A stretch of 64,000 bases of DNA from assembly GCF_900142135.1 (NCBI RefSeq), contig NZ_FQZU01000005.1, positions 124,001 to 188,000 on the forward strand, in the 5' to 3' direction. The stretch comes from Desulfatibacillum alkenivorans DSM 16219 (lineage in GTDB: Bacteria; Desulfobacterota; Desulfobacteria; Desulfobacterales; Desulfatibacillaceae). Shown here one piece after another: positions 1-64,000 of this stretch. Made by a program: the position numbers and the translations under genes. Position 1 is the stretch's first letter; every line of letters begins with the position of its first letter. The notes beneath the pieces are model-generated. The model made no database searches. It was not told where the DNA came from and worked only from the letters and a program-made list of their open reading frames with translations.

Positions 1-588
1 GTCAAAGGCCCGGAAGGCGTTTCCGTCATCCCGGCCAGTTCAGGCCTGGCGGATCTGGTGCATCTGACCCAGGGGGAAAAATTGAACCTGCTTTCCGAAT
101 TCGACGGGTTGGAAGAGGATTACGACATATTCCTCATCGACACCGGCGCGGGAATTTCCTCCAACATCGTTTATTTCAACGCCGCAGCCAGGGAAAGGAT
201 CGTCATCGCCACTCCCGAGCCCACATCCATCACCGATGCATATGCACTGATGAAGGTCATGTTCACCCGGCATGGAACCCGCACCTTTAAACTATTGGTG
301 AACATGGTGAACAACGAGGCAGAGGCGGATTTGGTCTTCAAAAGCTTAAGCAACGCTTTGCTGCGGTTTTTACAGGATATTTCCCTGGAATACATGGGAT
401 GCATCAAACGGGACGACCATGTACCCAAATCGGTGAAAAAGCAGGCCCCGCTGCTGACCTTGTACCCTAAAAGCATGGCTGGCAAAGGCATTAACGAATT
501 AGCGGAACGGTTTTTATCCAAGGGCGAAGACAGCTCAGCAGACGGAAACATCAAATTTTTCTTTAGACGGCTGGTAGCCCCAAAATAG
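1..588 (+). CDS. flhG: Flagellar number/placement ATPase FlhG (MinD-like), 5' end missing
   Basis: The reading frame is open from base 1, so the gene begins before the window; about 195 C-terminal residues are present. The sequence shows the MinD/ParA-type switch segment 'FLIDTGAGIS' followed by 'ATPEPTSITDAYALMKV', both characteristic of FlhG/YlxH ATPases. The N-terminal deviant Walker A loop would lie in the missing part. FlhG works with the SRP-like GTPase FlhF at the membrane to set flagellar number and position. It is followed after 6 bases by fliA, the usual flhF-flhG-fliA order. Family assignment is firm; subfamily naming (FlhG versus another MinD-like protein) rests on motif and context. 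Confidence 0.88.
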   Translation, partial: VKGPEGVSVIPASSGLADLVHLTQGEKLNLLSEFDGLEEDYDIFLIDTGAGISSNIVYFNAAARERIVIATPEPTSITDAYALMKVMFTRHGTRTFKLLVNMVNNEAEADLVFKSLSNALLRFLQDISLEYMGCIKRDDHVPKSVKKQAPLLTLYPKSMAGKGINELAERFLSKGEDSSADGNIKFFFRRLVAPK

Positions 589-594
589 GAAATA

Positions 595-1395
595 ATGAAT
601 TTTATGCAAACCTGGATGACACCTCAAGGGCGTGCCATGAAAAATGCAGCACATGTACCGAGAGAAAAATCTAAAGAACGAGCCCGGCGTGATGAATTGA
701 TCACTAAATACGCCTATCTGGCTAAATTATGCGCTCATCGCCTGGCTATGCGGCTGCCCCCCAGCGTGAATGTGGACGACCTCATCAGCGCGGGCATCAT
801 GGGGCTGTTGGACGCCATCGATAAATATGACGAAGGCCGTGGAGTAAAATTCAGGACCTACGCCGAATTTCGTATTCGAGGCGCCATGCTGGATGAATTG
901 CGCGCCATGGATTGGGTCCCTCGTTCCGTAAGAAAAAAGGTTCAGGAAATCGAACAGGCCGTTAACAGGGTGGAAAAAAGGGAAAGCCGGCCAGCGGACG
1001 CCGAGGAAATCGCCGAAGAACTTGGCGTGGACATGGATACATACCAGAATATGCTGTCCAAGGCGGGCGGCATTGAACTGGTCAGCCTGGACGAACCCCT
1101 TTGGAGCAACGACAACACCAAGGACGGCCGCAGGACCCATGTGGATCTTCTGGAGGATAACGCCAACCCCGACCGGGATCTGATGGACTCGGAATTCAAG
1201 AAAATCCTGGCCCAGTCCATATCCAGCCTGACTCCCAAGGAGCAGCAGATCCTGTCTCTGTACTATCAGGACGAGCTAACCCTCAAGGAAGTCGGCGAGG
1301 TGATGGGCCTGACCGAGTCCCGCATCTGCCAGATTCACACACAATGCATGATCAAGCTGAGAAGCAAGCTTAAAACGCAGGAAGCAAGGATTTAA
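595..1395 (+). CDS. fliA: Flagellar sigma-28 factor FliA
   Basis: This is a 266-residue FliA/WhiG-type sigma factor that directs RNA polymerase to late flagellar and chemotaxis genes. Region 2 covers about residues 30-110 ('VDDLISAGIMGLLDAIDKYDEGRGVKF' core, then RIRGAMLDELR). Region 3 follows, and region 4 near 210-260 has the helix-turn-helix 'LTLKEVGEVMGLTESRICQIH'. The start used lies 6 bases after flhG with GGAA just upstream; an in-frame ATG at 637 would drop 14 residues. Gene order flhG-fliA implies cotranscription. Its usual anti-sigma factor FlgM is not found in its common slot later in the window. Confidence 0.95.
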   Translation: MNFMQTWMTPQGRAMKNAAHVPREKSKERARRDELITKYAYLAKLCAHRLAMRLPPSVNVDDLISAGIMGLLDAIDKYDEGRGVKFRTYAEFRIRGAMLDELRAMDWVPRSVRKKVQEIEQAVNRVEKRESRPADAEEIAEELGVDMDTYQNMLSKAGGIELVSLDEPLWSNDNTKDGRRTHVDLLEDNANPDRDLMDSEFKKILAQSISSLTPKEQQILSLYYQDELTLKEVGEVMGLTESRICQIHTQCMIKLRSKLKTQEARI

Positions 1396-1400
1396 TAATC

Positions 1401-2231
1401 ATGGATGATCAAGACGACGCCACTATGCCCGACACCGTGATTTTGGGCGGCAGCGCAAAAAGCAAGAAACCTGCCGAAGAACCCTGGGGAGGATCGGGGG
1501 ACGACGCCCCGGGAGACGCCTGGGGCGGTGGAAACGAACTCGATTCCGGCGCGGGAACCGAGTGGGGCGGCGGAACCGGCGTTGAGCCGGACTTAGACAA
1601 CTCGTGGGGCCATGAAGATGAAACGGACCAGGCGTTTGTTCCTGATCCCGCCATGTTTGAAGGCATGGGGGATGAGGAGGAAGCTCCTGAAAAATCCAGG
1701 TTCTCCTTTAAAAGGAAATGGATTATGATCCCGGCAGCCGCAGTTATCGTGCTGGCGGTAGGCGTGGTGAGTTTTTTCATGATCAGCGGCGCCCTGGATT
1801 CGACGGATGACAAGGCCCAGGCCACAGAAGAAAAAGCGCCTCAAGCCGCGCCGGCGCAGGCTCCGGCCCAGGCCCCGGTTGAGGCGCCAATCGCCTCGGG
1901 TCCCACCGTGGACAGGTACGGCGGAGTGCGCAACGTGCGGCTGGAATTGGAGCCTTTTGTCATCCCATATGAGGATGCTTCAAAAAAAACATATTTATTT
2001 CTAAGGGTTGCACTAGAAATTGACGAAAAAGAAACATACGCCCTGCTTGAGGCTAACAGGCCGCTCCTCAGGGGGGTCATATACGATACGGTCCTGGAGG
2101 AAATGGATCGCGTGGGAGACAAGGAAGCCTTTAGCGGATCCCTGCAAAATCTGTTGGCGGCCAAGTTGAAATCCGTGTTCTCGACAATGGGGATTCAAAA
2201 GGTGATTTTTTCCAATCAGTACTCGGTGTAA
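1401..2231 (+). CDS. FliL-like single-pass membrane protein with Trp-Gly-rich acidic N-terminus
   Basis: This 276-residue protein has three parts. Residues 1-105 are acidic and low in complexity, with repeated WG/WGG motifs spaced by Asp, Glu and Gly. One membrane helix follows at about 110-131, after a basic KRK. An Ala/Pro linker leads to a C-terminal domain at about 170-276. That domain (LELEPFVIPY, then TYLFLRVALEI, then LLRGVIYDTVLEEM, ending GIQKVIFSNQYSV) matches the layout of the FliL family, which sits beside the flagellar stator. The gene starts 5 bases after fliA and so belongs to the flagellar operon. FliL identity is my inference from the pattern; the N-terminal region is unlike standard FliL. 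Confidence 0.62.
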   Translation: MDDQDDATMPDTVILGGSAKSKKPAEEPWGGSGDDAPGDAWGGGNELDSGAGTEWGGGTGVEPDLDNSWGHEDETDQAFVPDPAMFEGMGDEEEAPEKSRFSFKRKWIMIPAAAVIVLAVGVVSFFMISGALDSTDDKAQATEEKAPQAAPAQAPAQAPVEAPIASGPTVDRYGGVRNVRLELEPFVIPYEDASKKTYLFLRVALEIDEKETYALLEANRPLLRGVIYDTVLEEMDRVGDKEAFSGSLQNLLAAKLKSVFSTMGIQKVIFSNQYSV

Positions 2232-2279
2232 TTTCCGGTATGCGCGCAATCCCTCATCCGGCAGGCACAAGGAGGCGAA

Positions 2280-2492
2280 ATGGATATCAGATTTCGGCCA
2301 GAGCCCCCCGACGCCGTTAAAGGGGTGACGCCGGTTAAGGATCAGGGCGCTGATCGCGAAAAATGGAAGAAGAGGCGGGCTAACCCGGAAGAAAAGGACG
2401 ACTCCCGCGACTCTCCGGAAAACGATGAGCGGACCGCTCCCAGAAAACCGGTCAAGGATAATGCCGGCGGCATTGTGGATGTTGTAATATAG
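2280..2492 (+). CDS. Small charged protein of the flagellar locus, function unknown
   Basis: This is a 70-residue, highly charged protein without membrane segment or recognisable domain. It is supported as a real gene by a strong ribosome binding site (AAGGAGG, 2270-2276) ending three bases before the ATG, by its position between two flagellar-locus genes on the same strand, and by the short gap to the next gene. I do not recognise the family. Its composition (many Lys, Arg, Asp, Glu and Pro) suggests a disordered protein. Confidence 0.6.
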   Translation: MDIRFRPEPPDAVKGVTPVKDQGADREKWKKRRANPEEKDDSRDSPENDERTAPRKPVKDNAGGIVDVVI

Positions 2493-2503
2493 GCGGAAAG
2501 ATA

Positions 2504-3013
2504 TTGGATCTTATGCTGCAAAACTTTCCTTTGGAATTTTGGATTATCAGCCAGGTGGTCATGGACGCGGCCCTGATCCTGGTGGTGTTTCTTGTTTGGA
2601 GGCGTTTTTCAAAAGGCCCTGAAGTCCCCAAAGAAGCCGCTCTCATGGCCGTCTCCCGGGTCCTGGAGCCTGTTTTGGAGGAATCGCGCAAGCTGGCCGA
2701 AGCATTTGACGGCCAACTTACCGAAAAACGAGCTATTATCAATAAGATCAACCACGATCTGGACGCCCGCATTATTAGTTTGAATCTCTTGCTAAAGCGC
2801 GCCGAAGCCCTGCAGGGCGAACAAAACCCTTCAAGGAAAGGCGGACAACAGGTTCAGTCCGACCATGTGGTGGATCTGCAGCAAAAGGTAGTCGCCCTGG
2901 ACGCCAAAGGCCTGCCCCCCAATGAAATCGCCTCCCGGCTGCAAATGCCCCTTGGCGAGGTGGACATGGTCATCAGCCTCAAGCGTAAATTTGAAAAAAT
3001 GAGCGGGGCCTAA
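2504..3013 (+). CDS. DUF2802-like membrane-anchored protein with C-terminal helix-turn-helix
   Basis: This 169-residue protein has an N-terminal membrane helix (about residues 10-30), a coiled-coil-prone middle (about 45-110) and a C-terminal segment 'LDAKGLPPNEIASRLQMPLGEVDMVISLKR' that looks like a helix-turn-helix. The same arrangement occurs in DUF2802/DUF6115-type proteins encoded in flagellar clusters of other bacteria. The listed start is TTG, which has GGCGG seven bases upstream; an ATG three codons later is the alternative. It begins 11 bases after the preceding small gene. The exact role is unknown; the context argues for flagellar or chemotaxis function. Confidence 0.6.
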   Translation: MDLMLQNFPLEFWIISQVVMDAALILVVFLVWRRFSKGPEVPKEAALMAVSRVLEPVLEESRKLAEAFDGQLTEKRAIINKINHDLDARIISLNLLLKRAEALQGEQNPSRKGGQQVQSDHVVDLQQKVVALDAKGLPPNEIASRLQMPLGEVDMVISLKRKFEKMSGA

Positions 3014-3273
3014 AGCAATGGGGTCAAATCTACGTTTGACGTTTGAGACTTTAGGAAATGGATTCACCGGACGAATCGGGTGCGTTTCTGACGGGTTTGA
3101 AGTCCTCCCGCGTTTTTGTCCACAAAAAGCGCAAAGCCGGACTTCGTAAACCGACCTGCAAACGCCCTCATGGAATCGTAGGCTGGTTGAGCTTGCGAAA
3201 TCTAAAAAATAAAAGGGTTATGCAACTATTAGAGACGTGGAAAACCGCAACCAATTTTTAACCGAGATTCGCC

Positions 3274-4389
3274 ATGGCCATCCCCATTGACCCGGGCAAT
3301 ATCCGCCGCTTCGGCCCGGACCTCCTGCAATTGGCGGACCCCAAGGCGAAAATCGCCTTCAACCCCAAAGACGTCCTTTCCGCCAAAGTCTTAAAGAGTT
3401 TAAACCCCGGCCAGTTCCTGCTGTCCGTGCGAGGCAACCAGATAATCGCCCAATCCAACGCCGACCTCATCCCCGGAAAAGTCTATCTGATGGAAGTCAA
3501 AAGCGTGGACCCCATGCCTGTTCTGGCCCTGGCCAAAGAGGTTCAGGCCGAAAGCCAGGGCAGGGCGCTCGCCAAGCTGGTGGATGGATTGCGGCAATCT
3601 CCTTTCAAGGACTTGATGGGGCTGCTGGATTTGAAAGGGGAGGGCGCTGCGGCAAAGGCGCCCCCCTCCGCCAAAGAGGAGTTGCAGGCCCTGAGCAACC
3701 TTCTAAGCCGTCTGACCCTTGGGGGCGGCAAGCCGTTCACGGCGGATGCTGTCAGGAATTTTGTGCAGAATTCCGGCATGATGTGGGAAAGCAAGCTGGG
3801 CGCTCAGGCCGCCTCGGCCAATCCATTCCAGTCGCCCCAGGCTTTGTTGGATAACGATTTGAAAGCCCTGGTCATGCAGCTTTTATCCCGTCCTGAAATG
3901 CAAAACACGCCCCAGGCCGAAAGGCTGGCGGCCTTTATGGATAATCTGCAAGGCCTTCAGCTTGCCAATGTCACCGCCATGGAGGAGAACGGGCGTTTTT
4001 TCCTGTCCGTGCCCTTTTTGCAGGGCGGGGAGTATCGGTTTGTGCAGTTTATGGCTGACTTATCCAGGGAGTCCGGCGGTGAGGATGGAAATGGCAAAGA
4101 TCGCCTGATAACCGCTTCCTTATGCCTGGATTTGTCCGCCTTGGGACCGATTCGGGCCGATGCAGCCCTGCTTGGCAGATTTTTGCGCGCCGGTTTCAGC
4201 GTTTCTTCTCAGGAAAACGCGGATTTTTTAATAGCCAGGGCTCATGAACTGGAAAGCAGGCTTGCCAGCCATGGATTTCAACTCATGGATCTGACCTTTC
4301 ATGTGGAGGAACAGTCATTTTTAGAAAATATCTCCCTGGCCGACGAATTGTTTTCCGAACCTCCAAACGGGCTGGATTTTGTGATTTAA
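3274..4389 (+). CDS. FliK-like flagellar hook-length control protein
   Basis: This 371-residue protein has no signal peptide. The N-terminal part (about 1-90) contains a small beta-rich unit (GQFLLSVRGNQIIAQSNADLIPGKVYLMEV). The middle is Ala/Gly/Leu rich. The C-terminal part (about 235-360) has the alternating pattern of the Flg_hook domain (RFFLSVPFLQGGEYRFVQFM, later ASLCLDLSALGPIRADAAL, ending with a helix ELESRLASHGFQLMDLTF). FliK is a secreted ruler that switches flagellar export specificity. The following gene is an FlhB C-domain-like protein, the pairing seen in other genomes. Assignment rests on domain pattern and neighbours, so it is moderate. Confidence 0.62.
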   Translation: MAIPIDPGNIRRFGPDLLQLADPKAKIAFNPKDVLSAKVLKSLNPGQFLLSVRGNQIIAQSNADLIPGKVYLMEVKSVDPMPVLALAKEVQAESQGRALAKLVDGLRQSPFKDLMGLLDLKGEGAAAKAPPSAKEELQALSNLLSRLTLGGGKPFTADAVRNFVQNSGMMWESKLGAQAASANPFQSPQALLDNDLKALVMQLLSRPEMQNTPQAERLAAFMDNLQGLQLANVTAMEENGRFFLSVPFLQGGEYRFVQFMADLSRESGGEDGNGKDRLITASLCLDLSALGPIRADAALLGRFLRAGFSVSSQENADFLIARAHELESRLASHGFQLMDLTFHVEEQSFLENISLADELFSEPPNGLDFVI

Positions 4390-4399
4390 GGCGTTGACC

Positions 4400-4672
4400 A
4401 TGAAAAAATCCCTAAAAAAGGCCGTTGCCCTGAAATATAACGCCCTCGCGGACAACGCTCCCCGCGTCACCGCCACGGGCAAAGGGATTATTGCCGAAAA
4501 AATCATCGACCTCGCCCGCAAGCACGGGGTGCCGGTTCAGGAAGACCCGGACCTTGTGGAGGTTTTGGCCCGTCTGGACCTGAACGAGGAAATTCCGGCC
4601 GAACTCTATGTGGTGGTGGCGGAGCTTCTTTCCTTCGTTTACAAAGCCAATCAGGCAAAAATGGACCGCTAG
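4400..4672 (+). CDS. FlhB C-terminal-domain-like protein (FhlB/YlqH type)
   Basis: This 90-residue protein resembles the cytoplasmic C-domain of FlhB/EscU export-gate proteins: 'AVALKYNALADNAPRVTATGKGIIAEKIIDLARKHGVPVQEDPDLVEVLARLDLNEEIP'-like order, with no membrane helices. The NPTH autocleavage motif of true FlhB is absent (NAPR stands at that point). Such stand-alone proteins accompany fliK-like genes and can partly substitute for the FlhB C-domain. I chose the ATG at 4400, eight bases after AAGG; a TTG two codons earlier is possible. It follows the FliK-like gene by about ten bases. Confidence 0.8.
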   Translation: MKKSLKKAVALKYNALADNAPRVTATGKGIIAEKIIDLARKHGVPVQEDPDLVEVLARLDLNEEIPAELYVVVAELLSFVYKANQAKMDR

Positions 4673-4803
4673 GCATTTTTTTCCTGGATTTGGCATGCAC
4701 TTTTTACCTTTTTTACCCGGTTTTTCCTTCCTTTCAAAAAAGTATAATCTTTTAAATATAATAAAATCAGATGTTTAAATTCATGGCTTCCGATTTTTTC
4801 CAC
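4673..4803 (+). other. AT-rich upstream region of the flgF operon
   Basis: No gene is seen between the FlhB-like gene and flgF. The segment around 4735-4770 is very AT rich (runs of A and T), as is common for bend or IHF-type sites between an activator and a sigma-54 promoter. No specific activator site could be recognised. Confidence 0.3.
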
Positions 4804-4821
4804 TTGGCGCCCGGGTTGCAA
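4804..4821 (+). promoter_or_regulatory. Sigma-54 promoter of the flgF operon
   Basis: The sequence TTGGCGCCCGGGTTGCAA carries the -24 GG (4806-4807) and the -12 GC (4818-4819) separated by exactly ten bases, with the TTGGC and TTGCA flanks of the sigma-54 consensus. Transcription would start about 4831, giving a leader of about 33 bases before flgF. In polar flagellates the rod/hook operons are sigma-54 dependent, which fits. Confidence 0.82.
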
Positions 4822-4863
4822 TTTCACCGGTCAACCCGACTCAGGGCAAACCAAGGAGGAAGC

Positions 4864-5550
4864 ATGAACATAGGAACCATATACGCAACCAAGGGCTTTT
4901 ATAATGAGTACGAACGGTTTGAGGTTATTTCCAATAACCTGGCCAACGTCTCGACTCCTGGATTCAAGCGCGACATATTCGCCCTGGATAAAAACTCCAA
5001 TCCCTACACCAAGACCGATATGTCCGAAGGGCCTGTGCAGCACACGGGAAATGAGTTGGACTTTTCCATCCAGGGCGAGGGTTTCTTTGAAATGCAGGGC
5101 GAGAACGGGCTTCGCTACACTCGCCAGGGGCGTTTTTTGCTGAACGCGGACAAAGAAATCGTCAATGCGGCCGGCGACAAGCTCCTGAGCGACCGGGGCG
5201 ACCCCATAGTGGTGGACGGCGGCGACCTGTCCTTAGCTCCTGACGGAACCCTCATGGTGGACGGCAAGGAACTGGAAACCATCGCCGTGGTCAATTTTGA
5301 AAACCCCAAAATGCTCTCCAAAGAAGGCGCTGCTTATTACGTTTCGGAAGGCGGCGCAGGCGAGCGCCTGGAGCGTCCTGAAGGCACGATAGTGAACCAG
5401 GGCTACCTGGAGCAATCCAATGTGATTGTTCCCCAGGAAATGGTCAAGATGATGGAGTCGTTAAGAACCTACGAGACCTTTCAAAAATATATGAATACAG
5501 CCAGTGAAATGAATACCAAAGCCGTCAGCGAAGTAGGCACGCTGAGGTAA
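4864..5550 (+). CDS. flgF: Flagellar proximal rod protein FlgF
   Basis: This 228-residue axial protein builds the rod. The N-terminal rod/hook motif '[24 protein letters not shown]' (about 15-38), a central FlgE/F/G-type domain ([21 protein letters not shown]) and the C-terminal heptad-like helix ([20 protein letters not shown]) are all present. The ATG at 4864 has a perfect AAGGAGGA just before it; the open frame extends upstream to 4771 but without such a site and would overlap the promoter. Length and placement before flgG are typical. It is the first gene of the operon. Confidence 0.95.
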
Positions 5551-5567
5551 AAAGGGAGGCAATTGCC

Positions 5568-6350
5568 ATGTTACGAGGATTATGGACAGCAGCAACCGGG
5601 ATGGAGGCTCAACAGCTTAATATTGATGTTGTTTCCAATAACCTGGCCAACATCAACACCACCGCGTTCAAACGCAGCAGGCCTGACTTTCAGGATCTCA
5701 TGTACCAGACCCTGCGGGTGGCCGGAGCAACCACCACGGGCGGTACGCAGCTTCCCACGGGCCTCCAGGTCGGCATGGGCTCCAAGCCCACGGGCGTGCA
5801 AAAGATTTTCGTCCAGGGCGACTACAGCCAGACCGGCAACGAACTGGACTGGGCCATTGAAGGGAACGGCTTTTTTAAGGTTTTGGCCAATAACGAAGAA
5901 GTTTACACCCGCGCCGGCGGATTCAAGATCGATTCCGAAGGTTACATCACCACGGCCGCCGGTGAAAGGCTGCAGCCGGAATTCGCGGTGCCTACGGATG
6001 CGGTTCTCATTTCCGTGGATTCCGGCGGCAAGCTCACGGCTTTCGGCCCGGCCAACGAGGAAGTGGCTACCTACGACATCACGCTTTACGACTTCGCCAA
6101 CCCGGCTGGCCTCTATTCCATGGGCCGCAACCTTTACAAGACCACCGAGGCTTCCGGCGAGGAAGTGGAAGGAACGCCCGGCGACGAAGGCTTCGGGACC
6201 ATCAGCCAGGGTTACCTGGAAATGTCCAACGTGAACGTGGTCGAAGAAATGGTGACCATGATCGTGGCCCAACGCGCCTATGAAGCCAACTCCAAGGCTA
6301 TCCAGACGGCTGACAGCATGCTGCAGATAGCCAACAACGTGAAGAGGTAA
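5568..6350 (+). CDS. flgG: Flagellar distal rod protein FlgG
   Basis: This 260-residue protein has the usual length for FlgG. It begins '[27 protein letters not shown]', carries the FlgG-type '[35 protein letters not shown]' core (written here only as a location, about 75-110), and ends with '[23 protein letters not shown]', the C-terminal coiled-coil of axial proteins. The start is preceded by GGGAGG. It forms the distal rod passing through the L and P rings, whose genes follow. Confidence 0.97.
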
Positions 6351-6356
6351 TAACCC

Positions 6357-7331
6357 ATGAGACGCCTTTCCGCCCATAAACTCGCCGTTATGTTAATCAG
6401 CCTGGCCGTATTCTCAGCCTTGGCGGCCGGCGCTGCAATCGCCAAGGCGCCTGAAATTCGTGTGCCGTCCGAGGCCTGGGTGCAGGAAGACAGCGTCTTT
6501 TTGGGAGACGTGGCCGTGATTTCCGGGCTGGACTCTCTTTCCCACGAAATTAAGGAAGTCTACCTGGGAAGGGCGCCTGCTCCGGGCAAACGCCGCTCCC
6601 TCCGGGGCGCCATGATCCAGGCCAAGCTGGACCGGCTGGACCTGCCCGAGAACGCCGTGATCGAAATTCCCTCCAGGGTGAAGGTGCACCGTTCCTTCCA
6701 GGAAGTGGACGACCAGGATTTTGAAGACATGCTGATCGATTATCTTAACGACAAACTGCCCGTAGGCCATTTTGAAGTCAGCCGGTTTCAGGTGCGCGGC
6801 AACGGAGCCGTAGCCGAAGGAATGCTGGACGTGGTTTTGGAAGACAGCCGCAATGATGAGGACTACGGCCAGATCAGCCTGAAGGGAATCATCAGCGTGG
6901 ATGGAAAAATGGAGCGCAGGGTAAGCATCGCCGCCTGGGTGGACTATGAAGCTCCGGTCGTCGTAGCGGCCCGCAAGTTGGACCGCATGGACGTGCTCAC
7001 TGCCGGAGATGTGACCGTGGAAATGCGGAACCTTTCCCGCCTGCCCGACGGCGTCGTCACCGATCCCAAAGAGGTAAGAGGCATGCGGCTGCGTCAGGAC
7101 ATGGATGCCGGCGAGCACATGCTTTCCAGAATGCTTGAAAAGCCGCCCCTGGTTGAACGCGGCGAGGATGTGACCATCATGGCGGAAAACGGCGTTCTTT
7201 CCATCACGGCCATAGGCTTGGCCAAAGAGTCCGGCGGTCTGGGCGACGCCATAGAAGTGGAAAACAAGATGAGCGAAAAAATAATCACCTGCCGGGTCAC
7301 TGGTCCGGCCCAGGTGGAAGTCACGTTTTAG
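6357..7331 (+). CDS. flgA: P-ring assembly chaperone FlgA
   Basis: This 324-residue periplasmic protein helps FlgI polymerise into the P ring. A signal peptide is visible at about 1-30 (hydrophobic LAVMLISLAVFSALAAGAAIA, cleavage probably after AIAKA). The C-terminal half has the SAF/ChapFlgA pattern: APVVVAARKLDRMDVLTAGDV, then RLRQDMDAGEHML, and ends in ENGVLSITAIGLAKESGGLGD. It is longer than enterobacterial FlgA (about 220 residues) but typical for deltaproteobacteria. It starts 6 bases after flgG. Confidence 0.93.
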   Translation: MRRLSAHKLAVMLISLAVFSALAAGAAIAKAPEIRVPSEAWVQEDSVFLGDVAVISGLDSLSHEIKEVYLGRAPAPGKRRSLRGAMIQAKLDRLDLPENAVIEIPSRVKVHRSFQEVDDQDFEDMLIDYLNDKLPVGHFEVSRFQVRGNGAVAEGMLDVVLEDSRNDEDYGQISLKGIISVDGKMERRVSIAAWVDYEAPVVVAARKLDRMDVLTAGDVTVEMRNLSRLPDGVVTDPKEVRGMRLRQDMDAGEHMLSRMLEKPPLVERGEDVTIMAENGVLSITAIGLAKESGGLGDAIEVENKMSEKIITCRVTGPAQVEVTF

Positions 7332-7346
7332 GCGGGAGGATGTAAC

Positions 7347-8075
7347 ATGATCATGCGTTTAGGAATCATCATTTTGGCAATCGTTCTGGCGCTCTCCATG
7401 GGATGCGCCGCCCAAAGGCAGGATACTCTCGCCAGCCCTGCGCCCTCCGCGGCAACCGCTCCGCAGCACATGCTGGAGCAGCCGGCGACGGTCACCTATA
7501 CCGCGCCTCGTCCGGCCGAAGGCTCCTTGTGGGTCGACCCGGGCGGAAGCCAGTTTTTTGGAGACAGGCGGGCAAGGCAGGTCGGCGACCTGGTGACTAT
7601 CAGGATTACGGAAACCCCCACGGCCTCACTGACCGCCAAGACCACCACCACCCGCGATTCCAGCGTCAGCGCCGACGTGACGGACCTGGCAGGTTATATG
7701 ACCTGGCTGGAAGCCGCCAATAAGAATTTGAAGGGCGACAGCCTGTTGAGCGCCGGTTACAAACCCAGCTTCACAGGGCAGGGAACCAACGACCGCAGCG
7801 GCAGCGTAACCGCTTATGTGTCCGGCCGCGTTGTGGGGGTCATGGCCAACGGCAACCTCCAGATTTCCGGCTCCCGGGCCATCAAGGTGAATAACGAAAC
7901 TCAATACATGACCATTTCGGGCATCGTTCGCCCCGAAGATATCGATCCCAGCAACGTGGTCCAGTCCACCTACATCGCCGACGCCCGCATTGAGTACTAC
8001 GGCAAAGGCGTGATTGCAGACAAACAAATTCCCGGATGGGGAACCCGCGTCCTGGATCATGTGTGGCCGTTCTAA
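7347..8075 (+). CDS. flgH: Flagellar L-ring lipoprotein FlgH
   Basis: This 242-residue protein forms the outer-membrane L ring. A lipoprotein signal with lipobox LSMG-C puts the lipidated cysteine at residue 21. The body has the conserved FlgH elements: 'SLWVDPGGSQFFGDRRARQVGDLVTIRI', 'TNDRSGSVTAYVSGRVVGVMANGNL' and 'ISGIVRPEDIDPSNVVQSTYIADARIEYYGKG' (locations about 57-85, 153-178, 198-230). GGGAGG precedes the start. It overlaps the open frame, but not the chosen start, of flgI. Confidence 0.96.
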   Translation: MIMRLGIIILAIVLALSMGCAAQRQDTLASPAPSAATAPQHMLEQPATVTYTAPRPAEGSLWVDPGGSQFFGDRRARQVGDLVTIRITETPTASLTAKTTTTRDSSVSADVTDLAGYMTWLEAANKNLKGDSLLSAGYKPSFTGQGTNDRSGSVTAYVSGRVVGVMANGNLQISGSRAIKVNNETQYMTISGIVRPEDIDPSNVVQSTYIADARIEYYGKGVIADKQIPGWGTRVLDHVWPF

Positions 8076-8095
8076 GGAAGATTGGAGGCAAGGAT

Positions 8096-9277
8096 ATGTC
8101 TAAAGTCAGGAAAATAGCGCGTTTGGTTTTACTTGCCGCAGCAGCCTTTACCTTGGCGGCTTCCACCGCCCAGGCCGCCCGGATCAAGGAACTGGCCAGC
8201 ATCAAGGGCGTCCGCACCAACCAGTTGATCGGCTACGGCCTCGTAGTTGGATTGAACGGCACCGGCGACAAGTCGGGCACGGAATTCACCCTCCAGGGCC
8301 TGGTCAATATGATGGAGCACATGGGCGTGCATGTAAGCAAGGATGACGTCAAGGTCAAGAACGTGGCGGCGGTCATGGTGACGGCTGACATTCCTCCCTT
8401 CGCCAGGATCGGCAGCCAGGTGGACGTGGTCATATCCTCCGTGGGCGACGCCAAAAGCCTGGTGGGCGGGACTTTGCTGCTCACCCCTCTCCGCGGCGTG
8501 GATCGCAACGTTTACGCTCTGGCCCAGGGCCCTCTTTCCGTGGGCGGCTACTCCGTAGGCGGCGCGGCCGGCGGCGGAGCGGTCAAAAATCATCCTACGG
8601 TGGGCCGGATAGTGGGCGGCGCCTCCATTGAAAGGGAGATCCCCATGCAGCTGCAGGGCAGAAACGAATTGACCCTGGCCTTGAACGACGCCGACTTCAC
8701 CACCGCAATCAGAATGAGGGACGCCATCAATAACGGAATGGGCATGCCTGTCGCTTACGCAGCCGATTCCGGCACGGTGATTATAGACATCCCTCAGAAT
8801 TACCGGAACAAAGTGGTCTCCATGGTGGCCATGGTGGAAAACCTGGACATCATGCCCGACGCCGTGGCCAAGGTGATCGTAAACGAGAAGACCGGAACCG
8901 TGGTGGTGGGCGAGAAAGTCCGCATTTCCACGGTGGCTGTGGCTCACGGCAACCTGAGCATTCAGATTACGGAAAGCGCCCAGGTTTCCCAGCCCGCTTC
9001 TTTCAGCCCCAATCCTCCGGCCGACGCTCAGACCGAACAGCTTGATCTGGAAGACGGCGCTGTTGCCGCCCCGGGCGGTCAGACCGTGGTCACCGCCGAT
9101 TCCCAGGTGGTTGTGGCTGAAGAAAACAAGCAGCTCATGGTGGTTCCGGCGGGAGCGACCATAGGCGATCTGGTCCGGGCCCTTAACGCCATTGGCGTCA
9201 CCCCCCGGGATCTCATCACCATCTTTCAAATGATTAAAGCCGCCGGCGCCCTGCAGGGCGAACTGGTGATCTTATAA
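8096..9277 (+). CDS. flgI: Flagellar P-ring protein FlgI
   Basis: This 393-residue periplasmic ring protein has a signal peptide (ALLLAAAAFTLA-type core ending AQA) followed by the invariant FlgI start 'ARIKELASIKGVRTNQLIGYGLVVGLNGTGDK'. Further signatures are 'LLLTPLRGVDRNVYALAQGPLSVGG' and the C-terminal 'LVRALNAIGVTPRDLITIFQMIKAAGAL'. I chose the ATG at 8096, behind GGAGG; the open frame starts 60 bases earlier but would run into flgH. An Ala/Gln/Pro-rich insert near residue 305-345 makes it slightly longer than usual. Confidence 0.96.
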   Translation: MSKVRKIARLVLLAAAAFTLAASTAQAARIKELASIKGVRTNQLIGYGLVVGLNGTGDKSGTEFTLQGLVNMMEHMGVHVSKDDVKVKNVAAVMVTADIPPFARIGSQVDVVISSVGDAKSLVGGTLLLTPLRGVDRNVYALAQGPLSVGGYSVGGAAGGGAVKNHPTVGRIVGGASIEREIPMQLQGRNELTLALNDADFTTAIRMRDAINNGMGMPVAYAADSGTVIIDIPQNYRNKVVSMVAMVENLDIMPDAVAKVIVNEKTGTVVVGEKVRISTVAVAHGNLSIQITESAQVSQPASFSPNPPADAQTEQLDLEDGAVAAPGGQTVVTADSQVVVAEENKQLMVVPAGATIGDLVRALNAIGVTPRDLITIFQMIKAAGALQGELVIL

Positions 9278-9288
9278 GGAGTCCGGCC

Positions 9289-9606
9289 ATGCAGATCAAT
9301 TCCGCAACTTCCGCCATACTGACCCAGGAAATGAAAACCCAGGCCGAAGACGCCAAGCTGCGTAAGGCGTGCAGCGATTTCGAATCGCTGTTTATATACA
9401 ATCTGTTGAAAAACGGACGCCAGTCCCTGCCCCAGGGCGGTTTGCTGGGCCATTCCAACGAAAGCAAAATCATGACCTCCATGCTGGATCAAACCCTGGC
9501 GGAAAAATGCTCCGAGGGCAACGGTCTGGGAATAGGGGAGATGTTGTATCGCCAGTTGAACGCCCCCCAGGCGGCGAAAGGCGGGAATCTGGAAGCTGTT
9601 CTTTAG
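9289..9606 (+). CDS. flgJ: FlgJ rod-binding domain protein (no muramidase domain)
   Basis: This 105-residue protein contains only the rod-capping/rod-binding half of FlgJ: 'KLRKACSDFESLFIYNLLKNGRQSLP', then 'SKIMTSMLDQTLAEKCSEGNGLGIGEMLYRQL'. The C-terminal muramidase domain of gammaproteobacterial FlgJ is absent, as usual in deltaproteobacteria where a separate hydrolase opens the wall. AAGGAG precedes the start, 11 bases after flgI. Confidence 0.92.
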   Translation: MQINSATSAILTQEMKTQAEDAKLRKACSDFESLFIYNLLKNGRQSLPQGGLLGHSNESKIMTSMLDQTLAEKCSEGNGLGIGEMLYRQLNAPQAAKGGNLEAVL

Positions 9607-9668
9607 GGATTTGTGATCCCATCCGATAAGAATATAAGATCGTGCAAAGATCTAAGGAGGGCCTGAGT

Positions 9669-10172
9669 ATGGAAGATATCATCAGGGCGCTGGAAGACAT
9701 ATTGAAAAATGACATGGAACGCCACGACGAGCTGATCTGCTGCCTGGAATTGGAACGCCGGGCTTTGGTGGAAGCCAATGTGGATGTCATCATGAAAATG
9801 GCCTGCAGAAAGCAGGCGCTGGCCCAGGCCATCATGGAATCCATTCCCCATGTGGACGTGCTGTGGCAGAAAGTTTTTCCCGGCAAAAAGACCAAAGTAT
9901 CCATCCGGCACATCGACAAAGTGGTCAGCGGCGGGGATCCCGGCATCTTCAGGACTATCAGGCAGTCCTTGGTGGAGTTGAACCATCTTAAAGACAAGGT
10001 GCGTGAGATGACCAGCGCCAACCGGGCCATCGCCGAAGATTGCCTGATGTTTGTCCGGGATCTTTTCTCCTCCATTATGGTGGGCGATTCCGCCGATCCT
10101 CCAACCTACGGCAGAAGAGGGGAGGTCTATAGAAGGGCCGACTCCAATCTGCTTATGCATCAGGAGGTGTAG
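9669..10172 (+). CDS. flgN: Flagellar export chaperone FlgN
   Basis: This 167-residue, mostly helical protein has the FlgN pattern (IIRALEDILKNDMERHDELICCLELERRALVEANVD, about 4-40, and KMACRKQALAQAI). FlgN holds FlgK and FlgL in the cytoplasm until export, and those two genes follow directly. The ATG at 9669 lies behind AAGGAGGG; a GTG nine codons upstream is the alternative. In many relatives a flgM gene sits immediately before it; here only about 60 bases separate flgJ and flgN. Confidence 0.88.
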   Translation: MEDIIRALEDILKNDMERHDELICCLELERRALVEANVDVIMKMACRKQALAQAIMESIPHVDVLWQKVFPGKKTKVSIRHIDKVVSGGDPGIFRTIRQSLVELNHLKDKVREMTSANRAIAEDCLMFVRDLFSSIMVGDSADPPTYGRRGEVYRRADSNLLMHQEV

Positions 10173-10174
10173 CC

Positions 10175-11926
10175 ATGCCGGGAATCAGGTCCGCATTGGA
10201 TATTGCGGTCGGCGCCATGGCGACCCATCAGTACGGCATGGACGTCGTCAGCCATAACGTGGCAAACGTCAACACCGAAGGCTATACGCTCCAGACCGTC
10301 ATCAATAAAAGCAAAGTGCCCCAGGCCTCGGGCGGGTTCATGTTCGGCCGCGGCGTGGAAACCTACGAAATCCGCCAGCTGGTGGATGAAACCGTGGAGA
10401 AAAGGCTTTTGGAGTACAGGTCCAGCCTGGCTTCCGCCGAGGAAATCGAAACCTTCGGCAAAGTATTGGACGGCCTGTTTAATGAAGTGGAAGGCAACGG
10501 CCTGGGAACCATGCTTTCGGACTTCTTCAATTCCTGGGAGGACCTTTCCCTGAACTCCGCGGGCACGGCGGAGCGCTCCGTCCTGTATGAACAGGCTTTG
10601 GGCCTGGCTCAATACATAGACGAACTGGACGCCGCTCTTATCGGCGAAGAGGAGAACCTGGGAATCAGCCTTCAATCCGGCGTGGAAGCGGTGAACACCC
10701 TGACCTCCCAGATTGCGGACCTGAACCAGCAGATTGTGGCGGCCTCCCAGAACACCAACCCCAACGACCTCCTGGACCAGCGCAACTATCTCATGTCGGA
10801 GCTGGCTCAGTACATTGACGTGCAGACCTTTGCCCAGGATGACGGATCCTTGACGGTTTTGGGGCCAAGGGGCGTCACTTTAGTGATTGGCTCCGACCAA
10901 TTCGACATCAATTTGCACCAGGGAGACATTATCTACGGCAAGGGAACGGACAAAGAGCTCACCATCACGGATTATGTGGAAGAAGGCCGAATGGGCGGCT
11001 GGCTGGAAATGCGGGATACGGTCATATCCGAACTCAGGGCCAACTTGAACGAAGTCTCCAAAGAAATGATCTGGGCGGTAAACACCATACATTCCCAGGG
11101 CATAGGCCTGACAGGGCTGACCTCCACCACCGGATCGTACACGGCGGCGGCCACCAATCAGCCTGTAAACTCGGCGGCGGCCGATTTGTTTTTCGGGGAC
11201 CGGATTACGGACGGCGCTTTTACTTTTTGGGTTTACGACGCTTCCGGGAACGTGGTCAATCCCGGTGGCACAAATATTGCTATTACAGCTAATACCACGA
11301 CCATGGACGACATTGCCACGGCTCTGGGCGCCGTCGATCTTAACGTGACGGCCTCCTCCGTAGGCGGGCGGCTAAGCATTACGGCGGGTTCGGGGTATAC
11401 TTTCGGCTTTACCGAGGACACATCCAATGTCCTGGCGGCTTTGGGCGTCAACACCTTCTTCACCGGAGAAGGCAGCGGCACCATGGGGATTCACGAAACC
11501 ATAGCCGCCGACAGAAACATGATTGCAGCGGGAAAGGCCGATGCAGCCACGGGAGAAATTTCCTCCGGGAACAATGAAACCTCCCTGGCCATAGGCGAGC
11601 TGAAATACACCAACCTGTCCATTAAGGAATGGCAGTCCAACCGGATCGGGAGCGACACCTCCACCACGGTCAATGCGACCATAGAAGGGTACTACGCCTC
11701 CATGATCAGCGCGCTGGGCTCCAGCCTCAATTCGGCGGAGCGGAACAGGGAATTCGCCGAATCCATGGTTCAGAACCTGGAAACCGTGCGAGGCAGCATT
11801 TCCGGAGTGTCGCTGGATGAGGAAATGACCAAGCTCATTGAGTTGCAGCAATCCTATGCGGCGGCGGCCAAGCTTATCACGACCATGGACGAAATTTTCC
11901 AGACCCTTATGACTATTAAGAGCTAA
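10175..11926 (+). CDS. flgK: Flagellar hook-associated protein FlgK (HAP1)
   Basis: This 583-residue hook-filament junction protein starts with the axial motif 'LDIAVGAMATHQYGMDVVSHNVANVNTEGYT' and has 'LLDQRNYLMSELAQYIDV' near residue 200, the usual FlgK signature. The C-terminus (SLDEEMTKLIELQQSYAAAAKLITTMDEIFQTLM) is the second axial helix. A variable, Thr/Gly-rich surface region lies at about 310-440. It starts only two bases after flgN, behind CAGGAGG. Confidence 0.96.
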   Translation: MPGIRSALDIAVGAMATHQYGMDVVSHNVANVNTEGYTLQTVINKSKVPQASGGFMFGRGVETYEIRQLVDETVEKRLLEYRSSLASAEEIETFGKVLDGLFNEVEGNGLGTMLSDFFNSWEDLSLNSAGTAERSVLYEQALGLAQYIDELDAALIGEEENLGISLQSGVEAVNTLTSQIADLNQQIVAASQNTNPNDLLDQRNYLMSELAQYIDVQTFAQDDGSLTVLGPRGVTLVIGSDQFDINLHQGDIIYGKGTDKELTITDYVEEGRMGGWLEMRDTVISELRANLNEVSKEMIWAVNTIHSQGIGLTGLTSTTGSYTAAATNQPVNSAAADLFFGDRITDGAFTFWVYDASGNVVNPGGTNIAITANTTTMDDIATALGAVDLNVTASSVGGRLSITAGSGYTFGFTEDTSNVLAALGVNTFFTGEGSGTMGIHETIAADRNMIAAGKADAATGEISSGNNETSLAIGELKYTNLSIKEWQSNRIGSDTSTTVNATIEGYYASMISALGSSLNSAERNREFAESMVQNLETVRGSISGVSLDEEMTKLIELQQSYAAAAKLITTMDEIFQTLMTIKS

Positions 11927-11949
11927 GGGCGGAAACAGGGAGCAGTATT

Positions 11950-12822
11950 ATGAGAGTCCCTAACAGCGTCATTTCAAGCAACGTCACTTTCGGCCTGGGC
12001 CGCCTGACTACGGCCATGGACCGGGCGAATCTGACCATAGCCAGCCAAAGGCAGATCCTGACCATGGCGGACGACCCGTCCGCTTTGCTTCAGGTCATGA
12101 ACCTCCGGTCCGACATGAGCTATGTGGATCAGTTGAACCGGAACATCGAAATGGGCCGGACATGGCTGACCGCTTCGGAAAGCGCTCTGACAAACGTTGA
12201 AGACCTGATTACCGAAGTCAAACTGTTGACTGTTCAGATGGGGTCGGACAACGTGGGCGCTGACGAAAGGCAAGCCGCGGCCGAAGCGGTTCAGGGATTT
12301 TTGGAAACCGCCGTGACCTTGGGAAATTCCACGGTGGGCGACCGCTACATCTTTGCAGGGTCCCAAAACGATTCTCCGGCCTTTACCCTGGCCGGAACCG
12401 CGGTCACTTATGAAGGCGATTCCAACCCCTTCGCCGTGCGCATCAGCCGGGAATCTTCGGTAACGGTCGGAGGCGACGGCGGCGCCATATTCGGAGACCT
12501 TTTCACCACTCTGGCGGACTTGAAAACCGCCCTGGAAAACAATGACGGCGCAGCTATCCGGGATCAGATCACCAACCTGGATTCCGCCTATGATCGCATT
12601 GACGGAAACATTTCCAGAATCGGCGGACGCGGGGTCCGCCTGGACGCCCGGACAAGCATTTTGGCCGACGTGCAGTTGGCGGATACGGAGAGGCTCTCCA
12701 GCCTGGAGGACGTGGATTACGCCGAGGCGGCCATAGAGCTTGCAGCCGTGGAAACCGCATACCAGGCGGCGTTGTCGGCAGCCTCAAAAGTTTTGAATGT
12801 TTCCCTGGTTAATTACCTGTAA
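11950..12822 (+). CDS. flgL: Flagellar hook-associated protein FlgL (HAP3)
   Basis: This 290-residue protein has flagellin-like ends: an N-terminal helix region with 'DDPSALLQVMNLRSDMSYVDQLNRNIEMGRTWLTASESAL' (about 40-80) and a C-terminal 'DVDYAEAAIELAAVETAYQAALSAASKVLNVSLVNYL'. 'GNSTVGDRYIFAGSQNDSPAF' is characteristic for FlgL. It joins FlgK to the flagellin filament. It starts 23 bases after flgK and is followed by csrA. Confidence 0.95.
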   Translation: MRVPNSVISSNVTFGLGRLTTAMDRANLTIASQRQILTMADDPSALLQVMNLRSDMSYVDQLNRNIEMGRTWLTASESALTNVEDLITEVKLLTVQMGSDNVGADERQAAAEAVQGFLETAVTLGNSTVGDRYIFAGSQNDSPAFTLAGTAVTYEGDSNPFAVRISRESSVTVGGDGGAIFGDLFTTLADLKTALENNDGAAIRDQITNLDSAYDRIDGNISRIGGRGVRLDARTSILADVQLADTERLSSLEDVDYAEAAIELAAVETAYQAALSAASKVLNVSLVNYL

Positions 12823-12849
12823 TAAAAGCGCCATGCCACGGAGGGCTAA

Positions 12850-13098
12850 ATGCTCGTTCTGACAAGGAAGTCCGGCCAAAGAATAAGTATTGGAGACGAC
12901 ATAGTTTTACATGTTCTCGAAATCAAGGGAACCCAGGTGCGCATAGGCGTCGACGCGCCAAGAGGCGTGGGCGTGCACCGATTCGAGGTGTACCAGCGCA
13001 TACAGGCGGAAAATCAGTCCGCCGCCTCCATGGATCAGGATGTTCTGTCGGGTGCGGCGGGACTTTTTGAACAACTGAATCTCAAGAAAACCAAGTGA
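12850..13098 (+). CDS. csrA: Carbon storage regulator CsrA
   Basis: This 82-residue RNA-binding dimer represses translation by binding GGA motifs in leaders. The CsrA core is complete: '[40 protein letters not shown]' and the 'VHR' arginine (position 44) needed for RNA binding. Beyond residue 55 it has a longer tail ([21 protein letters not shown]) than the 61-residue enteric protein; in bacteria with FliW such tails contribute to FliW binding. GGAGGG precedes the ATG, and its stop overlaps the possible GTG start of fliW. Confidence 0.96.
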
Positions 13099-13595
13099 GC
13101 GGGAATATGGTCCAGCCTCAGGAATCTGCAATCACGGACGGACGGGATATGACGGTGAAAATTGAAACCACACGTTTTGGAACTTTGGAAGTCACGGAAG
13201 ACAAGATTATATCCATGCCCTCCGGTATGATCGGATTCGGAGAGTATAAACGCTTTATAATCGTCCAGCACAATGCGGATTCTCCGTTCTTTTGGTATCA
13301 GGCCGTGGATGAACCCGGCCTGGCCTTTGTGCTCACCAACCCCAACTATTTCATGCCCGAGTACCAGGCGCCGCCTTCGGTGGTGAAAAGGGAAACCGGA
13401 TGGGAAGGCGACCTTGCCGATAGCGAGGACCTGGAGCTTTACGTCACGGTCCGCATCCCCCCCGACGATCCGGAAAACATGACCGCAAACCTCATCGGGC
13501 CCATCGTGGTGAACAACAAAACCATGGAAGCGGTCCAGTTGGTCATTGCCAAAAGCAAATACAGCCACCGTCATAAAATTTTAAAAAAGGAATAG
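13095..13595 (+). CDS. fliW: Flagellar assembly factor FliW (CsrA antagonist)
   Basis: FliW binds and blocks CsrA, and is itself titrated by flagellin, linking flagellin synthesis to secretion. The conserved body is '[28 protein letters not shown]', then '[20 protein letters not shown]' and '[22 protein letters not shown]'. The listed GTG start overlaps the csrA stop by four bases, suggesting translational coupling. The ATG at 13149 would give the more usual FliW N-terminus (148 residues), so the true start is uncertain; the end is firm. Confidence 0.93.
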
Positions 13596-13599
13596 CCCA

Positions 13600-13785
13600 C
13601 TACCTGTTTTTGGGCTCGAATAAAAGGCACTCCCGGCCGGTCTCACGTTTGACCTTCAGCCAGGGGCTTTGCCTGGACTTGAAGCCCATGGCGCGGCAGC
13701 CGTAGGGGAACGCCTTCTCCCAGGTAAGATAATGGTGCTTGCATTTGATGCAGGGGGAAGACTTTGTTTGCTGGTTTGTTTTCAA
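13600..13785 (-). CDS. Small Cys-rich conserved protein, function unknown
   Basis: This 61-residue protein has four cysteines and paired histidines arranged 'CIKCKHHYLTWEKAFPYGCRAMGFKSRQ...C'. I recognise this pattern (CxxCxHyyvTw...PygCra.gfkS) from small proteins common in deltaproteobacteria, sometimes mislabelled as uracil-DNA glycosylase. The start would be TTG (AAGGAA about 15 bases upstream). It converges on fliW with only four bases between stops. Metal binding is likely from the cysteines but is inference. Confidence 0.6.
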   Translation of the reverse strand: MKTNQQTKSSPCIKCKHHYLTWEKAFPYGCRAMGFKSRQSPWLKVKRETGRECLLFEPKNR

Positions 13786-13981
13786 ATCAACGCCTGCTTC
13801 CTTGAAGACAAAATATCTTTTACATGACTAAATACAGTAGAGGAACTCGCATCGGCAACCTAAATTGCACGAGTTGTTCCAAAAGGCGTGAACATGCGAA
13901 AAGATTCTTGACCAGCGCGAAAATGATCTATAGGCTTAATTTGACTCAAATAAAAGTTCATTATTTCTTTGGGAGAAACCA

Positions 13982-14812
13982 ATGCATATGTCAACAATGG
14001 TCAAAATCATGACGAAAACCTGCTTCGTCGTTGCGCTCGCATTCATTTTGGCGGGCTGCAGTTGGTTTGACTGGTTGAAGCAAGACAACGCCGATCCCAG
14101 AATGGAGGACGCCCATAGAAAGCTGGACGCCATATCCACCAACACGGATATCGCGGAGCAGCAGCTCCATTCCGTGAACAAACGCCTGTCCGCCATTGAG
14201 CAGCGCCTGCTCAACATGGAAGGCCAGATGGGCAACATGTCCATCATGATGGAATCCATCTCCCTGGCGCCGTCGGAAATTCAGCAGCAGGCGGGCTATT
14301 CCCAGGACGCTGTAGACGATTACATGACCGCCCCCGAAATGCAGAAGCCTTCGGCCCCGGCTCCTGAGCCGCCTAAAACCGCGTCCTCCTCATTGATATC
14401 TCCCGAGGATCAATACGCCGGCGCTTATCTGCACTACCAAAACCGCGAACAGGATAAGGCGATCCAGGCCTTCAAGGCCTTTTTGACCGACAACCCCAAC
14501 CATGATCTGGCGGACAACGCCCAATACTGGATCGGCGAGGCCTATTACGACCAGAAAATGTATCCCGAGGCCATTGACGCCTTTAAACAGGTCGTTAAAA
14601 AATATCCCGACCAAAACAAAGCGCCCGCCGCCTTGTTGAAAATCGGCTACTCCTATCTTGCCGTGGACAACCCGGAGCAGGCTTCCAAGTTCCTGCGCCA
14701 GGTGGTCACCGACTATCCTTTCTCCGACCTGGTGAACAAGGCGCAGGACAAATTGGCGGACCTGCAGCCCGCCAAGCCCGTTTCCGACGCTTTCCCCGGC
14801 AGCGGGTCCTGA
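13982..14812 (+). CDS. ybgF: Tol-Pal-associated periplasmic TPR lipoprotein YbgF/CpoB
   Basis: This 276-residue protein has a lipoprotein signal (lipobox ILAG-C, lipidated Cys about residue 22), a coiled-coil segment (about 40-95, 'RKLDAISTNTDIAEQQLHSVNKRLSAIEQRLLNME' region), a Pro-rich linker and three C-terminal TPR-like repeats beginning 'QYAGAYLHYQNREQDKAIQAFKAFL', 'DNAQYWIGEAYYDQKMYPEAIDAFKQVV', 'KAPAALLKIGYSYLAVDNPEQASKFL'. This is the YbgF/CpoB plan; CpoB coordinates cell-wall synthesis with outer-membrane constriction. The rest of tol-pal is not in the window. The second in-frame ATG (13988) is an equally possible start. Confidence 0.85.
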   Translation: MHMSTMVKIMTKTCFVVALAFILAGCSWFDWLKQDNADPRMEDAHRKLDAISTNTDIAEQQLHSVNKRLSAIEQRLLNMEGQMGNMSIMMESISLAPSEIQQQAGYSQDAVDDYMTAPEMQKPSAPAPEPPKTASSSLISPEDQYAGAYLHYQNREQDKAIQAFKAFLTDNPNHDLADNAQYWIGEAYYDQKMYPEAIDAFKQVVKKYPDQNKAPAALLKIGYSYLAVDNPEQASKFLRQVVTDYPFSDLVNKAQDKLADLQPAKPVSDAFPGSGS

Positions 14813-15174
14813 GGAAACGGATCCAATGGATTTCCAGGCGCTCATGGGGCCAGATTGCGCCAAATCGCCGCAATGGGAATCCAAAGCCGTCCGTCCTTCG
14901 TCCCAATCCAATCCCCCCTTTTTTTCTTCTCCTTGACAAATATGCTAGTCAATGGCATGTTCAGTTTTCGTTAAATCATGGACGTTTTTAGCTTAACATG
15001 CTTAAATTTTTGTGAATACTTATTGAAAAATAGCTAGTATTGCTAGTTTGTTTGTGCAATATCCGCTATTTTCGGCCGCCGCCTCTTTCTTGACATTTAA
15101 ATACCAAACAGTATATTCTTGGACGGAAGCAATAAGGCTTTGCAAATAACCAAACAGGATGAGAATTGATTCTC
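14813..15174. other. Intergenic region upstream of the TetR gene
   Basis: About 360 bases without a gene. It is increasingly AT rich from 14930 and contains the TetR-gene promoter and palindrome listed separately. Short repeats of CTAG-containing words occur around 14945 and 15033-15045 (CTAGTATTGCTAG). No gene was found in either strand. Confidence 0.4.
15090..15117 (+). promoter_or_regulatory. Sigma-70 type promoter for the tetR gene
   Basis: TTGACA (15090-15095) and TATATT (15112-15117) are separated by 16 bases, a near-consensus promoter about 50 bases before the gene. The spacer and -10 contain ATAC-N6-GTAT, a possible half-site pair for a regulator. Confidence 0.65.
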
Positions 15175-15176
15175 AT
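15159..15176 (+). promoter_or_regulatory. Perfect palindrome over the tetR start, likely operator
   Basis: ATGAGAATTGATTCTCAT is an 8+8 base perfect inverted repeat around a two-base centre. It overlaps the ATG of the TetR gene. Size and symmetry suit a TetR dimer acting on its own gene; a Fur-like site is the alternative because of the GAGAAT/ATTCTC arms. Confidence 0.5.
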
Positions 15177-15792
15177 GGCAACCCAGGAACTTACCAAGGC
15201 GGAAAGAACCCGCAGATTCATCATAGAAACCGCTGCGCCCATCTTCAATAAAAAGGGCTTCGCCGGCACGTCCCTCTCGGACGTCACCGAGGCCGCCGGG
15301 CTGACCAAAGGCAGCATCTACGGGAATTTCAAGAACAAAGATGAACTGGCCATGCAGGTTTTCGATTACAACGTGAACCTGGTGGAGCAGGCCTTCATCG
15401 ATCAGATGGCGGGGGCTAAAACCAGCATTGAAAAGCTCATGGGCTATCCCCTGGCGTATCGCAAGTTGTTCAATACTTTCATGGATAACGGCGGCTGCCC
15501 CTTGATCAACACCCTGGTGGAAGCGGACGACACCCACGAAAAGCTCTTGAAAAAGGCCCTGGACATCATCGCGCACTGGAAAGAAACCATTGCGGGCATC
15601 GTGGAGAAGGGAATAGTTCGGGGGGAAATTCGCCGCGGCGTAAATCCCGAGCGCATCGCCGAGCTTTTGATCACCCTGTTTGAAGGGGGCGGCATTCTCT
15701 CCAAAGCAGCGGGCGACCGATCCTACTTCCTGACCTCCCTGGACCACGTGGAGAGCATCATTCAATCCCTGGACGTTAATTACATAGCCTGA
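15175..15792 (+). CDS. TetR/AcrR family transcriptional regulator
   Basis: This protein of about 205 residues has an N-terminal TetR helix-turn-helix (ETAAPIFNKKGFAGTSLSDVTEAAGLTKGSIYGNFKNKDEL, about 17-56) and a helical ligand domain ending in a typical C-terminal 'RIAELLITLFEGGGILSKA'. The ATG at 15175 sits inside a palindrome and lacks a well-spaced ribosome site; a TTG at 15166 with AGGA six bases upstream is a good alternative. The next gene, on the same strand, is an old-yellow-enzyme reductase, so this pair resembles NemR-NemA, where the regulator senses reactive electrophiles. Ligand is unknown. Confidence 0.9.
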   Translation: MATQELTKAERTRRFIIETAAPIFNKKGFAGTSLSDVTEAAGLTKGSIYGNFKNKDELAMQVFDYNVNLVEQAFIDQMAGAKTSIEKLMGYPLAYRKLFNTFMDNGGCPLINTLVEADDTHEKLLKKALDIIAHWKETIAGIVEKGIVRGEIRRGVNPERIAELLITLFEGGGILSKAAGDRSYFLTSLDHVESIIQSLDVNYIA

Positions 15793-15805
15793 TTTTCCGG
15801 TCGTT

Positions 15806-15828
15806 CGGCCAAAGCACTTTATTGGCCG
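15806..15828 (+). promoter_or_regulatory. Hairpin between tetR and the oxidoreductase gene
   Basis: CGGCCAA and TTGGCCG (7 bp) pair around a nine-base loop, followed by TTATTCC. It may be a weak terminator or attenuator between the two genes, or an operator. Function is unproven. Confidence 0.3.
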
Positions 15829-15873
15829 TTATTCCTTCCTATTTTCGATTGTTGTCATCAGGAGCGGTTTGTC

Positions 15874-16971
15874 ATGAGTATCATGTTTGAAACCACGCGT
15901 ATTGGAAGTCTGGAGCTTAATAACCGGTTTGTGCGGTCGGCCACCTGGGAGGGCATGGCGGAAAAAGACGGCGCCATGACGCCCAGGCTCAGCCAATGGA
16001 ACGAAGACCTGGCCAAGGGAGGAGTGGGGCTCATCATTGCCAGCCACGCGTATGTCAGCCCCGAAGGCCAGGCCACGCCGCTTCAGACGGGCATATATAA
16101 GGACGAGCTGATTCCCGGTCTTAGGGAAATGGTTGACCGGGTGCATAGTCACGGCGGAATTATCGTGCAGCAGTTGGCCCATGGCGGACGTTACGCCCAG
16201 GAGTCCATGACCGGCCGTCCCGCGCTTATGGTTTCGGAATGGGACGGCATGGACAAGATGCCCGGCAAGGTCATGACCAAAGACGACATAGCCGGATTGG
16301 CGGAAAAATTCGGCCGGGCGGCGGCCAGGGCCAAAAAGGCGGGATTTGACGGCGTGCAGATTCACTCCGGGCACGGCTATTTGCTCAGCCAGTTTCTTTC
16401 CCCGGCCATGAACCAGCGTACGGATGAGTACGGCGGCCCCATTGAAAATCGATGCCGCATCCATCTGGAGATTTACAGGGCCATACGACAGGCTGTAGGA
16501 TCCGACTATCCTGTATTGATTAAATTAAATTGCGCCGACTTTATAGAAGACGGGCTGGAATCCAAGGATTCCCTGGTCGTTGCCCAGGCCCTGGAAAAGG
16601 AAGGCCTGGACGCCTTGGAGCTGACCGGCGGCATCCTTTCCAGCCGCACATTGTCGCCCTCCCGGGCCAACATCAACTCCCAGGACAAGGAAGCCTATTT
16701 CAGGGAAGAGGCCTGGATGTTCAAGCAAAACTTAGGCATTCCCCTGATCCTGGTGGGCGGCATGCGTTCTTTTGACCTGGCCGAGCAACTGGTCAGCCAG
16801 GGAAGCGCCGACTATGTTTCCATGTCCCGGCCTTTTATCCGGGAGCCGGATCTTGTAAATCGCTGGAAGTCGGGAGACAGAGCGCCCGCCAAGTGTATTT
16901 CGGATAATTTATGCTTCAAACCCGGCCGCGCCGGAGAAGGCATCCGCTGCGTGACCGCCGAAAGGGAATAG
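15874..16971 (+). CDS. Old yellow enzyme family NAD(P)H:flavin oxidoreductase
   Basis: This 365-residue FMN-dependent TIM-barrel enzyme reduces activated C=C or related electrophiles. The sequence shows the family start 'IGSLELNNRFVRSATWE', the active-site 'QIHSGHGYLLSQFLSPAMNQRTDEYGG' (His164, His167, Tyr169 proposed for substrate binding and proton transfer) and the FMN-phosphate region 'LILVGGMRS' with 'VSMSRPFIREPDL'. The C-terminal 'CISDNLCF' lacks the full four-Cys cluster of 2,4-dienoyl-CoA reductases and the length excludes their extra domain. AGGAG precedes the ATG. Substrate is not determinable; the TetR neighbour suggests inducible electrophile detoxification. Confidence 0.92.
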   Translation: MSIMFETTRIGSLELNNRFVRSATWEGMAEKDGAMTPRLSQWNEDLAKGGVGLIIASHAYVSPEGQATPLQTGIYKDELIPGLREMVDRVHSHGGIIVQQLAHGGRYAQESMTGRPALMVSEWDGMDKMPGKVMTKDDIAGLAEKFGRAAARAKKAGFDGVQIHSGHGYLLSQFLSPAMNQRTDEYGGPIENRCRIHLEIYRAIRQAVGSDYPVLIKLNCADFIEDGLESKDSLVVAQALEKEGLDALELTGGILSSRTLSPSRANINSQDKEAYFREEAWMFKQNLGIPLILVGGMRSFDLAEQLVSQGSADYVSMSRPFIREPDLVNRWKSGDRAPAKCISDNLCFKPGRAGEGIRCVTAERE

Positions 16972-16983
16972 CGGGAGGTTGGT

Positions 16984-17409
16984 ATGATTTTCAGGTTGAA
17001 AATACTTATAATCCTGGGCGCCGCCGTCTGGCTGGTCCAAGGTTGCAGCTCCGCCAAACCTGTGTTATATCCCAACGCCCACTACAACCAGGTGGGCAAG
17101 GCTCGGGCCCAGGCGGACATTAACGAATGCATGCGTCTGGCCAGGGAGCACGGCGTGTCCAGCACGTCCAAAAGCAAAGAAGTGGCCCGGGAAACCGCCA
17201 CGGGAACCGCCGTCGGTGCGGCCGTGGGCGGCGCCGTGGGCTCCATGAGCGGAGAATTCGGCCGAGGCGCCGCCATTGGCGCTTTGGGAGGCGGAGCGGG
17301 AAGTATGACAAGAAGCGTTTTTAGGTCCAACAATCCCGATCCGGCCTTTAAAAATTTTGTGGATCGCTGTTTGCGGGAAAAAGGGTACGAACCCGTGGGC
17401 TGGCAATAG
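16984..17409 (+). CDS. Small glycine-zipper lipoprotein
   Basis: This 141-residue protein has a signal peptide with lipobox LVQG-C (Cys about 21). Residues about 75-108 form a glycine-zipper segment (GTAVGAAVGGAVGSM, then GRGAAIGALGGGAGSM), typical for small outer-membrane lipoproteins. The C-terminus 'FKNFVDRCLREKGYEPVGWQ' is shared by a family of deltaproteobacterial lipoproteins. It starts 12 bases after the oxidoreductase gene. Function is unknown. Confidence 0.8.
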   Translation: MIFRLKILIILGAAVWLVQGCSSAKPVLYPNAHYNQVGKARAQADINECMRLAREHGVSSTSKSKEVARETATGTAVGAAVGGAVGSMSGEFGRGAAIGALGGGAGSMTRSVFRSNNPDPAFKNFVDRCLREKGYEPVGWQ

Positions 17410-17594
17410 CAGCCTCTTGCAGGATTTCGCGTGATTTGAAAGGAATGCGGCAATTTGATTATGGACAATGCCGGGCTCTTTGTGTAAATAGTTTTCCTGA
17501 CCGAAAATGAAAGACAACGGAAATATGATCAGACGCAGCCCCCAGTATTCTCTTTTCAGCCTATGGACGGGCTAATAACTCACAAGGAGGACGC

Positions 17595-17972
17595 ATGGCC
17601 CTCATCATCAAACTGACCCAAAAATCCACAAAGCACATGATCATTCACCTCGGCGGTTCTTTGGACACGGTCACCGCTTCCCAACTGGACAAAAAAGTGG
17701 ATGAGGTTCTGTCCGGATCTCCCGCCCACCTCACCTTTGACATGGAAAACCTGGAATACATGAGCAGCGCCGGCGTGAGGGTTATTTTAAAAGCGTCCAA
17801 AGGGTTGGAAAAAAACAAGGGCAAAACCACCTTCGTCAATCTCCAGCCTCAAATTAAAAAGGTGTTTGAAATCATTCGCGCAATGCCGGACATGAGCATT
17901 TTTTCCAGCATCGCCGAATTGGACGACTATTTGGATTCCATGCAGAAACGCGTCCTTGGACATGAGGATTAG
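17595..17972 (+). CDS. STAS domain protein (anti-sigma factor antagonist type)
   Basis: This 125-residue protein is a single STAS domain: 'HMIIHLGGSLDTVTASQLDKKVDEVL', 'LTFDMENLEYMSSAGVRVILKASKGLEKN'. The serine in YMSSAGV is the usual phosphorylation site of SpoIIAA-like switch proteins. No kinase or phosphatase partner is adjacent, so the partner lies elsewhere. AAGGAGG precedes the ATG at good spacing. Confidence 0.9.
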   Translation: MALIIKLTQKSTKHMIIHLGGSLDTVTASQLDKKVDEVLSGSPAHLTFDMENLEYMSSAGVRVILKASKGLEKNKGKTTFVNLQPQIKKVFEIIRAMPDMSIFSSIAELDDYLDSMQKRVLGHED

Positions 17973-18086
17973 CCGAGGCTTACGCAGCTCCGGCCTTTAA
18001 CCGAAAAGGATTATTAGGCGGGCGGGCCCGAAAAAAAGGCCTGGCCCATAGCCGTATTTTACACCCATCAATCAGGAGTAGTTTGA

Positions 18087-18710
18087 ATGAACGTTCCAGC
18101 AAGGTTCCTGTGCAGCATCATTGCAGTTTCCCTTTTATTCCTTCCCGCCTGCACGAAGACCAAAGTAGCATCCACCTGGAAAAAAGAAAATCTGCAAAGA
18201 GGCCCCATTAAAAGCGTCTTGGTCGTTGGCATGTGCACCGACCCGGACACCCGGGAGCTTTTTGAAAGCGTGTTCGCCCTGGAGGTGCTCAAGCATAAAG
18301 TAGGGGCCATAACCGGATATGAGACTTTTCCCTCAAATACCTGCCCCACGCCGGAGGCTATCAAGGAAAAATGCAAATCCCTGAATGTGGACAGCGTTCT
18401 CCTGGTTCGGGCCATTTCTCAGGAAGAGGCGCCCGTGTATCAGCCGCCTCCCACCTTTGAAACCGCCCTGGAGCCCGTGCCTTTTGACGGCTACCTGACC
18501 AAGTCCTCCGCCATGGGAATCCAGACCGGGGCCTATAGACGGCAAATGCTGATCCGGCTGCAAACCAGGGTGTTCGACGTAGCCACGGAAAAGCAAATCT
18601 GGTCCGCCAAAACCAATACGATCAATCCGAAATCCACCTACGGACTGGTGGAGGAGCTCAGCGAGAAGATTATCTCAGCCCTCAAAAAGGACGGCCTCAT
18701 CGCCAAATAA
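18087..18710 (+). CDS. Lipoprotein of unknown function (DUF4136-like)
   Basis: This 207-residue protein begins with a lipoprotein signal (LLFLPA-C, Cys about 22), followed by 'VASTWKKENLQRGPIKSVLVVG', a pattern seen in DUF4136-type lipoproteins. The rest is a mixed alpha/beta domain with 'VFDVATEKQIWSAKTNT' near the end. No catalytic motif is seen. It is followed by a hairpin and T-rich stretch at 18741-18785. Confidence 0.72.
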   Translation: MNVPARFLCSIIAVSLLFLPACTKTKVASTWKKENLQRGPIKSVLVVGMCTDPDTRELFESVFALEVLKHKVGAITGYETFPSNTCPTPEAIKEKCKSLNVDSVLLVRAISQEEAPVYQPPPTFETALEPVPFDGYLTKSSAMGIQTGAYRRQMLIRLQTRVFDVATEKQIWSAKTNTINPKSTYGLVEELSEKIISALKKDGLIAK

Positions 18711-18740
18711 ACGGCGTCAATCCCAAGGATAATTAAAATG

Positions 18741-18785
18741 CCCCTGAAGCCTGTTTTTTCTATGGTTTCAGGGGTATATTTTATC
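18741..18785 (+). terminator. Probable terminator after the DUF4136-like lipoprotein gene
   Basis: CCCCTGAA (18741-18748) pairs with TTCAGGGG (18767-18774), with T runs in the loop and a TATATTTTAT stretch after the stem. The loop is long (18 bases), so strength is uncertain. Confidence 0.45.
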
Positions 18786-18827
18786 CTGCAGCAAGCCCCC
18801 CGGCGCCTGTTCTGTTTTTGGGCAGCC

Positions 18828-18863
18828 CCGGCACAGCAGTACCGTGCCGGAGTCGCGAAGCGA
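18828..18863 (+). repeat. REP-like double-hairpin element, copy 1
   Basis: CCGGCAC (18828-18834) pairs with GTGCCGG (18844-18850) around the nine-base loop AGCAGTACC; a second small hairpin TCGC-GAA-GCGA follows at 18853-18863. The copy at 52783-52820 has the same loop but a different, compensated stem. Confidence 0.6.
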
Positions 18864-19120
18864 AGGAAGGGGCGACCCGAAATGCTTGTCAAAACGGAAA
18901 ACATCTTGCAGCCGAAAGGTTTTTGTCGAGGCTGCCTTTTTGAGGGTTAGGGGAAAGATATCCCACCCTCCCAAACTGATAGAATTTCATTTCTCCTTGG
19001 CCGCACCTTTTGTCCTGTCGGACCCAAGCAAAAACAGCCTTGCCTGGGTCATCCTGAAAAGCGGATAGCCCTTGCCGGTATGACGGGCTGCAAGGGTGGA
19101 TGAGGGTTTTGGGAAATCCA

Positions 19121-19339
19121 TTTGTTGGGTTTCGCACACATGTTTTTGGCTTTAACCATTACTCCGGCTATAAATGGACAGCCTCCGAAGGGCGGATTTT
19201 GGAAGCTCTACCCAACCTACATCGCGACATGGTGAGATGTAGGTTGGGTAGAGCGCTGAAACAGAGCGTTGCATTGGTAAAATTACGGCTTGCCTGAACG
19301 CATAATTTGGCCTGAATCGCAGCAGCGAAACCCAACAAA
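19121..19339. mobile_element. MITE-like palindromic element with 15-bp inverted ends
   Basis: The ends TTTGTTGGGTTTCGC (19121-19135) and GCGAAACCCAACAAA (19325-19339) are perfect inverted repeats. Inside, 19205-19223 and 19236-19254 form a perfect 19-bp stem with a 12-base loop. The 219-bp element has no coding capacity. GTTGGGTTTCG/CCCAACCTAC words of this kind recur in intergenic regions of many unrelated bacteria, so I take it as a non-autonomous mobile or folded repeat. No clear target-site duplication was found. Confidence 0.6.
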
Positions 19340-19452
19340 GAGAGATTTCAGGGAGGATACTGATTTCAACAGCCTTCGCCAGCGGCTTTTTTCAGTCATG
19401 CAGAAAACGGTTCATGTGCCTGAAATCCTGCAGCCGCCGTCAGCATACTCAA

Positions 19453-20214
19453 TCACGACCGATACAAAATATCCACGGAATTTCTTACGTATTGTTCGTC
19501 GGAAAGGCCTTCCACGGCCTCTTGGGGAAAGGAAACGATTTCCTTAAGATGCTCTGCAATGGCGTGAAAAAGCTCCAGCCGGGCCTGGGGATCCAGTTCG
19601 TCCCGGCGCATGAGGGCGGCAAGGGCGACGCCGGCGGTTTCCTGGGAGGCGCGCTGCCTGAGCCTGGCCGCGATATGAGGGTATTCCGCCAGGGAGTTGA
19701 ACTTGTCCTCCATGATTTGATCCAGGTCCGGCTCCTTGAATTTGGGCATGCGGATGACCACGGTGTTGGCGGCGATATCCCCCAACCGCTGGGACTTGGG
19801 GGAGACCAGACAAAAAATGCCGCCCAGCATGTAATACAGAGGCAACATGTCCGCGAATCGCAATAGGTTTCGCATGATTATCTGATAGGGCGTAAGGTGG
19901 AAGCCGTTTTCGTCCATGACCCGCATTCCCAGAACGCGTTTGCCGATGGTCTGTCCTCTCCAGGCCCATTCCAGGACCATGGCGTAGGCAATGTTAATCA
20001 CAAAAGACGCGATGGTGAACATGGCGAAGGTGAAGTCCACGCCCAAGGGCAGCAGCAGGGGGGTGAGCAGGTATAGGATGGATAAGACGACCTGAACGGC
20101 CATAGTGTCGATAAAAAGCGCCAGAAATCGGGTGACGGGCGAGGCCAGCAGCAAGGGGAAGACAATGCCTTCGGGCGTTCTGATGGTCAGGGATTGGGTT
20201 TGCAGGTCGCTCAT
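19453..20214 (-). CDS. RDD family membrane protein
   Basis: This 253-residue protein has an RDD domain at about 20-150 with the hallmark residues ('FLALFIDTMAVQ', then 'GQTIGKRVLGMRV', then 'RLGDIAANTVVI') and two to three membrane helices. The C-terminal 100 residues are cytoplasmic and helical. Its ATG overlaps the stop of the SpoIIM-like gene as ATGA, so it is the last gene of the ten-gene MoxR cluster. RDD/SpoIIM/DUF58/MoxR clusters are widespread; their role is usually stress- or envelope-related but undefined. Confidence 0.87.
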   Translation of the reverse strand: MSDLQTQSLTIRTPEGIVFPLLLASPVTRFLALFIDTMAVQVVLSILYLLTPLLLPLGVDFTFAMFTIASFVINIAYAMVLEWAWRGQTIGKRVLGMRVMDENGFHLTPYQIIMRNLLRFADMLPLYYMLGGIFCLVSPKSQRLGDIAANTVVIRMPKFKEPDLDQIMEDKFNSLAEYPHIAARLRQRASQETAGVALAALMRRDELDPQARLELFHAIAEHLKEIVSFPQEAVEGLSDEQYVRNSVDILYRS

Positions 20215-21251
20215 GTGGATTGCACCCCGGCCAGGGAGGGCTGAGATTCTTCATTGGTCTTTTTGGCGCTTTTGCCCGACTTGAACAAAAAGAAGAAAAG
20301 CAAAACCATTTGCACGCTTCCAAAGGAGATTTTCAGCCAATAGGGCAGCACCGGCTCGTGGTATTGGGACAAATAGGACTCGATGATTCCCGCCCAAACC
20401 AGGATGATGGCCAGCCCGCCGGCAAGATGGATGATGTCCGGGCCGATGTTTTTCAGCCGCTGCTTTAAGCCATGGGGGTCGTTCCGGCCTATCAAGGCCT
20501 GGGCGATCACCAACCCCGCTTGTCCGGCCAGGAGGACGGACGGAATTTCCACGGACCCGTGGGGCAGGAGCCAGCCCAATAAAAATTGAGTCTCTCCCGC
20601 TGCAACATAGTCCGCGGCCACGGCCCCCAGGATGATGCCGTTGTAGAAAAGCAGGATGATGGTTCCTATGCCCCAGGTCAGGCCCAGGGCCAGCACCCGG
20701 AACGAAACAGATATATTGTTCACCATCAAATGGCTGGAGAACATGGCCTTGTGGCCCTGCATATGATCTTCTTCGGCCGCCTCCTCTTCTGCCACGCGTT
20801 CGTTAGGGCTTTGCATCAAATGGGAAAACGGCACGATGACCTCTTTGGCGTTCGGGTCCAGTAATATGGCGAAGCCGCCGAACGCGGACCCCACCGCTGT
20901 GACGATCAAGGCCGCCCAAAACGCGGCGATGTGCTTTCTGAAGGTCCTGGGAAAGGTATGAAAAAACCATTTAATGGGGGTGAACCTGCGGCCTTTTTGC
21001 CGGGTTTCGTAGATTTCGGCGTAGGCGCGCGCCACCAGGGCCTCCAGATAGGTTCTGACGCTTCGTTCGGACGAAAAGGTGGCGATGCGGGCCAGGTCCG
21101 CCGAGGCCCTTTGATACAAGGTATGGAAATCCCGCACTTCATCCATGGAAAAGCGCCGCTCCGGATTTCGTTCCAGCATGTCGAGATATTTTTCCAGGCG
21201 CGTCCATGCCGGCCGTTGCTCCTTGATGAATTTTTGCAGGTCAATAATCAC
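20211..21251 (-). CDS. SpoIIM-like (stage II sporulation protein M family) membrane protein
   Basis: This 346-residue protein starts at GTG. A cytoplasmic helical N-terminal domain (about 1-110) is followed by five or so membrane helices with the SpoIIM pattern ('HLMVNNISVSFRVLALGLTWGIGTIILLFYNGIILG', then 'LLPHGSVEIPSVLLAGQAGLVIAQ'). An acidic loop (ERVAEEEAAEED) lies between helices. The name does not mean sporulation here: the family is found in this MoxR/DUF58/RDD context across non-sporulators. It overlaps the RDD gene by four bases and follows the DUF58 gene by 12. Confidence 0.87.
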   Translation of the reverse strand: MIIDLQKFIKEQRPAWTRLEKYLDMLERNPERRFSMDEVRDFHTLYQRASADLARIATFSSERSVRTYLEALVARAYAEIYETRQKGRRFTPIKWFFHTFPRTFRKHIAAFWAALIVTAVGSAFGGFAILLDPNAKEVIVPFSHLMQSPNERVAEEEAAEEDHMQGHKAMFSSHLMVNNISVSFRVLALGLTWGIGTIILLFYNGIILGAVAADYVAAGETQFLLGWLLPHGSVEIPSVLLAGQAGLVIAQALIGRNDPHGLKQRLKNIGPDIIHLAGGLAIILVWAGIIESYLSQYHEPVLPYWLKISFGSVQMVLLFFFLFKSGKSAKKTNEESQPSLAGVQST

Positions 21252-21263
21252 AATCCAGGCCTT

Positions 21264-22646
21264 TCATATCAATTGGCGCTGTTTGATTTTAAGATATTGA
21301 GTAACCAGTTGGGCGCACATTTTTTCGTTATCCAGTTCGTAGTAGCTCACCCCTTTGGCGCCCAGCTCCTTTTGTAACTGCCGGGTGCGCTCCCAAAGCA
21401 TGTGCCCGGCCATGCCTTTGAATACGTCGTCCACGGTCTGGGCTTTGGAGGACGAAAACAAGGGGTGGACGCCCGGCATTTTGGGGGTGTTCACCACCAT
21501 CAGGTGGCGCTGGCTCACCACGTTCATCTGCTTCACAAAATCGTTGGACAAAATCGAGTCGTCCAGGTTGGTCAGGAATAATAGCAAAGCCCGCCGCCGC
21601 AAATTGGAGCCGATAAAGGTGAACAACTCCGCAAAATCCGGGGTGACGATCCGGGGCTCCAGGGTGTACAGGGCGTCCCGGCATGCGTCGAACTGGACCT
21701 TGCCGCTCCTGGCTCTTACAAAGGAGTCCACCTTGTCCGAATAGGTGATCAGGCCGAACATATCGCCCATACGCTGGGTGGCCAGCCCCATGACCAAAGA
21801 GGCGGCTACAAATCGCTCCATAATGGTCGATTCGGAAGGATCAGGCTCGTTTTCATCCAGCTTTGCGGCCTTGATGCGGCCGGGAGGCAAGAAATGGCTT
21901 AACGCCCGGGCCGACAGCCGCGAAGTATCCACCACCACGTACACCTCCTGGGTGCGTTCGATCTGATAGACCTTGGTGACAGGGCGGCCCCGTTTGGCCG
22001 TCGCTTTCCAATGGATATCCCCGTAAGGATCGCCGGGGACGTAATCCCTCAATTGATCGAAATCGCGGCCTTTGCCGATTTGCCTTTGGGTGTGCTGGCC
22101 CAGGCTGGTGCGCAGAAACAGGCTGGCCAGCCCGTCTTTTTCCTTTAACAGGTTGGGAAACACGCAAACCAGGGAGGAGGCGGAGCGTTTGGCCCGGGTC
22201 ATCCAAAACCCCATGGGGGAAAGGGTTTCCAGATACACGGCGTCCAGTTTATGCCTGCCGGTCCGGTTGGACGCCGCCGCCCAGTTGACCAACGAGGACT
22301 TAACGCCTTTGTGAAGGTCCACTTCCAATAAAGGGTGTTTGGGAGTCACATGTTGGGGAAAGTCAATGCCCAAACGCAGATGCAGCCCCCGCTCCCTTTG
22401 GTCGGTAATGGTCAACGGAACCTGGATTTCCCTCCCGGCGGAAGCCCGCACCAGTTCGGGCAGGCTGACGTCCACGTCCGGCAGCACCTTGCGGGCGGAT
22501 AGGGCGTCCACGCATGCGACGGCGGCGAACAGGCCCATGATCCCGAATGCAGGCATGGAGGCATGGGGCAGCAGTCCGGCGAGGATCGCACAAGGTATGA
22601 TGGTGAGGCCGAACCATATGACTAATTTTTTAGAAGGAGCAATCAT
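21264..22646 (-). CDS. DUF58 (VWA-like) protein
   Basis: This 460-residue protein has two N-terminal membrane helices (about 10-50), a beta-rich domain, and the DUF58 signature 'FDQLRDYVPGDPYGDIHWKATAKRGRPVTKVY' at about 195-228, followed by the VWA-like strand 'EVYVVVDTSRLS' and 'VMGLATQRMGDMFGLITYSDKVD'. DUF58 proteins are regular partners of MoxR ATPases, acting as adaptors or clients. AGGA precedes the ATG. It is encoded 30 bases downstream of moxR. Confidence 0.9.
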   Translation of the reverse strand: MIAPSKKLVIWFGLTIIPCAILAGLLPHASMPAFGIMGLFAAVACVDALSARKVLPDVDVSLPELVRASAGREIQVPLTITDQRERGLHLRLGIDFPQHVTPKHPLLEVDLHKGVKSSLVNWAAASNRTGRHKLDAVYLETLSPMGFWMTRAKRSASSLVCVFPNLLKEKDGLASLFLRTSLGQHTQRQIGKGRDFDQLRDYVPGDPYGDIHWKATAKRGRPVTKVYQIERTQEVYVVVDTSRLSARALSHFLPPGRIKAAKLDENEPDPSESTIMERFVAASLVMGLATQRMGDMFGLITYSDKVDSFVRARSGKVQFDACRDALYTLEPRIVTPDFAELFTFIGSNLRRRALLLFLTNLDDSILSNDFVKQMNVVSQRHLMVVNTPKMPGVHPLFSSSKAQTVDDVFKGMAGHMLWERTRQLQKELGAKGVSYYELDNEKMCAQLVTQYLKIKQRQLI

Positions 22647-22676
22647 TCATTGTCCTGCGTAATCGGTTGTTTTCGC

Positions 22677-23642
22677 CTACCTGGGCACTGCCACATCCTG
22701 GAGAATGCGCTCTATCACCTCGTCCACGGTCAGGCCCTCCAGTTCAAATTCCGGCCTCAGCACCAGACGATGGGCCAGGACCGGAACCGCGGTGGCTTTG
22801 ATGTCGTCGGGCGTCACAAAGTCCCGATCCTCCATGGCGGCGTTGGCCCTGGAAGCCAGCAAAAGCCCCTGGGTTCCCCGGGGGCTGGAGCCCACCAGCA
22901 CGGCCTTATGGGACCGGGTTTTTCTGACAATATCCACGGCGTAGTTGATCAATTCCTCCTTGATCACAATATCGTTCAGGCATTTGGCAAGTTCCGTAAG
23001 ATTTTCCGGCGAGGCGACCATGTTCACCGAGTCCTCGGACAGGGTTTTTTCCGGCGCGTGGTCTTCCACCATTCTTTTGGCCAGCATCAATTCCTCTTCC
23101 TTTAAAGGCGGCTCCATGATGATTTTAAGCATGAACCGGTCCTTTTGAGCCTCGGGAAGAGGGTAGGTGCCCTCGAATTCAATGGGGTTCTGGGTGGCGA
23201 ACACCGTGAAATTCTTGTCCAGGGGATAGGTCTTGCGATCAATGCTTACTTCCCGCTCCTGCATGGCCTGAAGCAGGGCGGACTGGGTTTTGGCCGGCGC
23301 CCGGTTGATCTCGTCGGCCAGGCAAAAGGTGGTGAACACGGGGCCTTTCACCAATGAAAAGACGTTCTTGCTCATATTGAACATATGGGTGCCTGTGATG
23401 TCCGCGGGCATGAGGTCCGGGGTGAACTGGATTCGTGAAAAATCGCATCCCAGGACCTTTGCCAGGGTTCTTACCAGCAGGGTTTTTCCCAGGCCGGGGA
23501 CTCCTTCGATAAGCGCATGCTGGCGGGTGAAAATGGCGATCAGGCACATTTTAACCACGTGCTCCTGGCCGATAATCACCTTGGCGACTTCCTCCCGGGC
23601 CTTGGCCAGCGTCTCCTGTAATGCGTGAATGTCTGCGTTCAT
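22677..23642 (-). CDS. MoxR family AAA+ ATPase
   Basis: This 321-residue ATPase has Walker A 'GVPGLGKT' (about 45-52), Walker B 'FCLADEINRAPAKTQSALLQAMQEREV' (about 107-133), sensor region 'VFATQNPIEFEGTYPLPEAQKDRF' and a C-terminal lid with 'GSSPRGTQGLLLASRANAAMEDRDFVTPDD'. These are MoxR signatures. MoxR ATPases act as chaperones that insert cofactors or mature partner complexes, typically VWA proteins; the partner here is probably the DUF58 protein. Confidence 0.95.
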   Translation of the reverse strand: MNADIHALQETLAKAREEVAKVIIGQEHVVKMCLIAIFTRQHALIEGVPGLGKTLLVRTLAKVLGCDFSRIQFTPDLMPADITGTHMFNMSKNVFSLVKGPVFTTFCLADEINRAPAKTQSALLQAMQEREVSIDRKTYPLDKNFTVFATQNPIEFEGTYPLPEAQKDRFMLKIIMEPPLKEEELMLAKRMVEDHAPEKTLSEDSVNMVASPENLTELAKCLNDIVIKEELINYAVDIVRKTRSHKAVLVGSSPRGTQGLLLASRANAAMEDRDFVTPDDIKATAVPVLAHRLVLRPEFELEGLTVDEVIERILQDVAVPR

Positions 23643-23660
23643 GGGCTCCTCAATTGTTTG

Positions 23661-25217
23661 TTATCGTTCCCGGGCGAGAATATCCACAGCCCGGTTATAT
23701 GCTTCCACAACTTCCTTTATATTGGCTTTGCCGGGGCTCAGCACGGCCAGTTGAACCTTTTCCTGAAGCTCCTTGGGAAGGTCCTTGTCGTTTTTCGCCG
23801 AATTCTCCCAAAGCAAAAAGCAATGCCTTAAAACCTCTTCGTTGGTTATGTTGCGCCTTAACAGGCTGGCCATGGCTTCGGCATAGCCCCGGGAACTGAT
23901 ATGCTCTCCGTTGGCTCCTTTGGAAGGCCCCTCGCTTTTACGGGGAACAAGCGGCGCCGCATTGTGCCACACGTATAACAGCGCCCAGATCAGCAGCGCC
24001 AGCCCGGCTCCGGCCAATCCGTATTTTCTGGCCAGGGTGGAGATTCCCTCCTGCTTGGCGATTCCCAGGTGCCATTCGTCAAACACCACCCGGTCATAAG
24101 ATTTGAACAGCCACACCAAAAGCTCCGTGGATGGTTTTTCGGCCAGGGATTCGTTGCTTAAAAAATAGGAGTCGGTGCAAAAAACCAAGGAGCCCCGGCC
24201 GAAATCACGCTCCACCATAACCGGCTTGTCCTGGTAGGTGTAGATCACCTTCCACTTAGGGGAAATGTCCTCGAAAAACCAGGCGCTGTACCAGCTGACA
24301 TTGGGAGGCAGGCCGGAGTCGGCGTATTCCAGGCTAAGGATCGCCTGGCTATCTCCAAAAACGAAATCCGGGTTTTGATTCATGGACAAGCCCCAGTTTT
24401 CCTGGCCTGAGGCAATGTCATGCAAATTCAAGTAATCCCGGATTTTCTCCACCCGCCGGCTGATCTCCTTGTTCCCGGCGTTTTCCATAGAGTCTTCCTC
24501 GAAGTCTTCTTCCGAGGCGTCTTTCACCGCAGCCTCTTCCTGGGAATTATCGTCGCCGGCGGCTTGTTCCATATTGGATGACTCGTCTTCTTCAGAGCTT
24601 TCAATAACCGTCTTTTCTTCCTTCGCCGGGGGAGCGGTCTCCTCATCAATGAACTCAGGGTCCAGAGGCTCAATTTCAAGATCTTTGCTGTCGGACAATG
24701 CCTTGTCTTCCTGTTGCGGATTTTGTGGAACCGGCCCGGCAGGCGCGTTTTCAGCCTCAGTTTTCTCCTCAACCCGCTCCTTGCTCTCCTTGCTCTCCTT
24801 GCTCTCCTTGGACTGCTCCAACTCCTCCTCGTCTTCAATGGGCGCCCACTTGCCGATAATGGAAAAAGTAACGACCACCCGGTCCCCCTTCATGGCCAGG
24901 GCGCCCAGTTTTTCGGCGATGCGTTTGCGGCCCATCAGCATCCCCTTGGAAGGAGCGCCGGAGACCAAAAACACCGCGGGCGGGTCTTCCTGCATTCGGT
25001 CAAAGGAGTAGTAGTTCCGCTCCACGTTCACGCTTTTCAAATTCACGAGGCTGTCGTGCAGGCCCCGCGTACCAAGGGGATCGCTGCGCAGGGAGGAATA
25101 GGGAGGATACAGGTTTCCCTTTTCGAAATTCAGGGCGAAAATATGCATGACGGCCGCCGCGGCCATCAGAAGCAGGGCAGGAACAATGATGATCGCCGCT
25201 TTAGAAATTCTTGGCAA
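23661..25217 (-). CDS. DUF4350-like membrane protein with acidic, repeat-bearing insert
   Basis: This 518-residue protein has membrane helices at about 8-28 and near 405-428. The globular part (about 30-125 and 260-390) contains 'GTRGLHDSLVNL' and 'VVFDEWHLGIAKQEG', the DUF4350 pattern. Residues about 128-255 are a Glu/Ser-rich insert that includes three SKE repeats encoded by a 9-bp tandem repeat. The only upstream start in frame is TTG, 17 bases inside the end of the preceding gene, since a TGA stands just before it. It is a standard member of MoxR/DUF58/DUF4129 clusters; function unknown. Confidence 0.8.
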   Translation of the reverse strand: MPRISKAAIIIVPALLLMAAAAVMHIFALNFEKGNLYPPYSSLRSDPLGTRGLHDSLVNLKSVNVERNYYSFDRMQEDPPAVFLVSGAPSKGMLMGRKRIAEKLGALAMKGDRVVVTFSIIGKWAPIEDEEELEQSKESKESKESKERVEEKTEAENAPAGPVPQNPQQEDKALSDSKDLEIEPLDPEFIDEETAPPAKEEKTVIESSEEDESSNMEQAAGDDNSQEEAAVKDASEEDFEEDSMENAGNKEISRRVEKIRDYLNLHDIASGQENWGLSMNQNPDFVFGDSQAILSLEYADSGLPPNVSWYSAWFFEDISPKWKVIYTYQDKPVMVERDFGRGSLVFCTDSYFLSNESLAEKPSTELLVWLFKSYDRVVFDEWHLGIAKQEGISTLARKYGLAGAGLALLIWALLYVWHNAAPLVPRKSEGPSKGANGEHISSRGYAEAMASLLRRNITNEEVLRHCFLLWENSAKNDKDLPKELQEKVQLAVLSPGKANIKEVVEAYNRAVDILARER

Positions 25218-26871
25218 TGGTCATGATCCTTTCCTGGGAGCTTGCAAAATTTCCCACAATGTCCCGGTCCACGGGGTACAGGCCGTACCAGTGCTTTTCA
25301 AAAATCTTGACGGCTCCGCCGAACAACTCCAGCAATTCCTTTTTGTCCCTGGCTTTGCGATGGAGTTCGGTATTATATTCCCGGTTGGATTTATACTTGG
25401 CGATGGATATCATGTCCGCCTGGGCCAGTTGGGCCAGGGCCGCCAGATAATAAGCCCGCAGCGCTTCAAGATGCGCTCCTTGAGCCATCAGGTCTCTGGC
25501 CATGTCCAGCCACGCGTTGGTGGAAAGGCGGTCCGCCGTGATTTCCTCGTCCATGATATCCAGTTCGGGCAAAGGCTCCGCCTCTTCGGCATGGCTTTCC
25601 AGGGCTCTGTTTTTTTGCCGCAATGTTTTGACAAACCATAGGATCAGTCCAACCAAGGCTATAATCAACAAAACCCAGAGAACTATTTTTAATGCGTTCA
25701 GCCAGTCAATGTTCGAGTCGTATTGTTTTCTTTCTCTGGGCTTCGGGTCCATTTTCGGCAGCAAATTCTCTATCCATTTCCAAAAAGCTCTGACCCCATC
25801 CACGATGCTTTCCATGGCGATTTTCAGCTTTTCCAGGACCCATTTTGCGGCCTTGGCTAAAAAGCCCTGCTCTTGTTCCGGCTCCGGAGCTAACTCTTTG
25901 GGAAGCCGCCACGAGAAAACAGGCTGCTCCATGACGTCGTGGATGGATTTTTCCAGTTGGGGCTGGTCGATGGTTTGCCGGGGGGCGCCGGCTTCTTCCG
26001 CCATGGCCCGGCCGCCGCTGAACAGGCATAGGGCGCAAAGCGCCGCAACCGCCAAAGCGGTTTTGGCGTGCTTAAGCCTGCGCAGCCTGGCTTTGATGTC
26101 GTCGCCCGTGGAAAGAGAAGCGCCGTAATAGCACCGCAAGGCGTACATGGCTTTGATAAAAGGATCGAAGCAAATGTAGGTCAGCCCCAGGACGGCCGAC
26201 ATGTAGGCGGCGTTAAACACGGTAGAGTAGACGCATAGAATGTATTGAGATTCAACCCCTATGAGAATTTTGGCCATGGAAGGCAGAAAGATCAAAAAAA
26301 AGAAAAGATTCAGCCAGATGGTGAAGGAAAAAACGCTTAGGACGAATAGGGCCGCATGGTTTTGCCCCGGCCAGAGCATGGCCTGGGTCCAGGCTTGCCG
26401 CCAGGCGCTTTTCAACCCGATCGGCTTGTTAAAATCAATGCACAAGGCGTTTTGGAAAAACGCGATGGTCCAGCCTATGGGGAGAGCTATCATCGCGGCT
26501 ATGGGCAGGGCGATGAAACCCATGGCGTGTATGAACGCCTGGCTGGGAAGCGCCCTTAAAATCTTTTTGAGTCCGGGCGGCTCCTGATCGTAGAGCCCGG
26601 CAAGGATGGATTGCACAAAAATCAGGTGGCAGGTTTTCATCCAGAGGAAAAGCACGGTCAAGGCAAAGGAATAAGGAACCAAATGCTGCTTTGCAAAAGG
26701 ACTCGCCCCCATGTCGCTGATGAAAAAAAGCAGGGCTATGATAAACGGAACGGTCCCGATCAGATAGGGAAGGGCGAGGCTTAATCCTCCTTGCCGAAGC
26801 AATTGCACGGACTCTTCCACCAGATCCAAGGCCGGCTTTTCATCCGCCGTTTTTTTGCGTCCGCGCATCAT
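25201..26871 (-). CDS. Multi-pass membrane protein with C-terminal DUF4129 domain
   Basis: This 556-residue protein has about six membrane helices in residues 30-270, a periplasmic segment, another helix near 390-412 ('IVLWVLLIIALVGLILWFV') and a cytoplasmic DUF4129-type tail ('ALRAYYLAALAQLAQADMISIAKYKSNREY', then 'FEKHWYGLYPVDRD'). The ATG at 26871 overlaps the upstream stop as ATGA; a TTG nine codons earlier is less likely. It precedes the DUF4350 gene in the MoxR cluster. Confidence 0.8.
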   Translation of the reverse strand: MMRGRKKTADEKPALDLVEESVQLLRQGGLSLALPYLIGTVPFIIALLFFISDMGASPFAKQHLVPYSFALTVLFLWMKTCHLIFVQSILAGLYDQEPPGLKKILRALPSQAFIHAMGFIALPIAAMIALPIGWTIAFFQNALCIDFNKPIGLKSAWRQAWTQAMLWPGQNHAALFVLSVFSFTIWLNLFFFLIFLPSMAKILIGVESQYILCVYSTVFNAAYMSAVLGLTYICFDPFIKAMYALRCYYGASLSTGDDIKARLRRLKHAKTALAVAALCALCLFSGGRAMAEEAGAPRQTIDQPQLEKSIHDVMEQPVFSWRLPKELAPEPEQEQGFLAKAAKWVLEKLKIAMESIVDGVRAFWKWIENLLPKMDPKPRERKQYDSNIDWLNALKIVLWVLLIIALVGLILWFVKTLRQKNRALESHAEEAEPLPELDIMDEEITADRLSTNAWLDMARDLMAQGAHLEALRAYYLAALAQLAQADMISIAKYKSNREYNTELHRKARDKKELLELFGGAVKIFEKHWYGLYPVDRDIVGNFASSQERIMTIAKNF

Positions 26872-27227
26872 TCCAGGTCTTCCTTTAGCGCCTTCCAAAT
26901 GGTTCCGTCATGAAAATCCGATGGAATTTCCGCCATGACCTTTCCAAAATAATGGAAACTTCCCCAAATAATCAACAAGGCGATAAAAACCTGCAAGGCC
27001 GTCAGGCCGATGGATTTCGTCCGTTGATAAACGCGCTTGATTAACCCGGCGCCTTCTTTTTCGGACTGGTTTTGTTTAAGAATATTCTCCAGGCACCGGG
27101 AGCATATAACCCGCCCTTCGTGTTCAGTGATGCACTCCCTGCAGAAATACCTTTGGCACTCCGGGCAACGGGCCGCCGCCTCCCGGTCTTGGTGCAGCAG
27201 GCATCTTTCCTGGGAAATAGACGGCAT
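26868..27227 (-). CDS. B-box-like zinc-finger membrane protein, small
   Basis: This 119-residue protein has an N-terminal metal-binding module C9-x2-H12-x8-C21-x2-C24-x4-C29-x2-C32-x3-H36-x5-C42-x2-C45, matching bacterial B-box-type fingers, then one membrane helix at about 75-95. It overlaps its neighbours (TGATG with the upstream gene, ATGA with the downstream gene), so the cluster is translationally coupled. Two other proteins of this cluster carry related Cys modules. Role unknown. Confidence 0.78.
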   Translation of the reverse strand: MPSISQERCLLHQDREAAARCPECQRYFCRECITEHEGRVICSRCLENILKQNQSEKEGAGLIKRVYQRTKSIGLTALQVFIALLIIWGSFHYFGKVMAEIPSDFHDGTIWKALKEDLE

Positions 27228-28315
27228 CAGGAATCCTCGCCGGCCGCAACGGGCATATCGGTAGAAGGCTGTGAGTTTTCGCCGGTTTTTTCGGAATGGG
27301 AACCCTGCATATTAGCTAAAACCAAGCCGGTAACGCCTAAGAAAGAGCATCCAATGATGTGAAATATGGATAAGGCAAATAGTAATGAATTTTCCTTTGG
27401 AGACATTTCAGCCATGGTTTTAAGTATAAGCCAATGGTTGTTGCCTATGTCTGGATTTTGAATAATTACAGCCATAAAAGTTATATAGCCCGCTCCAAAT
27501 GCGATGAGCGCAAAGCCGCCGGAGATCCAGGTTAAAGTTCTTAACCCTGAAGAGACGGCGCCGCCTCCCTGCCTGACCAGAGCCATGATGACCAAGGCCC
27601 CAATGGCCAAAAAGATCAGTCCTCCGCAAAACTCCATAAGTAGGCTGCTAAACAAAAACTCCAAGCCCGTCATACCGGCCGAAATTATAAAAAGGGCATA
27701 CAACGGCTTATGGAACTGGCGGCGGGGCGGGGCGGTCTGTTGTGTAGGCGCCGGAGCGCCTTTGCCGGGCGTCTTATTTTGCGCTTTGCGGTCGGCTTCA
27801 AACAAGCCCCCGTGATCGATCGTAGGACGGCCCGATGCGTCGCCCAGAGTTTCGGGGGCAAAATTCCCTCCCTGGGCCTGCTCTATCAGAGGACGCAACT
27901 GCGCCAAAATCTTTTTGGCGCGCCGCCTGGAATTGACGCTTTTAAGCAATTCCACCCCGGAATCAGTCTGAATCCAAAACTTGCAGGAGCCCTTTGAAAA
28001 AATGGAACGAGCCAGGAGGAAGGAAAAAACCGCCAGCGGCACTATAAAGCCGGCTGTTTCAACTCCTCCGGAAACCGTCCACCAGCCAAAAAGAAGGACG
28101 AGGAGTGAATAAGAAGCCATCCAGGCGTAACCCGCAACTGTATTTTGAATAAAAATCGCCTGAATGTCCCTAAAAAAGAAACGCCTGTAAGACTCTTCAT
28201 AGAACAGGGTGGTGTTGACGCAGAGCAGATGGTCATTGGCCATCCATAAATAGGAGGGGGCGAAAATGTTTCTTCCTCCCCCCGGCATCTTTTTAAACGG
28301 CTTGTTTATTTTCAT
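27227..28315 (-). CDS. Membrane protein of the MoxR cluster, function unknown
   Basis: This 362-residue protein has two membrane helices near 65-105 and four more in residues 205-345, with a cytoplasmic Gln/Ala-rich middle (about 115-200). The N-terminal part (APSYLWMANDHLLCVNTTLFYEESYRRFFFRDIQAI) looks like a PH-like or beta domain before the helices. I do not recognise the family. It is preceded by a 29-base gap and overlaps the next gene by one base. Confidence 0.7.
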   Translation of the reverse strand: MKINKPFKKMPGGGRNIFAPSYLWMANDHLLCVNTTLFYEESYRRFFFRDIQAIFIQNTVAGYAWMASYSLLVLLFGWWTVSGGVETAGFIVPLAVFSFLLARSIFSKGSCKFWIQTDSGVELLKSVNSRRRAKKILAQLRPLIEQAQGGNFAPETLGDASGRPTIDHGGLFEADRKAQNKTPGKGAPAPTQQTAPPRRQFHKPLYALFIISAGMTGLEFLFSSLLMEFCGGLIFLAIGALVIMALVRQGGGAVSSGLRTLTWISGGFALIAFGAGYITFMAVIIQNPDIGNNHWLILKTMAEMSPKENSLLFALSIFHIIGCSFLGVTGLVLANMQGSHSEKTGENSQPSTDMPVAAGEDS

Positions 28316-28344
28316 TTGTTATCAATCCAGGTAAAGAGCGGGCT

Positions 28345-28911
28345 TTACTCGAAGACGTTGAACATTGCGTAAAATATAAAAATAGTCAGCGCAATCTGGC
28401 TGATAGCCATGAGAAAGGCGATAATGAACCTGACTCTGGTGTTTCCTGTGATCGAGCGCGGCGCATTCCAGAATTTGATGACAATAAACATGGTGATCAA
28501 GGCGAAAAAGCCCGAAAAAAAACTGGTTATATAGGAAACCACGGCGATCAACAGCGCCAGCTTGTCCCATCGCATGCGCTTAAGGTCCAGGGACTCGATG
28601 CTTCCTTTTTCCTTGCCTGTTTCAAGGCATTGGGGGCACATATGGGCGCCGTTGATATCCAGGTCGCACAAAGCGCAAATAAAGCGGCCGCAGCTGTCGC
28701 AAACCGTGGTTGCTTTTTTTCCCGGATGAAAAAAGCAGCCGGCCTGATCATCCACCAGAGCCTCGGAACGCTGGATTTCCTCTTTGGGAGCCGTCAGCGC
28801 CGGGAACACCTCCACCCGGAATTTTTTTTCACATAAGGGGCAGGGCTCAAACCCGCCGGTATTAAACGCGGCGGGCTTAAGCTGCGCCTGGCATGAAGGG
28901 CAGTTGACCAT
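28345..28911 (-). CDS. Zinc-ribbon/B-box membrane protein
   Basis: This 188-residue protein has a zinc ribbon (C4-x2-C7, C24-x2-C27), then a B-box-like module (CFFHPGKKATTVCDSCGRFICALC, followed by HMCPQC), then two membrane helices (about 118-143 and 158-183). The same architecture recurs in the neighbouring 119-residue protein. It lies 11 bases downstream of the GYF/RDD gene. Role unknown. Confidence 0.75.
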   Translation of the reverse strand: MVNCPSCQAQLKPAAFNTGGFEPCPLCEKKFRVEVFPALTAPKEEIQRSEALVDDQAGCFFHPGKKATTVCDSCGRFICALCDLDINGAHMCPQCLETGKEKGSIESLDLKRMRWDKLALLIAVVSYITSFFSGFFALITMFIVIKFWNAPRSITGNTRVRFIIAFLMAISQIALTIFIFYAMFNVFE

Positions 28912-28922
28912 TCAATCTCTCC

Positions 28923-29678
28923 CTATCTGCTTTTGATGACGCGGGTGCTGCAGATGCGGTCGTGAAGGGTTCTTTTTTCAGAATCAAACCCGGCCATGAT
29001 GTACCCGATCGCCAGGATCATACCGCTAAGCCATTCAGCGAAAACCCGCCCAAAGGCCCGCAAGTAAGACACTTTGCTTCCGTCTTCAACAATTACCTTG
29101 AGGCCGCAGGCCATTTTTCCCGGAGTGGCGGCGTATTTGCCATGGAAAAAGGTCAGGTATGCGGCATTGAAGCCAATGGAAATCAAATTGATTAAAAGAC
29201 TGTATGCCATCACCATGGAAGGATCCTCCACATTGGACATGAGCATGCCCATGGGGATAAGAACCGCGTATTGCACAATACTAATGATGATCGTATCAAT
29301 GATTTTAGCGCCGGCCCGAATCCAGAACCCGCCGTACTGATAATCTCCGCCTGTCCAGGAGCCTTCTTTGAGCTTCTGCAAAAACATCGGCTTGCAGTCT
29401 TCGCAAATGTGGGAATCGCCGTGCCTGATCACTTCATCCTCGGGAAACACGCGCCGGCATTCCGAGCACCGGACCTGCCCCTCGGGAAGCACCTCTACTT
29501 CATCCTGAGACGCCGCGGCCTGGGGCGCGGTGAGGACGCCGTACTCCTGCCAGTTTTCCATGCCTGCGCGCCAGACCAATGTATCCGAACGAATGACGCC
29601 CGTTTTCACCAATTCACGGAACTCCTCGTCGCCAATGGGGCCGGTCTGCGTTTTATCCTGATAGTAGTACCAGTCCAT
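28923..29678 (-). CDS. GYF_2-RDD domain membrane protein with Cys4 motif
   Basis: This 251-residue protein opens with a GYF_2-type domain ('WYYYQDKTQTGPIGDEEFRELVKTGVIRSDTLVWRAGMENWQEY', about 3-46), continues with a CSEC...CEDC metal motif (about 72-95), and ends in an RDD domain (about 115-250: 'GFWIRAGAKIIDTII', 'GKMACGLKVIV', 'RTLHDRICSTRVI'). The ATG at 29678 has AGGAGAG upstream; six codons further upstream is another in-frame ATG. It is the first gene of the ten-gene cluster, and the last gene is also an RDD protein. Confidence 0.85.
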   Translation of the reverse strand: MDWYYYQDKTQTGPIGDEEFRELVKTGVIRSDTLVWRAGMENWQEYGVLTAPQAAASQDEVEVLPEGQVRCSECRRVFPEDEVIRHGDSHICEDCKPMFLQKLKEGSWTGGDYQYGGFWIRAGAKIIDTIIISIVQYAVLIPMGMLMSNVEDPSMVMAYSLLINLISIGFNAAYLTFFHGKYAATPGKMACGLKVIVEDGSKVSYLRAFGRVFAEWLSGMILAIGYIMAGFDSEKRTLHDRICSTRVIKSR

Positions 29679-29769
29679 GTTCTCTCCTGAAATCAAGTTG
29701 TAAGCGGGTTGGATGGATTGCCGCGCAAATCAATGCGCGGGGATTCTATACCATGAAGTACTCTCTTTG

Positions 29770-30750
29770 TCACGCCGGACCTTGGTACAAGTGGCATTTT
29801 ATGGTATTCGCCCCTTGGACGGCCGCGGGCGGATCTTTCTTCCCGCAAATATCCATGACATGAGGGCAGCGGGTGTGAAAGCGGCAGCCTTTGGGCGGAT
29901 TGGCAGGGGAGGGCGGATCTCCTTGCAAAACAATGCGTTGTTTTTTTTTCTTGCCCGGCCTGGGGGCTGCGGAAACCAGGGCCTGGGTGTAGGGATGGAG
30001 GGGGTTGGATACAACGTCTTTGGTGGGGCCGATCTCCACGATCACGCCAAGGTACATCACGGCCGTTCTGTGGGAAATATGCCTGACCACTGCAAGATCA
30101 TGCGATATAAATAAGTATGACAAGCCGAATTTTTTCCGCAGGTCCATGAGCAGATGGATGACCTGGGCTTGCACCGAAACGTCCAGGGCGCTCACCGCCT
30201 CGTCGCAGACAATGAATTCGGGCTTCATGGAGATGGCCCGGGCCACGCTGATGCGCTGGCGCTGTCCGCCGGAGAACTCGTGGGGATACCGGTAAATGGC
30301 GTCCGGGTCCATGCGCACTTCCTGCATGAGGAGGCGGGCGGCCTCCTCCCGGGATGAGCCGTTAAGGAGTTTGTGCTCCACAAGCCCTTCGGTGAGGATG
30401 TCCATGACCGTCATGCGCGGATTCAAGGAGGCGAACGGGTCCTGGAAGATCATTTGCATGCGTTTCCGCCAGGACTTGTCCCGTTTGGAGATCTGCAGGG
30501 GCTCCCCGTTAAAATGAATGGCGCCTTCCTTGTATTTTTCCAGGCCGATGAGCGTTCTGCCCAACGTGGTTTTGCCGCACCCGGATTCCCCCACAAGGCC
30601 CAGGGTTTCGCCTTTATCCACATGAAAGGACACCCCGTCAACAGCCTTTACGTATCCGGCTGTGCGGTTGAGTATCCCCTTATGGATAGGAAACCAGGTT
30701 TTGAGCTCCTCCACCTTTAAAAGGGGAGTATGAGGGCTTTTTTCGGGCAT
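29770..30750 (-). CDS. Peptide ABC transporter ATPase (OppF/second half of YejF type)
   Basis: This 326-residue ATPase carries Walker A 'GESGCGKT', Q-loop 'QMIFQDPFASLNPR', signature 'FSGGQRQR', Walker B 'FIVCDEAVSALDVS' and the C-terminal oligopeptide-importer motif 'GCRFHTRCPHV'. The ATG at 30750 overlaps the upstream stop as TAATG; a longer GTG start is unlikely. With the preceding ATPase it corresponds to the two halves of E. coli YejF, here as separate genes. It energises the permeases encoded upstream. Confidence 0.92.
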   Translation of the reverse strand: MPEKSPHTPLLKVEELKTWFPIHKGILNRTAGYVKAVDGVSFHVDKGETLGLVGESGCGKTTLGRTLIGLEKYKEGAIHFNGEPLQISKRDKSWRKRMQMIFQDPFASLNPRMTVMDILTEGLVEHKLLNGSSREEAARLLMQEVRMDPDAIYRYPHEFSGGQRQRISVARAISMKPEFIVCDEAVSALDVSVQAQVIHLLMDLRKKFGLSYLFISHDLAVVRHISHRTAVMYLGVIVEIGPTKDVVSNPLHPYTQALVSAAPRPGKKKKQRIVLQGDPPSPANPPKGCRFHTRCPHVMDICGKKDPPAAVQGANTIKCHLYQGPA

Positions 30751-31727
30751 TATTTCATCCATTTTTCCGCAAAAAAGCACGCGGCCTTTTTATTCGGGGC
30801 CAGGGTGCGCAACTCCGGCGACTCCTTTTTACATGGTTCTTCCGCATGAGGGCACCGGTCGTGAAAACGGCACCCGGGCGGATAATTCAGCGGCGAGGGC
30901 ACTTGCCCTTTTATTGTGGATAACTCCTCCTGGTCTTCATCCAAAACCGGCACGGACCGCATGAGAGCCCGGGTGTACGGATGCAGGGGATTTTCGAATA
31001 AATCCCGGATTTCCGCCTCTTCCACAATCCGTCCTGCGTACATGACCAATACCCGGTCGCACATTTCCCAAATGACGCCCAGATCGTGGGAAATCAGCAT
31101 TACCGAGGTTTTTTCGTCCCGCATCTGGCGCATGAGGTCGAAAATCTGGGCCGCGATGGTCACGTCCAGAGCTGTGGTGGGCTCGTCCGCAATGATCAGG
31201 GAGGGGCCGTTAATCATGGCCATGGCGATCATCACCCGTTGCTGCATGCCCCCGGAAAGCTGAAAGGGATAGGCCTTCAGCATTCTGTCCGGTTCGGGAA
31301 TTCCCACCTTGGACAGCCAGTCCCGGCCTTTATTCAAAGCCTCCTGCTTAGGCATGGGGTAGTGCAGCATCACGGCTTCGGCCAGTTGGTCTCCGATTCG
31401 ATGCAGCGGCGACAAACAGGCGCCCGGCTCCTGAAAGATCATGCTGATTTCCTTGCCGCGAATCCTGCGCAAGGATTCATGGGGCATGGCGATCAGGTCC
31501 TGGCCCTGGAACACGGCCTTGCCCGCACTGATTCGTCCGGGAGGGGAGGGGATCAGGGATAACAGGCTCATGGCGGTGACCGACTTGCCGCAGCCCGATT
31601 CGCCCACAACTCCCAACACCTCGTTCGGCCTGACCGAAAAGGACACGCGGTCCACGGCCCGCAGCGTCCCTTCGTCCGTGACGAATTCCACGCAAAGGCC
31701 GTTTATGTCCAATAAGGCATCCGTCAT
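30750..31727 (-). CDS. Peptide ABC transporter ATPase (OppD/first half of YejF type)
   Basis: This 325-residue ATPase has Walker A 'GESGCGKS', signature 'LSGGMQQR', Walker B 'LIIADEPTTALDVT', H-loop 'LISHDLG' and C-terminal 'GCRFHDRCPHA', standard for dipeptide/oligopeptide importers. It overlaps the permease gene upstream by four bases (ATGA) and the second ATPase gene downstream, so the importer genes are tightly coupled. Confidence 0.93.
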   Translation of the reverse strand: MTDALLDINGLCVEFVTDEGTLRAVDRVSFSVRPNEVLGVVGESGCGKSVTAMSLLSLIPSPPGRISAGKAVFQGQDLIAMPHESLRRIRGKEISMIFQEPGACLSPLHRIGDQLAEAVMLHYPMPKQEALNKGRDWLSKVGIPEPDRMLKAYPFQLSGGMQQRVMIAMAMINGPSLIIADEPTTALDVTIAAQIFDLMRQMRDEKTSVMLISHDLGVIWEMCDRVLVMYAGRIVEEAEIRDLFENPLHPYTRALMRSVPVLDEDQEELSTIKGQVPSPLNYPPGCRFHDRCPHAEEPCKKESPELRTLAPNKKAACFFAEKWMK

Positions 31728-33322
31728 CGCAACCTGCTGAATTGTTTGGGATCAAACGCGTTTCTCACGCCTTCTCCAATAAATACGCCCAGCAGCATGA
31801 CTACAAAAAGCGCCGCCGACGGATACAAAATCAGCCACCACGCCCATCGGTAGGTCTGAGCCTGAGCCAGCAGTTCGCCCCAGCTCGGCGTGGGGGGAGG
31901 CAGGCCGAAGCCCAGGTAGTCCAGGGCGGCCAGGGAGCCGATGGCGCCCACAAGGAAAAAGGGAAAAAAGGTGATGATGGGCACCAGGCCATTGGGCAGG
32001 ATATGGCGGACCATGATTTTATAATCCGGCACGCCCATGCAACTGGCGGATTCCACAAAGGCCTGCCGCCTCAGCCGTAAAAACTCGGCCCGCATATAAT
32101 AGGAAATGCCGATCCAGTTGAATATGGCGTAACAAACCAGCAGCAGGAGAAAGCTCCTGCCGTACACTGACCCTAACAGTATCATCACGTACAAAAACGG
32201 AATGGCGCTCCAGATTTCGGTAATGCGCTGGCCGGTAATGTCCACCAGACCGCCGTAATATCCCTGGATGGCGCCGGCCGCCGTTCCCAGGCCCATGCTG
32301 ACGATAACCAGGATCAGGCCGAAGCTGAGGGATGTGCGCAGTCCGTATAAAATCCGCGCCAGCACGTCCCGGCCTGCTCCGTCTATCCCCATGAGGTGGC
32401 TTTTGACCGGCGGGTAGGGGAACCGCACTTCGTCCTTGGCGAATCCGGCCCGCAAGCGCATGCCCTCGTGTTCAAAGAAGAACGGCTCGGCGTATCCCGC
32501 GAACATGCCCTCCACTTTTTCGGTAATGCGTTTTTGCAAGTCCTGGGGCAGGGAGTCCCAAAAATGGCGGTCTCCGCCGTCTATTTCCAGGGATTTTACA
32601 AAAGACAGGTTTTTGGATAGGGCGGCGCTTCCCAAATCGTCCCGGAACGTCAGCCTGACCAGCCGGGGCGGCGCGGCTTTCGCCTTAAAGGCGGGAATGG
32701 AGATTTCCACCCCGTTGCCTTTGGCGTCCTTGACCCTGGCCTGATACCGGGGCGAATCTTCGCCCCCAAACCGGCTTTTAACCGCCTGGGCGGCGTCATT
32801 CGGCAGGCTGATCAAATCCGGAAGATAAGCGCGCCTTAAACTACGGTCCTCTTTGCCTAAAAAGCTCCCAACTTGATTGCTGCGGATAATCTCCAACTTG
32901 GGATTTACGTCCACCGCGCCCACTCTGGGCGTTTGCGTGATGGAAACCATGACGTGATCCGAGGTCATAATGCTTTGGGGATCCGCGCTTTTATAAGGGC
33001 CGTTTGGGACAGGAGGGAATATCATGAAGTTGGAGGAATCCTCCTTGAAGGAAGGCGTTTGGGCGATTTTTTTGTAGTCCGGCCTGGTTTTAAGGCCTCC
33101 GGGAATGAAGGTCTTTTCCGGGTAGTAGAAAAACACGGGAAAGTGGGATTTGCCTTCGTAACGCACGTACAAGGGCTTGTCATTGCACAACAATTCGGAG
33201 CCCAGGCTCAGGACGTACAGCCCGATCAAAATCCACAACGACCACCATGCAAGGCGCATTTTCCGAAACCGGGCGAGCCTCTTGCGGGTGATGGGGGATA
33301 TGAAATTCCGGGCTTTTATCAT
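31724..33322 (-). CDS. yejE: Peptide ABC permease, YejE type, with large periplasmic insert
   Basis: This 532-residue permease matches YejE in its first part ('RLARFRKMRLAWWSLWILIGLYVLSLGSELL', then 'CNDKPLYVRYEGKSHFPVFFYYPEKTF') and in the C-terminal five-helix permease ('MGIDGAGRDVLARILYGLRTSLSFG' to 'GEGVRNAFDP', with the EAA-type loop 'ESASCMGVPDYKIMVRHILPN'). YejE is about 340 residues; here about 190 extra residues (roughly 115-300) lie between the first helix and the permease domain, probably in the periplasm. Overlaps both neighbours by four bases. Confidence 0.88.
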   Translation of the reverse strand: MIKARNFISPITRKRLARFRKMRLAWWSLWILIGLYVLSLGSELLCNDKPLYVRYEGKSHFPVFFYYPEKTFIPGGLKTRPDYKKIAQTPSFKEDSSNFMIFPPVPNGPYKSADPQSIMTSDHVMVSITQTPRVGAVDVNPKLEIIRSNQVGSFLGKEDRSLRRAYLPDLISLPNDAAQAVKSRFGGEDSPRYQARVKDAKGNGVEISIPAFKAKAAPPRLVRLTFRDDLGSAALSKNLSFVKSLEIDGGDRHFWDSLPQDLQKRITEKVEGMFAGYAEPFFFEHEGMRLRAGFAKDEVRFPYPPVKSHLMGIDGAGRDVLARILYGLRTSLSFGLILVIVSMGLGTAAGAIQGYYGGLVDITGQRITEIWSAIPFLYVMILLGSVYGRSFLLLLVCYAIFNWIGISYYMRAEFLRLRRQAFVESASCMGVPDYKIMVRHILPNGLVPIITFFPFFLVGAIGSLAALDYLGFGLPPPTPSWGELLAQAQTYRWAWWLILYPSAALFVVMLLGVFIGEGVRNAFDPKQFSRLR

Positions 33323-34359
33323 GATTGAAAATTAATCCTGGGATCGATGAGTACGTAACAGAGATCGGAAAGAATGTTGCCCAACAGCCCCAAAATGGAG
33401 GTGATGGAAAGAATCCCCATGAACACGGGATAATCCCGGCCCACAATGGCTTCCAGGCTTAAGCGGCCCATGCCGGGAATCTCGAAAATCTGTTCGATGA
33501 TGACCGAACCGGCGAACATAACCGTCAAGATGCCGCCGAAGCCGGTTGCGATGGGAATGAGCGAGTTCCTGAACGCATGGCCCCAGATGGCCCGGCCCGT
33601 GCTTCCGCCTTTGGCCAGGACCGTGCGTACGTAATCCCTGCCCACCTGCTCCATGAGGGAGTTTTTCATGAGCAGGGTCAACACCGCGAAATTGCCCACC
33701 ACATAGCAAAGCACGGGCAAAAACATATGCATGAACAGGTCCTTGGCTTTTTCCAGGCCGGTCATTTGCGCAAAACCCAGGGAATGGAACCCGGCGATGG
33801 GAAAGATGTCCCACATGCCCGTGGTCGTGCCGCAAAACAGCATTTTAAGCACCATGCCCAAGGCCAGAGGCGGGATGGCGTAGCCAATAAACACGATGAC
33901 GCTGGAAATCAGGTCGAACGGCCTGCCGTGGCGCAGGGCCTTCATGATGCCCAAAGGAATACAAACCACGTAGGAAAGCACAAAGCTGACAATGCCGAAG
34001 ATGAGGGAAACGGGAAAGCGCTCCTTGATCAACTGCCAGGCGGTTTTGTTGGGAAAGGCGTAGGACTCCATGGTAAAGCCGATGCGGTCATGCACCAGCC
34101 AGGTCCAGTAGCGTTCATAAAAGGGCTTGTCGAACCCGTAATGCTTTTCCAGCGCCAGACGCTGCTCGGCCGATATGCTGCCGGCCAGCCCGCCGCCCTG
34201 GCCCACTTCCCCCGAGCCCATGCCCTTCATGGCCATCAACGCCTGCTCCACCGGCCCTCCGGGCACAAATTGCACCAGCAAAAAGACCAGCATGGTGATG
34301 GCGATGAACGTGGGAACCACCAGCAAAAGGCGGCGAATAAAATAATCGGTACGTTCCAT
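33319..34359 (-). CDS. yejB: Peptide ABC permease, YejB type
   Basis: This 346-residue permease has the YejB N-terminus ('IRRLLLVVPTFIAITMLVFLLVQFVPGGPVEQAL'), the 'HYGFDKPFYERYW' segment, the EAA loop 'RTVLAKGGSTGRAIWGHAFRNSLIPI' and the end 'LLGNILSDLCYVLIDPRINF', all closer to YejB than to OppB or DppB. It forms the membrane channel with the YejE-type permease. It lies 15 bases after the binding-protein gene. Confidence 0.9.
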   Translation of the reverse strand: MERTDYFIRRLLLVVPTFIAITMLVFLLVQFVPGGPVEQALMAMKGMGSGEVGQGGGLAGSISAEQRLALEKHYGFDKPFYERYWTWLVHDRIGFTMESYAFPNKTAWQLIKERFPVSLIFGIVSFVLSYVVCIPLGIMKALRHGRPFDLISSVIVFIGYAIPPLALGMVLKMLFCGTTTGMWDIFPIAGFHSLGFAQMTGLEKAKDLFMHMFLPVLCYVVGNFAVLTLLMKNSLMEQVGRDYVRTVLAKGGSTGRAIWGHAFRNSLIPIATGFGGILTVMFAGSVIIEQIFEIPGMGRLSLEAIVGRDYPVFMGILSITSILGLLGNILSDLCYVLIDPRINFQS

Positions 34360-34374
34360 GTATTATTAGCAGCG

Positions 34375-36162
34375 TCAGTTTTTCGGCTTGTCCATGACCG
34401 GATCTACAAAAACTTCGTCAAAGACCACGGACAGCGGCTTGGGAGGCAGCGGGAGCTTTTGCTCCATGGCGTCCTTCAAGTCGGCCGCGGAATAGGGATC
34501 CAGCCACCAATAGGATTCGGCTGTGGAATCGTCTCCGTATTTGGACAGAACCGTGTCCGGGGTTCCGAATTTATTCCAGTACAGCAAACGGGTGTAATCA
34601 ATGTTCCACAATAGCACGTACGGGCATTGCTCGTATACAAGCTGGTCGATCCGCCGGCAGATTTCGTGGCGCTCCTCCACACTGAATATGGATTTTTGCT
34701 TTTCGATCAACTCGTCCACCTTGGTGTTTTTAAACCCGGTGATGTTGTTGCCGCTGGCGCGATCCGCCTCGCTGGAAGCCCACATGCCCTCCGGGTCCTT
34801 GAAAAGCGTGGCGCCCCAGGCCGCCCAGGTGATTTCGTAGTTGAAATCGTCCATATCCTTCATCCAGGCGGCCCAGTCCTTTTTGTCGATGACCATTTGG
34901 ATGCCCACGTCCTTAAGGTCCTGCTCATAAATGGCCAGAAATCTTTCCGCCGTGGAATCCCGGGTCAGGAACTTGACCACCAGGGGCTTGCCGTTTTTCT
35001 CCAGAAATCCGGTTTTGGGGTTCACCTTCCAGCCGGAGTCAGCAAGGAGCTTGCGGGCTTTGTCCTTGTTGAAGTCGTAAGGCTGGTTGGGGCAGGGATT
35101 TTCCGGCGAGTACAGGTCCTCGAAATACGATTTGTGCAAAAAATACTGATTGTACATGAGGGTGGAGTTCATCTTCTCCCGGTCGATCAGATGGGCCATG
35201 GCCTTGCGCACGTTGACGTCGTCAAACGGAGGCCTGCGCATGTTCATGGCGAATCCCTGAAATCCGATGGGCCGGTAGTTCTGGATTTTTTGCTTTATAA
35301 TCCAATTGTTGATGAATTGTTCGCCTTCGGTTTCCTTCACCCAGGTGCGGGCCGTGTTTACGCCGATTATGTCAATGAGCCCTTTTTTAAAGGCTTCAAA
35401 AGCGTTTTCGCTTTCTGCGTAAAAACGCAGCCGGATCGTATCGAAATTGTTCACGCCCTGCACGCTCACGGCGCCGTTATTCCACCAGTCGCGGCGGCGC
35501 TTGAGGGTCAGGGAAACGTTTTCCGTAAGCTCTCCGATTTCATAAGGACCTGAAACCACAGGCAGTTCAAAGTTGATCTTGTTGAAGTCCAGGTTTTCAT
35601 AGGCGTGCTTGGGCAGAATGCTAAAACCGCTGACGGCAAGGAGGTTTTTCCAGTGCACTTCCTTGGCCGTAAAGCGGATGGCGTGGTCGTCTAAAACTTC
35701 CGGGGATTCAAACCGGGACAGGGAAACCTTGTGCACCCCGGTTTTATTGGCCGGATCCATAATGGCGTCAAAGGTCCATTTGACATCCTGGGCCGTGACA
35801 GGCTTGCCGTCGCTCCATTTGGCCCGTTTGTCGATCCAAAAGGTAAAGGTTTTTTTATCGTCCGAAATAGCCCATTTGGACGCCAAATGAGGCTCATACT
35901 CCAAGTTGCGGCTGCTCATGGAAAGCAGGCTTTCGTACAGCCCGGAAAAAACATGAGAGGCGATGGAACTGTTTTCCAGGTAATAATTCAGGCTTTTGGG
36001 CGAAGGCCCGATGTAAACGCACACCTCGCCGCCTTGCTCTGCGTAAGGGCTGGCCACCGGATCGGGAAGCTCCTTCCAATCCGGCTTGGGAAAGGTTTGA
36101 TCGCAAAAAGCGGTTGAGGCGAGAAAGAACAGAGCCAGCAGCACCCGGAAACACGTTTTCAT
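34375..36162 (-). CDS. yejA: Peptide-binding protein (family 5 solute-binding, YejA type)
   Basis: This 595-residue periplasmic protein has a signal peptide (LLALFFLASTAFC, cleavage near residue 20) and the SBP family 5 body: 'EPHLASKWAISDDKKTFTFWIDKRAKWSDGKPVTAQDVKWTFDAIMDP' (about 90-140) and 'DVNVRKAMAHLIDREKMN'. It delivers peptides to the YejBE-type channel. It starts 31 bases downstream of dapB, so dapB and the transporter are probably one transcript. Peptide specificity cannot be read from the sequence. Confidence 0.88.
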   Translation of the reverse strand: MKTCFRVLLALFFLASTAFCDQTFPKPDWKELPDPVASPYAEQGGEVCVYIGPSPKSLNYYLENSSIASHVFSGLYESLLSMSSRNLEYEPHLASKWAISDDKKTFTFWIDKRAKWSDGKPVTAQDVKWTFDAIMDPANKTGVHKVSLSRFESPEVLDDHAIRFTAKEVHWKNLLAVSGFSILPKHAYENLDFNKINFELPVVSGPYEIGELTENVSLTLKRRRDWWNNGAVSVQGVNNFDTIRLRFYAESENAFEAFKKGLIDIIGVNTARTWVKETEGEQFINNWIIKQKIQNYRPIGFQGFAMNMRRPPFDDVNVRKAMAHLIDREKMNSTLMYNQYFLHKSYFEDLYSPENPCPNQPYDFNKDKARKLLADSGWKVNPKTGFLEKNGKPLVVKFLTRDSTAERFLAIYEQDLKDVGIQMVIDKKDWAAWMKDMDDFNYEITWAAWGATLFKDPEGMWASSEADRASGNNITGFKNTKVDELIEKQKSIFSVEERHEICRRIDQLVYEQCPYVLLWNIDYTRLLYWNKFGTPDTVLSKYGDDSTAESYWWLDPYSAADLKDAMEQKLPLPPKPLSVVFDEVFVDPVMDKPKN

Positions 36163-36193
36163 GCAGCCTCCGATATTTTTTGATTTTTGATTA

Positions 36194-37024
36194 TTAAATT
36201 CCTTGCATGACTTCGATCATGGAAAAGACGCGGCCTTTTTCGCCAGCGGCGACTTTCTTGCTAAGGTAAACCACGGCGTCGGCCGTGCCTCCGCGATAAA
36301 TGTCCCGGCCGTTTACATTATGGGTGAAGGAGAATTTCACGGTCTTGTCCGGCGAAACCAGCGTGTAGGTATGCCACCCGTGGCCGCCCAGATATTCCTC
36401 AGGCACTCCCAGGTCGTTTTTCTGCTGCTCGGGATCGCGGATTTGGACGATTTCATCCGTCTCAAAAGGCACGCCCATTTTATTGAAATAACTCACCATG
36501 GCCTTGGCCGTGCCGCTGGTGTCCGCCTTGCCCTGCTGATGGCTTTCCACCAGGGTCAGGGTGTAGCCTTCGAACAGGCCGGGGAAGGTTTTGGCCGCGT
36601 ACTCCATCATGGCCTGGAATCCCACAATCTGCTTGGCCATATTGGGCGCGATGACAGCCGCGATGCCGGAATTTTCCACGGTTTGGATCAGAGCGGGCCT
36701 GTCGCCTCCAGTGGTGCCCATAACAAAGGGAATCCCGACTTTGCAGTAAAGCTCCGCGTTGGGATTTACGGCCGAAGGATGGCTGTAATCCACGATAATA
36801 TAAGAGCCGTACTTCTCCAGGGCGGCTTTTAAGGCGTTTTCATGATCCTCGGGCAAAGCCAGGTTGACGGAGATTCCTTCCACTTCCACGGCCTTATCCG
36901 GGATCCCCGGGCCGGTGAGGGACGCATCCAGCAGTTGAAAACGATCGTCCCGGGCGATGCTGCTGGAAATAATCTTGCCCATGTTTCCGGGCAAGCCGTT
37001 GACCATGACATTTATTTTACTCAT
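36194..37024 (-). CDS. dapB: 4-hydroxy-tetrahydrodipicolinate reductase, plant-like type
   Basis: This 276-residue enzyme of the lysine/diaminopimelate pathway has the dinucleotide-binding start 'INVMVNGLPGNMGKIISSSI', the 'VMGTTGGDRPALI' loop and the active-site segment 'LVESHQQGKADTSGTAKAMV'. That segment has ESHQxGKxDtSGTA as in the plant-type enzymes, instead of the HHxxKxDaPSGTA of E. coli DapB. The end 'HNVNGRDIYRGGTADAVVYLSKK' also fits. It is the first gene of the presumed dapB-yej transcript, so its product may work on peptide-derived or newly made diaminopimelate. Confidence 0.9.
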   Translation of the reverse strand: MSKINVMVNGLPGNMGKIISSSIARDDRFQLLDASLTGPGIPDKAVEVEGISVNLALPEDHENALKAALEKYGSYIIVDYSHPSAVNPNAELYCKVGIPFVMGTTGGDRPALIQTVENSGIAAVIAPNMAKQIVGFQAMMEYAAKTFPGLFEGYTLTLVESHQQGKADTSGTAKAMVSYFNKMGVPFETDEIVQIRDPEQQKNDLGVPEEYLGGHGWHTYTLVSPDKTVKFSFTHNVNGRDIYRGGTADAVVYLSKKVAAGEKGRVFSMIEVMQGI

Positions 37025-37245
37025 AATATTAACTCCAAAGGTTTCTGGTTGCCCCCTTCATACCAAAACCCGGCGGTCCGGGCAACCAGAGAGATAGAAC
37101 ATTCAATCTTTTTAAATCTCCGCTGGGTTCCCGACAACTACACGCAGGAATAACGGTTTCAGACGTCCGTTGCGATTTTACGCGCAGCGCCATTTTAAAG
37201 TTTTGATCAAACTTTTCAAAAGTTTGCCGCCGGAGGCATTTTTTT

Positions 37246-38928
37246 TTATTCTTTTTGTTTGTTTTTGGGCAACTCAAGGCTTTTTATGAGATGTTGCAGG
37301 TTTGGGGCTTGGGGAAACAGGCTAACGCGCTCTTTCAGGTTTTGCAATGCCAACGGGATGTTTTCTTCAAAGCCGGGCTTTTTCATGTTTTGGGAAAGGT
37401 GGGCGAAGGCGCCGAGCATTTGCATGTTCCGATGCAGGGCGCAGTATTGATACCGCTGTATAAAGGCCTGGCGATCCACGCTTCTGTATTGGGACAATTC
37501 CTTCAGGTACAGGTCGATCAGGCGGTCCTGCACGGATTGGGGCAGGGCGGCGTAAGGATCGATGAGCAAAGACGCCAGGTCGTATTGAGCCGGGCCGATT
37601 CTGCCTCCCTGGAAATCGATGAACCAGCATTGCCCGTTTTGGATCATGATGTTTCTGGACTGGAAGTCCCGGTGCAAAAATCCCGGCTGAGCGCCCTGGA
37701 CGGTTTTCTTGGCAAGCAACTGAAGTTCATGGAGATAATCCTCAAATTGCGCCTGATGCTTTAAGTATCCGTTCACAAAGGCCTCAAAAAAATACCGGCT
37801 TTCCTTCTCCAGAATCAGGCCTTCGTCATAATACTCGGTCTGACAGGTCCAGGCCGGGTCGAAACCTTCATAAGCCCGGACGCTCATCCTGGCCAGATTT
37901 TTAACGGCCTGCTCGTACAAGGGCAGAGCCTTTTCAATTCCCTGCAATCCGACAGCCTCTTCCAGGCTCATGTCTCCCAGATCCTCGGCAAAGACAAGTC
38001 CTGCGAATCGGTCGTAGGCCAAAATTTCCGGGACCGGAGCGCCTGACTCATACAGATGCCTTCCGATGGCGTTGTAAGCGTCGGCCTCGTTCCAATCATG
38101 GTCTTCCGCCAAACCGTGATCCACGGCCACAATACTTTCGTTATTCAGGGTCAAGCGGCGCCATTGACGGGCGGAGCCGCCGCCGGCCAATCCCTCCACG
38201 TGCAGATCCCTGGCGTAAACGACGCCCTGGGACTTGGCAAAGACCTGCAGCGCACCCGTTTCCAGGGCGGCCCGGGAGAGCCCTTCAAAGGACCCCATGT
38301 CATGCCACCAGAGGTGCTCGGGCATCCACACGCCTATGCGCAGGCCAGCAGCCATCATTTCCTCGTAGGCCATGATGGAGGATTGAAACTCGCCTTTTTT
38401 GAGAAAGTCGAAAACAATCGGATCCACGACCTGAATTCCGGTGAAGGCCCAATAATCCGGCCCGGTTTCGCTTAAAAAACCGACTATTCTGTCTCCGGCG
38501 ATGAGAACGTTATTGAACTGGGGATAATCATGAACCACCAGGGTGGCGGCGTTGACGGCGGCCCGTTCGTGCACATGGCATAACTCCTCCAGGTCCAGGT
38601 CGGTCAGAATGTCGCCGTTAACCACCAGGAATGGCGCGTCGCAGAAAACGTGCTCCAGGTTTTTGATGGCGCCGCCCGTGCCAAGGATTTCAGGTTCGTG
38701 ATAACAGGTTACGGGGATGGAAAAGTTTTGGGACGCGATGAAATCCTGGATCCGACCCCCCAAATGATGGGTGTTGACGGCGATTTCCGTACATCCCGCC
38801 GCTTCCAGGCTGCGGATCATACGCAGTAGGGCGGGCGTTCCGGCGATGGGAATCAACGGTTTGGGCGTTTTTTCCGTGAGAGGCCTAAGCCTTTCGCCAA
38901 AGCCTGCGGCCAGGATCAGGGCTTTCAT
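37246..38928 (-). CDS. Fused nucleotidyltransferase-sugar kinase (MurU-AmgK-like)
   Basis: This 560-residue protein joins two enzymes. Residues 1-235 are a sugar-1-phosphate nucleotidyltransferase: 'MKALILAAGFGERLRPLTEKTPKPLIPIAG', 'ILGTGGAIKN' (82-91), 'LVVNGDIL' (101-108). Residues 248-560 are an aminoglycoside-phosphotransferase-fold kinase with Brenner-type 'HRDFQSRNIM' (419-428) and metal site 'IDFQGGRIGP' (437-446), closest in wording to AmgK ('GGSARQWRRL', 'GAPVPEILAYD', 'EDLGDMSLEE'). In Pseudomonas AmgK phosphorylates MurNAc and MurU makes UDP-MurNAc, a peptidoglycan recycling shortcut. A single chain would couple both steps. It lies 12 bases after plsB. Confidence 0.85.
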   Translation of the reverse strand: MKALILAAGFGERLRPLTEKTPKPLIPIAGTPALLRMIRSLEAAGCTEIAVNTHHLGGRIQDFIASQNFSIPVTCYHEPEILGTGGAIKNLEHVFCDAPFLVVNGDILTDLDLEELCHVHERAAVNAATLVVHDYPQFNNVLIAGDRIVGFLSETGPDYWAFTGIQVVDPIVFDFLKKGEFQSSIMAYEEMMAAGLRIGVWMPEHLWWHDMGSFEGLSRAALETGALQVFAKSQGVVYARDLHVEGLAGGGSARQWRRLTLNNESIVAVDHGLAEDHDWNEADAYNAIGRHLYESGAPVPEILAYDRFAGLVFAEDLGDMSLEEAVGLQGIEKALPLYEQAVKNLARMSVRAYEGFDPAWTCQTEYYDEGLILEKESRYFFEAFVNGYLKHQAQFEDYLHELQLLAKKTVQGAQPGFLHRDFQSRNIMIQNGQCWFIDFQGGRIGPAQYDLASLLIDPYAALPQSVQDRLIDLYLKELSQYRSVDRQAFIQRYQYCALHRNMQMLGAFAHLSQNMKKPGFEENIPLALQNLKERVSLFPQAPNLQHLIKSLELPKNKQKE

Positions 38929-38940
38929 TACAGGACCTCG

Positions 38941-41595
38941 TTAGGGAAGAAATGAAAGATAGCGATTCAGCTTCCGGTTGTATTCCTCGATCTTTTCCAC
39001 GTCCTCCTTGTCCTTGATTCCCTGGGCCGTGAAGAAGGAATAGGCGTTCTCAAAGGTGATCTTCGAGATGGCCTCCATGCAGGAAAGCTCGCCTTTTTTG
39101 TATTGGCTGAATCCCATGGCCGAAAACTTTTTCATCCTGTCCTTTTTGTCCAGGGCCTTGGCAGGCTGCAGGGACATGACCTTTAGCACCAGCAGGTAGG
39201 ACTCGAAAAAGTTTTTCAGGAAGGAAGCGTAGATCCCCAGGATTTTCTTGCCTTCCTCGGTGACCGTATAGGTTTCCGGCAAAGTGGGGTGGGGGATGAC
39301 GTAATGCTGGTCAATGGCGATTTTCAGGATTTTGCGGAGCTGCTGATCCAGAGGCGTGTCCAGGTCGTAATGGAATTCGTTTTTGAACAGGGTTTGCAGT
39401 TCTTCGTAAGGCTCCACAATCTGGGAAAGGTTGAAGGTCTCATCCTCGTCCGCAAGCACGCACAAGGAGGCCAGGGCGGCCGGGACAAAGAAGCTGATGC
39501 AGTTGTTTTTGTAATATTCAAGGTTTATGCGGCGTTTGTCCACAACTTTGTAGCGGGTTTCCTGCGGTTCGGAATCTTTTTCCCGTTCTTCTTCCTCGTT
39601 ATTGTCCTTGTCGTCGTCTTCTTCAATGACTTTGATGAACTTGTCGTTTACAAAGGATTCCAAAGCGGATTTCACCGCGTATTTAGGATCCTCCAACGTG
39701 GATGACAATTCAGCGTCCTGGTTTCTCAAGAAAGAGATTAATAAGCCGACCCGTTCAAACAGTTCCGCTTCCGTAAAGCCGTCTGGAAAATCGGTTAGCA
39801 CGGCCGCGGCGACCAGGGATTGGGGCGTGACCACGGTCTGGCGGTTGATTGCCATGATGATGCGGTGGCCCAGGTTCCTGCAGACCACGCCTTGTTCGGC
39901 GTTGTCCATTTTTTCAAAGGGTTTGTCGAACTGGGAAAGCACCGCTTGAATATGAATGGGCTCGTCAAAACGCACGAAAATGCTGCCGTAGCGCCGTTTC
40001 AGGACCTTTCTGGCCTTGACGAGCCCGCTCAGGCTTTCGGCTTTTTTCTGGCCGCCTTCCACTTCGTGGAGATATTCGCCTTCTTCGATCACCCGGTCGT
40101 AGCCGATATAAATCGGCATAAAATACAAGTTCTTGCATGCTCCGTTGCGGTATGCGGCAAGAAGAATGGAAAGCAGCCCGAACTTGGGCAGCACCAGTTT
40201 GCCCGTGCGGCTGCGCCCGCCTTCCAGGAAGAACTCGATGTTAAAGCCTTCTTCCAAAAGCCGGTGGATGTATTCCGCAAACACCCGGGAGTACAAGGCT
40301 GCGCCCTTGAATGTGCGCCGGATGAAGAAGGCGCCGCAATTCCTGAAGATCGTTCCCATGGGGAAAAAGGACAAGTTCTTACCGGCTGCGATCAAAGGGC
40401 AGGGCAGGTTGTTGACGAAAAGCAGATACGACAGAATCAGGTAATCGATATGGCTCTTGTGGCAGGGCACAAGCACTACCGGGCCTTTTTGGCTGGCCTT
40501 TCTGAACTTCCTGAGGCTTTCATTGTCCAGGTCCACGCCGTCGAACATGTTGTCCGTAAGCCAGCGCACGCATATCCGCAGGAAATTGATGTAGTTGGTA
40601 TTATATTTAGCTGCAATTTCAGTCAGATACTTATCCACTTCCTTGTGGAAGTCTTGAACCTGCTTGCCTTGGGAGATGGCGCGGTCCTGGAGGTAACGCC
40701 TGAACTCCTCGTTGCGAAGCACGGTTTCCTTTAATTCCAACGGGGTTTTGAGAACCGGACCCAGGACCGAGCGCCTGTGCTGGTTAATTCTTTCAATGAT
40801 CTTCTGGCGCAGAGCGTAGGACAGGTACTCGATGGTCCTGTTTTTATGTTTGGGCTTTTCTATGAATTTTTTCAGGTTGATGGGTTCGGACATTTCCACC
40901 AGCAGTTTGTCCGGGGTGCGGAACAAGGTGGATATCCGCTTGATGCGGCCGGGCTTTTCTTCCGTGCCGAATCCTGCGCCAAGCACGCCGTGTTTGGTTT
41001 TTTGAGGCTTGGTGCCGTATAAAAACAGATGGGGCGCAATATAAATAGGCCTCTCCAGGTCCATTTGCATGCGGAGAAGATAGGTCAGCGGATCGGGGCC
41101 TTGTTTGACATAACGCTTATAGAAACCTTTTTCGCTCACCATGCTGACCAAGGCGCTTTTGCCGGCGCATAACTGGCGGCGAAAATAGTGGCTTTTATAG
41201 GGATTATGGACGGCCCGGAAACGGAGCATGTGGTCTATATGGCCCAGGATAATGCGGAAAATGCGGAGGATGGGCTGTCCCAGGACAAAGCGCCTGTCAA
41301 AGGCGATTTCGGGAAAAGGCGCTTTCAGGTCGGAATATCGGTTGTGAAAGTACAAGGTCTCAAACAGGCTGCGGTATTTGGTGGCGAAGACCACGATGCC
41401 GTCCTTTTGCATTTGCCGGAGGGATTCCAGGTCGTCTTCATTGACCGTAATCCCGGTATAAAAGAGCCGGAGCATGAGCCGGGTCAGCCAGCCCCGTTTT
41501 TCGGGCAGATGGCACCAAAAATGGTCGTATGTGCCTTGGAGAAATCTATCCATCCAGCGTCTGAAAAAAGCCATAATTTTATTCAAAATCCGCAT
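38941..41595 (-). CDS. plsB: Glycerol-3-phosphate O-acyltransferase PlsB-type
   Basis: This 884-residue membrane-associated enzyme makes lysophosphatidic acid from glycerol-3-phosphate and acyl-CoA/acyl-ACP. Acyltransferase motifs are clear: 'PCHKSHIDYLILS' with H379xxxxD384, 'FFIRRTF' (about 423-429) and 'FFLEGGRSRTGK' (about 455-466), and 'VPIYIGYDRV'-like 'FMPIYIGYDRVIE'. An acidic run (EEDDDKDNNEEEEREKD) lies near residue 665. The ATG at 41595 follows GGAGG by seven bases; the open frame extends 19 codons upstream to a TTG. Longer than E. coli PlsB (about 807 residues). Confidence 0.92.
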   Translation of the reverse strand: MRILNKIMAFFRRWMDRFLQGTYDHFWCHLPEKRGWLTRLMLRLFYTGITVNEDDLESLRQMQKDGIVVFATKYRSLFETLYFHNRYSDLKAPFPEIAFDRRFVLGQPILRIFRIILGHIDHMLRFRAVHNPYKSHYFRRQLCAGKSALVSMVSEKGFYKRYVKQGPDPLTYLLRMQMDLERPIYIAPHLFLYGTKPQKTKHGVLGAGFGTEEKPGRIKRISTLFRTPDKLLVEMSEPINLKKFIEKPKHKNRTIEYLSYALRQKIIERINQHRRSVLGPVLKTPLELKETVLRNEEFRRYLQDRAISQGKQVQDFHKEVDKYLTEIAAKYNTNYINFLRICVRWLTDNMFDGVDLDNESLRKFRKASQKGPVVLVPCHKSHIDYLILSYLLFVNNLPCPLIAAGKNLSFFPMGTIFRNCGAFFIRRTFKGAALYSRVFAEYIHRLLEEGFNIEFFLEGGRSRTGKLVLPKFGLLSILLAAYRNGACKNLYFMPIYIGYDRVIEEGEYLHEVEGGQKKAESLSGLVKARKVLKRRYGSIFVRFDEPIHIQAVLSQFDKPFEKMDNAEQGVVCRNLGHRIIMAINRQTVVTPQSLVAAAVLTDFPDGFTEAELFERVGLLISFLRNQDAELSSTLEDPKYAVKSALESFVNDKFIKVIEEDDDKDNNEEEEREKDSEPQETRYKVVDKRRINLEYYKNNCISFFVPAALASLCVLADEDETFNLSQIVEPYEELQTLFKNEFHYDLDTPLDQQLRKILKIAIDQHYVIPHPTLPETYTVTEEGKKILGIYASFLKNFFESYLLVLKVMSLQPAKALDKKDRMKKFSAMGFSQYKKGELSCMEAISKITFENAYSFFTAQGIKDKEDVEKIEEYNRKLNRYLSFLP

Positions 41596-41817
41596 ATGAT
41601 GACCTCCGCGCGGGCAGACCGTGTCTGGTTTAGGAAAGGGCGAACGTAGCAAAGCCGTAGACCAAGGGCAACCTATTTTTCGTCTTTCATACCACTAAAC
41701 CATAATACATTGACACTCGTTTTCAATTCATGTAATGATAAATAATCAATTATTTTGGATTACGCCAACCAAAGATCGGCTGATTGAAGTACACAACATC
41801 TTGCGGAGATTGGAAAT

Positions 41818-42072
41818 TTGTCGAATACACCCGGTTCCTCGGCCCAGTTGGTCTGGGGCGTCACCCTGGCGCTCATGGGTATTGCGGTCTTTATCAGGGT
41901 GCCTCAGGTTGTGCCTGAACTGGTAAAAAAAATGAATATGGCTTCCGGCGAAGCCTTTATTAGTTTTTGCATGTACTTGGTTGGGGTCATCCTGCTGGGC
42001 GGCGGCGTAAAGAAGATTTACGCCCATTATTATCCCGGCGATGATAACGACTCCAACGGAGACCAACCCTAA
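41818..42072 (+). CDS. Small two-helix membrane protein upstream of the PilB-type gene
   Basis: This 84-residue protein starts at TTG behind GGAGA. Two membrane helices are visible (about 11-30 and 48-66) with a short loop 'RVPQVVPELVKKMNMASGE', and an acidic tail DDNDSNGDQP. I do not recognise the family. It is followed after about 90 bases by the secretion ATPase gene on the same strand, so a link is possible. Confidence 0.55.
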   Translation: MSNTPGSSAQLVWGVTLALMGIAVFIRVPQVVPELVKKMNMASGEAFISFCMYLVGVILLGGGVKKIYAHYYPGDDNDSNGDQP

Positions 42073-42162
42073 GCCCATGGCCGTAACGATGCCATTAAAC
42101 CTCAAACTGAACATACTCACCCTTTACAGACCTGATTGCAGGGTCGGATTACCGGAAGAGCT

Positions 42163-44484
42163 ATGGCTGTCGTAGAAATCACCAAGAAGCCAACCAACGG
42201 ACAAGAGGTCACCGCGCTGAAAGCCGCTCCCGAAGTCGGGGGCAAGCTCCAGGAAGTGACCAACAAAATCCACTCGGCTAAAAATCTGGACGAAATCCTC
42301 ATTGACCTGAAAAATGACATCACCAGCATTTTCGAGGTGGACCGGGTCACCATATACGTGGTGGACGGGGTGCGCAGGGAACTGGTGTCCAGGTACAAGT
42401 CGGGGACCGATATCGGTGAAATCCGTGTACCCATTGCAAACATGAGCATCGCAGGGTACGCGGCCAGCAAGCAGAAGGTGGTCAATGTCAAGGACGTATA
42501 TGACGAAGCCGAACTAAAATCCATTGATCCGGCTTTGCGTTTTGACTCGCGTTGGGACAAAAAGACCAAGTTCACGACCAAACAGGTTCTGGCCGTCCCC
42601 ATCACGTTCAAATCCTTTTTGCTGGGCGCCATACAGCTTATCAATCGCAAGGACGGAAATCCCTTCAGCGTTCACGACGAGCAGGACGCGGCCTCCCTGG
42701 CCAAGACCCTGGGCATCGCCCTTTATAACCAACGGCGCATGGTCAAGGCGCGGCCCACCAAATTCGACTATTTGCTGAACAACAGCATCATCACCTCCAA
42801 GGAGTTGGAAAAGGCCATCGCACAGGCCAGATCCAACAAAGAGCCTGTGGAGGCCCTTTTGATCAGGGAATATAAAGTCCCCAAAAAGGACGTGGGCACC
42901 TCCCTTTCCAAGTTTTATAAGGTTCCCTACGAGGAGTTCACCGACACCGCCCCCATTCCGGGCGATCTTTTACGAGGCCTTAAAGTCCCGTTTATGAAAA
43001 ACAACATCTGGGTGCCTTTAAGGGAGGACGACGGCCAGATTATCATCGCCATCGACAATCCTACGGACATCCAGCGCATAGACATTGTAAAAGGCCTGTT
43101 TCCTGGCCGGGATCTCGTCTTCCATGTGGCGTCCAGGGAAGATATCCTGGCTTATATCAAGCTCTTCACCACGGAAGAAAAAGAGCTTGGCTCCATCGAC
43201 TCCATCCTGGAGCAGCTCCAGGCTGAAGAAGAAGAGATGGAAGAAGAAATGCAGGGTGTGGGCGAGGAGGACAGCGCGGTCGTCCAGCTCGTTAATAAGA
43301 TCATCCTGGATTCCTACGCCAGAAACGCGTCGGATATTCATATCGAGCCGTACCCCGGCAAGCAGAATACCAAGGTCCGCATCCGGGTGGACGGCGCCTG
43401 TACGGTGTATCAGACCATTCCGTACCAATACCGGAACGCCGTGGTCTCCCGCATCAAAATTATGTCCGACCTGGACATTGCAGAACGCCGTAAACCCCAG
43501 GACGGTAAGATCAAATTCAAAAAGTACGGCGGCAAGGACATCGAACTCCGCGTCGCCACCATCCCGACCCAGGGCGGCATGGAAGACGTGGTCATGCGTA
43601 TCCTGGCAGCCGGCGAGCCTATCCCGCTGCCCAAACTGGGGCTTTTGGAATGGAACTACAAAAACTTCGTGGACTGCGTCATTCAGCCCTACGGCATCAT
43701 CTTTGTCTGTGGCCCCACAGGTTCGGGTAAAACGACCACGCTCCACTCGGCCCTGGGCTACATCAACAAGACGGAAACCAAAATCTGGACGGCGGAAGAC
43801 CCCGTCGAAATCACCCAGGCCGGACTCCGGCAGGTTCAGGTGCAGGCCAAAATCGGCTTTGACTTCGCCGCGGCCATGCGCGCCTTTCTCCGCGCCGACC
43901 CGGACGTGATTATGGTCGGCGAAATGCGCGACAAGGAAACCACCAGCATCGGCATCGAGGCGTCCCTCACCGGTCACTTGGTTTTCTCCACACTCCATAC
44001 CAACTCGGCGCCTGAATCCATCACCCGTCTTCTGGACATGGGCATGGACCCCTTTAACTTCGCCGACGCCATTTTGTGCATCCTGGCCCAACGCCTCGGC
44101 AGAACCCTGTGCAAAGACTGCAAGGAAGAGTACACCCCCTCGGAAGATGAATGGAACGAACTGGTCAGGGAATACGGCGACGGGGACACGGAGTATTTCT
44201 ACACGAAAAATCCGGATCTCAAGTACAGCGACGAAATCAAAATCAACAAGGTCAAGGGGTGCGACCGCTGCCACAACACCGGATACCGCGGCCGTATGGG
44301 TCTCCATGAACTCCTTCTGGGCACGGACGAAATGAAAAAGCTCATCCAAATGCAGGCCAAAATGGAAGACCTGCGCGCACAGGCTATCAGCGATGGCATG
44401 ACCACCCTGAAGCAGGACGGCATCATGAAGATCCTGGGCGGCAACCTGGATCTCATCCAGGTCCGCAAGGTATGCATCAAGTAG
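42163..44484 (+). CDS. PilB/GspE-type secretion ATPase with N-terminal GAF domain
   Basis: This 773-residue protein has a GAF domain (about 31-191), an MshEN/T2SSE N-domain (about 203-326), an acidic linker (about 350-370) and the ATPase domain with Walker A 'GPTGSGKTTT' (517-526), Asp box 'WTAEDPVE', Walker B 'DPDVIMVGEMRDKET' and the zinc site 'CKDCKEEY...CDRCHNTGYRGR'. It powers type IV pilus assembly or type II secretion. The GAF domain is unusual for GspE/PilB of model organisms and suggests regulation by a small molecule; MshEN domains bind c-di-GMP in some relatives. ATG 42163 follows GGAAGAG. Confidence 0.9.
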   Translation: MAVVEITKKPTNGQEVTALKAAPEVGGKLQEVTNKIHSAKNLDEILIDLKNDITSIFEVDRVTIYVVDGVRRELVSRYKSGTDIGEIRVPIANMSIAGYAASKQKVVNVKDVYDEAELKSIDPALRFDSRWDKKTKFTTKQVLAVPITFKSFLLGAIQLINRKDGNPFSVHDEQDAASLAKTLGIALYNQRRMVKARPTKFDYLLNNSIITSKELEKAIAQARSNKEPVEALLIREYKVPKKDVGTSLSKFYKVPYEEFTDTAPIPGDLLRGLKVPFMKNNIWVPLREDDGQIIIAIDNPTDIQRIDIVKGLFPGRDLVFHVASREDILAYIKLFTTEEKELGSIDSILEQLQAEEEEMEEEMQGVGEEDSAVVQLVNKIILDSYARNASDIHIEPYPGKQNTKVRIRVDGACTVYQTIPYQYRNAVVSRIKIMSDLDIAERRKPQDGKIKFKKYGGKDIELRVATIPTQGGMEDVVMRILAAGEPIPLPKLGLLEWNYKNFVDCVIQPYGIIFVCGPTGSGKTTTLHSALGYINKTETKIWTAEDPVEITQAGLRQVQVQAKIGFDFAAAMRAFLRADPDVIMVGEMRDKETTSIGIEASLTGHLVFSTLHTNSAPESITRLLDMGMDPFNFADAILCILAQRLGRTLCKDCKEEYTPSEDEWNELVREYGDGDTEYFYTKNPDLKYSDEIKINKVKGCDRCHNTGYRGRMGLHELLLGTDEMKKLIQMQAKMEDLRAQAISDGMTTLKQDGIMKILGGNLDLIQVRKVCIK

Positions 44485-44512
44485 CCGCTTTTTTTTGATA
44501 TATGTTTTTTCA

Positions 44513-44547
44513 ACGGGCCTCCCAATTTCATGGGCGGCCCGTTTTTA
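44513..44547 (+). terminator. Rho-independent terminator after the secretion ATPase gene
   Basis: ACGGGCC (44513-44519) and CCC (44521-44523) pair with GGG (44532-44534) and GGCCCGT (44536-44542), then TTTTTAT follows. Strong stem with a T run, right after the gene. Confidence 0.85.
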
Positions 44548-44600
44548 TATCCAGGGTTTTTGCCTTATTTGGCTTAAACAACTTTTTTTTGGGGGATGTT

Positions 44601-45395
44601 ATGCCGCCTCAAACCGTTATAGTGCAGGAAGAAGGCCCTTTGGCCGTTGTTTCGTTCAACCGGCCCGACCATAAAAACGCCATGACCCTGGACGTACTCC
44701 GGGAGATGTACGAACTGGCCCGGAGTTTTGAGGTCCGGACGGACATCAACGCGATCATCGTCACCGGAGGGGATCATTTTTTTTCTGCAGGCATGGATTT
44801 ATCCGATCCCGGCCTCATGGCCGTCTTTGATGCGCCCCTTTCCCAAAAACGGAAGCTCATGGAATACGGCCCCCGCATGTGTCAGGCCTGGGAGGATCTG
44901 GACCAGATCACCATCGCGGCCATGGAGGGATTTTGCGTGGGGGGCGGGGTGTCGCTCGCCAGTTCCCTGGATTTCCGGGTTATGGCCAAGTCCTCCTACA
45001 TCCGGGTTCCCGAAATCGGCTTGGCCATGAACATGAGTTGGGCCACCATACCGCGTCTGGTTCACCTTGTAGGACCCGCCCGCACCAAGGAAATCGTGCT
45101 GTTCGGCGAGCGGATTAATTCCTTGAACGCCTATGAATGGGGATTCGCCCAGCGGCTTTGCGCCGACGGAGAGTCCATGCAGCACGCCCGGATTCTGGCG
45201 GACAAGGCTCTCGCCCTGCCGCCGGCGCCTTCGGCCATGACAAAGCAGACCGTCAATGCGGTGGCTCGCGCCCTGGACCGGTCCATCTCTCACATGGACG
45301 CGGACCAATTCGTCCTGACCATGATGTCCAAGGATTTTGAAGAGGCCATGCAGGCCTTCATGGAAAAACGCAAGCCGGAGTTTAAGGGGGAGTGA
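44601..45395 (+). CDS. Enoyl-CoA hydratase/isomerase family protein (crotonase fold)
   Basis: This 264-residue protein has the crotonase pattern: 'VVSFNRPDHKNAMTLDVL', first oxyanion loop 'FFSAGMDLSD', second loop 'AMEGFCVGGGVSLASSLDFRVM', and 'RVPEIGLAMNMSW' with the Glu position used by hydratases. It probably hydrates or isomerises an acyl-CoA in beta-oxidation or aromatic/alkane breakdown; exact substrate unknown. The ATG at 44601 sits behind GGGGGA; the open frame runs further upstream through the terminator, which rules out the longer form. Confidence 0.88.
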   Translation: MPPQTVIVQEEGPLAVVSFNRPDHKNAMTLDVLREMYELARSFEVRTDINAIIVTGGDHFFSAGMDLSDPGLMAVFDAPLSQKRKLMEYGPRMCQAWEDLDQITIAAMEGFCVGGGVSLASSLDFRVMAKSSYIRVPEIGLAMNMSWATIPRLVHLVGPARTKEIVLFGERINSLNAYEWGFAQRLCADGESMQHARILADKALALPPAPSAMTKQTVNAVARALDRSISHMDADQFVLTMMSKDFEEAMQAFMEKRKPEFKGE

Positions 45396-45506
45396 ACTCT
45401 GTATACGCGCCAGTTTGTTTTTCCAGGCAAATCGTTTGACGCACTATTCTTTTGATTCCGGAGCGGGATTGATCGCTGCATCCCGGGGTGGACCTAAGAC
45501 CTGGCT

Positions 45507-46340
45507 TCACTCAATGGGAATCATCACCCGGCTCATATCCCACGAATAAACAACCAAGATGGGTTTGCCGATTACGTCGCTTTCGTCCACAAGACCGAAA
45601 TGGCGGCTGTCCCGGCTGTGACTGCGATTGTCGCCCAGGACAAAGAACTTTCCGTAAGGGATGTTCAGGGGGCCGAAGTTTTCCTTTTTCAGGCCTTTTT
45701 TGTCGGTGGGCATGGGCTCGGTATAGCTTCCGAATCCGTCCGGCTCTTTTTTCCCGTCAATAACAAGGTTCCTGAACCGGATTTCCAGTTTTTCCCCCGG
45801 CAGTCCAATAACCCGCTTGACCATAACCCGGCCGGGCTTTTTGGGGTTGTTGAACACCATGCAGTCCCACCTTTGGGGCGGGTACTTTTCAAAAGCATGC
45901 TCGTCCACCAGGATGACGTCCCCGCTTTCCAGGGTGGGGGACATGGAATTAGAGGGGATTTTATAGAGATTTAAGGATGCTGCAAGAGATATGACAGGAA
46001 GGAGCAAGACAGTGCAAACCGCCAGAAAACCCAGGCTGTATATAGTGTAGTAAATCCAGTGGTTATATTTTTTGGGGTAATACTCGAATCGTTTTCGAGC
46101 CCCAAGCCAGGCGTCAACCATCTGGTAGACGTAAAAGGCAGTGACCAGAGCCAAACCCCAGATCACGCCGCTCAATCCGTGCAGAACCCCGAAGCCGTAA
46201 AGCCCCGCCAGTCCAAAAGAAAAGCAGACAACCAGCAAGGCGCCGAACAACAATTCCCCGTTGTACATCTGCCCTAATCCGGGGATGTGCGCGGAAAGCA
46301 GTACGGCGTGAAAAGCGTTTCGAGGCTTGAGTTCTTTCAT
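45507..46340 (-). CDS. lepB: Signal peptidase I with extra N-terminal membrane domain
   Basis: This 277-residue protein carries the catalytic boxes of type I signal peptidase: 'IPSNSMSPTLESGDVILVD' with Ser132, 'VMVKRVIGLPGEKL' with Lys175, and 'FVLGDNRSHSRDSRHFGLV'. The first 115 residues hold four membrane helices, including a TM2-like opening 'IPGLGQMYNGELLFGALL'. This is more than the one or two anchors of classical LepB. It removes signal peptides at the outer face of the inner membrane. It converges with the crotonase gene. Confidence 0.9.
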   Translation of the reverse strand: MKELKPRNAFHAVLLSAHIPGLGQMYNGELLFGALLVVCFSFGLAGLYGFGVLHGLSGVIWGLALVTAFYVYQMVDAWLGARKRFEYYPKKYNHWIYYTIYSLGFLAVCTVLLLPVISLAASLNLYKIPSNSMSPTLESGDVILVDEHAFEKYPPQRWDCMVFNNPKKPGRVMVKRVIGLPGEKLEIRFRNLVIDGKKEPDGFGSYTEPMPTDKKGLKKENFGPLNIPYGKFFVLGDNRSHSRDSRHFGLVDESDVIGKPILVVYSWDMSRVMIPIE

Positions 46341-46406
46341 GTCCAGGCTCTGGGTTGATGGGGATGTTGCTCAAACAATCCAACAGGCTGCGGCAATCGA
46401 TATAGT

Positions 46407-47045
46407 TTACTGCCTGGCTTTTTGAATCGCCGCTGCAAGGGCGCGGGACGCCTGCTCGATGTCCGGCTGGGAGCAAATGGCCGAAACCACAGCCAGGCCG
46501 TCGGCGCCCGCCCTGATTACGTCTGCGGCGTTGGACAGGTTGACGGAACCTATGGCGATCAGGGGCGTCTTGGTTATTCTGCGAATTTCGGCCAATCCCT
46601 CCAGGCCGATGGCCGGTGCGGCGTCGGGCTTGGTCTGGGTGGCGAAAATCGGCCCTACGCCCAGATAGTCGGCGTCCAAAAAGGCTGCTTCCTTCACCTG
46701 ATCCATGTTTTCCACGGATAATCCGACAATGGCCTCCGGCCCCATAATGCGCCGGGCGTCCTTATAAGGCATGTCCGTCTGGCCGATGTGAAGGCCGGCG
46801 GCGCCCACCGCCAGAGCGATGTCCGCCCGGTCGTTGATGATGAGCGGCACTCCCTTGGCGTCCAGAAGGCTTTTGGCCGCCCTGGCCAATTCCACAAAGG
46901 TTCTGGAGTCGCATTCCTTTTCGCGAAGCTGCACAATCGTCGCCCCGCCGGCCGCGGCTTTTTCCATGACTTCCATCAGATCCCGACCCAGAGACAAGGG
47001 CCGGTCCGTCACTAAATACAAACTGTAATCAATATTCTTTTTCAT
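46407..47045 (-). CDS. thiE: Thiamine-phosphate synthase ThiE
   Basis: This 212-residue TIM-barrel enzyme couples HMP-PP and thiazole phosphate to thiamine phosphate. Motifs: 'LYLVTDRPL', 'GATIVQLREKE', 'LIINDRADIALAVGAAGLHIGQTD', 'VGLSVENMDQV', 'DYLGVGPIFATQTKPDA', 'PLIAIGSVNLSNAADVIRAGADGLAVVSAI'. The ATG at 47045 gives the standard N-terminus; the open frame runs 12 codons further. No TPP riboswitch was found upstream. It lies 66 bases upstream of lepB on the same strand. Confidence 0.94.
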   Translation of the reverse strand: MKKNIDYSLYLVTDRPLSLGRDLMEVMEKAAAGGATIVQLREKECDSRTFVELARAAKSLLDAKGVPLIINDRADIALAVGAAGLHIGQTDMPYKDARRIMGPEAIVGLSVENMDQVKEAAFLDADYLGVGPIFATQTKPDAAPAIGLEGLAEIRRITKTPLIAIGSVNLSNAADVIRAGADGLAVVSAICSQPDIEQASRALAAAIQKARQ

Positions 47046-47208
47046 AACCAGCCATATATCAATTTGACAAATAAAACTCAAAAGGTTTAAAAGGACATAT
47101 TTATTCGGCGGTCTCCCGGCGATTAAATTTTATGTCTGTCGTCTCCTGTGTTTCCACAGGGGTTTTCCGAGAATATAACATATAACGAGTTGAAACGCTT
47201 ACAAAGTC

Positions 47209-47236
47209 TTGACAAAGATTGACATTAGTGTATAAC
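47209..47236 (+). promoter_or_regulatory. Sigma-70 type promoter for the M23 peptidase gene
   Basis: TTGACA (47209-47214) and TATAAC (47231-47236) with a 16-base spacer, about 50 bases before the ATG. A second TTGACA occurs at 47219-47224. Confidence 0.65.
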
Positions 47237-47288
47237 ATTCCCGATGGCCGTGCAATTGTTCCGGTAACGCTAAAGTGGAAAAGGATTA

Positions 47289-48242
47289 ATGGCTGCAAAA
47301 TCAAGTAAATACACTGTATGCCTTCTTCCCCAGGATGGGTCGGCCCCCAAGCAGTTTACGCTTTCCAAATGGATGGTTTGGGTTTTTGTCGTGCTGATAA
47401 CAGGCCTTATCGGCGCAGGCGCATATCTGGGCATGGACAACTACAAGCTCAGACTTGCCCAAGACAACTCCCTGGAACTTAAAAATACCATTGCCGCACA
47501 GGATAGGGAAATCGAACGGTTGAGAGTTCAGTTCGCCCAATCCGCCGAACGCATCAATAAATTCAACGAAACTTTGCTCAGTTTGCATGAGTTTGAAAAA
47601 AAAATCCGGCTGCTGGCCAATCTGGAAGACGCAGAAGACTCCAGTTCCTTCCTGGCTATCGGCGGCTCTTTTCCGGATGAACTGGATCCCTCTCTGCTGG
47701 AAGATGCAGAGCCTTCCAATGTGATCCGGGAAATGAACGCTCAGGTGAAGGATTTAAATTCCATCTCCGCGGCTACGGAGCACAGCCTGGGCGCTCTTAT
47801 CGGGTATTTGGAAGACAAAAAAGACGTGCTCGCCTGTACGCCTTCCATTATGCCGCTTAAGGTCAAGAAAGACCAGCACTGGTACTTCTCTTCCCGCTTC
47901 GGCTATCGCACTTCGCCTTTCACGGGCCTTAAGGAATTCCACAAGGGCCTGGACCTTTGCGCATCCACGGGAACACCCATTATGTCCACCGCCAACGGCA
48001 AAGTCACTTTTAGCGGCAAGAAGAGCGGCTTTGGCAACGTGATTGTAATCGATCACGGCCACGGCATCTCCACCCGCTACGCCCATCTCAACAAGTTCAA
48101 TGTAAAAAATGGCGACAAGGTGCAACGGGGCGAGATTGTGGGAGAAGTCGGCAATACGGGACGCAGCACTGGCCCCCACCTCCATTACGAGGTGCACCTG
48201 AACGGCGTACCCATGAATCCCCAAAGGTACATCCTCAACTAA
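47289..48242 (+). CDS. M23 family metallopeptidase (LytM/NlpD-like), membrane anchored
   Basis: This 317-residue protein has one membrane helix (about 28-48), a coiled coil (about 55-110) and a C-terminal M23 domain (about 200-315). The zinc ligands are visible: H218 and D222 in 'FHKGLDL', and 'GPHLHYEVH' with H297/H299. It is a peptidoglycan endopeptidase or an activator of amidases at the cell wall; intact ligands favour enzyme activity. Divergent from thiE with its own promoter. Confidence 0.92.
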   Translation: MAAKSSKYTVCLLPQDGSAPKQFTLSKWMVWVFVVLITGLIGAGAYLGMDNYKLRLAQDNSLELKNTIAAQDREIERLRVQFAQSAERINKFNETLLSLHEFEKKIRLLANLEDAEDSSSFLAIGGSFPDELDPSLLEDAEPSNVIREMNAQVKDLNSISAATEHSLGALIGYLEDKKDVLACTPSIMPLKVKKDQHWYFSSRFGYRTSPFTGLKEFHKGLDLCASTGTPIMSTANGKVTFSGKKSGFGNVIVIDHGHGISTRYAHLNKFNVKNGDKVQRGEIVGEVGNTGRSTGPHLHYEVHLNGVPMNPQRYILN

Positions 48243-48310
48243 ATTTTTTCCCAATGGATCAAAATTGAAATGGCTTGAACAGGGAGAAGTCTATTCACTG
48301 AAATAGAACA

Positions 48311-48347
48311 GGCGTCTGCATAGCATTTCCTGCAGACGTCCGTTTTT
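48311..48347 (+). terminator. Rho-independent terminator after the M23 peptidase gene
   Basis: GCGTCTGCA pairs with TGCAGACG around ATAGCATTTCC-type loop, followed by TCCGTTTTTAG. Placed about 70 bases after the stop. Confidence 0.75.
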
Positions 48348-48354
48348 AGGGGAG

Positions 48355-48378
48355 CGGAGGCGCTCGGGAGCGCCTCCG
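48355..48378. repeat. GC-rich perfect hairpin between convergent genes
   Basis: CGGAGGCGCTC (48355-48365) and GAGCGCCTCCG (48368-48378) form an 11-bp perfect stem. Being between convergent genes it may act as a terminator for the minus-strand gene ending at 48396. Confidence 0.55.
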
Positions 48379-48395
48379 GGGGGGGATGCTGCTTG

Positions 48396-49049
48396 TTACA
48401 TCATCAGTTGGGTTTTGAGCTTTTCCGCTATTTCCCGCCCAAGCTCTTCGGCCTTTTTCCAGGTTTCGGCCTGATCCTCCACCTTGCGGAATTTTTCAGG
48501 CGTTACGGTCAAGTCGTCGCCGTGAATCATGGGCAGGGCGCTCATCATGCAGGTTTCGCCATAGCCGCACACCATGCATTCCGGGTTTCCCACAATGTTC
48601 AACTTGCCCAAGACGGTCATGCCTTCCATTTCCAAAGCCCGGGCGATCTGTTCGCAGGCCTCGCTCATGCCGGGAACTCCCCGGCCGATGCCGGTTCCCA
48701 CGGCCACGGCGAGCCTTCCCCGGTTAAACCCGTTTTGATGCCTGAACGAAAACAGGCGCTCCAAAAAGGCCTTGGCGAATCCATCCACGGCGCCGTAAGG
48801 AGAGTATCCGCCCACAACCACGGCGCCGGCCTTTTTCACTTTTTCCGCCAATGCGGGGAAATCGTCCTTCACTTTGCAAATATTGTCGTCTTTACAGCCC
48901 AGGCAGGCGACGCAAGGCTTGACATTCATCCTGCTCAGTTTAACAAACTCATACTCCAGCCCGCTGCTTTCCAAAACAGCCTTGATCAAACGGTCGGTAT
49001 TGCTGTTTTTTATGGGGCTGCCGGAAACGCCCATGATTTGGGGATTCAT
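48396..49049 (-). CDS. Iron-sulfur flavoprotein (Isf-like, NADPH-dependent FMN reductase fold)
   Basis: This 217-residue protein opens with the flavodoxin-like FMN loop 'GVSGSPIKNSNTDRL' and has the compact motif C46-x2-C49-x2-C52-x5-C58, the 4Fe-4S signature of Methanosarcina-type Isf. A second Cys group 'PECMVCGYGETC' lies near 158-169. Isf proteins pass electrons to O2, peroxide or similar acceptors. The gene sits directly downstream of a Crp/Fnr regulator gene, and the same palindrome precedes both. Electron donor and true substrate unknown. Confidence 0.85.
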   Translation of the reverse strand: MNPQIMGVSGSPIKNSNTDRLIKAVLESSGLEYEFVKLSRMNVKPCVACLGCKDDNICKVKDDFPALAEKVKKAGAVVVGGYSPYGAVDGFAKAFLERLFSFRHQNGFNRGRLAVAVGTGIGRGVPGMSEACEQIARALEMEGMTVLGKLNIVGNPECMVCGYGETCMMSALPMIHGDDLTVTPEKFRKVEDQAETWKKAEELGREIAEKLKTQLMM

Positions 49050-49116
49050 GCTTTTTCTCCTTTCCCAAAAAGGTTCTTGTTACGGTGGGAGTATAAGAGA
49101 AACAGGGGAGGGGGGC

Positions 49117-49132
49117 GGTAGCAGAGGCTACA
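49117..49132 (-). promoter_or_regulatory. Probable Crp/Fnr-family operator upstream of the Isf-like gene
   Basis: GGTAGCAGAGGCTACA has half-sites GTAGC-N4-GCTAC and shares 13 of 16 bases with the palindrome upstream of the neighbouring regulator gene. It lies about 70 bases before the Isf start. Confidence 0.6.
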
Positions 49133-49179
49133 CAGAATGCATTTTTAGCAATTAATAATTATTTTCTATTAATGATTGG

Positions 49180-49884
49180 TCAGGCGGATTCCAACAAAGG
49201 CAGAATGATCCGTTTGTCTTCGTGGATGATCTTCCCCCCGCTTTTCAGGGCTTTCATGGCCCGGGTGATGCTCACCCGGTGTGCGCCCGTCAAAAAGCTC
49301 AGGTCTTCGTGGGTCAGGGGAAACTGGATGACTATCCCTCGGGCGCTCTTGGCGCCGTGCTCCTGGGCCACGTTGGCCAATACCCGATACAACCGGTCTT
49401 CAATATTGGAGACGGCCAGGCTTCCCACCCGGCTGGTCAGCCGGGAAATCCGTTCGCTCAGGTTTTTGATGATCTGCAGGCCTACATGCGGGTGATCCAA
49501 AACCAGTTGTTCAAACTGGTCCCGGGTGAATCCGCAGGTGAAGGTGTCTTCCAGGCAATAGGCGCTTACGGGGTATTCCCCCTCTTCGGAGAACATGTTT
49601 TCGCCCACGAAGTCGCCGGCTTTCCGGATGTCCAGAGTCAGCTCAGTCCCGTCCTCCAGCACCTTGGTCAGCTTAACCCTGCCGCCTTTGATCAGGAACA
49701 TTTCGTCCGTTGGGTCTCCCTGGAGAAAAAGGGCGTCGCCTTTTTCCAGCTTTTTCCGCATGGCGTTGACGGCCAGGGCCTTGACGTCCTTGGGGTTTAA
49801 ATTTTGGAAAACCCAGAGATGCCCAATGCAAACAGGCGAAAGCTCAATGGAATCGCCGGCCATTTCGCGGCAAATACAACTCAT
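49180..49884 (-). CDS. Crp/Fnr family transcriptional regulator with N-terminal cysteines
   Basis: This 234-residue regulator has a cyclic-nucleotide-binding-fold domain (about 22-140: 'KLEKGDALFLQGDPTDEMFLIKGGRVKLTK', 'AGDFVGENMF'), a dimer helix and a Crp-type helix-turn-helix ('LTHEDLSFLTGAHRVSITRAMKALKSGG'). Cysteines at 3, 5, 19, 110 and 117 could bind an Fe-S cluster as in FNR, though the spacing differs. The recognition helix has Val where Crp has Glu181, in keeping with the unusual TGTAGC half-site. ATG 49884 follows AAAGGA; nine more codons upstream are possible. Confidence 0.88.
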   Translation of the reverse strand: MSCICREMAGDSIELSPVCIGHLWVFQNLNPKDVKALAVNAMRKKLEKGDALFLQGDPTDEMFLIKGGRVKLTKVLEDGTELTLDIRKAGDFVGENMFSEEGEYPVSAYCLEDTFTCGFTRDQFEQLVLDHPHVGLQIIKNLSERISRLTSRVGSLAVSNIEDRLYRVLANVAQEHGAKSARGIVIQFPLTHEDLSFLTGAHRVSITRAMKALKSGGKIIHEDKRIILPLLESA

Positions 49885-49949
49885 GCGTTTTGTCCTTTCA
49901 AAATAGTTCATTCCTGTAGGCGACCATACTATAATCGCGCCAGGATGGA

Positions 49950-49965
49950 TGTAGCAAATGCTACA
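49950..49965 (-). promoter_or_regulatory. Perfect palindrome upstream of the Crp/Fnr gene, probable autoregulatory operator
   Basis: TGTAGCAAATGCTACA is a perfect palindrome (7+7 around AA), 66 bases before the start of the regulator gene. Geometry (6-base half-sites, 4-base centre) is that of Crp/Fnr operators, but the sequence differs from TGTGA and TTGAT sites. Confidence 0.68.
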
Positions 49966-50198
49966 TTATTATAATTAACGAAAATTTGGAGCATTTTTCA
50001 ATCTCGCCTTTGCCTCACTAAATTTTTGCAGGCCTGAAATCTGATGGGATTGCATGGATATTGCATACTGTTATTGGGGATGTCCGGATGTTCGGATGAT
50101 AAATATTTATTTCTTTATCAAATGGTTATTGTTTGTGTTTCTTGTGTTGATACTCCGGGAACGTCTGGAGTTTTGTTCGATATATAGGAGCTTGGGTA

Positions 50199-51446
50199 AT
50201 GAAAAGAATCCTGCTGGTTGAAGACAGCACCCTTTTTGGATCATCTGTGAAAGAAAGAATCGAGTCCAAATTCGATTGCGCCGTTTTTTGGACCAAGTCC
50301 TTGAAAGACACGGAGGCTCTTTTTGCTGAGCAAGAAGGGGATTTTGCCATCGGGATTATAGATTTTGTTTTACCCGACGCTCAAAACGGTGAAATCATTG
50401 ATATGGTCATGGCTCATGGCGTTCCGGTCATCGTGTTTTCCGCTTTGTTTAACGATGAAGCCAGAAAGTTTATCTGGTCCCGCAAAGTGGTGGATTACCT
50501 CCTGAAAAAGCGCCCGGAAAGCGTCGATTATGTTTTAGCGCTGATCAAACATGTCATGGAGGCGGAAAACGTCAAAATTTTGATCGTGGAGGATTCCCGC
50601 TTATATCGGCGCTCCGTAAGGGAATTGCTTGAAGTTCGGAAATACCATGTTCTAAGCGCGGCAACAGGCAGTGAGGCGCTTGAAATTATTAGAAAAAACC
50701 CTGATATAAAAATGGTTATAACCGATTATTACATGAAGGAAATGGACGGCGTTGAGTTGACCAGTCAAATTCGGCAAACACACACCAGGGACGAGATGGC
50801 CATTATTGGGATTTCCAGCGATGAAGACGGCGTTGTTTCAGCTCAGTTCATAAAAAGCGGCGCTTCGGATTTTTTGAACAAACCATTTCTGGCGGAGGAG
50901 TTTTATTGCCGCGTAACTCAGAACCTGGATTTGCTGGATTATATTCAGGAAGTCAAAGATCTTTCCTCCAGGGATTTTCTCACCGGATTGTATAACAGAC
51001 GATATTTTTTCGACCTGGGTAAAAAAATTCATGCTTCCGCATTGCGGGAAAAGACCAAAATCGCCGTCGCCACGGTTGATATAGATTATTTTAAGCGGGT
51101 TAACGACACCCACGGTCATGACGCGGGAGACGTGGTCATCCAGTCCGTCTCAAGTATTCTTGTAAATGCCTGCCGCGAAACAGACATTGTGTCCCGGTTC
51201 GGCGGCGAGGAGTTCTGCATTCTGGCCCCCAATATCACTCCGGCGGACAGCCTTAAGTTGTTTGAACGAGTCCGCCAAACTATTCAAGACTCCGTGATTC
51301 AGGTGCAAGGCGCGGACATAAGGGTTACTGCAAGCATAGGCGTGTGCAGCACCTTGCTCAAGACGCTTGACGAAATGATTGTCCGTTCGGATCAAATGTT
51401 GTATCGGGCCAAAAACCAAGGCCGTAATAAGGTTCAAATCACATGA
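50199..51446 (+). CDS. Response regulator with two receiver domains and GGDEF output
   Basis: This 415-residue protein has receiver 1 (about 1-118; phospho-acceptor Asp in 'IGIIDFVLPD'), receiver 2 (about 122-245; 'MVITDYYMKEMDG') and a diguanylate cyclase domain (about 250-415) with the catalytic 'RFGGEEF' and an RETD inhibitory site five residues earlier. It should make c-di-GMP when phosphorylated, with product feedback. PleD has the same REC-REC-GGDEF plan. No kinase gene is adjacent. A possible target in the window is the MshEN-containing secretion ATPase. Confidence 0.93.
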   Translation: MKRILLVEDSTLFGSSVKERIESKFDCAVFWTKSLKDTEALFAEQEGDFAIGIIDFVLPDAQNGEIIDMVMAHGVPVIVFSALFNDEARKFIWSRKVVDYLLKKRPESVDYVLALIKHVMEAENVKILIVEDSRLYRRSVRELLEVRKYHVLSAATGSEALEIIRKNPDIKMVITDYYMKEMDGVELTSQIRQTHTRDEMAIIGISSDEDGVVSAQFIKSGASDFLNKPFLAEEFYCRVTQNLDLLDYIQEVKDLSSRDFLTGLYNRRYFFDLGKKIHASALREKTKIAVATVDIDYFKRVNDTHGHDAGDVVIQSVSSILVNACRETDIVSRFGGEEFCILAPNITPADSLKLFERVRQTIQDSVIQVQGADIRVTASIGVCSTLLKTLDEMIVRSDQMLYRAKNQGRNKVQIT

Positions 51447-51751
51447 GGTCAAGGAGCAAATCATATGACGCCGCCCTGGCGCTCCGCTGCGTCCTTGGGA
51501 ACATTTTCTTGACAGGACCAAAGCCCCGCCCGTAAGTTAATTATCAGGAACACCCAAACATACGCCTTGTCCGGACTCCGCCTCCATTTAGCAAGAGCGC
51601 CCGCCGCTTCCTGCATTCCTTGCCGTGTTCCTCAGGCGCAACATGCCGTAAAATAAAGTTTTCGCCTTAATGGGCATATTTCCCCCAAAGCCGCTTTGGC
51701 GGCCATAGACGTGTGTTTACTTGTGTTCACCCCAACAAGAGGAGGACCGGC
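51447..51751. other. Intergenic region before dodecin
   Basis: About 305 bases with no gene. A TTGACA occurs near 51512 without a convincing -10; a small hairpin CCAAAG-CCG-CTTTGG lies near 51684-51698. Nothing else supported. Confidence 0.4.
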
Positions 51752-51955
51752 ATGAGCGTTTACAAAATCATAGAACTGGTTGGCAGCAGCCCCACTTCCT
51801 GGGAGGACGCGGCCAAACTCGCCGTGGAAACCGCATCTCAATCCCTCAAAGATCTTCGGGTGGCTGAAGTAAAAGAGCTTGACTTGAAAATTGAAAATGG
51901 CAAAGTAACGGCTTATAGAGCCAAGGTTAGCGTTTCGTTCAAATACGAGAAATGA
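51752..51955 (+). CDS. Dodecin, flavin-storage protein
   Basis: This 67-residue protein is a full dodecin: 'VYKIIELVGSSPTSWEDAAKLAVETASQSLKDLRVAEVKELDLKIE', one helix packed on a three-stranded sheet, assembling as a hollow dodecamer that binds flavins. The ATG at 51752 follows AGGAGGA; the longer open frame is not needed. Fits the flavin-rich setting of the window. Confidence 0.93.
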   Translation: MSVYKIIELVGSSPTSWEDAAKLAVETASQSLKDLRVAEVKELDLKIENGKVTAYRAKVSVSFKYEK

Positions 51956-52091
51956 CGCTCAGCACAGTAAACAGCGGGGCGTTTTAGCAGCCCGGTACCA
52001 AAAAAAACAGCCGGGGCCGGCGGCCTTGCCCGCCCCGGCTCGCCATGACGAAACCGGAGTCGTCCGGAAGTCCTTTTACAAGGAGGGGGAA

Positions 52092-52724
52092 ATGGACAAA
52101 GTGGATAGGTCCCAGTGGTTTTACGGGATTTTGTACGGAGTCTTTTACGATCCATTGGAAGGCGGACGCAGAAGCATGATATCCGCCCTGATTCCCGAAG
52201 GATGCACGGTTCTGGACGTCTGCTGCGGCACAGGCCGGCTGGCCTTGGAGCTGGCGCCGAAATGCGAAAAAATAACCGGCGTGGATATGTCCGCCCGGAT
52301 GCTTCGTTTCGGGGAATTTCTGAAAAAAGGAAGCAAAGCCTCTAACGTGGAGTTTGTCCACGGCGATGCCACCCGCCTGGAAGACTCGGTGGAGCATACG
52401 TACGATTACGCCGTTATCTCCCTGGCTCTGCACGAAATGCCCATGCAGGACAGGCTGGCGACAATCCGGTCCATGACTCGGGTCGCCAAACGGCTGATCA
52501 TTTCCGACCATTCCGTTCCCCAGCCCAGGACCATCCCAGGATATCTGACTACCCTGGCCGAACTTTGCTTTGGCGGCAGAAGCAATTTCGCCCTATACAA
52601 CGAGTTTAACGCGTCAGGCGGCATTGTGGGCGCCCTGGAGCAATGCGGTCTCGCCCCGGAAAAACGGATCCTGGACGCCAAGAAAATCCGGGAGGTGGTA
52701 ACGGCCGCGGGATGTTCGGGGTAA
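52092..52724 (+). CDS. Class I SAM-dependent methyltransferase (UbiE-like)
   Basis: This 210-residue protein has motif I 'VLDVCCGTGRLALELA' (about 40-55), motif II 'ITGVDMSARML' and 'VEFVHGDATRLE', with 'AVISLALHEMP' as post-motif. The AAGGAGGGGG site lies directly before the ATG. Substrate unknown: it is not close enough to UbiE or MenG for naming. Confidence 0.85.
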   Translation: MDKVDRSQWFYGILYGVFYDPLEGGRRSMISALIPEGCTVLDVCCGTGRLALELAPKCEKITGVDMSARMLRFGEFLKKGSKASNVEFVHGDATRLEDSVEHTYDYAVISLALHEMPMQDRLATIRSMTRVAKRLIISDHSVPQPRTIPGYLTTLAELCFGGRSNFALYNEFNASGGIVGALEQCGLAPEKRILDAKKIREVVTAAGCSG

Positions 52725-52782
52725 GGCGTTCGGGGGCAAAAATATCTCATGAAAATCCAATACGTTGTAAATTATTGGGTAG

Positions 52783-52820
52783 CCTGGGCAGAGCAGTACC
52801 CTGCCCGGGTGCGTGAGCAC
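52783..52820 (+). repeat. REP-like double-hairpin element, copy 2
   Basis: CCTGGGCAG (52783-52791) pairs with CTGCCCGGG (52801-52809, one G-T) around the loop AGCAGTACC, then a second hairpin GTGC-GTGA-GCAC (52809-52820). Loop identical to the copy at 18828. Confidence 0.6.
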
Positions 52821-52894
52821 ATGCAGTTCTGAGAACACCTTTCTCAGCGGCGTGTGCGTATAAATCGGGCTGCAAAATCTTCATTGGACAATAA

Positions 52895-54148
52895 CTATCC
52901 CGTGTATAAAATCCCTGCGATGGCGCCGGTCATGAGGGTGGCCAGGGTGCCGGCGATGATGGACTTGAACCCCAGGCCCACGATTTCCGTTCTGCGCTCG
53001 GGAACCATCATGCCCAGGCCGCCTATCATGATGCCCAAAGATCCCAAATTGGCGAAGCCGCACATGGCGTAGGTCATGATCAACACGGAGCGGGGCGACA
53101 ATTGCTCCGCCGGAGTTCCGGCTAAAGCCAAGTAGGACAGGAACTCGTTCAGGACCGTTTTAATCCCCATGAGGCTGCCTGCGGTCATGCATTCGGACCA
53201 GGGAATGCCTATGAGCCAGACGATGGGCGCCATGATCAGTCCAAGAATTCTTTGCAGGGTGAGGGCCTCGCCTCCGATGTTTGGGACCCATCCAAGGCAG
53301 ATGTTCACCAGTTCCACCATGGCCACGCAGACCACCAGCATGGCGATGACATTCAGGTAGAGCTTCATGCCTTCGGTTCCGCCGTTGGTGATGGCTTCCA
53401 TGGAACTGGACGCGGGATTGGGGATGCTCATTTGGCCTTCCGTGGCGCTGTCGCTGGGAATTATTATCCGGGAAATGGCAATGGCCGCCGGCGCGCTGAT
53501 GATGGAGGCCACCAGGAGATGCCCCAAAGCGCCGGGCAACACCGGCTTTAAGAAGCTGGCGTACAAAACCAGGACTGTGCCGGCCACGGTTGCCATGCCG
53601 CCCGTCATGAGTGCGAACAGTTCGCCCCGGGAGACGTCTCTCAGATAGGGCTTGACGAACAGAGGCGCTTCGATCATGCCCACGAACACGTTGGCGGCCA
53701 GCCCCAGACCTTCGGCGCCGCCCACGCCCAAAGACCGGCGCAGGAGCCAGGCGAAGCCCCGGACGATGAGAGGCAGAATTCTCCAATAAAACAGCAGGGA
53801 GGAAAGGGCGCTCATGACCAGGATGAGCCAAAGCCCCCGAAGGCCGAAAATATAGGATGCACCTTGATCCGTCACCTCAAAGGGAAAGGACTCGCCGCCG
53901 CCCAGGTATCCGAACACAAAGGTCGTGCCCGCCCTGGCAGCCGTTTCCAATGCTCCGACCACTTTGTTCAAAGCCAGAAAAACGCCTTGCGCGCCCGGCA
54001 TTTTCAAAAAGAACAGGGCCAATATAAGCTGGAGGACAATGGCCGATAGGACGGTCCTCAGTTGGATGTTTTTCCGGTTTTCGGAAAATGCGAGGGCGAT
54101 AAGGGGCATGGCGGCCAAACCAAGGGCGCAGTGCAGAATGTCGAGCAT
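52895..54148 (-). CDS. Concentrative nucleoside transporter (NupC/CNT family)
   Basis: This 417-residue protein has about ten membrane helices and CNT signatures: 'GMIEAPLFVKPYL', 'TGGMATVAGTVLVLYA', 'MGIKTVLNEFLSYLAL' (the NEF motif) and 'CGFANLGSLGIMIGGLG'. It imports nucleosides with protons or sodium. The gene ends near the repeat copy 2. The glycerate kinase gene lies 41 bases upstream on the same strand, but a functional link is not clear. Confidence 0.9.
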   Translation of the reverse strand: MLDILHCALGLAAMPLIALAFSENRKNIQLRTVLSAIVLQLILALFFLKMPGAQGVFLALNKVVGALETAARAGTTFVFGYLGGGESFPFEVTDQGASYIFGLRGLWLILVMSALSSLLFYWRILPLIVRGFAWLLRRSLGVGGAEGLGLAANVFVGMIEAPLFVKPYLRDVSRGELFALMTGGMATVAGTVLVLYASFLKPVLPGALGHLLVASIISAPAAIAISRIIIPSDSATEGQMSIPNPASSSMEAITNGGTEGMKLYLNVIAMLVVCVAMVELVNICLGWVPNIGGEALTLQRILGLIMAPIVWLIGIPWSECMTAGSLMGIKTVLNEFLSYLALAGTPAEQLSPRSVLIMTYAMCGFANLGSLGIMIGGLGMMVPERRTEIVGLGFKSIIAGTLATLMTGAIAGILYTG

Positions 54149-54189
54149 GAAGGAGTCCTTTCAGAAATAACCCTGCAATCAAGAAATGA

Positions 54190-55515
54190 TCAGGATGCCA
54201 GTATGAGACGCAGGTCCATGACATTGGTCATGGTGGGACCGGTAATGACCAATTCCCCCGTTTTTTTAAAAAAGTTGTACGAGTCGTTGTTGACCAAATA
54301 GGCGTAAGGGTCCAAGCCCATGGCTTCCGCACGGGAGCAAGTGCCGCCGTCGCAATAGGCGCCGGCCGCGTCCGTGGGGCCGTCCGTGCCGTCGGTTCCC
54401 GCGGAGAACAATAGGGCGCCTTCCACGCCTTGCATGGCGATGGCCCCGGCCAGGGCGAATTCCATGTTGCGTCCGCCTTTGCCTTTTCCCTTGATGGTCA
54501 CGGTGGTTTCGCCGCCGGACAGGACGCAGGCGGGGCGTTGCAGGGGATTGCCCGTGGCTAAAATTTCCTTGGCGATTCCTGCGTGCACCTTGGCCACGTC
54601 CTGGGCTTCTCCGTCAATCAGGGAGGAAAGAATCAGGGTATTGTACCCCAGGCTTTGGGCTTTATCCCGCGCTTGAAACAAAGACTGGCGCGAAGACCCT
54701 ACGATCAGGGTATGGGCGTTATTGAATACCGGATCTCCCGGCTTGGGCGTTTCGGGCAGATCTCCGGCAGCTCCCCGTTCAAGATGCCCCATGACCTCCG
54801 CCGGAAAGTTCAGGCACATTTGGTGGCGGTCGATAATCTCCAGGCACCGTTGGAAGGTGTCTGGATCGGGCGTGGTGGGGCCCGAGGCGATGATGTCCAA
54901 ATCGTCTCCGATCACATCGGACAGCACCAAAGAGATCATGGTTGCAGGATGGGCGATTCGGACCAATTGCCCGCCTTTGACCCCGGAAAGGTGCTTTCGT
55001 ATGGCGTTCATCTCCTGGATGGGAGCGCCGCACGCCAGCAGGGCCGAGGTGGCTTCCTGTTTTTGAGCCAGCGTCAGGCCTTTGGCCGGCAAAGGCAGCA
55101 GGGCCGAGCCTCCGCCCGAAATCACGCAAAAAACCAGGTCCCTTTCCGTAAGGCCTTCCAGCAGGCCTATGATCGCCCGGGCGCCCTGCATTCCGTTGGC
55201 GTCAGGCACAGGATGCCCGCCTTCGACGGTTTTGACGAAGTCCAGGGGCATGACATGCCCGTATTTTGTGACGATCAGGCCTTCCGTGATATGGGGCAGG
55301 GTTTTTTCCAGGGCCCGGGCCATGGGGCAGGCGGCCTTGCCCGCTCCAACAACAAACACCCTGTCATAGCCGGCCAGGGTGATTTTTCGTTCTCCAACCG
55401 ACAAAACGCCGCTTTGACTGAGCTGCAGGGCTTTGAGCACGGCCTGCTCCGGGTCGGCCGCCGCCAGGCCCGCCCGGAAGATTTCCATAGCGTGTTCCCG
55501 TAAGATTTGCGTCAT
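54190..55515 (-). CDS. Glycerate 2-kinase (type II, DUF4147-MOFRL)
   Basis: This 441-residue enzyme has the GCKR-like N-domain ('VFVVGAGKAACPMARALE', 'VEGGHPVPDANG', 'VFCVISGGGSALLPLP') and the MOFRL C-domain ('CVLSGGETTVTIKGKGKGGRNMEFAL', 'TDGTDGPTDAAGAYCDG'). It phosphorylates glycerate to 2-phosphoglycerate. ATG 55515 follows GGAGGA; the open frame runs 27 codons upstream into the radical SAM gene end. Confidence 0.92.
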   Translation of the reverse strand: MTQILREHAMEIFRAGLAAADPEQAVLKALQLSQSGVLSVGERKITLAGYDRVFVVGAGKAACPMARALEKTLPHITEGLIVTKYGHVMPLDFVKTVEGGHPVPDANGMQGARAIIGLLEGLTERDLVFCVISGGGSALLPLPAKGLTLAQKQEATSALLACGAPIQEMNAIRKHLSGVKGGQLVRIAHPATMISLVLSDVIGDDLDIIASGPTTPDPDTFQRCLEIIDRHQMCLNFPAEVMGHLERGAAGDLPETPKPGDPVFNNAHTLIVGSSRQSLFQARDKAQSLGYNTLILSSLIDGEAQDVAKVHAGIAKEILATGNPLQRPACVLSGGETTVTIKGKGKGGRNMEFALAGAIAMQGVEGALLFSAGTDGTDGPTDAAGAYCDGGTCSRAEAMGLDPYAYLVNNDSYNFFKKTGELVITGPTMTNVMDLRLILAS

Positions 55516-55553
55516 GGTTTTGTCCTCCGTCCAGCGCACAAAAAAGCGCTCAA

Positions 55554-56561
55554 TCAGGATTGATCGGGAGGGCTGACCCTTTCTTTGAGAAGACAACAGG
55601 CCACCTGATACAATGGATCGCCGTCCGGACCGTATTCCACGTTTCCGGGCTGGATGAGCTTGTTCATCACGCAGCCTTCAGGGATGTTCAGGTCGAAAAA
55701 TCGATCCTCATGCAATCCGGAAACCGCTTCTAGCCTGTCATCCTCAAACATGAGCGAGTGGATGGGGTAGTCCTCGCACAAAGGGCACCGGTACACCCTG
55801 CCGTTGGGAAAAATAAAATAGTTCTCCGCCACCTTGCCCGCACACTCGAATTTCTCGCCCGGCTCCAGAAACACCTTGGGATAAGTGGTCTCTATTCCCA
55901 GCTTGGCCGCTTTTTCGGCCGCGGCGGGTACCACGCTGTCCCACTGGGAGCGGGTGAGTTGGTTCAGGTTGGAGGCGTTTGACGCCGCGTTTCCCCGCAA
56001 CCCGATAACCTGGATAAAAAAGCGTTGTACCCCCCATTTTGCCAGAAGTTCGGGCATCTGGTCCAGAAATTTCAGGTTTCCCGTGCTGACCGTGTATATC
56101 AGACTGATGCCAAATCCATTTTTAACAGCTTTTTGCAGGTTTTCTGTGCATATTTTAAAGGAGCCTTTTCCTCGTATGGGGTCGTTCACCTCCGGAGACG
56201 GACCGTCCAGGCTGAACGAAAACACGTCCACTTGGCCGGGGCTGGTCTTGTCCAGAATATCGTGGAAGCAATATCCGTTTGTATCCACTGTTATGGATTT
56301 GTATCCAGTGCTGCGGGCGTGGCGGATGGCTTGGTCAAGATCCGGGTGCATGGTGGGCTCCCCGCCCAAAAAGATCACGTTGGAATCCGCCCCCTGGCCG
56401 GAAAATGCATCCAGCCACTTGCAAATGGTTTTAATATCAAGGGTCTGCCTGCCGTGCTGCTCGGGGTTGATATAGCAATGTTTGCAGGAAAGATTGCATT
56501 GGGTTAAAATGTGAAAAAATACATTTTTTGCATGGGCTTGAAAAGCCACAGTTTGTTTCAT
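55554..56561 (-). CDS. Radical SAM protein with C-terminal Cys-rich (SPASM-like) tail
   Basis: This 335-residue protein has the radical SAM cluster C22-x3-C26-x2-C29 ('CNLSCKHC'), 'FLGGEPTMHPDL' glycine-rich SAM region and 'VDTNGYC'. The C-terminal third has further cysteines (FECAGK, YRCPLCEDY, EGCVM, ACC) that may bind an auxiliary cluster. The product is unknown: such proteins modify peptides or enzymes (anSME/PQQ-type relatives). No small precursor peptide gene is obvious next to it. ATG 56561 is preferred; 11 codons upstream the frame has TTG. Confidence 0.85.
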   Translation of the reverse strand: MKQTVAFQAHAKNVFFHILTQCNLSCKHCYINPEQHGRQTLDIKTICKWLDAFSGQGADSNVIFLGGEPTMHPDLDQAIRHARSTGYKSITVDTNGYCFHDILDKTSPGQVDVFSFSLDGPSPEVNDPIRGKGSFKICTENLQKAVKNGFGISLIYTVSTGNLKFLDQMPELLAKWGVQRFFIQVIGLRGNAASNASNLNQLTRSQWDSVVPAAAEKAAKLGIETTYPKVFLEPGEKFECAGKVAENYFIFPNGRVYRCPLCEDYPIHSLMFEDDRLEAVSGLHEDRFFDLNIPEGCVMNKLIQPGNVEYGPDGDPLYQVACCLLKERVSPPDQS

Positions 56562-56749
56562 GCCGCACCTGTATATATGGGTAAATACTAACAATCATTA
56601 CAATGCATTATGTCTTCCCATACCATAAGCCGGAAAAAGGATAAAGGGAAGACCGATTTTGTGAGTAAAAGCCGACCCTTTTCTTGACATTGAGGTCCGT
56701 ATTTACTATTTGTCAGGGGAATATTGGGAAAGGAATAAGGAAAAGGTTC

Positions 56750-57112
56750 ATGGCGACATCCATAGGCGATTTGGTTTTGGTTCATTACGAAGGGAACCCC
56801 GCCTTTTATGCTAGAATAGAAGACATTGAGGCGGACCACAAACCCGGGTGGTACCATGTGCATATGATGGCGTTAATGACGCCGTCCCACGAATTTTCAT
56901 GGATTCTGCGCGAGGAATACATCAACGGAGACGTCTTCACCATGGGCGGCAACAAGATGCGCCTGGAAAAGGTGGGGCCGCCCCGGGGGCTTATTCCTCA
57001 AGGCACTGGGGCTGAATCCTCCATGGAAGATTCGTCTACGGACGGTAAAAAATCGGGCGAAAAGAAAGGCGGCCAGGCAAAGGTCGTCTCCTTAATGGAC
57101 CGAAAAAAATAA
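56750..57112 (+). CDS. Small SH3-like protein with charged C-terminus, function unknown
   Basis: This 120-residue protein starts 'ATSIGDLVLVHYEGNPAFYARIEDIEADHKPGWYHVHMMAL', a beta-rich fold with a W-Y-H stretch, and has a Ser/Lys/Gly-rich tail. The same pattern occurs in small deltaproteobacterial proteins. ATG 56750 follows AAGG; the open frame runs 22 codons upstream. TTGACA at 56684-56689 may be part of its promoter. No function assigned. Confidence 0.68.
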   Translation: MATSIGDLVLVHYEGNPAFYARIEDIEADHKPGWYHVHMMALMTPSHEFSWILREEYINGDVFTMGGNKMRLEKVGPPRGLIPQGTGAESSMEDSSTDGKKSGEKKGGQAKVVSLMDRKK

Positions 57113-57250
57113 AATAGGCTTGCTTTCGCAGGTAGTACGTGTTATCCGTCTGCCTTCATTTGAAGACGGCTGAAACTAGAATTTTGCCGGCGAATGGCTT
57201 TCCTTAACGTGCCGGAACGTTTAAGAACATAACTACAAGGAGGACTTTTA

Positions 57251-57529
57251 ATGAAAACGTTAGTTGGCGGAGCAGTCGCGGCTGTACTGGGTCTGTTGGG
57301 CATGGCCATCTGGTCGGAACAGTTTTTTGGCATCCTGGCCGGTGTGGTGCCCGTAACCCTGTTTCTGGGCGGCGCCTTAGCTATTTACCTGGGCTTTGAC
57401 GAACTGAAAGATAAATGGCAGGGAGAAGAGGACTTTGATTTCGGCGACGGCGCCAGCGACGTGGATCGCTACAAAAAAGAAATTGAGGACCTGAAAAAAG
57501 AGATCAACTCCCTCAAAGGCTCCAAATAA
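57251..57529 (+). CDS. Small two-helix membrane protein with C-terminal coiled coil
   Basis: This 92-residue protein has two membrane helices (about 2-20 and 27-47) and a C-terminal charged helix 'VDRYKKEIEDLKKEINSLK'. AAGGAGG precedes the ATG. Its plan resembles the Phage-shock/YtxH-like small proteins but I cannot name it. Followed by a strong terminator. Confidence 0.75.
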   Translation: MKTLVGGAVAAVLGLLGMAIWSEQFFGILAGVVPVTLFLGGALAIYLGFDELKDKWQGEEDFDFGDGASDVDRYKKEIEDLKKEINSLKGSK

Positions 57530-57942
57530 AATAGCATAGCAAGTTTTTCGGCTCCCCTTATTAATTATGAGCCGATTGCAAATAGGCATCCAAAAAGCCC
57601 TGAATCCACAACCTCGGATCAGGGCTTTTTTTTGGGGGGCCGCTCTTGTGGGGGCTTTCCCCTCAATAAACAAGAGTTTCCTAATTGTATTTAGTATATT
57701 AACCAAGATAAAATTATTGCCGTAAAGAGAATCTTGGTATATCATATCACGCATCATTCAATGGGTTCCCAAGATGTGTGTGAAAGATTGGCCGGTTTGA
57801 GGGGGGAGGCGTCTTCCATATTCAGAAACATTGGCGCCCATAACCTGTTCAGGATAGTTTTAAGTGTAACCAAAAGATTTCTTTAGATTTTTTTGTCCTG
57901 CCTTTTTGCTTCTTCTCTAACGCATCTCGGCATTTATCGGCC
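57530..57942. other. Intergenic region between the small membrane protein and the GGDEF-EAL gene
   Basis: About 410 bases without a gene. It has two hairpins: CGGCTC/GAGCCG near 57549-57574 and the terminator listed next. AT-rich promoter-like sequence lies around 57670-57735. No riboswitch was recognised. Confidence 0.4.
57592..57633 (+). terminator. Rho-independent terminator
   Basis: AAAAAGCCCTGA (57592-57603) pairs with TCAGGGCTTTTT (57619-57630), then more T. A-rich left arm and T-rich right arm, so it could work in both directions. Confidence 0.9.
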
Positions 57943-60594
57943 TTGGAAAAAATTAACGCTTTGTTGTTTTTGGAAAGCCCCGGCTTGACCGGCTTGGCCG
58001 TTGCCATGGTGAACTCAATGAACGCCCCTAAAAAGATAGCCCTTGTTGTTTTGGATAAAGACGGATCCCTTGCAGAGGAGGCCAGAAAATACCTGCCCGA
58101 GTCTTCGTTTCGGATTCAAGGCTTTACGGACCCGGAAGAGGCGCTGGCTTTCATAAAAAAAGGCGAGCCAGGCATCTGCCTGGTGCGGACCGCTCTCAAT
58201 AACACGAGTTCCAGCGCTTTTTGCAAATTATTGAGGGCGGACTATTCCAAAGAAAAGCTGCCTGCCATCCTGGTTGCAGACCCCCACGAAACATTTAAAA
58301 TCAAGGTGGGCTACGAAGCGGGGTTCTCGGACGTTGAGACTTTTCCCATCAATTGGCAGGTCATGCAGAATCGTTTGCGTTACGCCCTGGACACCAACCA
58401 GCTTTTGGCAAAGCTGAGGGACAGCGAAGAAAAAATTTATCACGCTCAAAAGGCCGCCCAAATGGGAACCTGGGAATACGTTCCTGAGAGCAAAACCTTT
58501 ATTTTATCCAAAAACTCCCATCAGGTGTTTGGTATACGCTACGGCGACGAAAGGGTGTCCCGGGACCATTTTCTGGACGTGTTTCATCCTGAGGATCGCG
58601 AAGAATTCTCCAATCTGCTCAATCAGGCGGTCACCCGCCATTTTCCTTTCAGCCTGGTGCACCGGATTATGCGCTTTGATAAAAGCGTCCGTTTTATTCA
58701 ACAGCAGATTTCCATTGTCCGGAACAGCACCACCGGGGTCAAAACCATCCTTGGCACGGCCCTGGACGTCACGGACCAGAGGTTGAACGAGTTCTTTGAG
58801 ATGGATAAGAACAGCGTCCTGACCATGATCATCAAAAACCTGCCTATTATGGACGTGCTGAACGAAGTTATCAGAGTGGTGGAACGGCAAAGGCCTCAGG
58901 CTTCCACCATGATCAGTCTGGCCAAGGACGGCAAACTGGTTTCCACGGTGTACTCACGGCTTCCCGCCGGCTTCATCAAGGCCGTGGGCAGGCAGAGAAT
59001 CTGCCCGGAGTCCGGGTTGGCCGCCGCCGCATATTTGGGGGAGACCATCCTGGTTAACGACGCAAGCTCCAATCCGCTTTGGGATAATTACCGGAGTTTG
59101 GCGCAAGAGCACGGATTGCATGCCTGTTATGCGGCCCCCATATTGTCCGGCAAAGGGCAGTTGCTTGGCGTCATTTCCCTCTATTACAAGGAGTCCGTGG
59201 ACCCAGCGGAAGAGGACCTGGCTTTGCTTAAGGCGGTCACTGATTTGGCGTCCGTGGCCATTGAAAAAGTGCAACTGACCGAAACCCTGGTTTATCAGGC
59301 CCGCCATGACGACCTGACCGGGTTGGCCAATCGCGGCGCTTTGCGGGAATGGCTGGAAAAAAGCCTGAATGCCGCCAAACGCTACGAAGAAATGCTGGCC
59401 CTCTTGTATATTGATTTGGATCGATTCAAGCAGGTCAACGACTCCCTGGGGCATGTGGTGGGAGATCAATTATTGAAGGAGGTGGTCAGCCGTTTGCTTC
59501 GGATAGTCCGGGATTCGGACATCCTGGCCCGCATGGGAGGGGATGAGTTCGTCCTGGCCGCCAGCCGCCTGGACTCCAAGGAGGACGCCATCGGCATGGG
59601 GCGGCGCATCCTGCAGATATTCCGGGAGCCCTACCGGATTCAAGACCACGAGTTGTATCTTGACGCCAGTATTGGAATCAGTTTTTTTCCGGAAGACGCC
59701 CAGGACGCGGGCAAACTCATCCGCCATGCCGACACGGCCATGTATTATGCAAAAATTCGGGGCGGCAATCGTCTGGCGGAGTTCGAGCCCCAAATGAAAA
59801 TGGCTGTCCTGGAGCGCTTAGAGATTGAAAATGACCTGAGAAAGGCCATTGAAAACAAAGAGTTTGAACTTTTCTACCAACCCCAGTACGAACTGGCGAC
59901 CAAGAGGCTGATCGGGTTTGAGGCTTTAATTCGGTGGAATCACCCGGAGTTGGGCCGCATTCCTCCGTTAAAATTCATTCCCCTGGCCGAGGAAACCGGC
60001 TTGATCATCCCCATAGGCGAATGGGTGGTTCATGAGGCCTGCGCTCAGAACGCCAGGTGGGCCAAGGCCGGGTACGGGCCTTTCAAGGTGTCCGTCAATG
60101 TTTCGTCCGTGCAGTTTGCGGACGAGGGATTTCTGGACATTCTTATCAGCGCACTCAACAAAAGCGGCATGGATTCCCACCACCTGGAAATCGAATTGAC
60201 GGAAAGCCTATTGGTAAAGGACGTCAAATTCATCGCCAACATGTTGAGCGGCGTCAAGTCCCTGGGCGCCACAACCGCCATTGACGATTTTGGCACAGGC
60301 TACTCCTCCATGAGCTATCTTCACGACCTGCCCGTAGATTGCCTGAAAATAGATCGATCCTTTGTGATTAACACGGGGGACGACACCTTCGCCTCGGAGC
60401 GTAAAAGAAACCTCTTGAGCAAAATCGTGGAAATGTCTCACGAGTTGGGGCTTACGGTTATCGCGGAAGGATTTGATAACAAGCAGCAGTTCGATTATCT
60501 GGTTAAGATCGGGTGCGACGTGGGCCAGGGCTTTTATTTAGGCGTTCCAATGTCAGCCCCTGAGATCGAGTTTTATTGCAGCATGTACTATTAA
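57943..60594 (+). CDS. GGDEF-EAL protein with degenerate receiver, PAS and GAF domains
   Basis: This 883-residue protein runs: receiver-like domain (about 30-150) lacking the phospho-acceptor Asp ('ICLVRTALN' at that strand), PAS (about 155-280), GAF (about 295-440), GGDEF (about 450-610; 'ARMGGDEF' at 530-537 and I-site RDSD at 523-526) and EAL (about 625-875; 'GFEALIRWNHP', 'DDFGTGYSSMSYL', 'LKIDRSF', 'IAEGF'). Both catalytic motifs look intact, so it may make or cleave c-di-GMP. Start is TTG at 57943; ATG at 58006 or 58018 is the alternative. Confidence 0.9.
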   Translation: MEKINALLFLESPGLTGLAVAMVNSMNAPKKIALVVLDKDGSLAEEARKYLPESSFRIQGFTDPEEALAFIKKGEPGICLVRTALNNTSSSAFCKLLRADYSKEKLPAILVADPHETFKIKVGYEAGFSDVETFPINWQVMQNRLRYALDTNQLLAKLRDSEEKIYHAQKAAQMGTWEYVPESKTFILSKNSHQVFGIRYGDERVSRDHFLDVFHPEDREEFSNLLNQAVTRHFPFSLVHRIMRFDKSVRFIQQQISIVRNSTTGVKTILGTALDVTDQRLNEFFEMDKNSVLTMIIKNLPIMDVLNEVIRVVERQRPQASTMISLAKDGKLVSTVYSRLPAGFIKAVGRQRICPESGLAAAAYLGETILVNDASSNPLWDNYRSLAQEHGLHACYAAPILSGKGQLLGVISLYYKESVDPAEEDLALLKAVTDLASVAIEKVQLTETLVYQARHDDLTGLANRGALREWLEKSLNAAKRYEEMLALLYIDLDRFKQVNDSLGHVVGDQLLKEVVSRLLRIVRDSDILARMGGDEFVLAASRLDSKEDAIGMGRRILQIFREPYRIQDHELYLDASIGISFFPEDAQDAGKLIRHADTAMYYAKIRGGNRLAEFEPQMKMAVLERLEIENDLRKAIENKEFELFYQPQYELATKRLIGFEALIRWNHPELGRIPPLKFIPLAEETGLIIPIGEWVVHEACAQNARWAKAGYGPFKVSVNVSSVQFADEGFLDILISALNKSGMDSHHLEIELTESLLVKDVKFIANMLSGVKSLGATTAIDDFGTGYSSMSYLHDLPVDCLKIDRSFVINTGDDTFASERKRNLLSKIVEMSHELGLTVIAEGFDNKQQFDYLVKIGCDVGQGFYLGVPMSAPEIEFYCSMYY

Positions 60595-60603
60595 AGGAGG
60601 GGA

Positions 60604-60642
60604 TCTGCGCCTCTCCAGGAATGTTTCGAGGAAAGGCGCAGA
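60604..60642. terminator. Hairpin between convergent genes, possible terminator
   Basis: TCTGCGCCT (60604-60612) pairs with AGGCGCAGA (60634-60642). It lies between the GGDEF-EAL gene and the convergent binding-protein gene. No T run on the plus side, so the role is uncertain. Confidence 0.45.
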
Positions 60643-60653
60643 ATAAAATAGGC

Positions 60654-61622
60654 TTATTGAATAACCTGGTTGGCGGCTTCAATGAGCGTATAGGGTATTT
60701 CCTGGTCCAGGTTTTGGGCGATGCGGGCGTTCAAAATCAGCTTGCCCTCCTTGTTTTGGGCAATGGCTATGGAATCCGGGCTGGCGCCTCCAAGGATCTT
60801 CAGAGCCGTTTCCGCCGCCCACAGGCCTTGTTCTTCAGACACCTTGGCGAAGTCCAGAAGAGCGTACGGGGCCATGAAGTCGTAGGATGTTCCCGTAGGG
60901 ATTTTGGTGTTGGCTTCCACAAAGGCGATAAGTTCCTCAGACTGGTCTGCGTACAATCCGCCGTCAGAGTCAACGAGCAGAATATCCACTTTGTTTTGCA
61001 GTTCGGCAAATCCAGTTTTCCAGTCTTCGGCGTTTTTGGAAAAATATTTTTCAAGTCTCAAGCCAAAGGCTTTGGAAATGTTTTCCGCTTCCTTGGTGGA
61101 TGTGAGTGTTTCAGGCCCGATAAAACCCAGCCTGTCCCCCTTGGCGAAAGGCTTGAGTTGCTCCAGCAATTGGGGAACCGGGGTGACTTCCACCATGCCG
61201 GTGACGTTTTTGCACGGAAAGCCGTACACCGAGGCATCCCAGTTGACGCCGCAGAAAACCACCGGAGTCGCCGTGTTTTTCAAGTAGGGCACGACCAGAT
61301 ACTTGGCGGCGTTGTCGTCGGACGTGATAACCACGTCCGGCTTAAAGGAGTCAATCAGAGCCTTGGCTTTTAATGAAACGCTTTTTTTGTATTCCTCCCC
61401 TGATTGGCGTTTGGTGTCCATCCTAAAGATTTTCACCTCAATTCCTTTGCCTTCCAGAGCGGTTTTGGCTCCCCTGACAATGCCGTCGCTCCATTCATAT
61501 CCTTCATGATAGGAGTCCACCAAAAGGATCTTTTTCCCGGCAAAATCCGCCGCCGGGGATGAGCCCGCTAAAATGAGGGCCAGAGTCATAACCGCGGCCA
61601 GGTATACGCCGAATTTTTTCAT
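60654..61622 (-). CDS. ABC-type substrate-binding protein (PF04392-like)
   Basis: This 322-residue protein has a signal peptide (AAVMTLALILAGSSPAA, cleavage near 25) and the ABC_sub_bind pattern: 'KKILLVDSYHEGYEWSDGIVRGAKTALEGKGIEVKI', 'PDVVITSDDNAAKYLVVPYL', 'TPVVFCGVNWD', 'GYSY'-type 'TSYDFMAPYALLD'. No permease or ATPase gene follows; a chemoreceptor gene lies immediately upstream, so it could serve as a periplasmic sensor. ATG 61622 follows GGAGGAAAG. Confidence 0.82.
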   Translation of the reverse strand: MKKFGVYLAAVMTLALILAGSSPAADFAGKKILLVDSYHEGYEWSDGIVRGAKTALEGKGIEVKIFRMDTKRQSGEEYKKSVSLKAKALIDSFKPDVVITSDDNAAKYLVVPYLKNTATPVVFCGVNWDASVYGFPCKNVTGMVEVTPVPQLLEQLKPFAKGDRLGFIGPETLTSTKEAENISKAFGLRLEKYFSKNAEDWKTGFAELQNKVDILLVDSDGGLYADQSEELIAFVEANTKIPTGTSYDFMAPYALLDFAKVSEEQGLWAAETALKILGGASPDSIAIAQNKEGKLILNARIAQNLDQEIPYTLIEAANQVIQ

Positions 61623-61784
61623 ACTTTCCTCCACTGCATTTGCTGTGACAAGTCTTGCTATACATTTCACCAAAGTCCCTGATCATGAAAAACGACCGGG
61701 GATTCCGGTTTTCCGGCTGAAATTCTTTGACGAATATTGTTCGCCCGGCTGTGGATCAATCCGTGCGCCGGGCCAATAAAGCGA

Positions 61785-61846
61785 AACGCTCCCCACGCCC
61801 GGCTCGCCCAAAAAACGGGGCATTAGGGCATGGGAAGCGTTTTTTG
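61785..61846 (-). terminator. Probable terminator after the chemoreceptor gene
   Basis: AACGCTCCCCACGCCC and GGGCATGGGAAGCGTT arms pair with one mismatch, and TTTTTT follows on the plus side. The stem contains a second small hairpin around 61805-61830. Placed just after the chemoreceptor stop. Confidence 0.5.
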
Positions 61847-61848
61847 CA

Positions 61849-63795
61849 TTACACCTTGAACTTGCCAGCCATCTCAGTGAGCATGCTCCCCAAGCTGTTC
61901 AGGGCGATGGTGGATTCCTCCAATTGCTTGGCGCTGTCCACGTTTTGCTCACTGGCCAGCTTGATGCTTTCCAGCGCTTGAGACAACTGCTCCATTCCAG
62001 CCAGTTGCTGTTGGGCCGACGCCGCTATCAGGCGGGATGCTTTGGCGGATTCCGAAGTGCTTGACGACAGCTTGCTGATGGCTTCTTCCGCCTCGGAAGA
62101 CAGCTGGCTGCCTTCGTCCACGGCTTTGGAGCCCCTTTCCGTGGCCATGACGGCCGCGCTGGTGGCGTTCTGGATTTCCTGCAGAATGTTTCGGACCTGT
62201 TCTGTGGCTTGTTTGGATTGGTCGGCCAATGATTTGACTTCCTGCGCGACCACGGCGAAGCCCTTGCCGAACTCACCGGCCTTAGCCGCCTCGATGGATG
62301 CGTTGACGGACAAGAGGTTGGACTGGTTGGCCAGTTCGTTCACCGCATCAATAATTTCGGCGATGTTCTGGGTTTGTTCGCTCAGCTTGACAATGCTTTC
62401 TGCAATGTACTGCATTTCGTCCTTGATCCGGACCATGCCGTCCAGGTTGTAGGCGGTGGCCGAAAGCCCGCTCTGGGAGACCTTTTCCGTATCTTCTGCG
62501 GATTGAGCCACGCTTTCCGCCTTTTCGCTGGAAACCCGCATGGTTTCCTTCACTTCCTCCCCGGTGGTGCTGATTTCACTGACCGAGCTTCCCATCTCCG
62601 TGGCGCTGGAGGCGAACTGGGAGGCGGTGGTGGAAATCTGAGCCGTGAGGGTCGCCAGGGAATGGGCGGATTCCATGATTTCCCGAATCATGGCTTGCTG
62701 CTTGTCCATGAATTTGTTGAACCAGGATGCCAAGTCCCCCACTTCGTCCTGACTGGAGACGTCCAGCCTTCTCGTCAAATCCCCTTCGCCCTGGGCCACG
62801 TCCTGCAAGCCTTTGCTGACCGTATCAATGGGCTTGATGATGAAGACCTGCACCAGAATCAAGATGGAAAAGCCGATTGCCAGCAAGAGCAGAAATCCTA
62901 TGCCGGCCACCCAGACGCTGACCTCATTGGCGCCGGCGTAAATCTCGCTGGCTTTGGCGCTCAGGCCCGTCGCCAGGTCGGTTCCTTCAACCTGGCATAT
63001 GGCTGTTATATAATCTTGGCCGGAGGAATTGTCCATGTCGGCGCCCAGGACATGCTCATAAACTCCGCGCTCCTGGCCGGCATATTTCGTTCCCAGGTCG
63101 GATTTGGCGATGTCTACGACGAAATCCATCTCCAGCTTACTGGAATGGGATTGATGGCTGACTATCAAGCCTTTGCTCTCCATCAAAAACGCTCTTCCGC
63201 TCTCCCCGAACTTCATCTTGCTCATGAAATTTTCCCGGAAATAGGCAAGATTCAATTGGGCGAACATGTATCCCTTCCGCCCCTTTTGCTCCACGGGAAC
63301 CGTGAGCATGAGAGCCGCCGAGTTGGTAAGGCTGCTCTTGAAAACCGGGGAAAATCTTCCTTCAATTATATCGTTTGTGGACAATATGCCCTGGCATAAA
63401 TCCTTAATTTGTCCGGCTTTCTTTGCGTCGGAAGCTGTTATGGGCGTTCCCTGGGCGTCCGTGAGGATCACAATGTCGTAAAAAGCGTGCTTGGTTGTAA
63501 TCCTCTCCAGATTCGCCTGGGCCTGTTTTCTGAATGCCGTAGCGATGAAAGTGTCCGGCAGGGCTTCCCTGAATACTTTTTCCGTAGCCCAAGACTCAAC
63601 GTCAAACATAGCCCGTTGAACCCATGCGGCCAGGTTCATCGACGAAGACTCCGCCTGCAGCAGCATTTGCGCTTTGGCTTGTGTTTTTAAAACGCTTTTA
63701 ACTTTGACGTAGGTGACGGCGCCGAAAGCGGTCAGGAGAATCGTGAGGATGATTAGCGCAGGCGCTAAAAACTTCGTGCGAAGGCCAAACTTCAT
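61849..63795 (-). CDS. Methyl-accepting chemotaxis protein (dCache-like sensor)
   Basis: This 648-residue chemoreceptor has an N-terminal helix (about 13-32), a long periplasmic Cache-type sensor (about 35-285), a second helix (about 288-312), HAMP (about 313-365) and a signalling domain whose hairpin tip is '[30 protein letters not shown]'. The tip departs slightly from the consensus RGFAVVAdEVRkLAErs. It signals to CheA and the flagellum encoded at the other end of the window. ATG 63795 follows AAGGGGGG; the open frame is 45 codons longer without support. Confidence 0.93.
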
Positions 63796-63850
63796 GGGAA
63801 CGCCCCCCTTTACACGGGATCGTGTGCGATAAATATGTTGTAAAAAAGGC

Positions 63851-63955
63851 ATTACTTCGAAACGCATCACCGGTGAACTGGCTGCTGTGACGCGACAACA
63901 TATTTTGGGCGTCCTGACATGCAAACACAAATTTGAACCAGTAATTACTTCGAAA
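63851..63955. repeat. Direct repeat ATTACTTCGAAA upstream of the chemoreceptor gene
   Basis: ATTACTTCGAAA occurs at 63851-63862 and again at 63944-63955. Each includes the palindrome TTCGAA. Both lie upstream of the chemoreceptor start, 93 bases apart; they may be binding sites of one regulator. Confidence 0.4.
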
Positions 63956-64000
63956 GAGAATATCTGCTTTTGGCTACAAAGGCAGACTCTGGGTATTAAA

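Follow-up and report, generated by a model that had tools for sequence, protein, structure and literature searches.

A Crp/Fnr-family regulator of Desulfatibacillum alkenivorans DSM 16219 probably acts as an FNR-type iron-sulfur sensor that activates a small flavin and thiol redox regulon, and usually its own gene as well. The regulator gene and one of its predicted targets lie close together in the window (a stretch of 64,000 nucleotides from contig NZ_FQZU01000005.1), and their operators, promoters and proteins were compared with those of orthologous loci. In the proposed mechanism, the FNR-like regulator probably holds a [4Fe-4S] cluster on Cys3, Cys5, Cys19 and Cys117 and would bind TGTA(G/A)C-N4-G(C/T)TACA centred at -41.5. 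Class II activation would then take place at promoters that have a -10 element but no good -35 element, where the regulator would replace the -35 contact. Site, spacing, gene set, conserved cysteines and helix residue were read from the sequences themselves, and from these we infer DNA binding and activation, as well as a cluster and a signal. The features in the window are as follows.

49180..49884, minus strand: Crp/Fnr-family regulator, 234 aa, beginning MSCIC (Pfam domains, orthologues, ribosome site).
49950..49965, minus strand: predicted operator of the regulator's own promoter, 0 mismatches.
49923..49928, minus strand: predicted -10 hexamer TATGGT of the regulator promoter, 21 bp past the operator.
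48396..49049, minus strand: Isf-like iron-sulfur flavoprotein, 217 aa, FMN_red fold (Pfam PF03358; 15-sequence alignment).
49117..49132, minus strand: predicted operator of the Isf-like flavoprotein gene, 1 mismatch; sites precede related Isf genes.
49090..49095, minus strand: predicted -10 hexamer TATACT of the Isf-like promoter, 21 bp past the operator.

The regulator belongs to the Crp/Fnr superfamily, combining a cNMP-type sensor domain (cNMP_binding PF00027, 5.1e-19) with a Crp-type helix-turn-helix (HTH_Crp_2 PF13545, 2.9e-9), both above the Pfam cut-off. Its open reading frame extends upstream to 49911, where the first ATG is found, but the codon at 49884 is preferred as the start because GAAAGGA lies immediately 5' of it and the orthologous regulators begin with MxCxC (alignment of 22 rows). 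Starting at the ATG of 49911 would also place the initiation codon only about 5 nt after the predicted transcription start. Subfamily models give scores below their cut-offs, both for FNR (NCBIfam NF008365, 53.6 bits against 228) and for NtcA (TIGR03697, 60.7 bits against 244.95). Scanning genome contigs identified 21 orthologue loci with 68-79% identity in their best segments. Metagenome bins make up many of the source records, whose titles name Desulfosarcina, Desulfobacula, Desulfobacterium, Desulfospira, Desulfamplus or other deltaproteobacteria.

Both palindromes described in the sequence-only reading are present, TGTAGCAAATGCTACA at 49950-49965 and GGTAGCAGAGGCTACA at 49117-49132, and they share 13 of 16 bases; in the first, two perfect 7-bp arms flank a central AA. 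Allowing up to 3 mismatches to TGTAGC-N4-GCTACA, the window holds 15 sites against 12.06 expected, which is chance level, and with at most 1 mismatch it holds the two reported operators only. At this same stringency the 6.47-Mb genome contains three places only. The third, on contig C26, precedes a flavodoxin gene that is not linked to the other two, and TATGGT follows it at the same distance as at the regulator site. A relaxed pattern (TGTA-N8-TACA with TAnnnT at 21 bp) also gives three places in the genome, two of them at the regulator and the flavodoxin and the third a weak site; reversed as a control, the pattern gives one place per strand. The flavoprotein site is missed because its last base in gene direction is changed. 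Palindrome plus loose -10 was rejected as a diagnostic across the phylum (10 of 395 genomes, with 26 for the reversed control), since the control gave more genomes than the pattern itself.

Absence of the palindromes upstream of orthologues in close relatives had been named as a refutation of the reading; all 21 orthologue loci carry a site. Together these loci span 211 kb and contain 29 sites that deviate from TGTARC-N4-GYTACA by no more than one base, where ten shuffles gave 0.4 on average. By BLAST, the gene behind the site is the regulator, an Isf-like gene or a flavodoxin in 27 cases; these include one locus where isf is broken off early (L037) and one where only a remnant of isf was seen by eye (L041). 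Behind the other two sites (L038 and L052) no gene was recognised, and their strand was taken as that of the regulator. In eight loci (L036, L037, L040, L041, L046, L050, L053, L054) the regulator itself directly follows a site; in another eight (L039, L043, L044, L047, L048, L049, L051, L055) a site precedes an isf or flavodoxin gene that lies upstream of the regulator and is read from the same strand; and in five (L035, L038, L042, L045, L052) sites are present solely downstream of the regulator. From this placement, autoregulation is likely in 16 of the 21 loci and is not seen in five. The suggestion of a self-regulated module with a shared operator thus gains support from the complete set of loci, with eight direct cases and eight through the upstream gene. 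At L041 (positions 4802-5004) the isf gene behind the operator appears by eye to have shrunk to its first and last codons, which may have left the regulator directly under the isf promoter.

The position of the operator relative to the -10 element is nearly constant. Of 31 sites, 26 have TAnnnT exactly 21 bp beyond the operator, whereas any other offset between 10 and 34 gives at most 6 of 31; this set omits a site at L055 (7246), before a further Isf-like gene and without TAnnnT at +21, whose inclusion makes the count 26 of 32. In 41 distinct hand-picked sites TA is present at -12/-11 in every case and TAnnnT in 35, but the 31-site count is the fairer one because the larger set was chosen for sites with a fitting gene and leaves out L169 and L176. 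Matches to a -35 element are weak in these 41 sites, with a mean of 2.73 of 6 at a spacer of 17 and a maximum of 4 (11 of 41 sites), and at spacers of 15, 16, 18 and 19 no site reaches 4 of 6. Transcription is predicted to start near 49916 for the regulator and near 49083 for the Isf-like gene, and relative to such starts the operator spans -49 to -34 with its centre at -41.5. The fixed 21-bp spacing, this centre and the weak -35 together point to a class II activator, so that site position predicts activation. An operator at -49 to -34 could also block RNA polymerase, and the 11 sites with a 4-of-6 -35 match at spacer 17 would suit a repressor covering the promoters; this reading is very unlikely, as the constant spacing to the -10 and the lack of any -35 above 4 of 6 fit class II activation better.

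The promoter rule becomes looser with distance. Among 34 further regulator loci, many of them from the same genomes, four (L109, L114, L129, L131) have no site in the stretch examined. In the group L124-L137, TAnnnT at +21, read on the regulator's strand, is present in only 4 of the 12 loci with a site, and the genes behind the sites vary. The DNA logic predicted from these sequences is therefore well supported near the lineage of the window but weaker in distant relatives.

The preferred reading also draws on how the operator may be recognised. Alignment with E. coli FNR and CRP places Val204 where FNR has Glu209 and CRP its Glu, in agreement with the replacement noticed earlier, so that the regulator shows Arg203-Val204 against Val208-Glu209 in FNR and Arg-Glu in CRP; the only two other paralogues of the same genome aligned there have P-E and R-E. 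The R-V-x3-R arrangement is that of the NtcA helix of cyanobacteria (GSTRVTVTRLLGD; PDB chains, GSTRVTVTRLL). Excerpts of published work give the NtcA site as GTA-N8-TAC centred near -41.5 (PMC3898017) and indicate that CRP positions 180 and 181 track half-site bases, with HcpR2, mostly Pro at 181, recognising GTAAC-N4-GTTAC (PMC1274295). The proposal that the operator forms a class of its own was therefore abandoned, as the operator satisfies the NtcA motif and nearly the HcpR2 motif as given in those excerpts; since, in addition, the valine is the NtcA residue, it is better grouped with known factors that lack this glutamate. The regulator and its operator combine GTA-N8-TAC at -41.5 with an R-V helix, both as in NtcA, although NtcA senses 2-oxoglutarate and the regulator falls far below the NtcA model cut-off. 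A Glu-to-Val change in the recognition helix is thus seen to go with a TGTA half-site. Searches of open-access literature for the motif or for a named regulator of this kind listed no paper that names it.

The resemblance between GTAAC-N4-GTTAC and the operator (PMC1274295, in extract) could also suggest an HcpR/HcpR2-type nitrosative-stress factor. This is extremely unlikely: in place of the Pro (or Ser or Gln) expected at the position of CRP Glu181, which is mostly Pro in HcpR2, the regulator has Val204, and HcpR proteins are described in the same extract as lacking FNR-type cysteines (PMC1274295). HcpR2 has hcp targets, and no hcp-like cluster appeared among the recurrent neighbours read by eye.

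FNR, as known from E. coli and A. fischeri, is a [4Fe-4S] oxygen sensor and class II activator, and the regulator shares both its fold family and its pattern of three N-terminal cysteines plus one in the beta-roll (here Cys3, Cys5, Cys19 and Cys117). The cysteines listed earlier at 3, 5, 19, 110 and 117 are correct provided that translation starts at 49884. In the orthologue alignment Cys3, Cys5 and Cys19 are kept in all 22 rows and Cys117 in the 21 rows that have a letter there; a second alignment of 35 rows, which repeats many genomes of the first and adds relatives of 48-64% identity, retains Cys3 in 35, Cys5 in 33, Cys19 in 33 and Cys117 in 35. Cys110, although present in the regulator, stands outside this firmly conserved set (29 of 35 rows). 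MAFFT and profile alignments with E. coli K-12 FNR agree in pairing Cys117 with FNR Cys122; the pairing of Cys19 with FNR Cys29 comes from MAFFT. In contrast to FNR, the N-terminal spacing is CxC-x13-C, with the CxC near residue 3, rather than C-x2-C-x5-C. Further differences from FNR are the Arg-Val of the helix, the operator (TGTARC rather than TTGAT) and the regulon, which is local and of few genes. The N-terminal cysteines are absent in the two own-genome paralogues with the aligned helix. With 18 rows as input, AlphaFold2 gave a regulator model with a mean pLDDT of 52, too poor for judging whether the four cysteines meet.

These alignments make an iron-sulfur nature of the regulator plausible, and a cluster bound through the FNR ligand scheme with altered N-terminal spacing is likely. 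The cysteines might instead serve without a cluster, by thiol oxidation or disulfide sensing (as is thought for CprK) or by binding another metal. The spacing unlike that of FNR would agree with this, as would the orthologues L135 and L136, which lack Cys5 and Cys19 and yet keep the operator before their own gene with TTAATA at +21; these two represent natural variants without two of the four putative cluster ligands. We consider sensing of this type unlikely, given that Cys117 sits where FNR has a ligand and is retained along with the three N-terminal cysteines, while the nearby Cys110 drifts.

Isf is an iron-sulfur flavoprotein of Methanosarcina and Archaeoglobus, and its family is defined by a compact C-x2-C-x2-C-x4-7-C motif in an FMN_red fold. 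The Isf-like gene lies 130 bp downstream of the regulator on the same minus strand, and its product has the C-x2-C-x2-C-x5-C motif, as had been noticed, at Cys46, 49, 52 and 58. Motif and fold assign it to this family (15 of 15 aligned sequences, and PF03358). Unlike Isf, the Isf-like protein has an additional invariant motif, C-x2-C-x5-C at Cys158, 161 and 167, which is perhaps a second metal site, and all seven cysteines (46, 49, 52, 58, 158, 161, 167) are invariant in the 15 aligned Isf-like sequences. Among solved structures, the closest relative in sequence is Cd1 (7d38). To our knowledge the role of Isf-like proteins is unsettled.

The association between operator and regulator was compared across 30 Isf loci from the order, out of 42 matches listed. 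The operator (at most one mismatch) precedes the Isf gene in 9 of 14 loci whose genome has the regulator against 1 of 16 without it, with a Fisher p of 0.0011 that is only a guide, because the genomes are related and the comparison is confounded by an Isf identity of 47-100% with the regulator versus 45-74% without. Five of the 14 Isf loci in regulator genomes have no operator. In one assembly (G613, 91% complete) a perfect operator stands before an Isf gene, and the regulator was not found there.

The predicted regulon is wider than the regulator and isf pair first proposed: a flavodoxin joins it, as does an AhpD-like gene in some of the genomes. Of 39 genome entries searched with an AhpD-like query, 7 gave a match, two of which (G617 and G025) are the same place of one genome, and the operator (at most one mismatch) is found at 4 of the 7 loci; in G010, the genome of L036, 50 bp separate the AhpD-like gene from isf, which precedes it on the same strand. 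The protein matches Pfam CMD and, above the cut-off, an NCBIfam peroxidase-related enzyme. The gene was not found in the D. alkenivorans genome with either a fragment or the full-protein query, the latter being the one that matched the seven other entries. Each of the seven matches contains one in-frame TGA, with a CxY-UGA motif seen in four loci (L168, L170, L171, L172). AhpD/CMD-like genes with in-frame UGA (CAYU or CDYU where seen) occur at L152, L160, L162 and L168-L174, several of them under the same operator, and are read as selenoproteins from sequence. CMD-like and AhpD-like CxxU selenoproteins appear in a list in an excerpt of PMC13188914. The hairpins after the UGA (7 bp in L160, 6 bp in L162) are not stronger than those of shuffles.

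Fifteen distal sites in regulator genomes were examined (L152-L166), seven of which combine TAnnnT at +21 with a fitting gene: AhpD-like in L152, L160 and L162, flavodoxin in L154, a truncated flavodoxin in L158, Isf-like in L155 and GrdB-like in L157. The GrdB-like gene (L157, from 1392) has an in-frame UGA and a perfect operator with TATAGT at 21 bp. An Isf-like gene also follows the site in L156, but with TAAGCA instead of TAnnnT. Seven other sites (L153, L159, L161, L163-L166) have neither TAnnnT nor a fitting gene and were discarded as chance or repeats. In genome G026, which contributes L161 and L163-L166, five perfect TGTAGC-N4-GCTACA palindromes are set in similar, repeat-like flanks and have no -10 at 21 bp.

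With these genes, the targets would be an Isf-like flavoprotein, a flavodoxin and usually the regulator itself, joined in some relatives by the AhpD-like selenoprotein. Regulator activity would depend on the cluster state, set by oxygen, peroxide, nitric oxide or iron supply, and in this manner anaerobes could adjust flavin- and selenium-based electron carriers together with peroxide handling. As a first guess, the signal is cluster damage by oxygen, peroxide or nitric oxide in the first place, and iron or cluster shortage in the second. Were iron or Fe-S supply the signal, the apo form would activate flavodoxin and flavoprotein when clusters are scarce and the DNA logic would be unchanged. 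Known FNR activates as the holo form, which counts against an apo-activator. Flavodoxin of Desulfovibrio is predicted to be FUR-regulated and perhaps replaces ferredoxin under iron restriction (excerpt of PMC545781), in line with such a signal. It is nonetheless doubtful, as the Isf-like protein with its seven invariant cysteines probably needs clusters itself and the AhpD-like genes with a site point to peroxide or thiol chemistry.

Activation by an FNR-type cluster sensor would tie Isf-like proteins to flavodoxin and an AhpD-like selenoprotein. For a redox switch of sulfate reducers it specifies factor, site, -10, start site and direction, a complete prediction at promoter level that can be tested. 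The observation behind the sequence-only reading is confirmed and its interpretation partly supported. Tentatively, and with somewhat less confidence than would make it probable, the regulator may represent a separate branch of Fe-S-sensing Crp/Fnr activators (CxC-x13-C...C with NtcA-like DNA reading), so far in Desulfobacterota, that drives a dedicated flavin-plus-selenium regulon; if true, this branch would show sulfate reducers sensing oxidant or cluster damage without FNR proper. The regulator is found at E up to 1e-40 in 35 of 389 genomes of the order, and within its own family (9 genomes) a close regulator occurs in the D. alkenivorans DSM 16219 genome only, a patchy spread that suggests transfer or repeated loss. 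Two kinds of gene recur near the regulator: DsrE-like genes, just under the Pfam cut-off (L044, L055, L131-L134), and DUF1638 genes (L044, L052, L131, L133).
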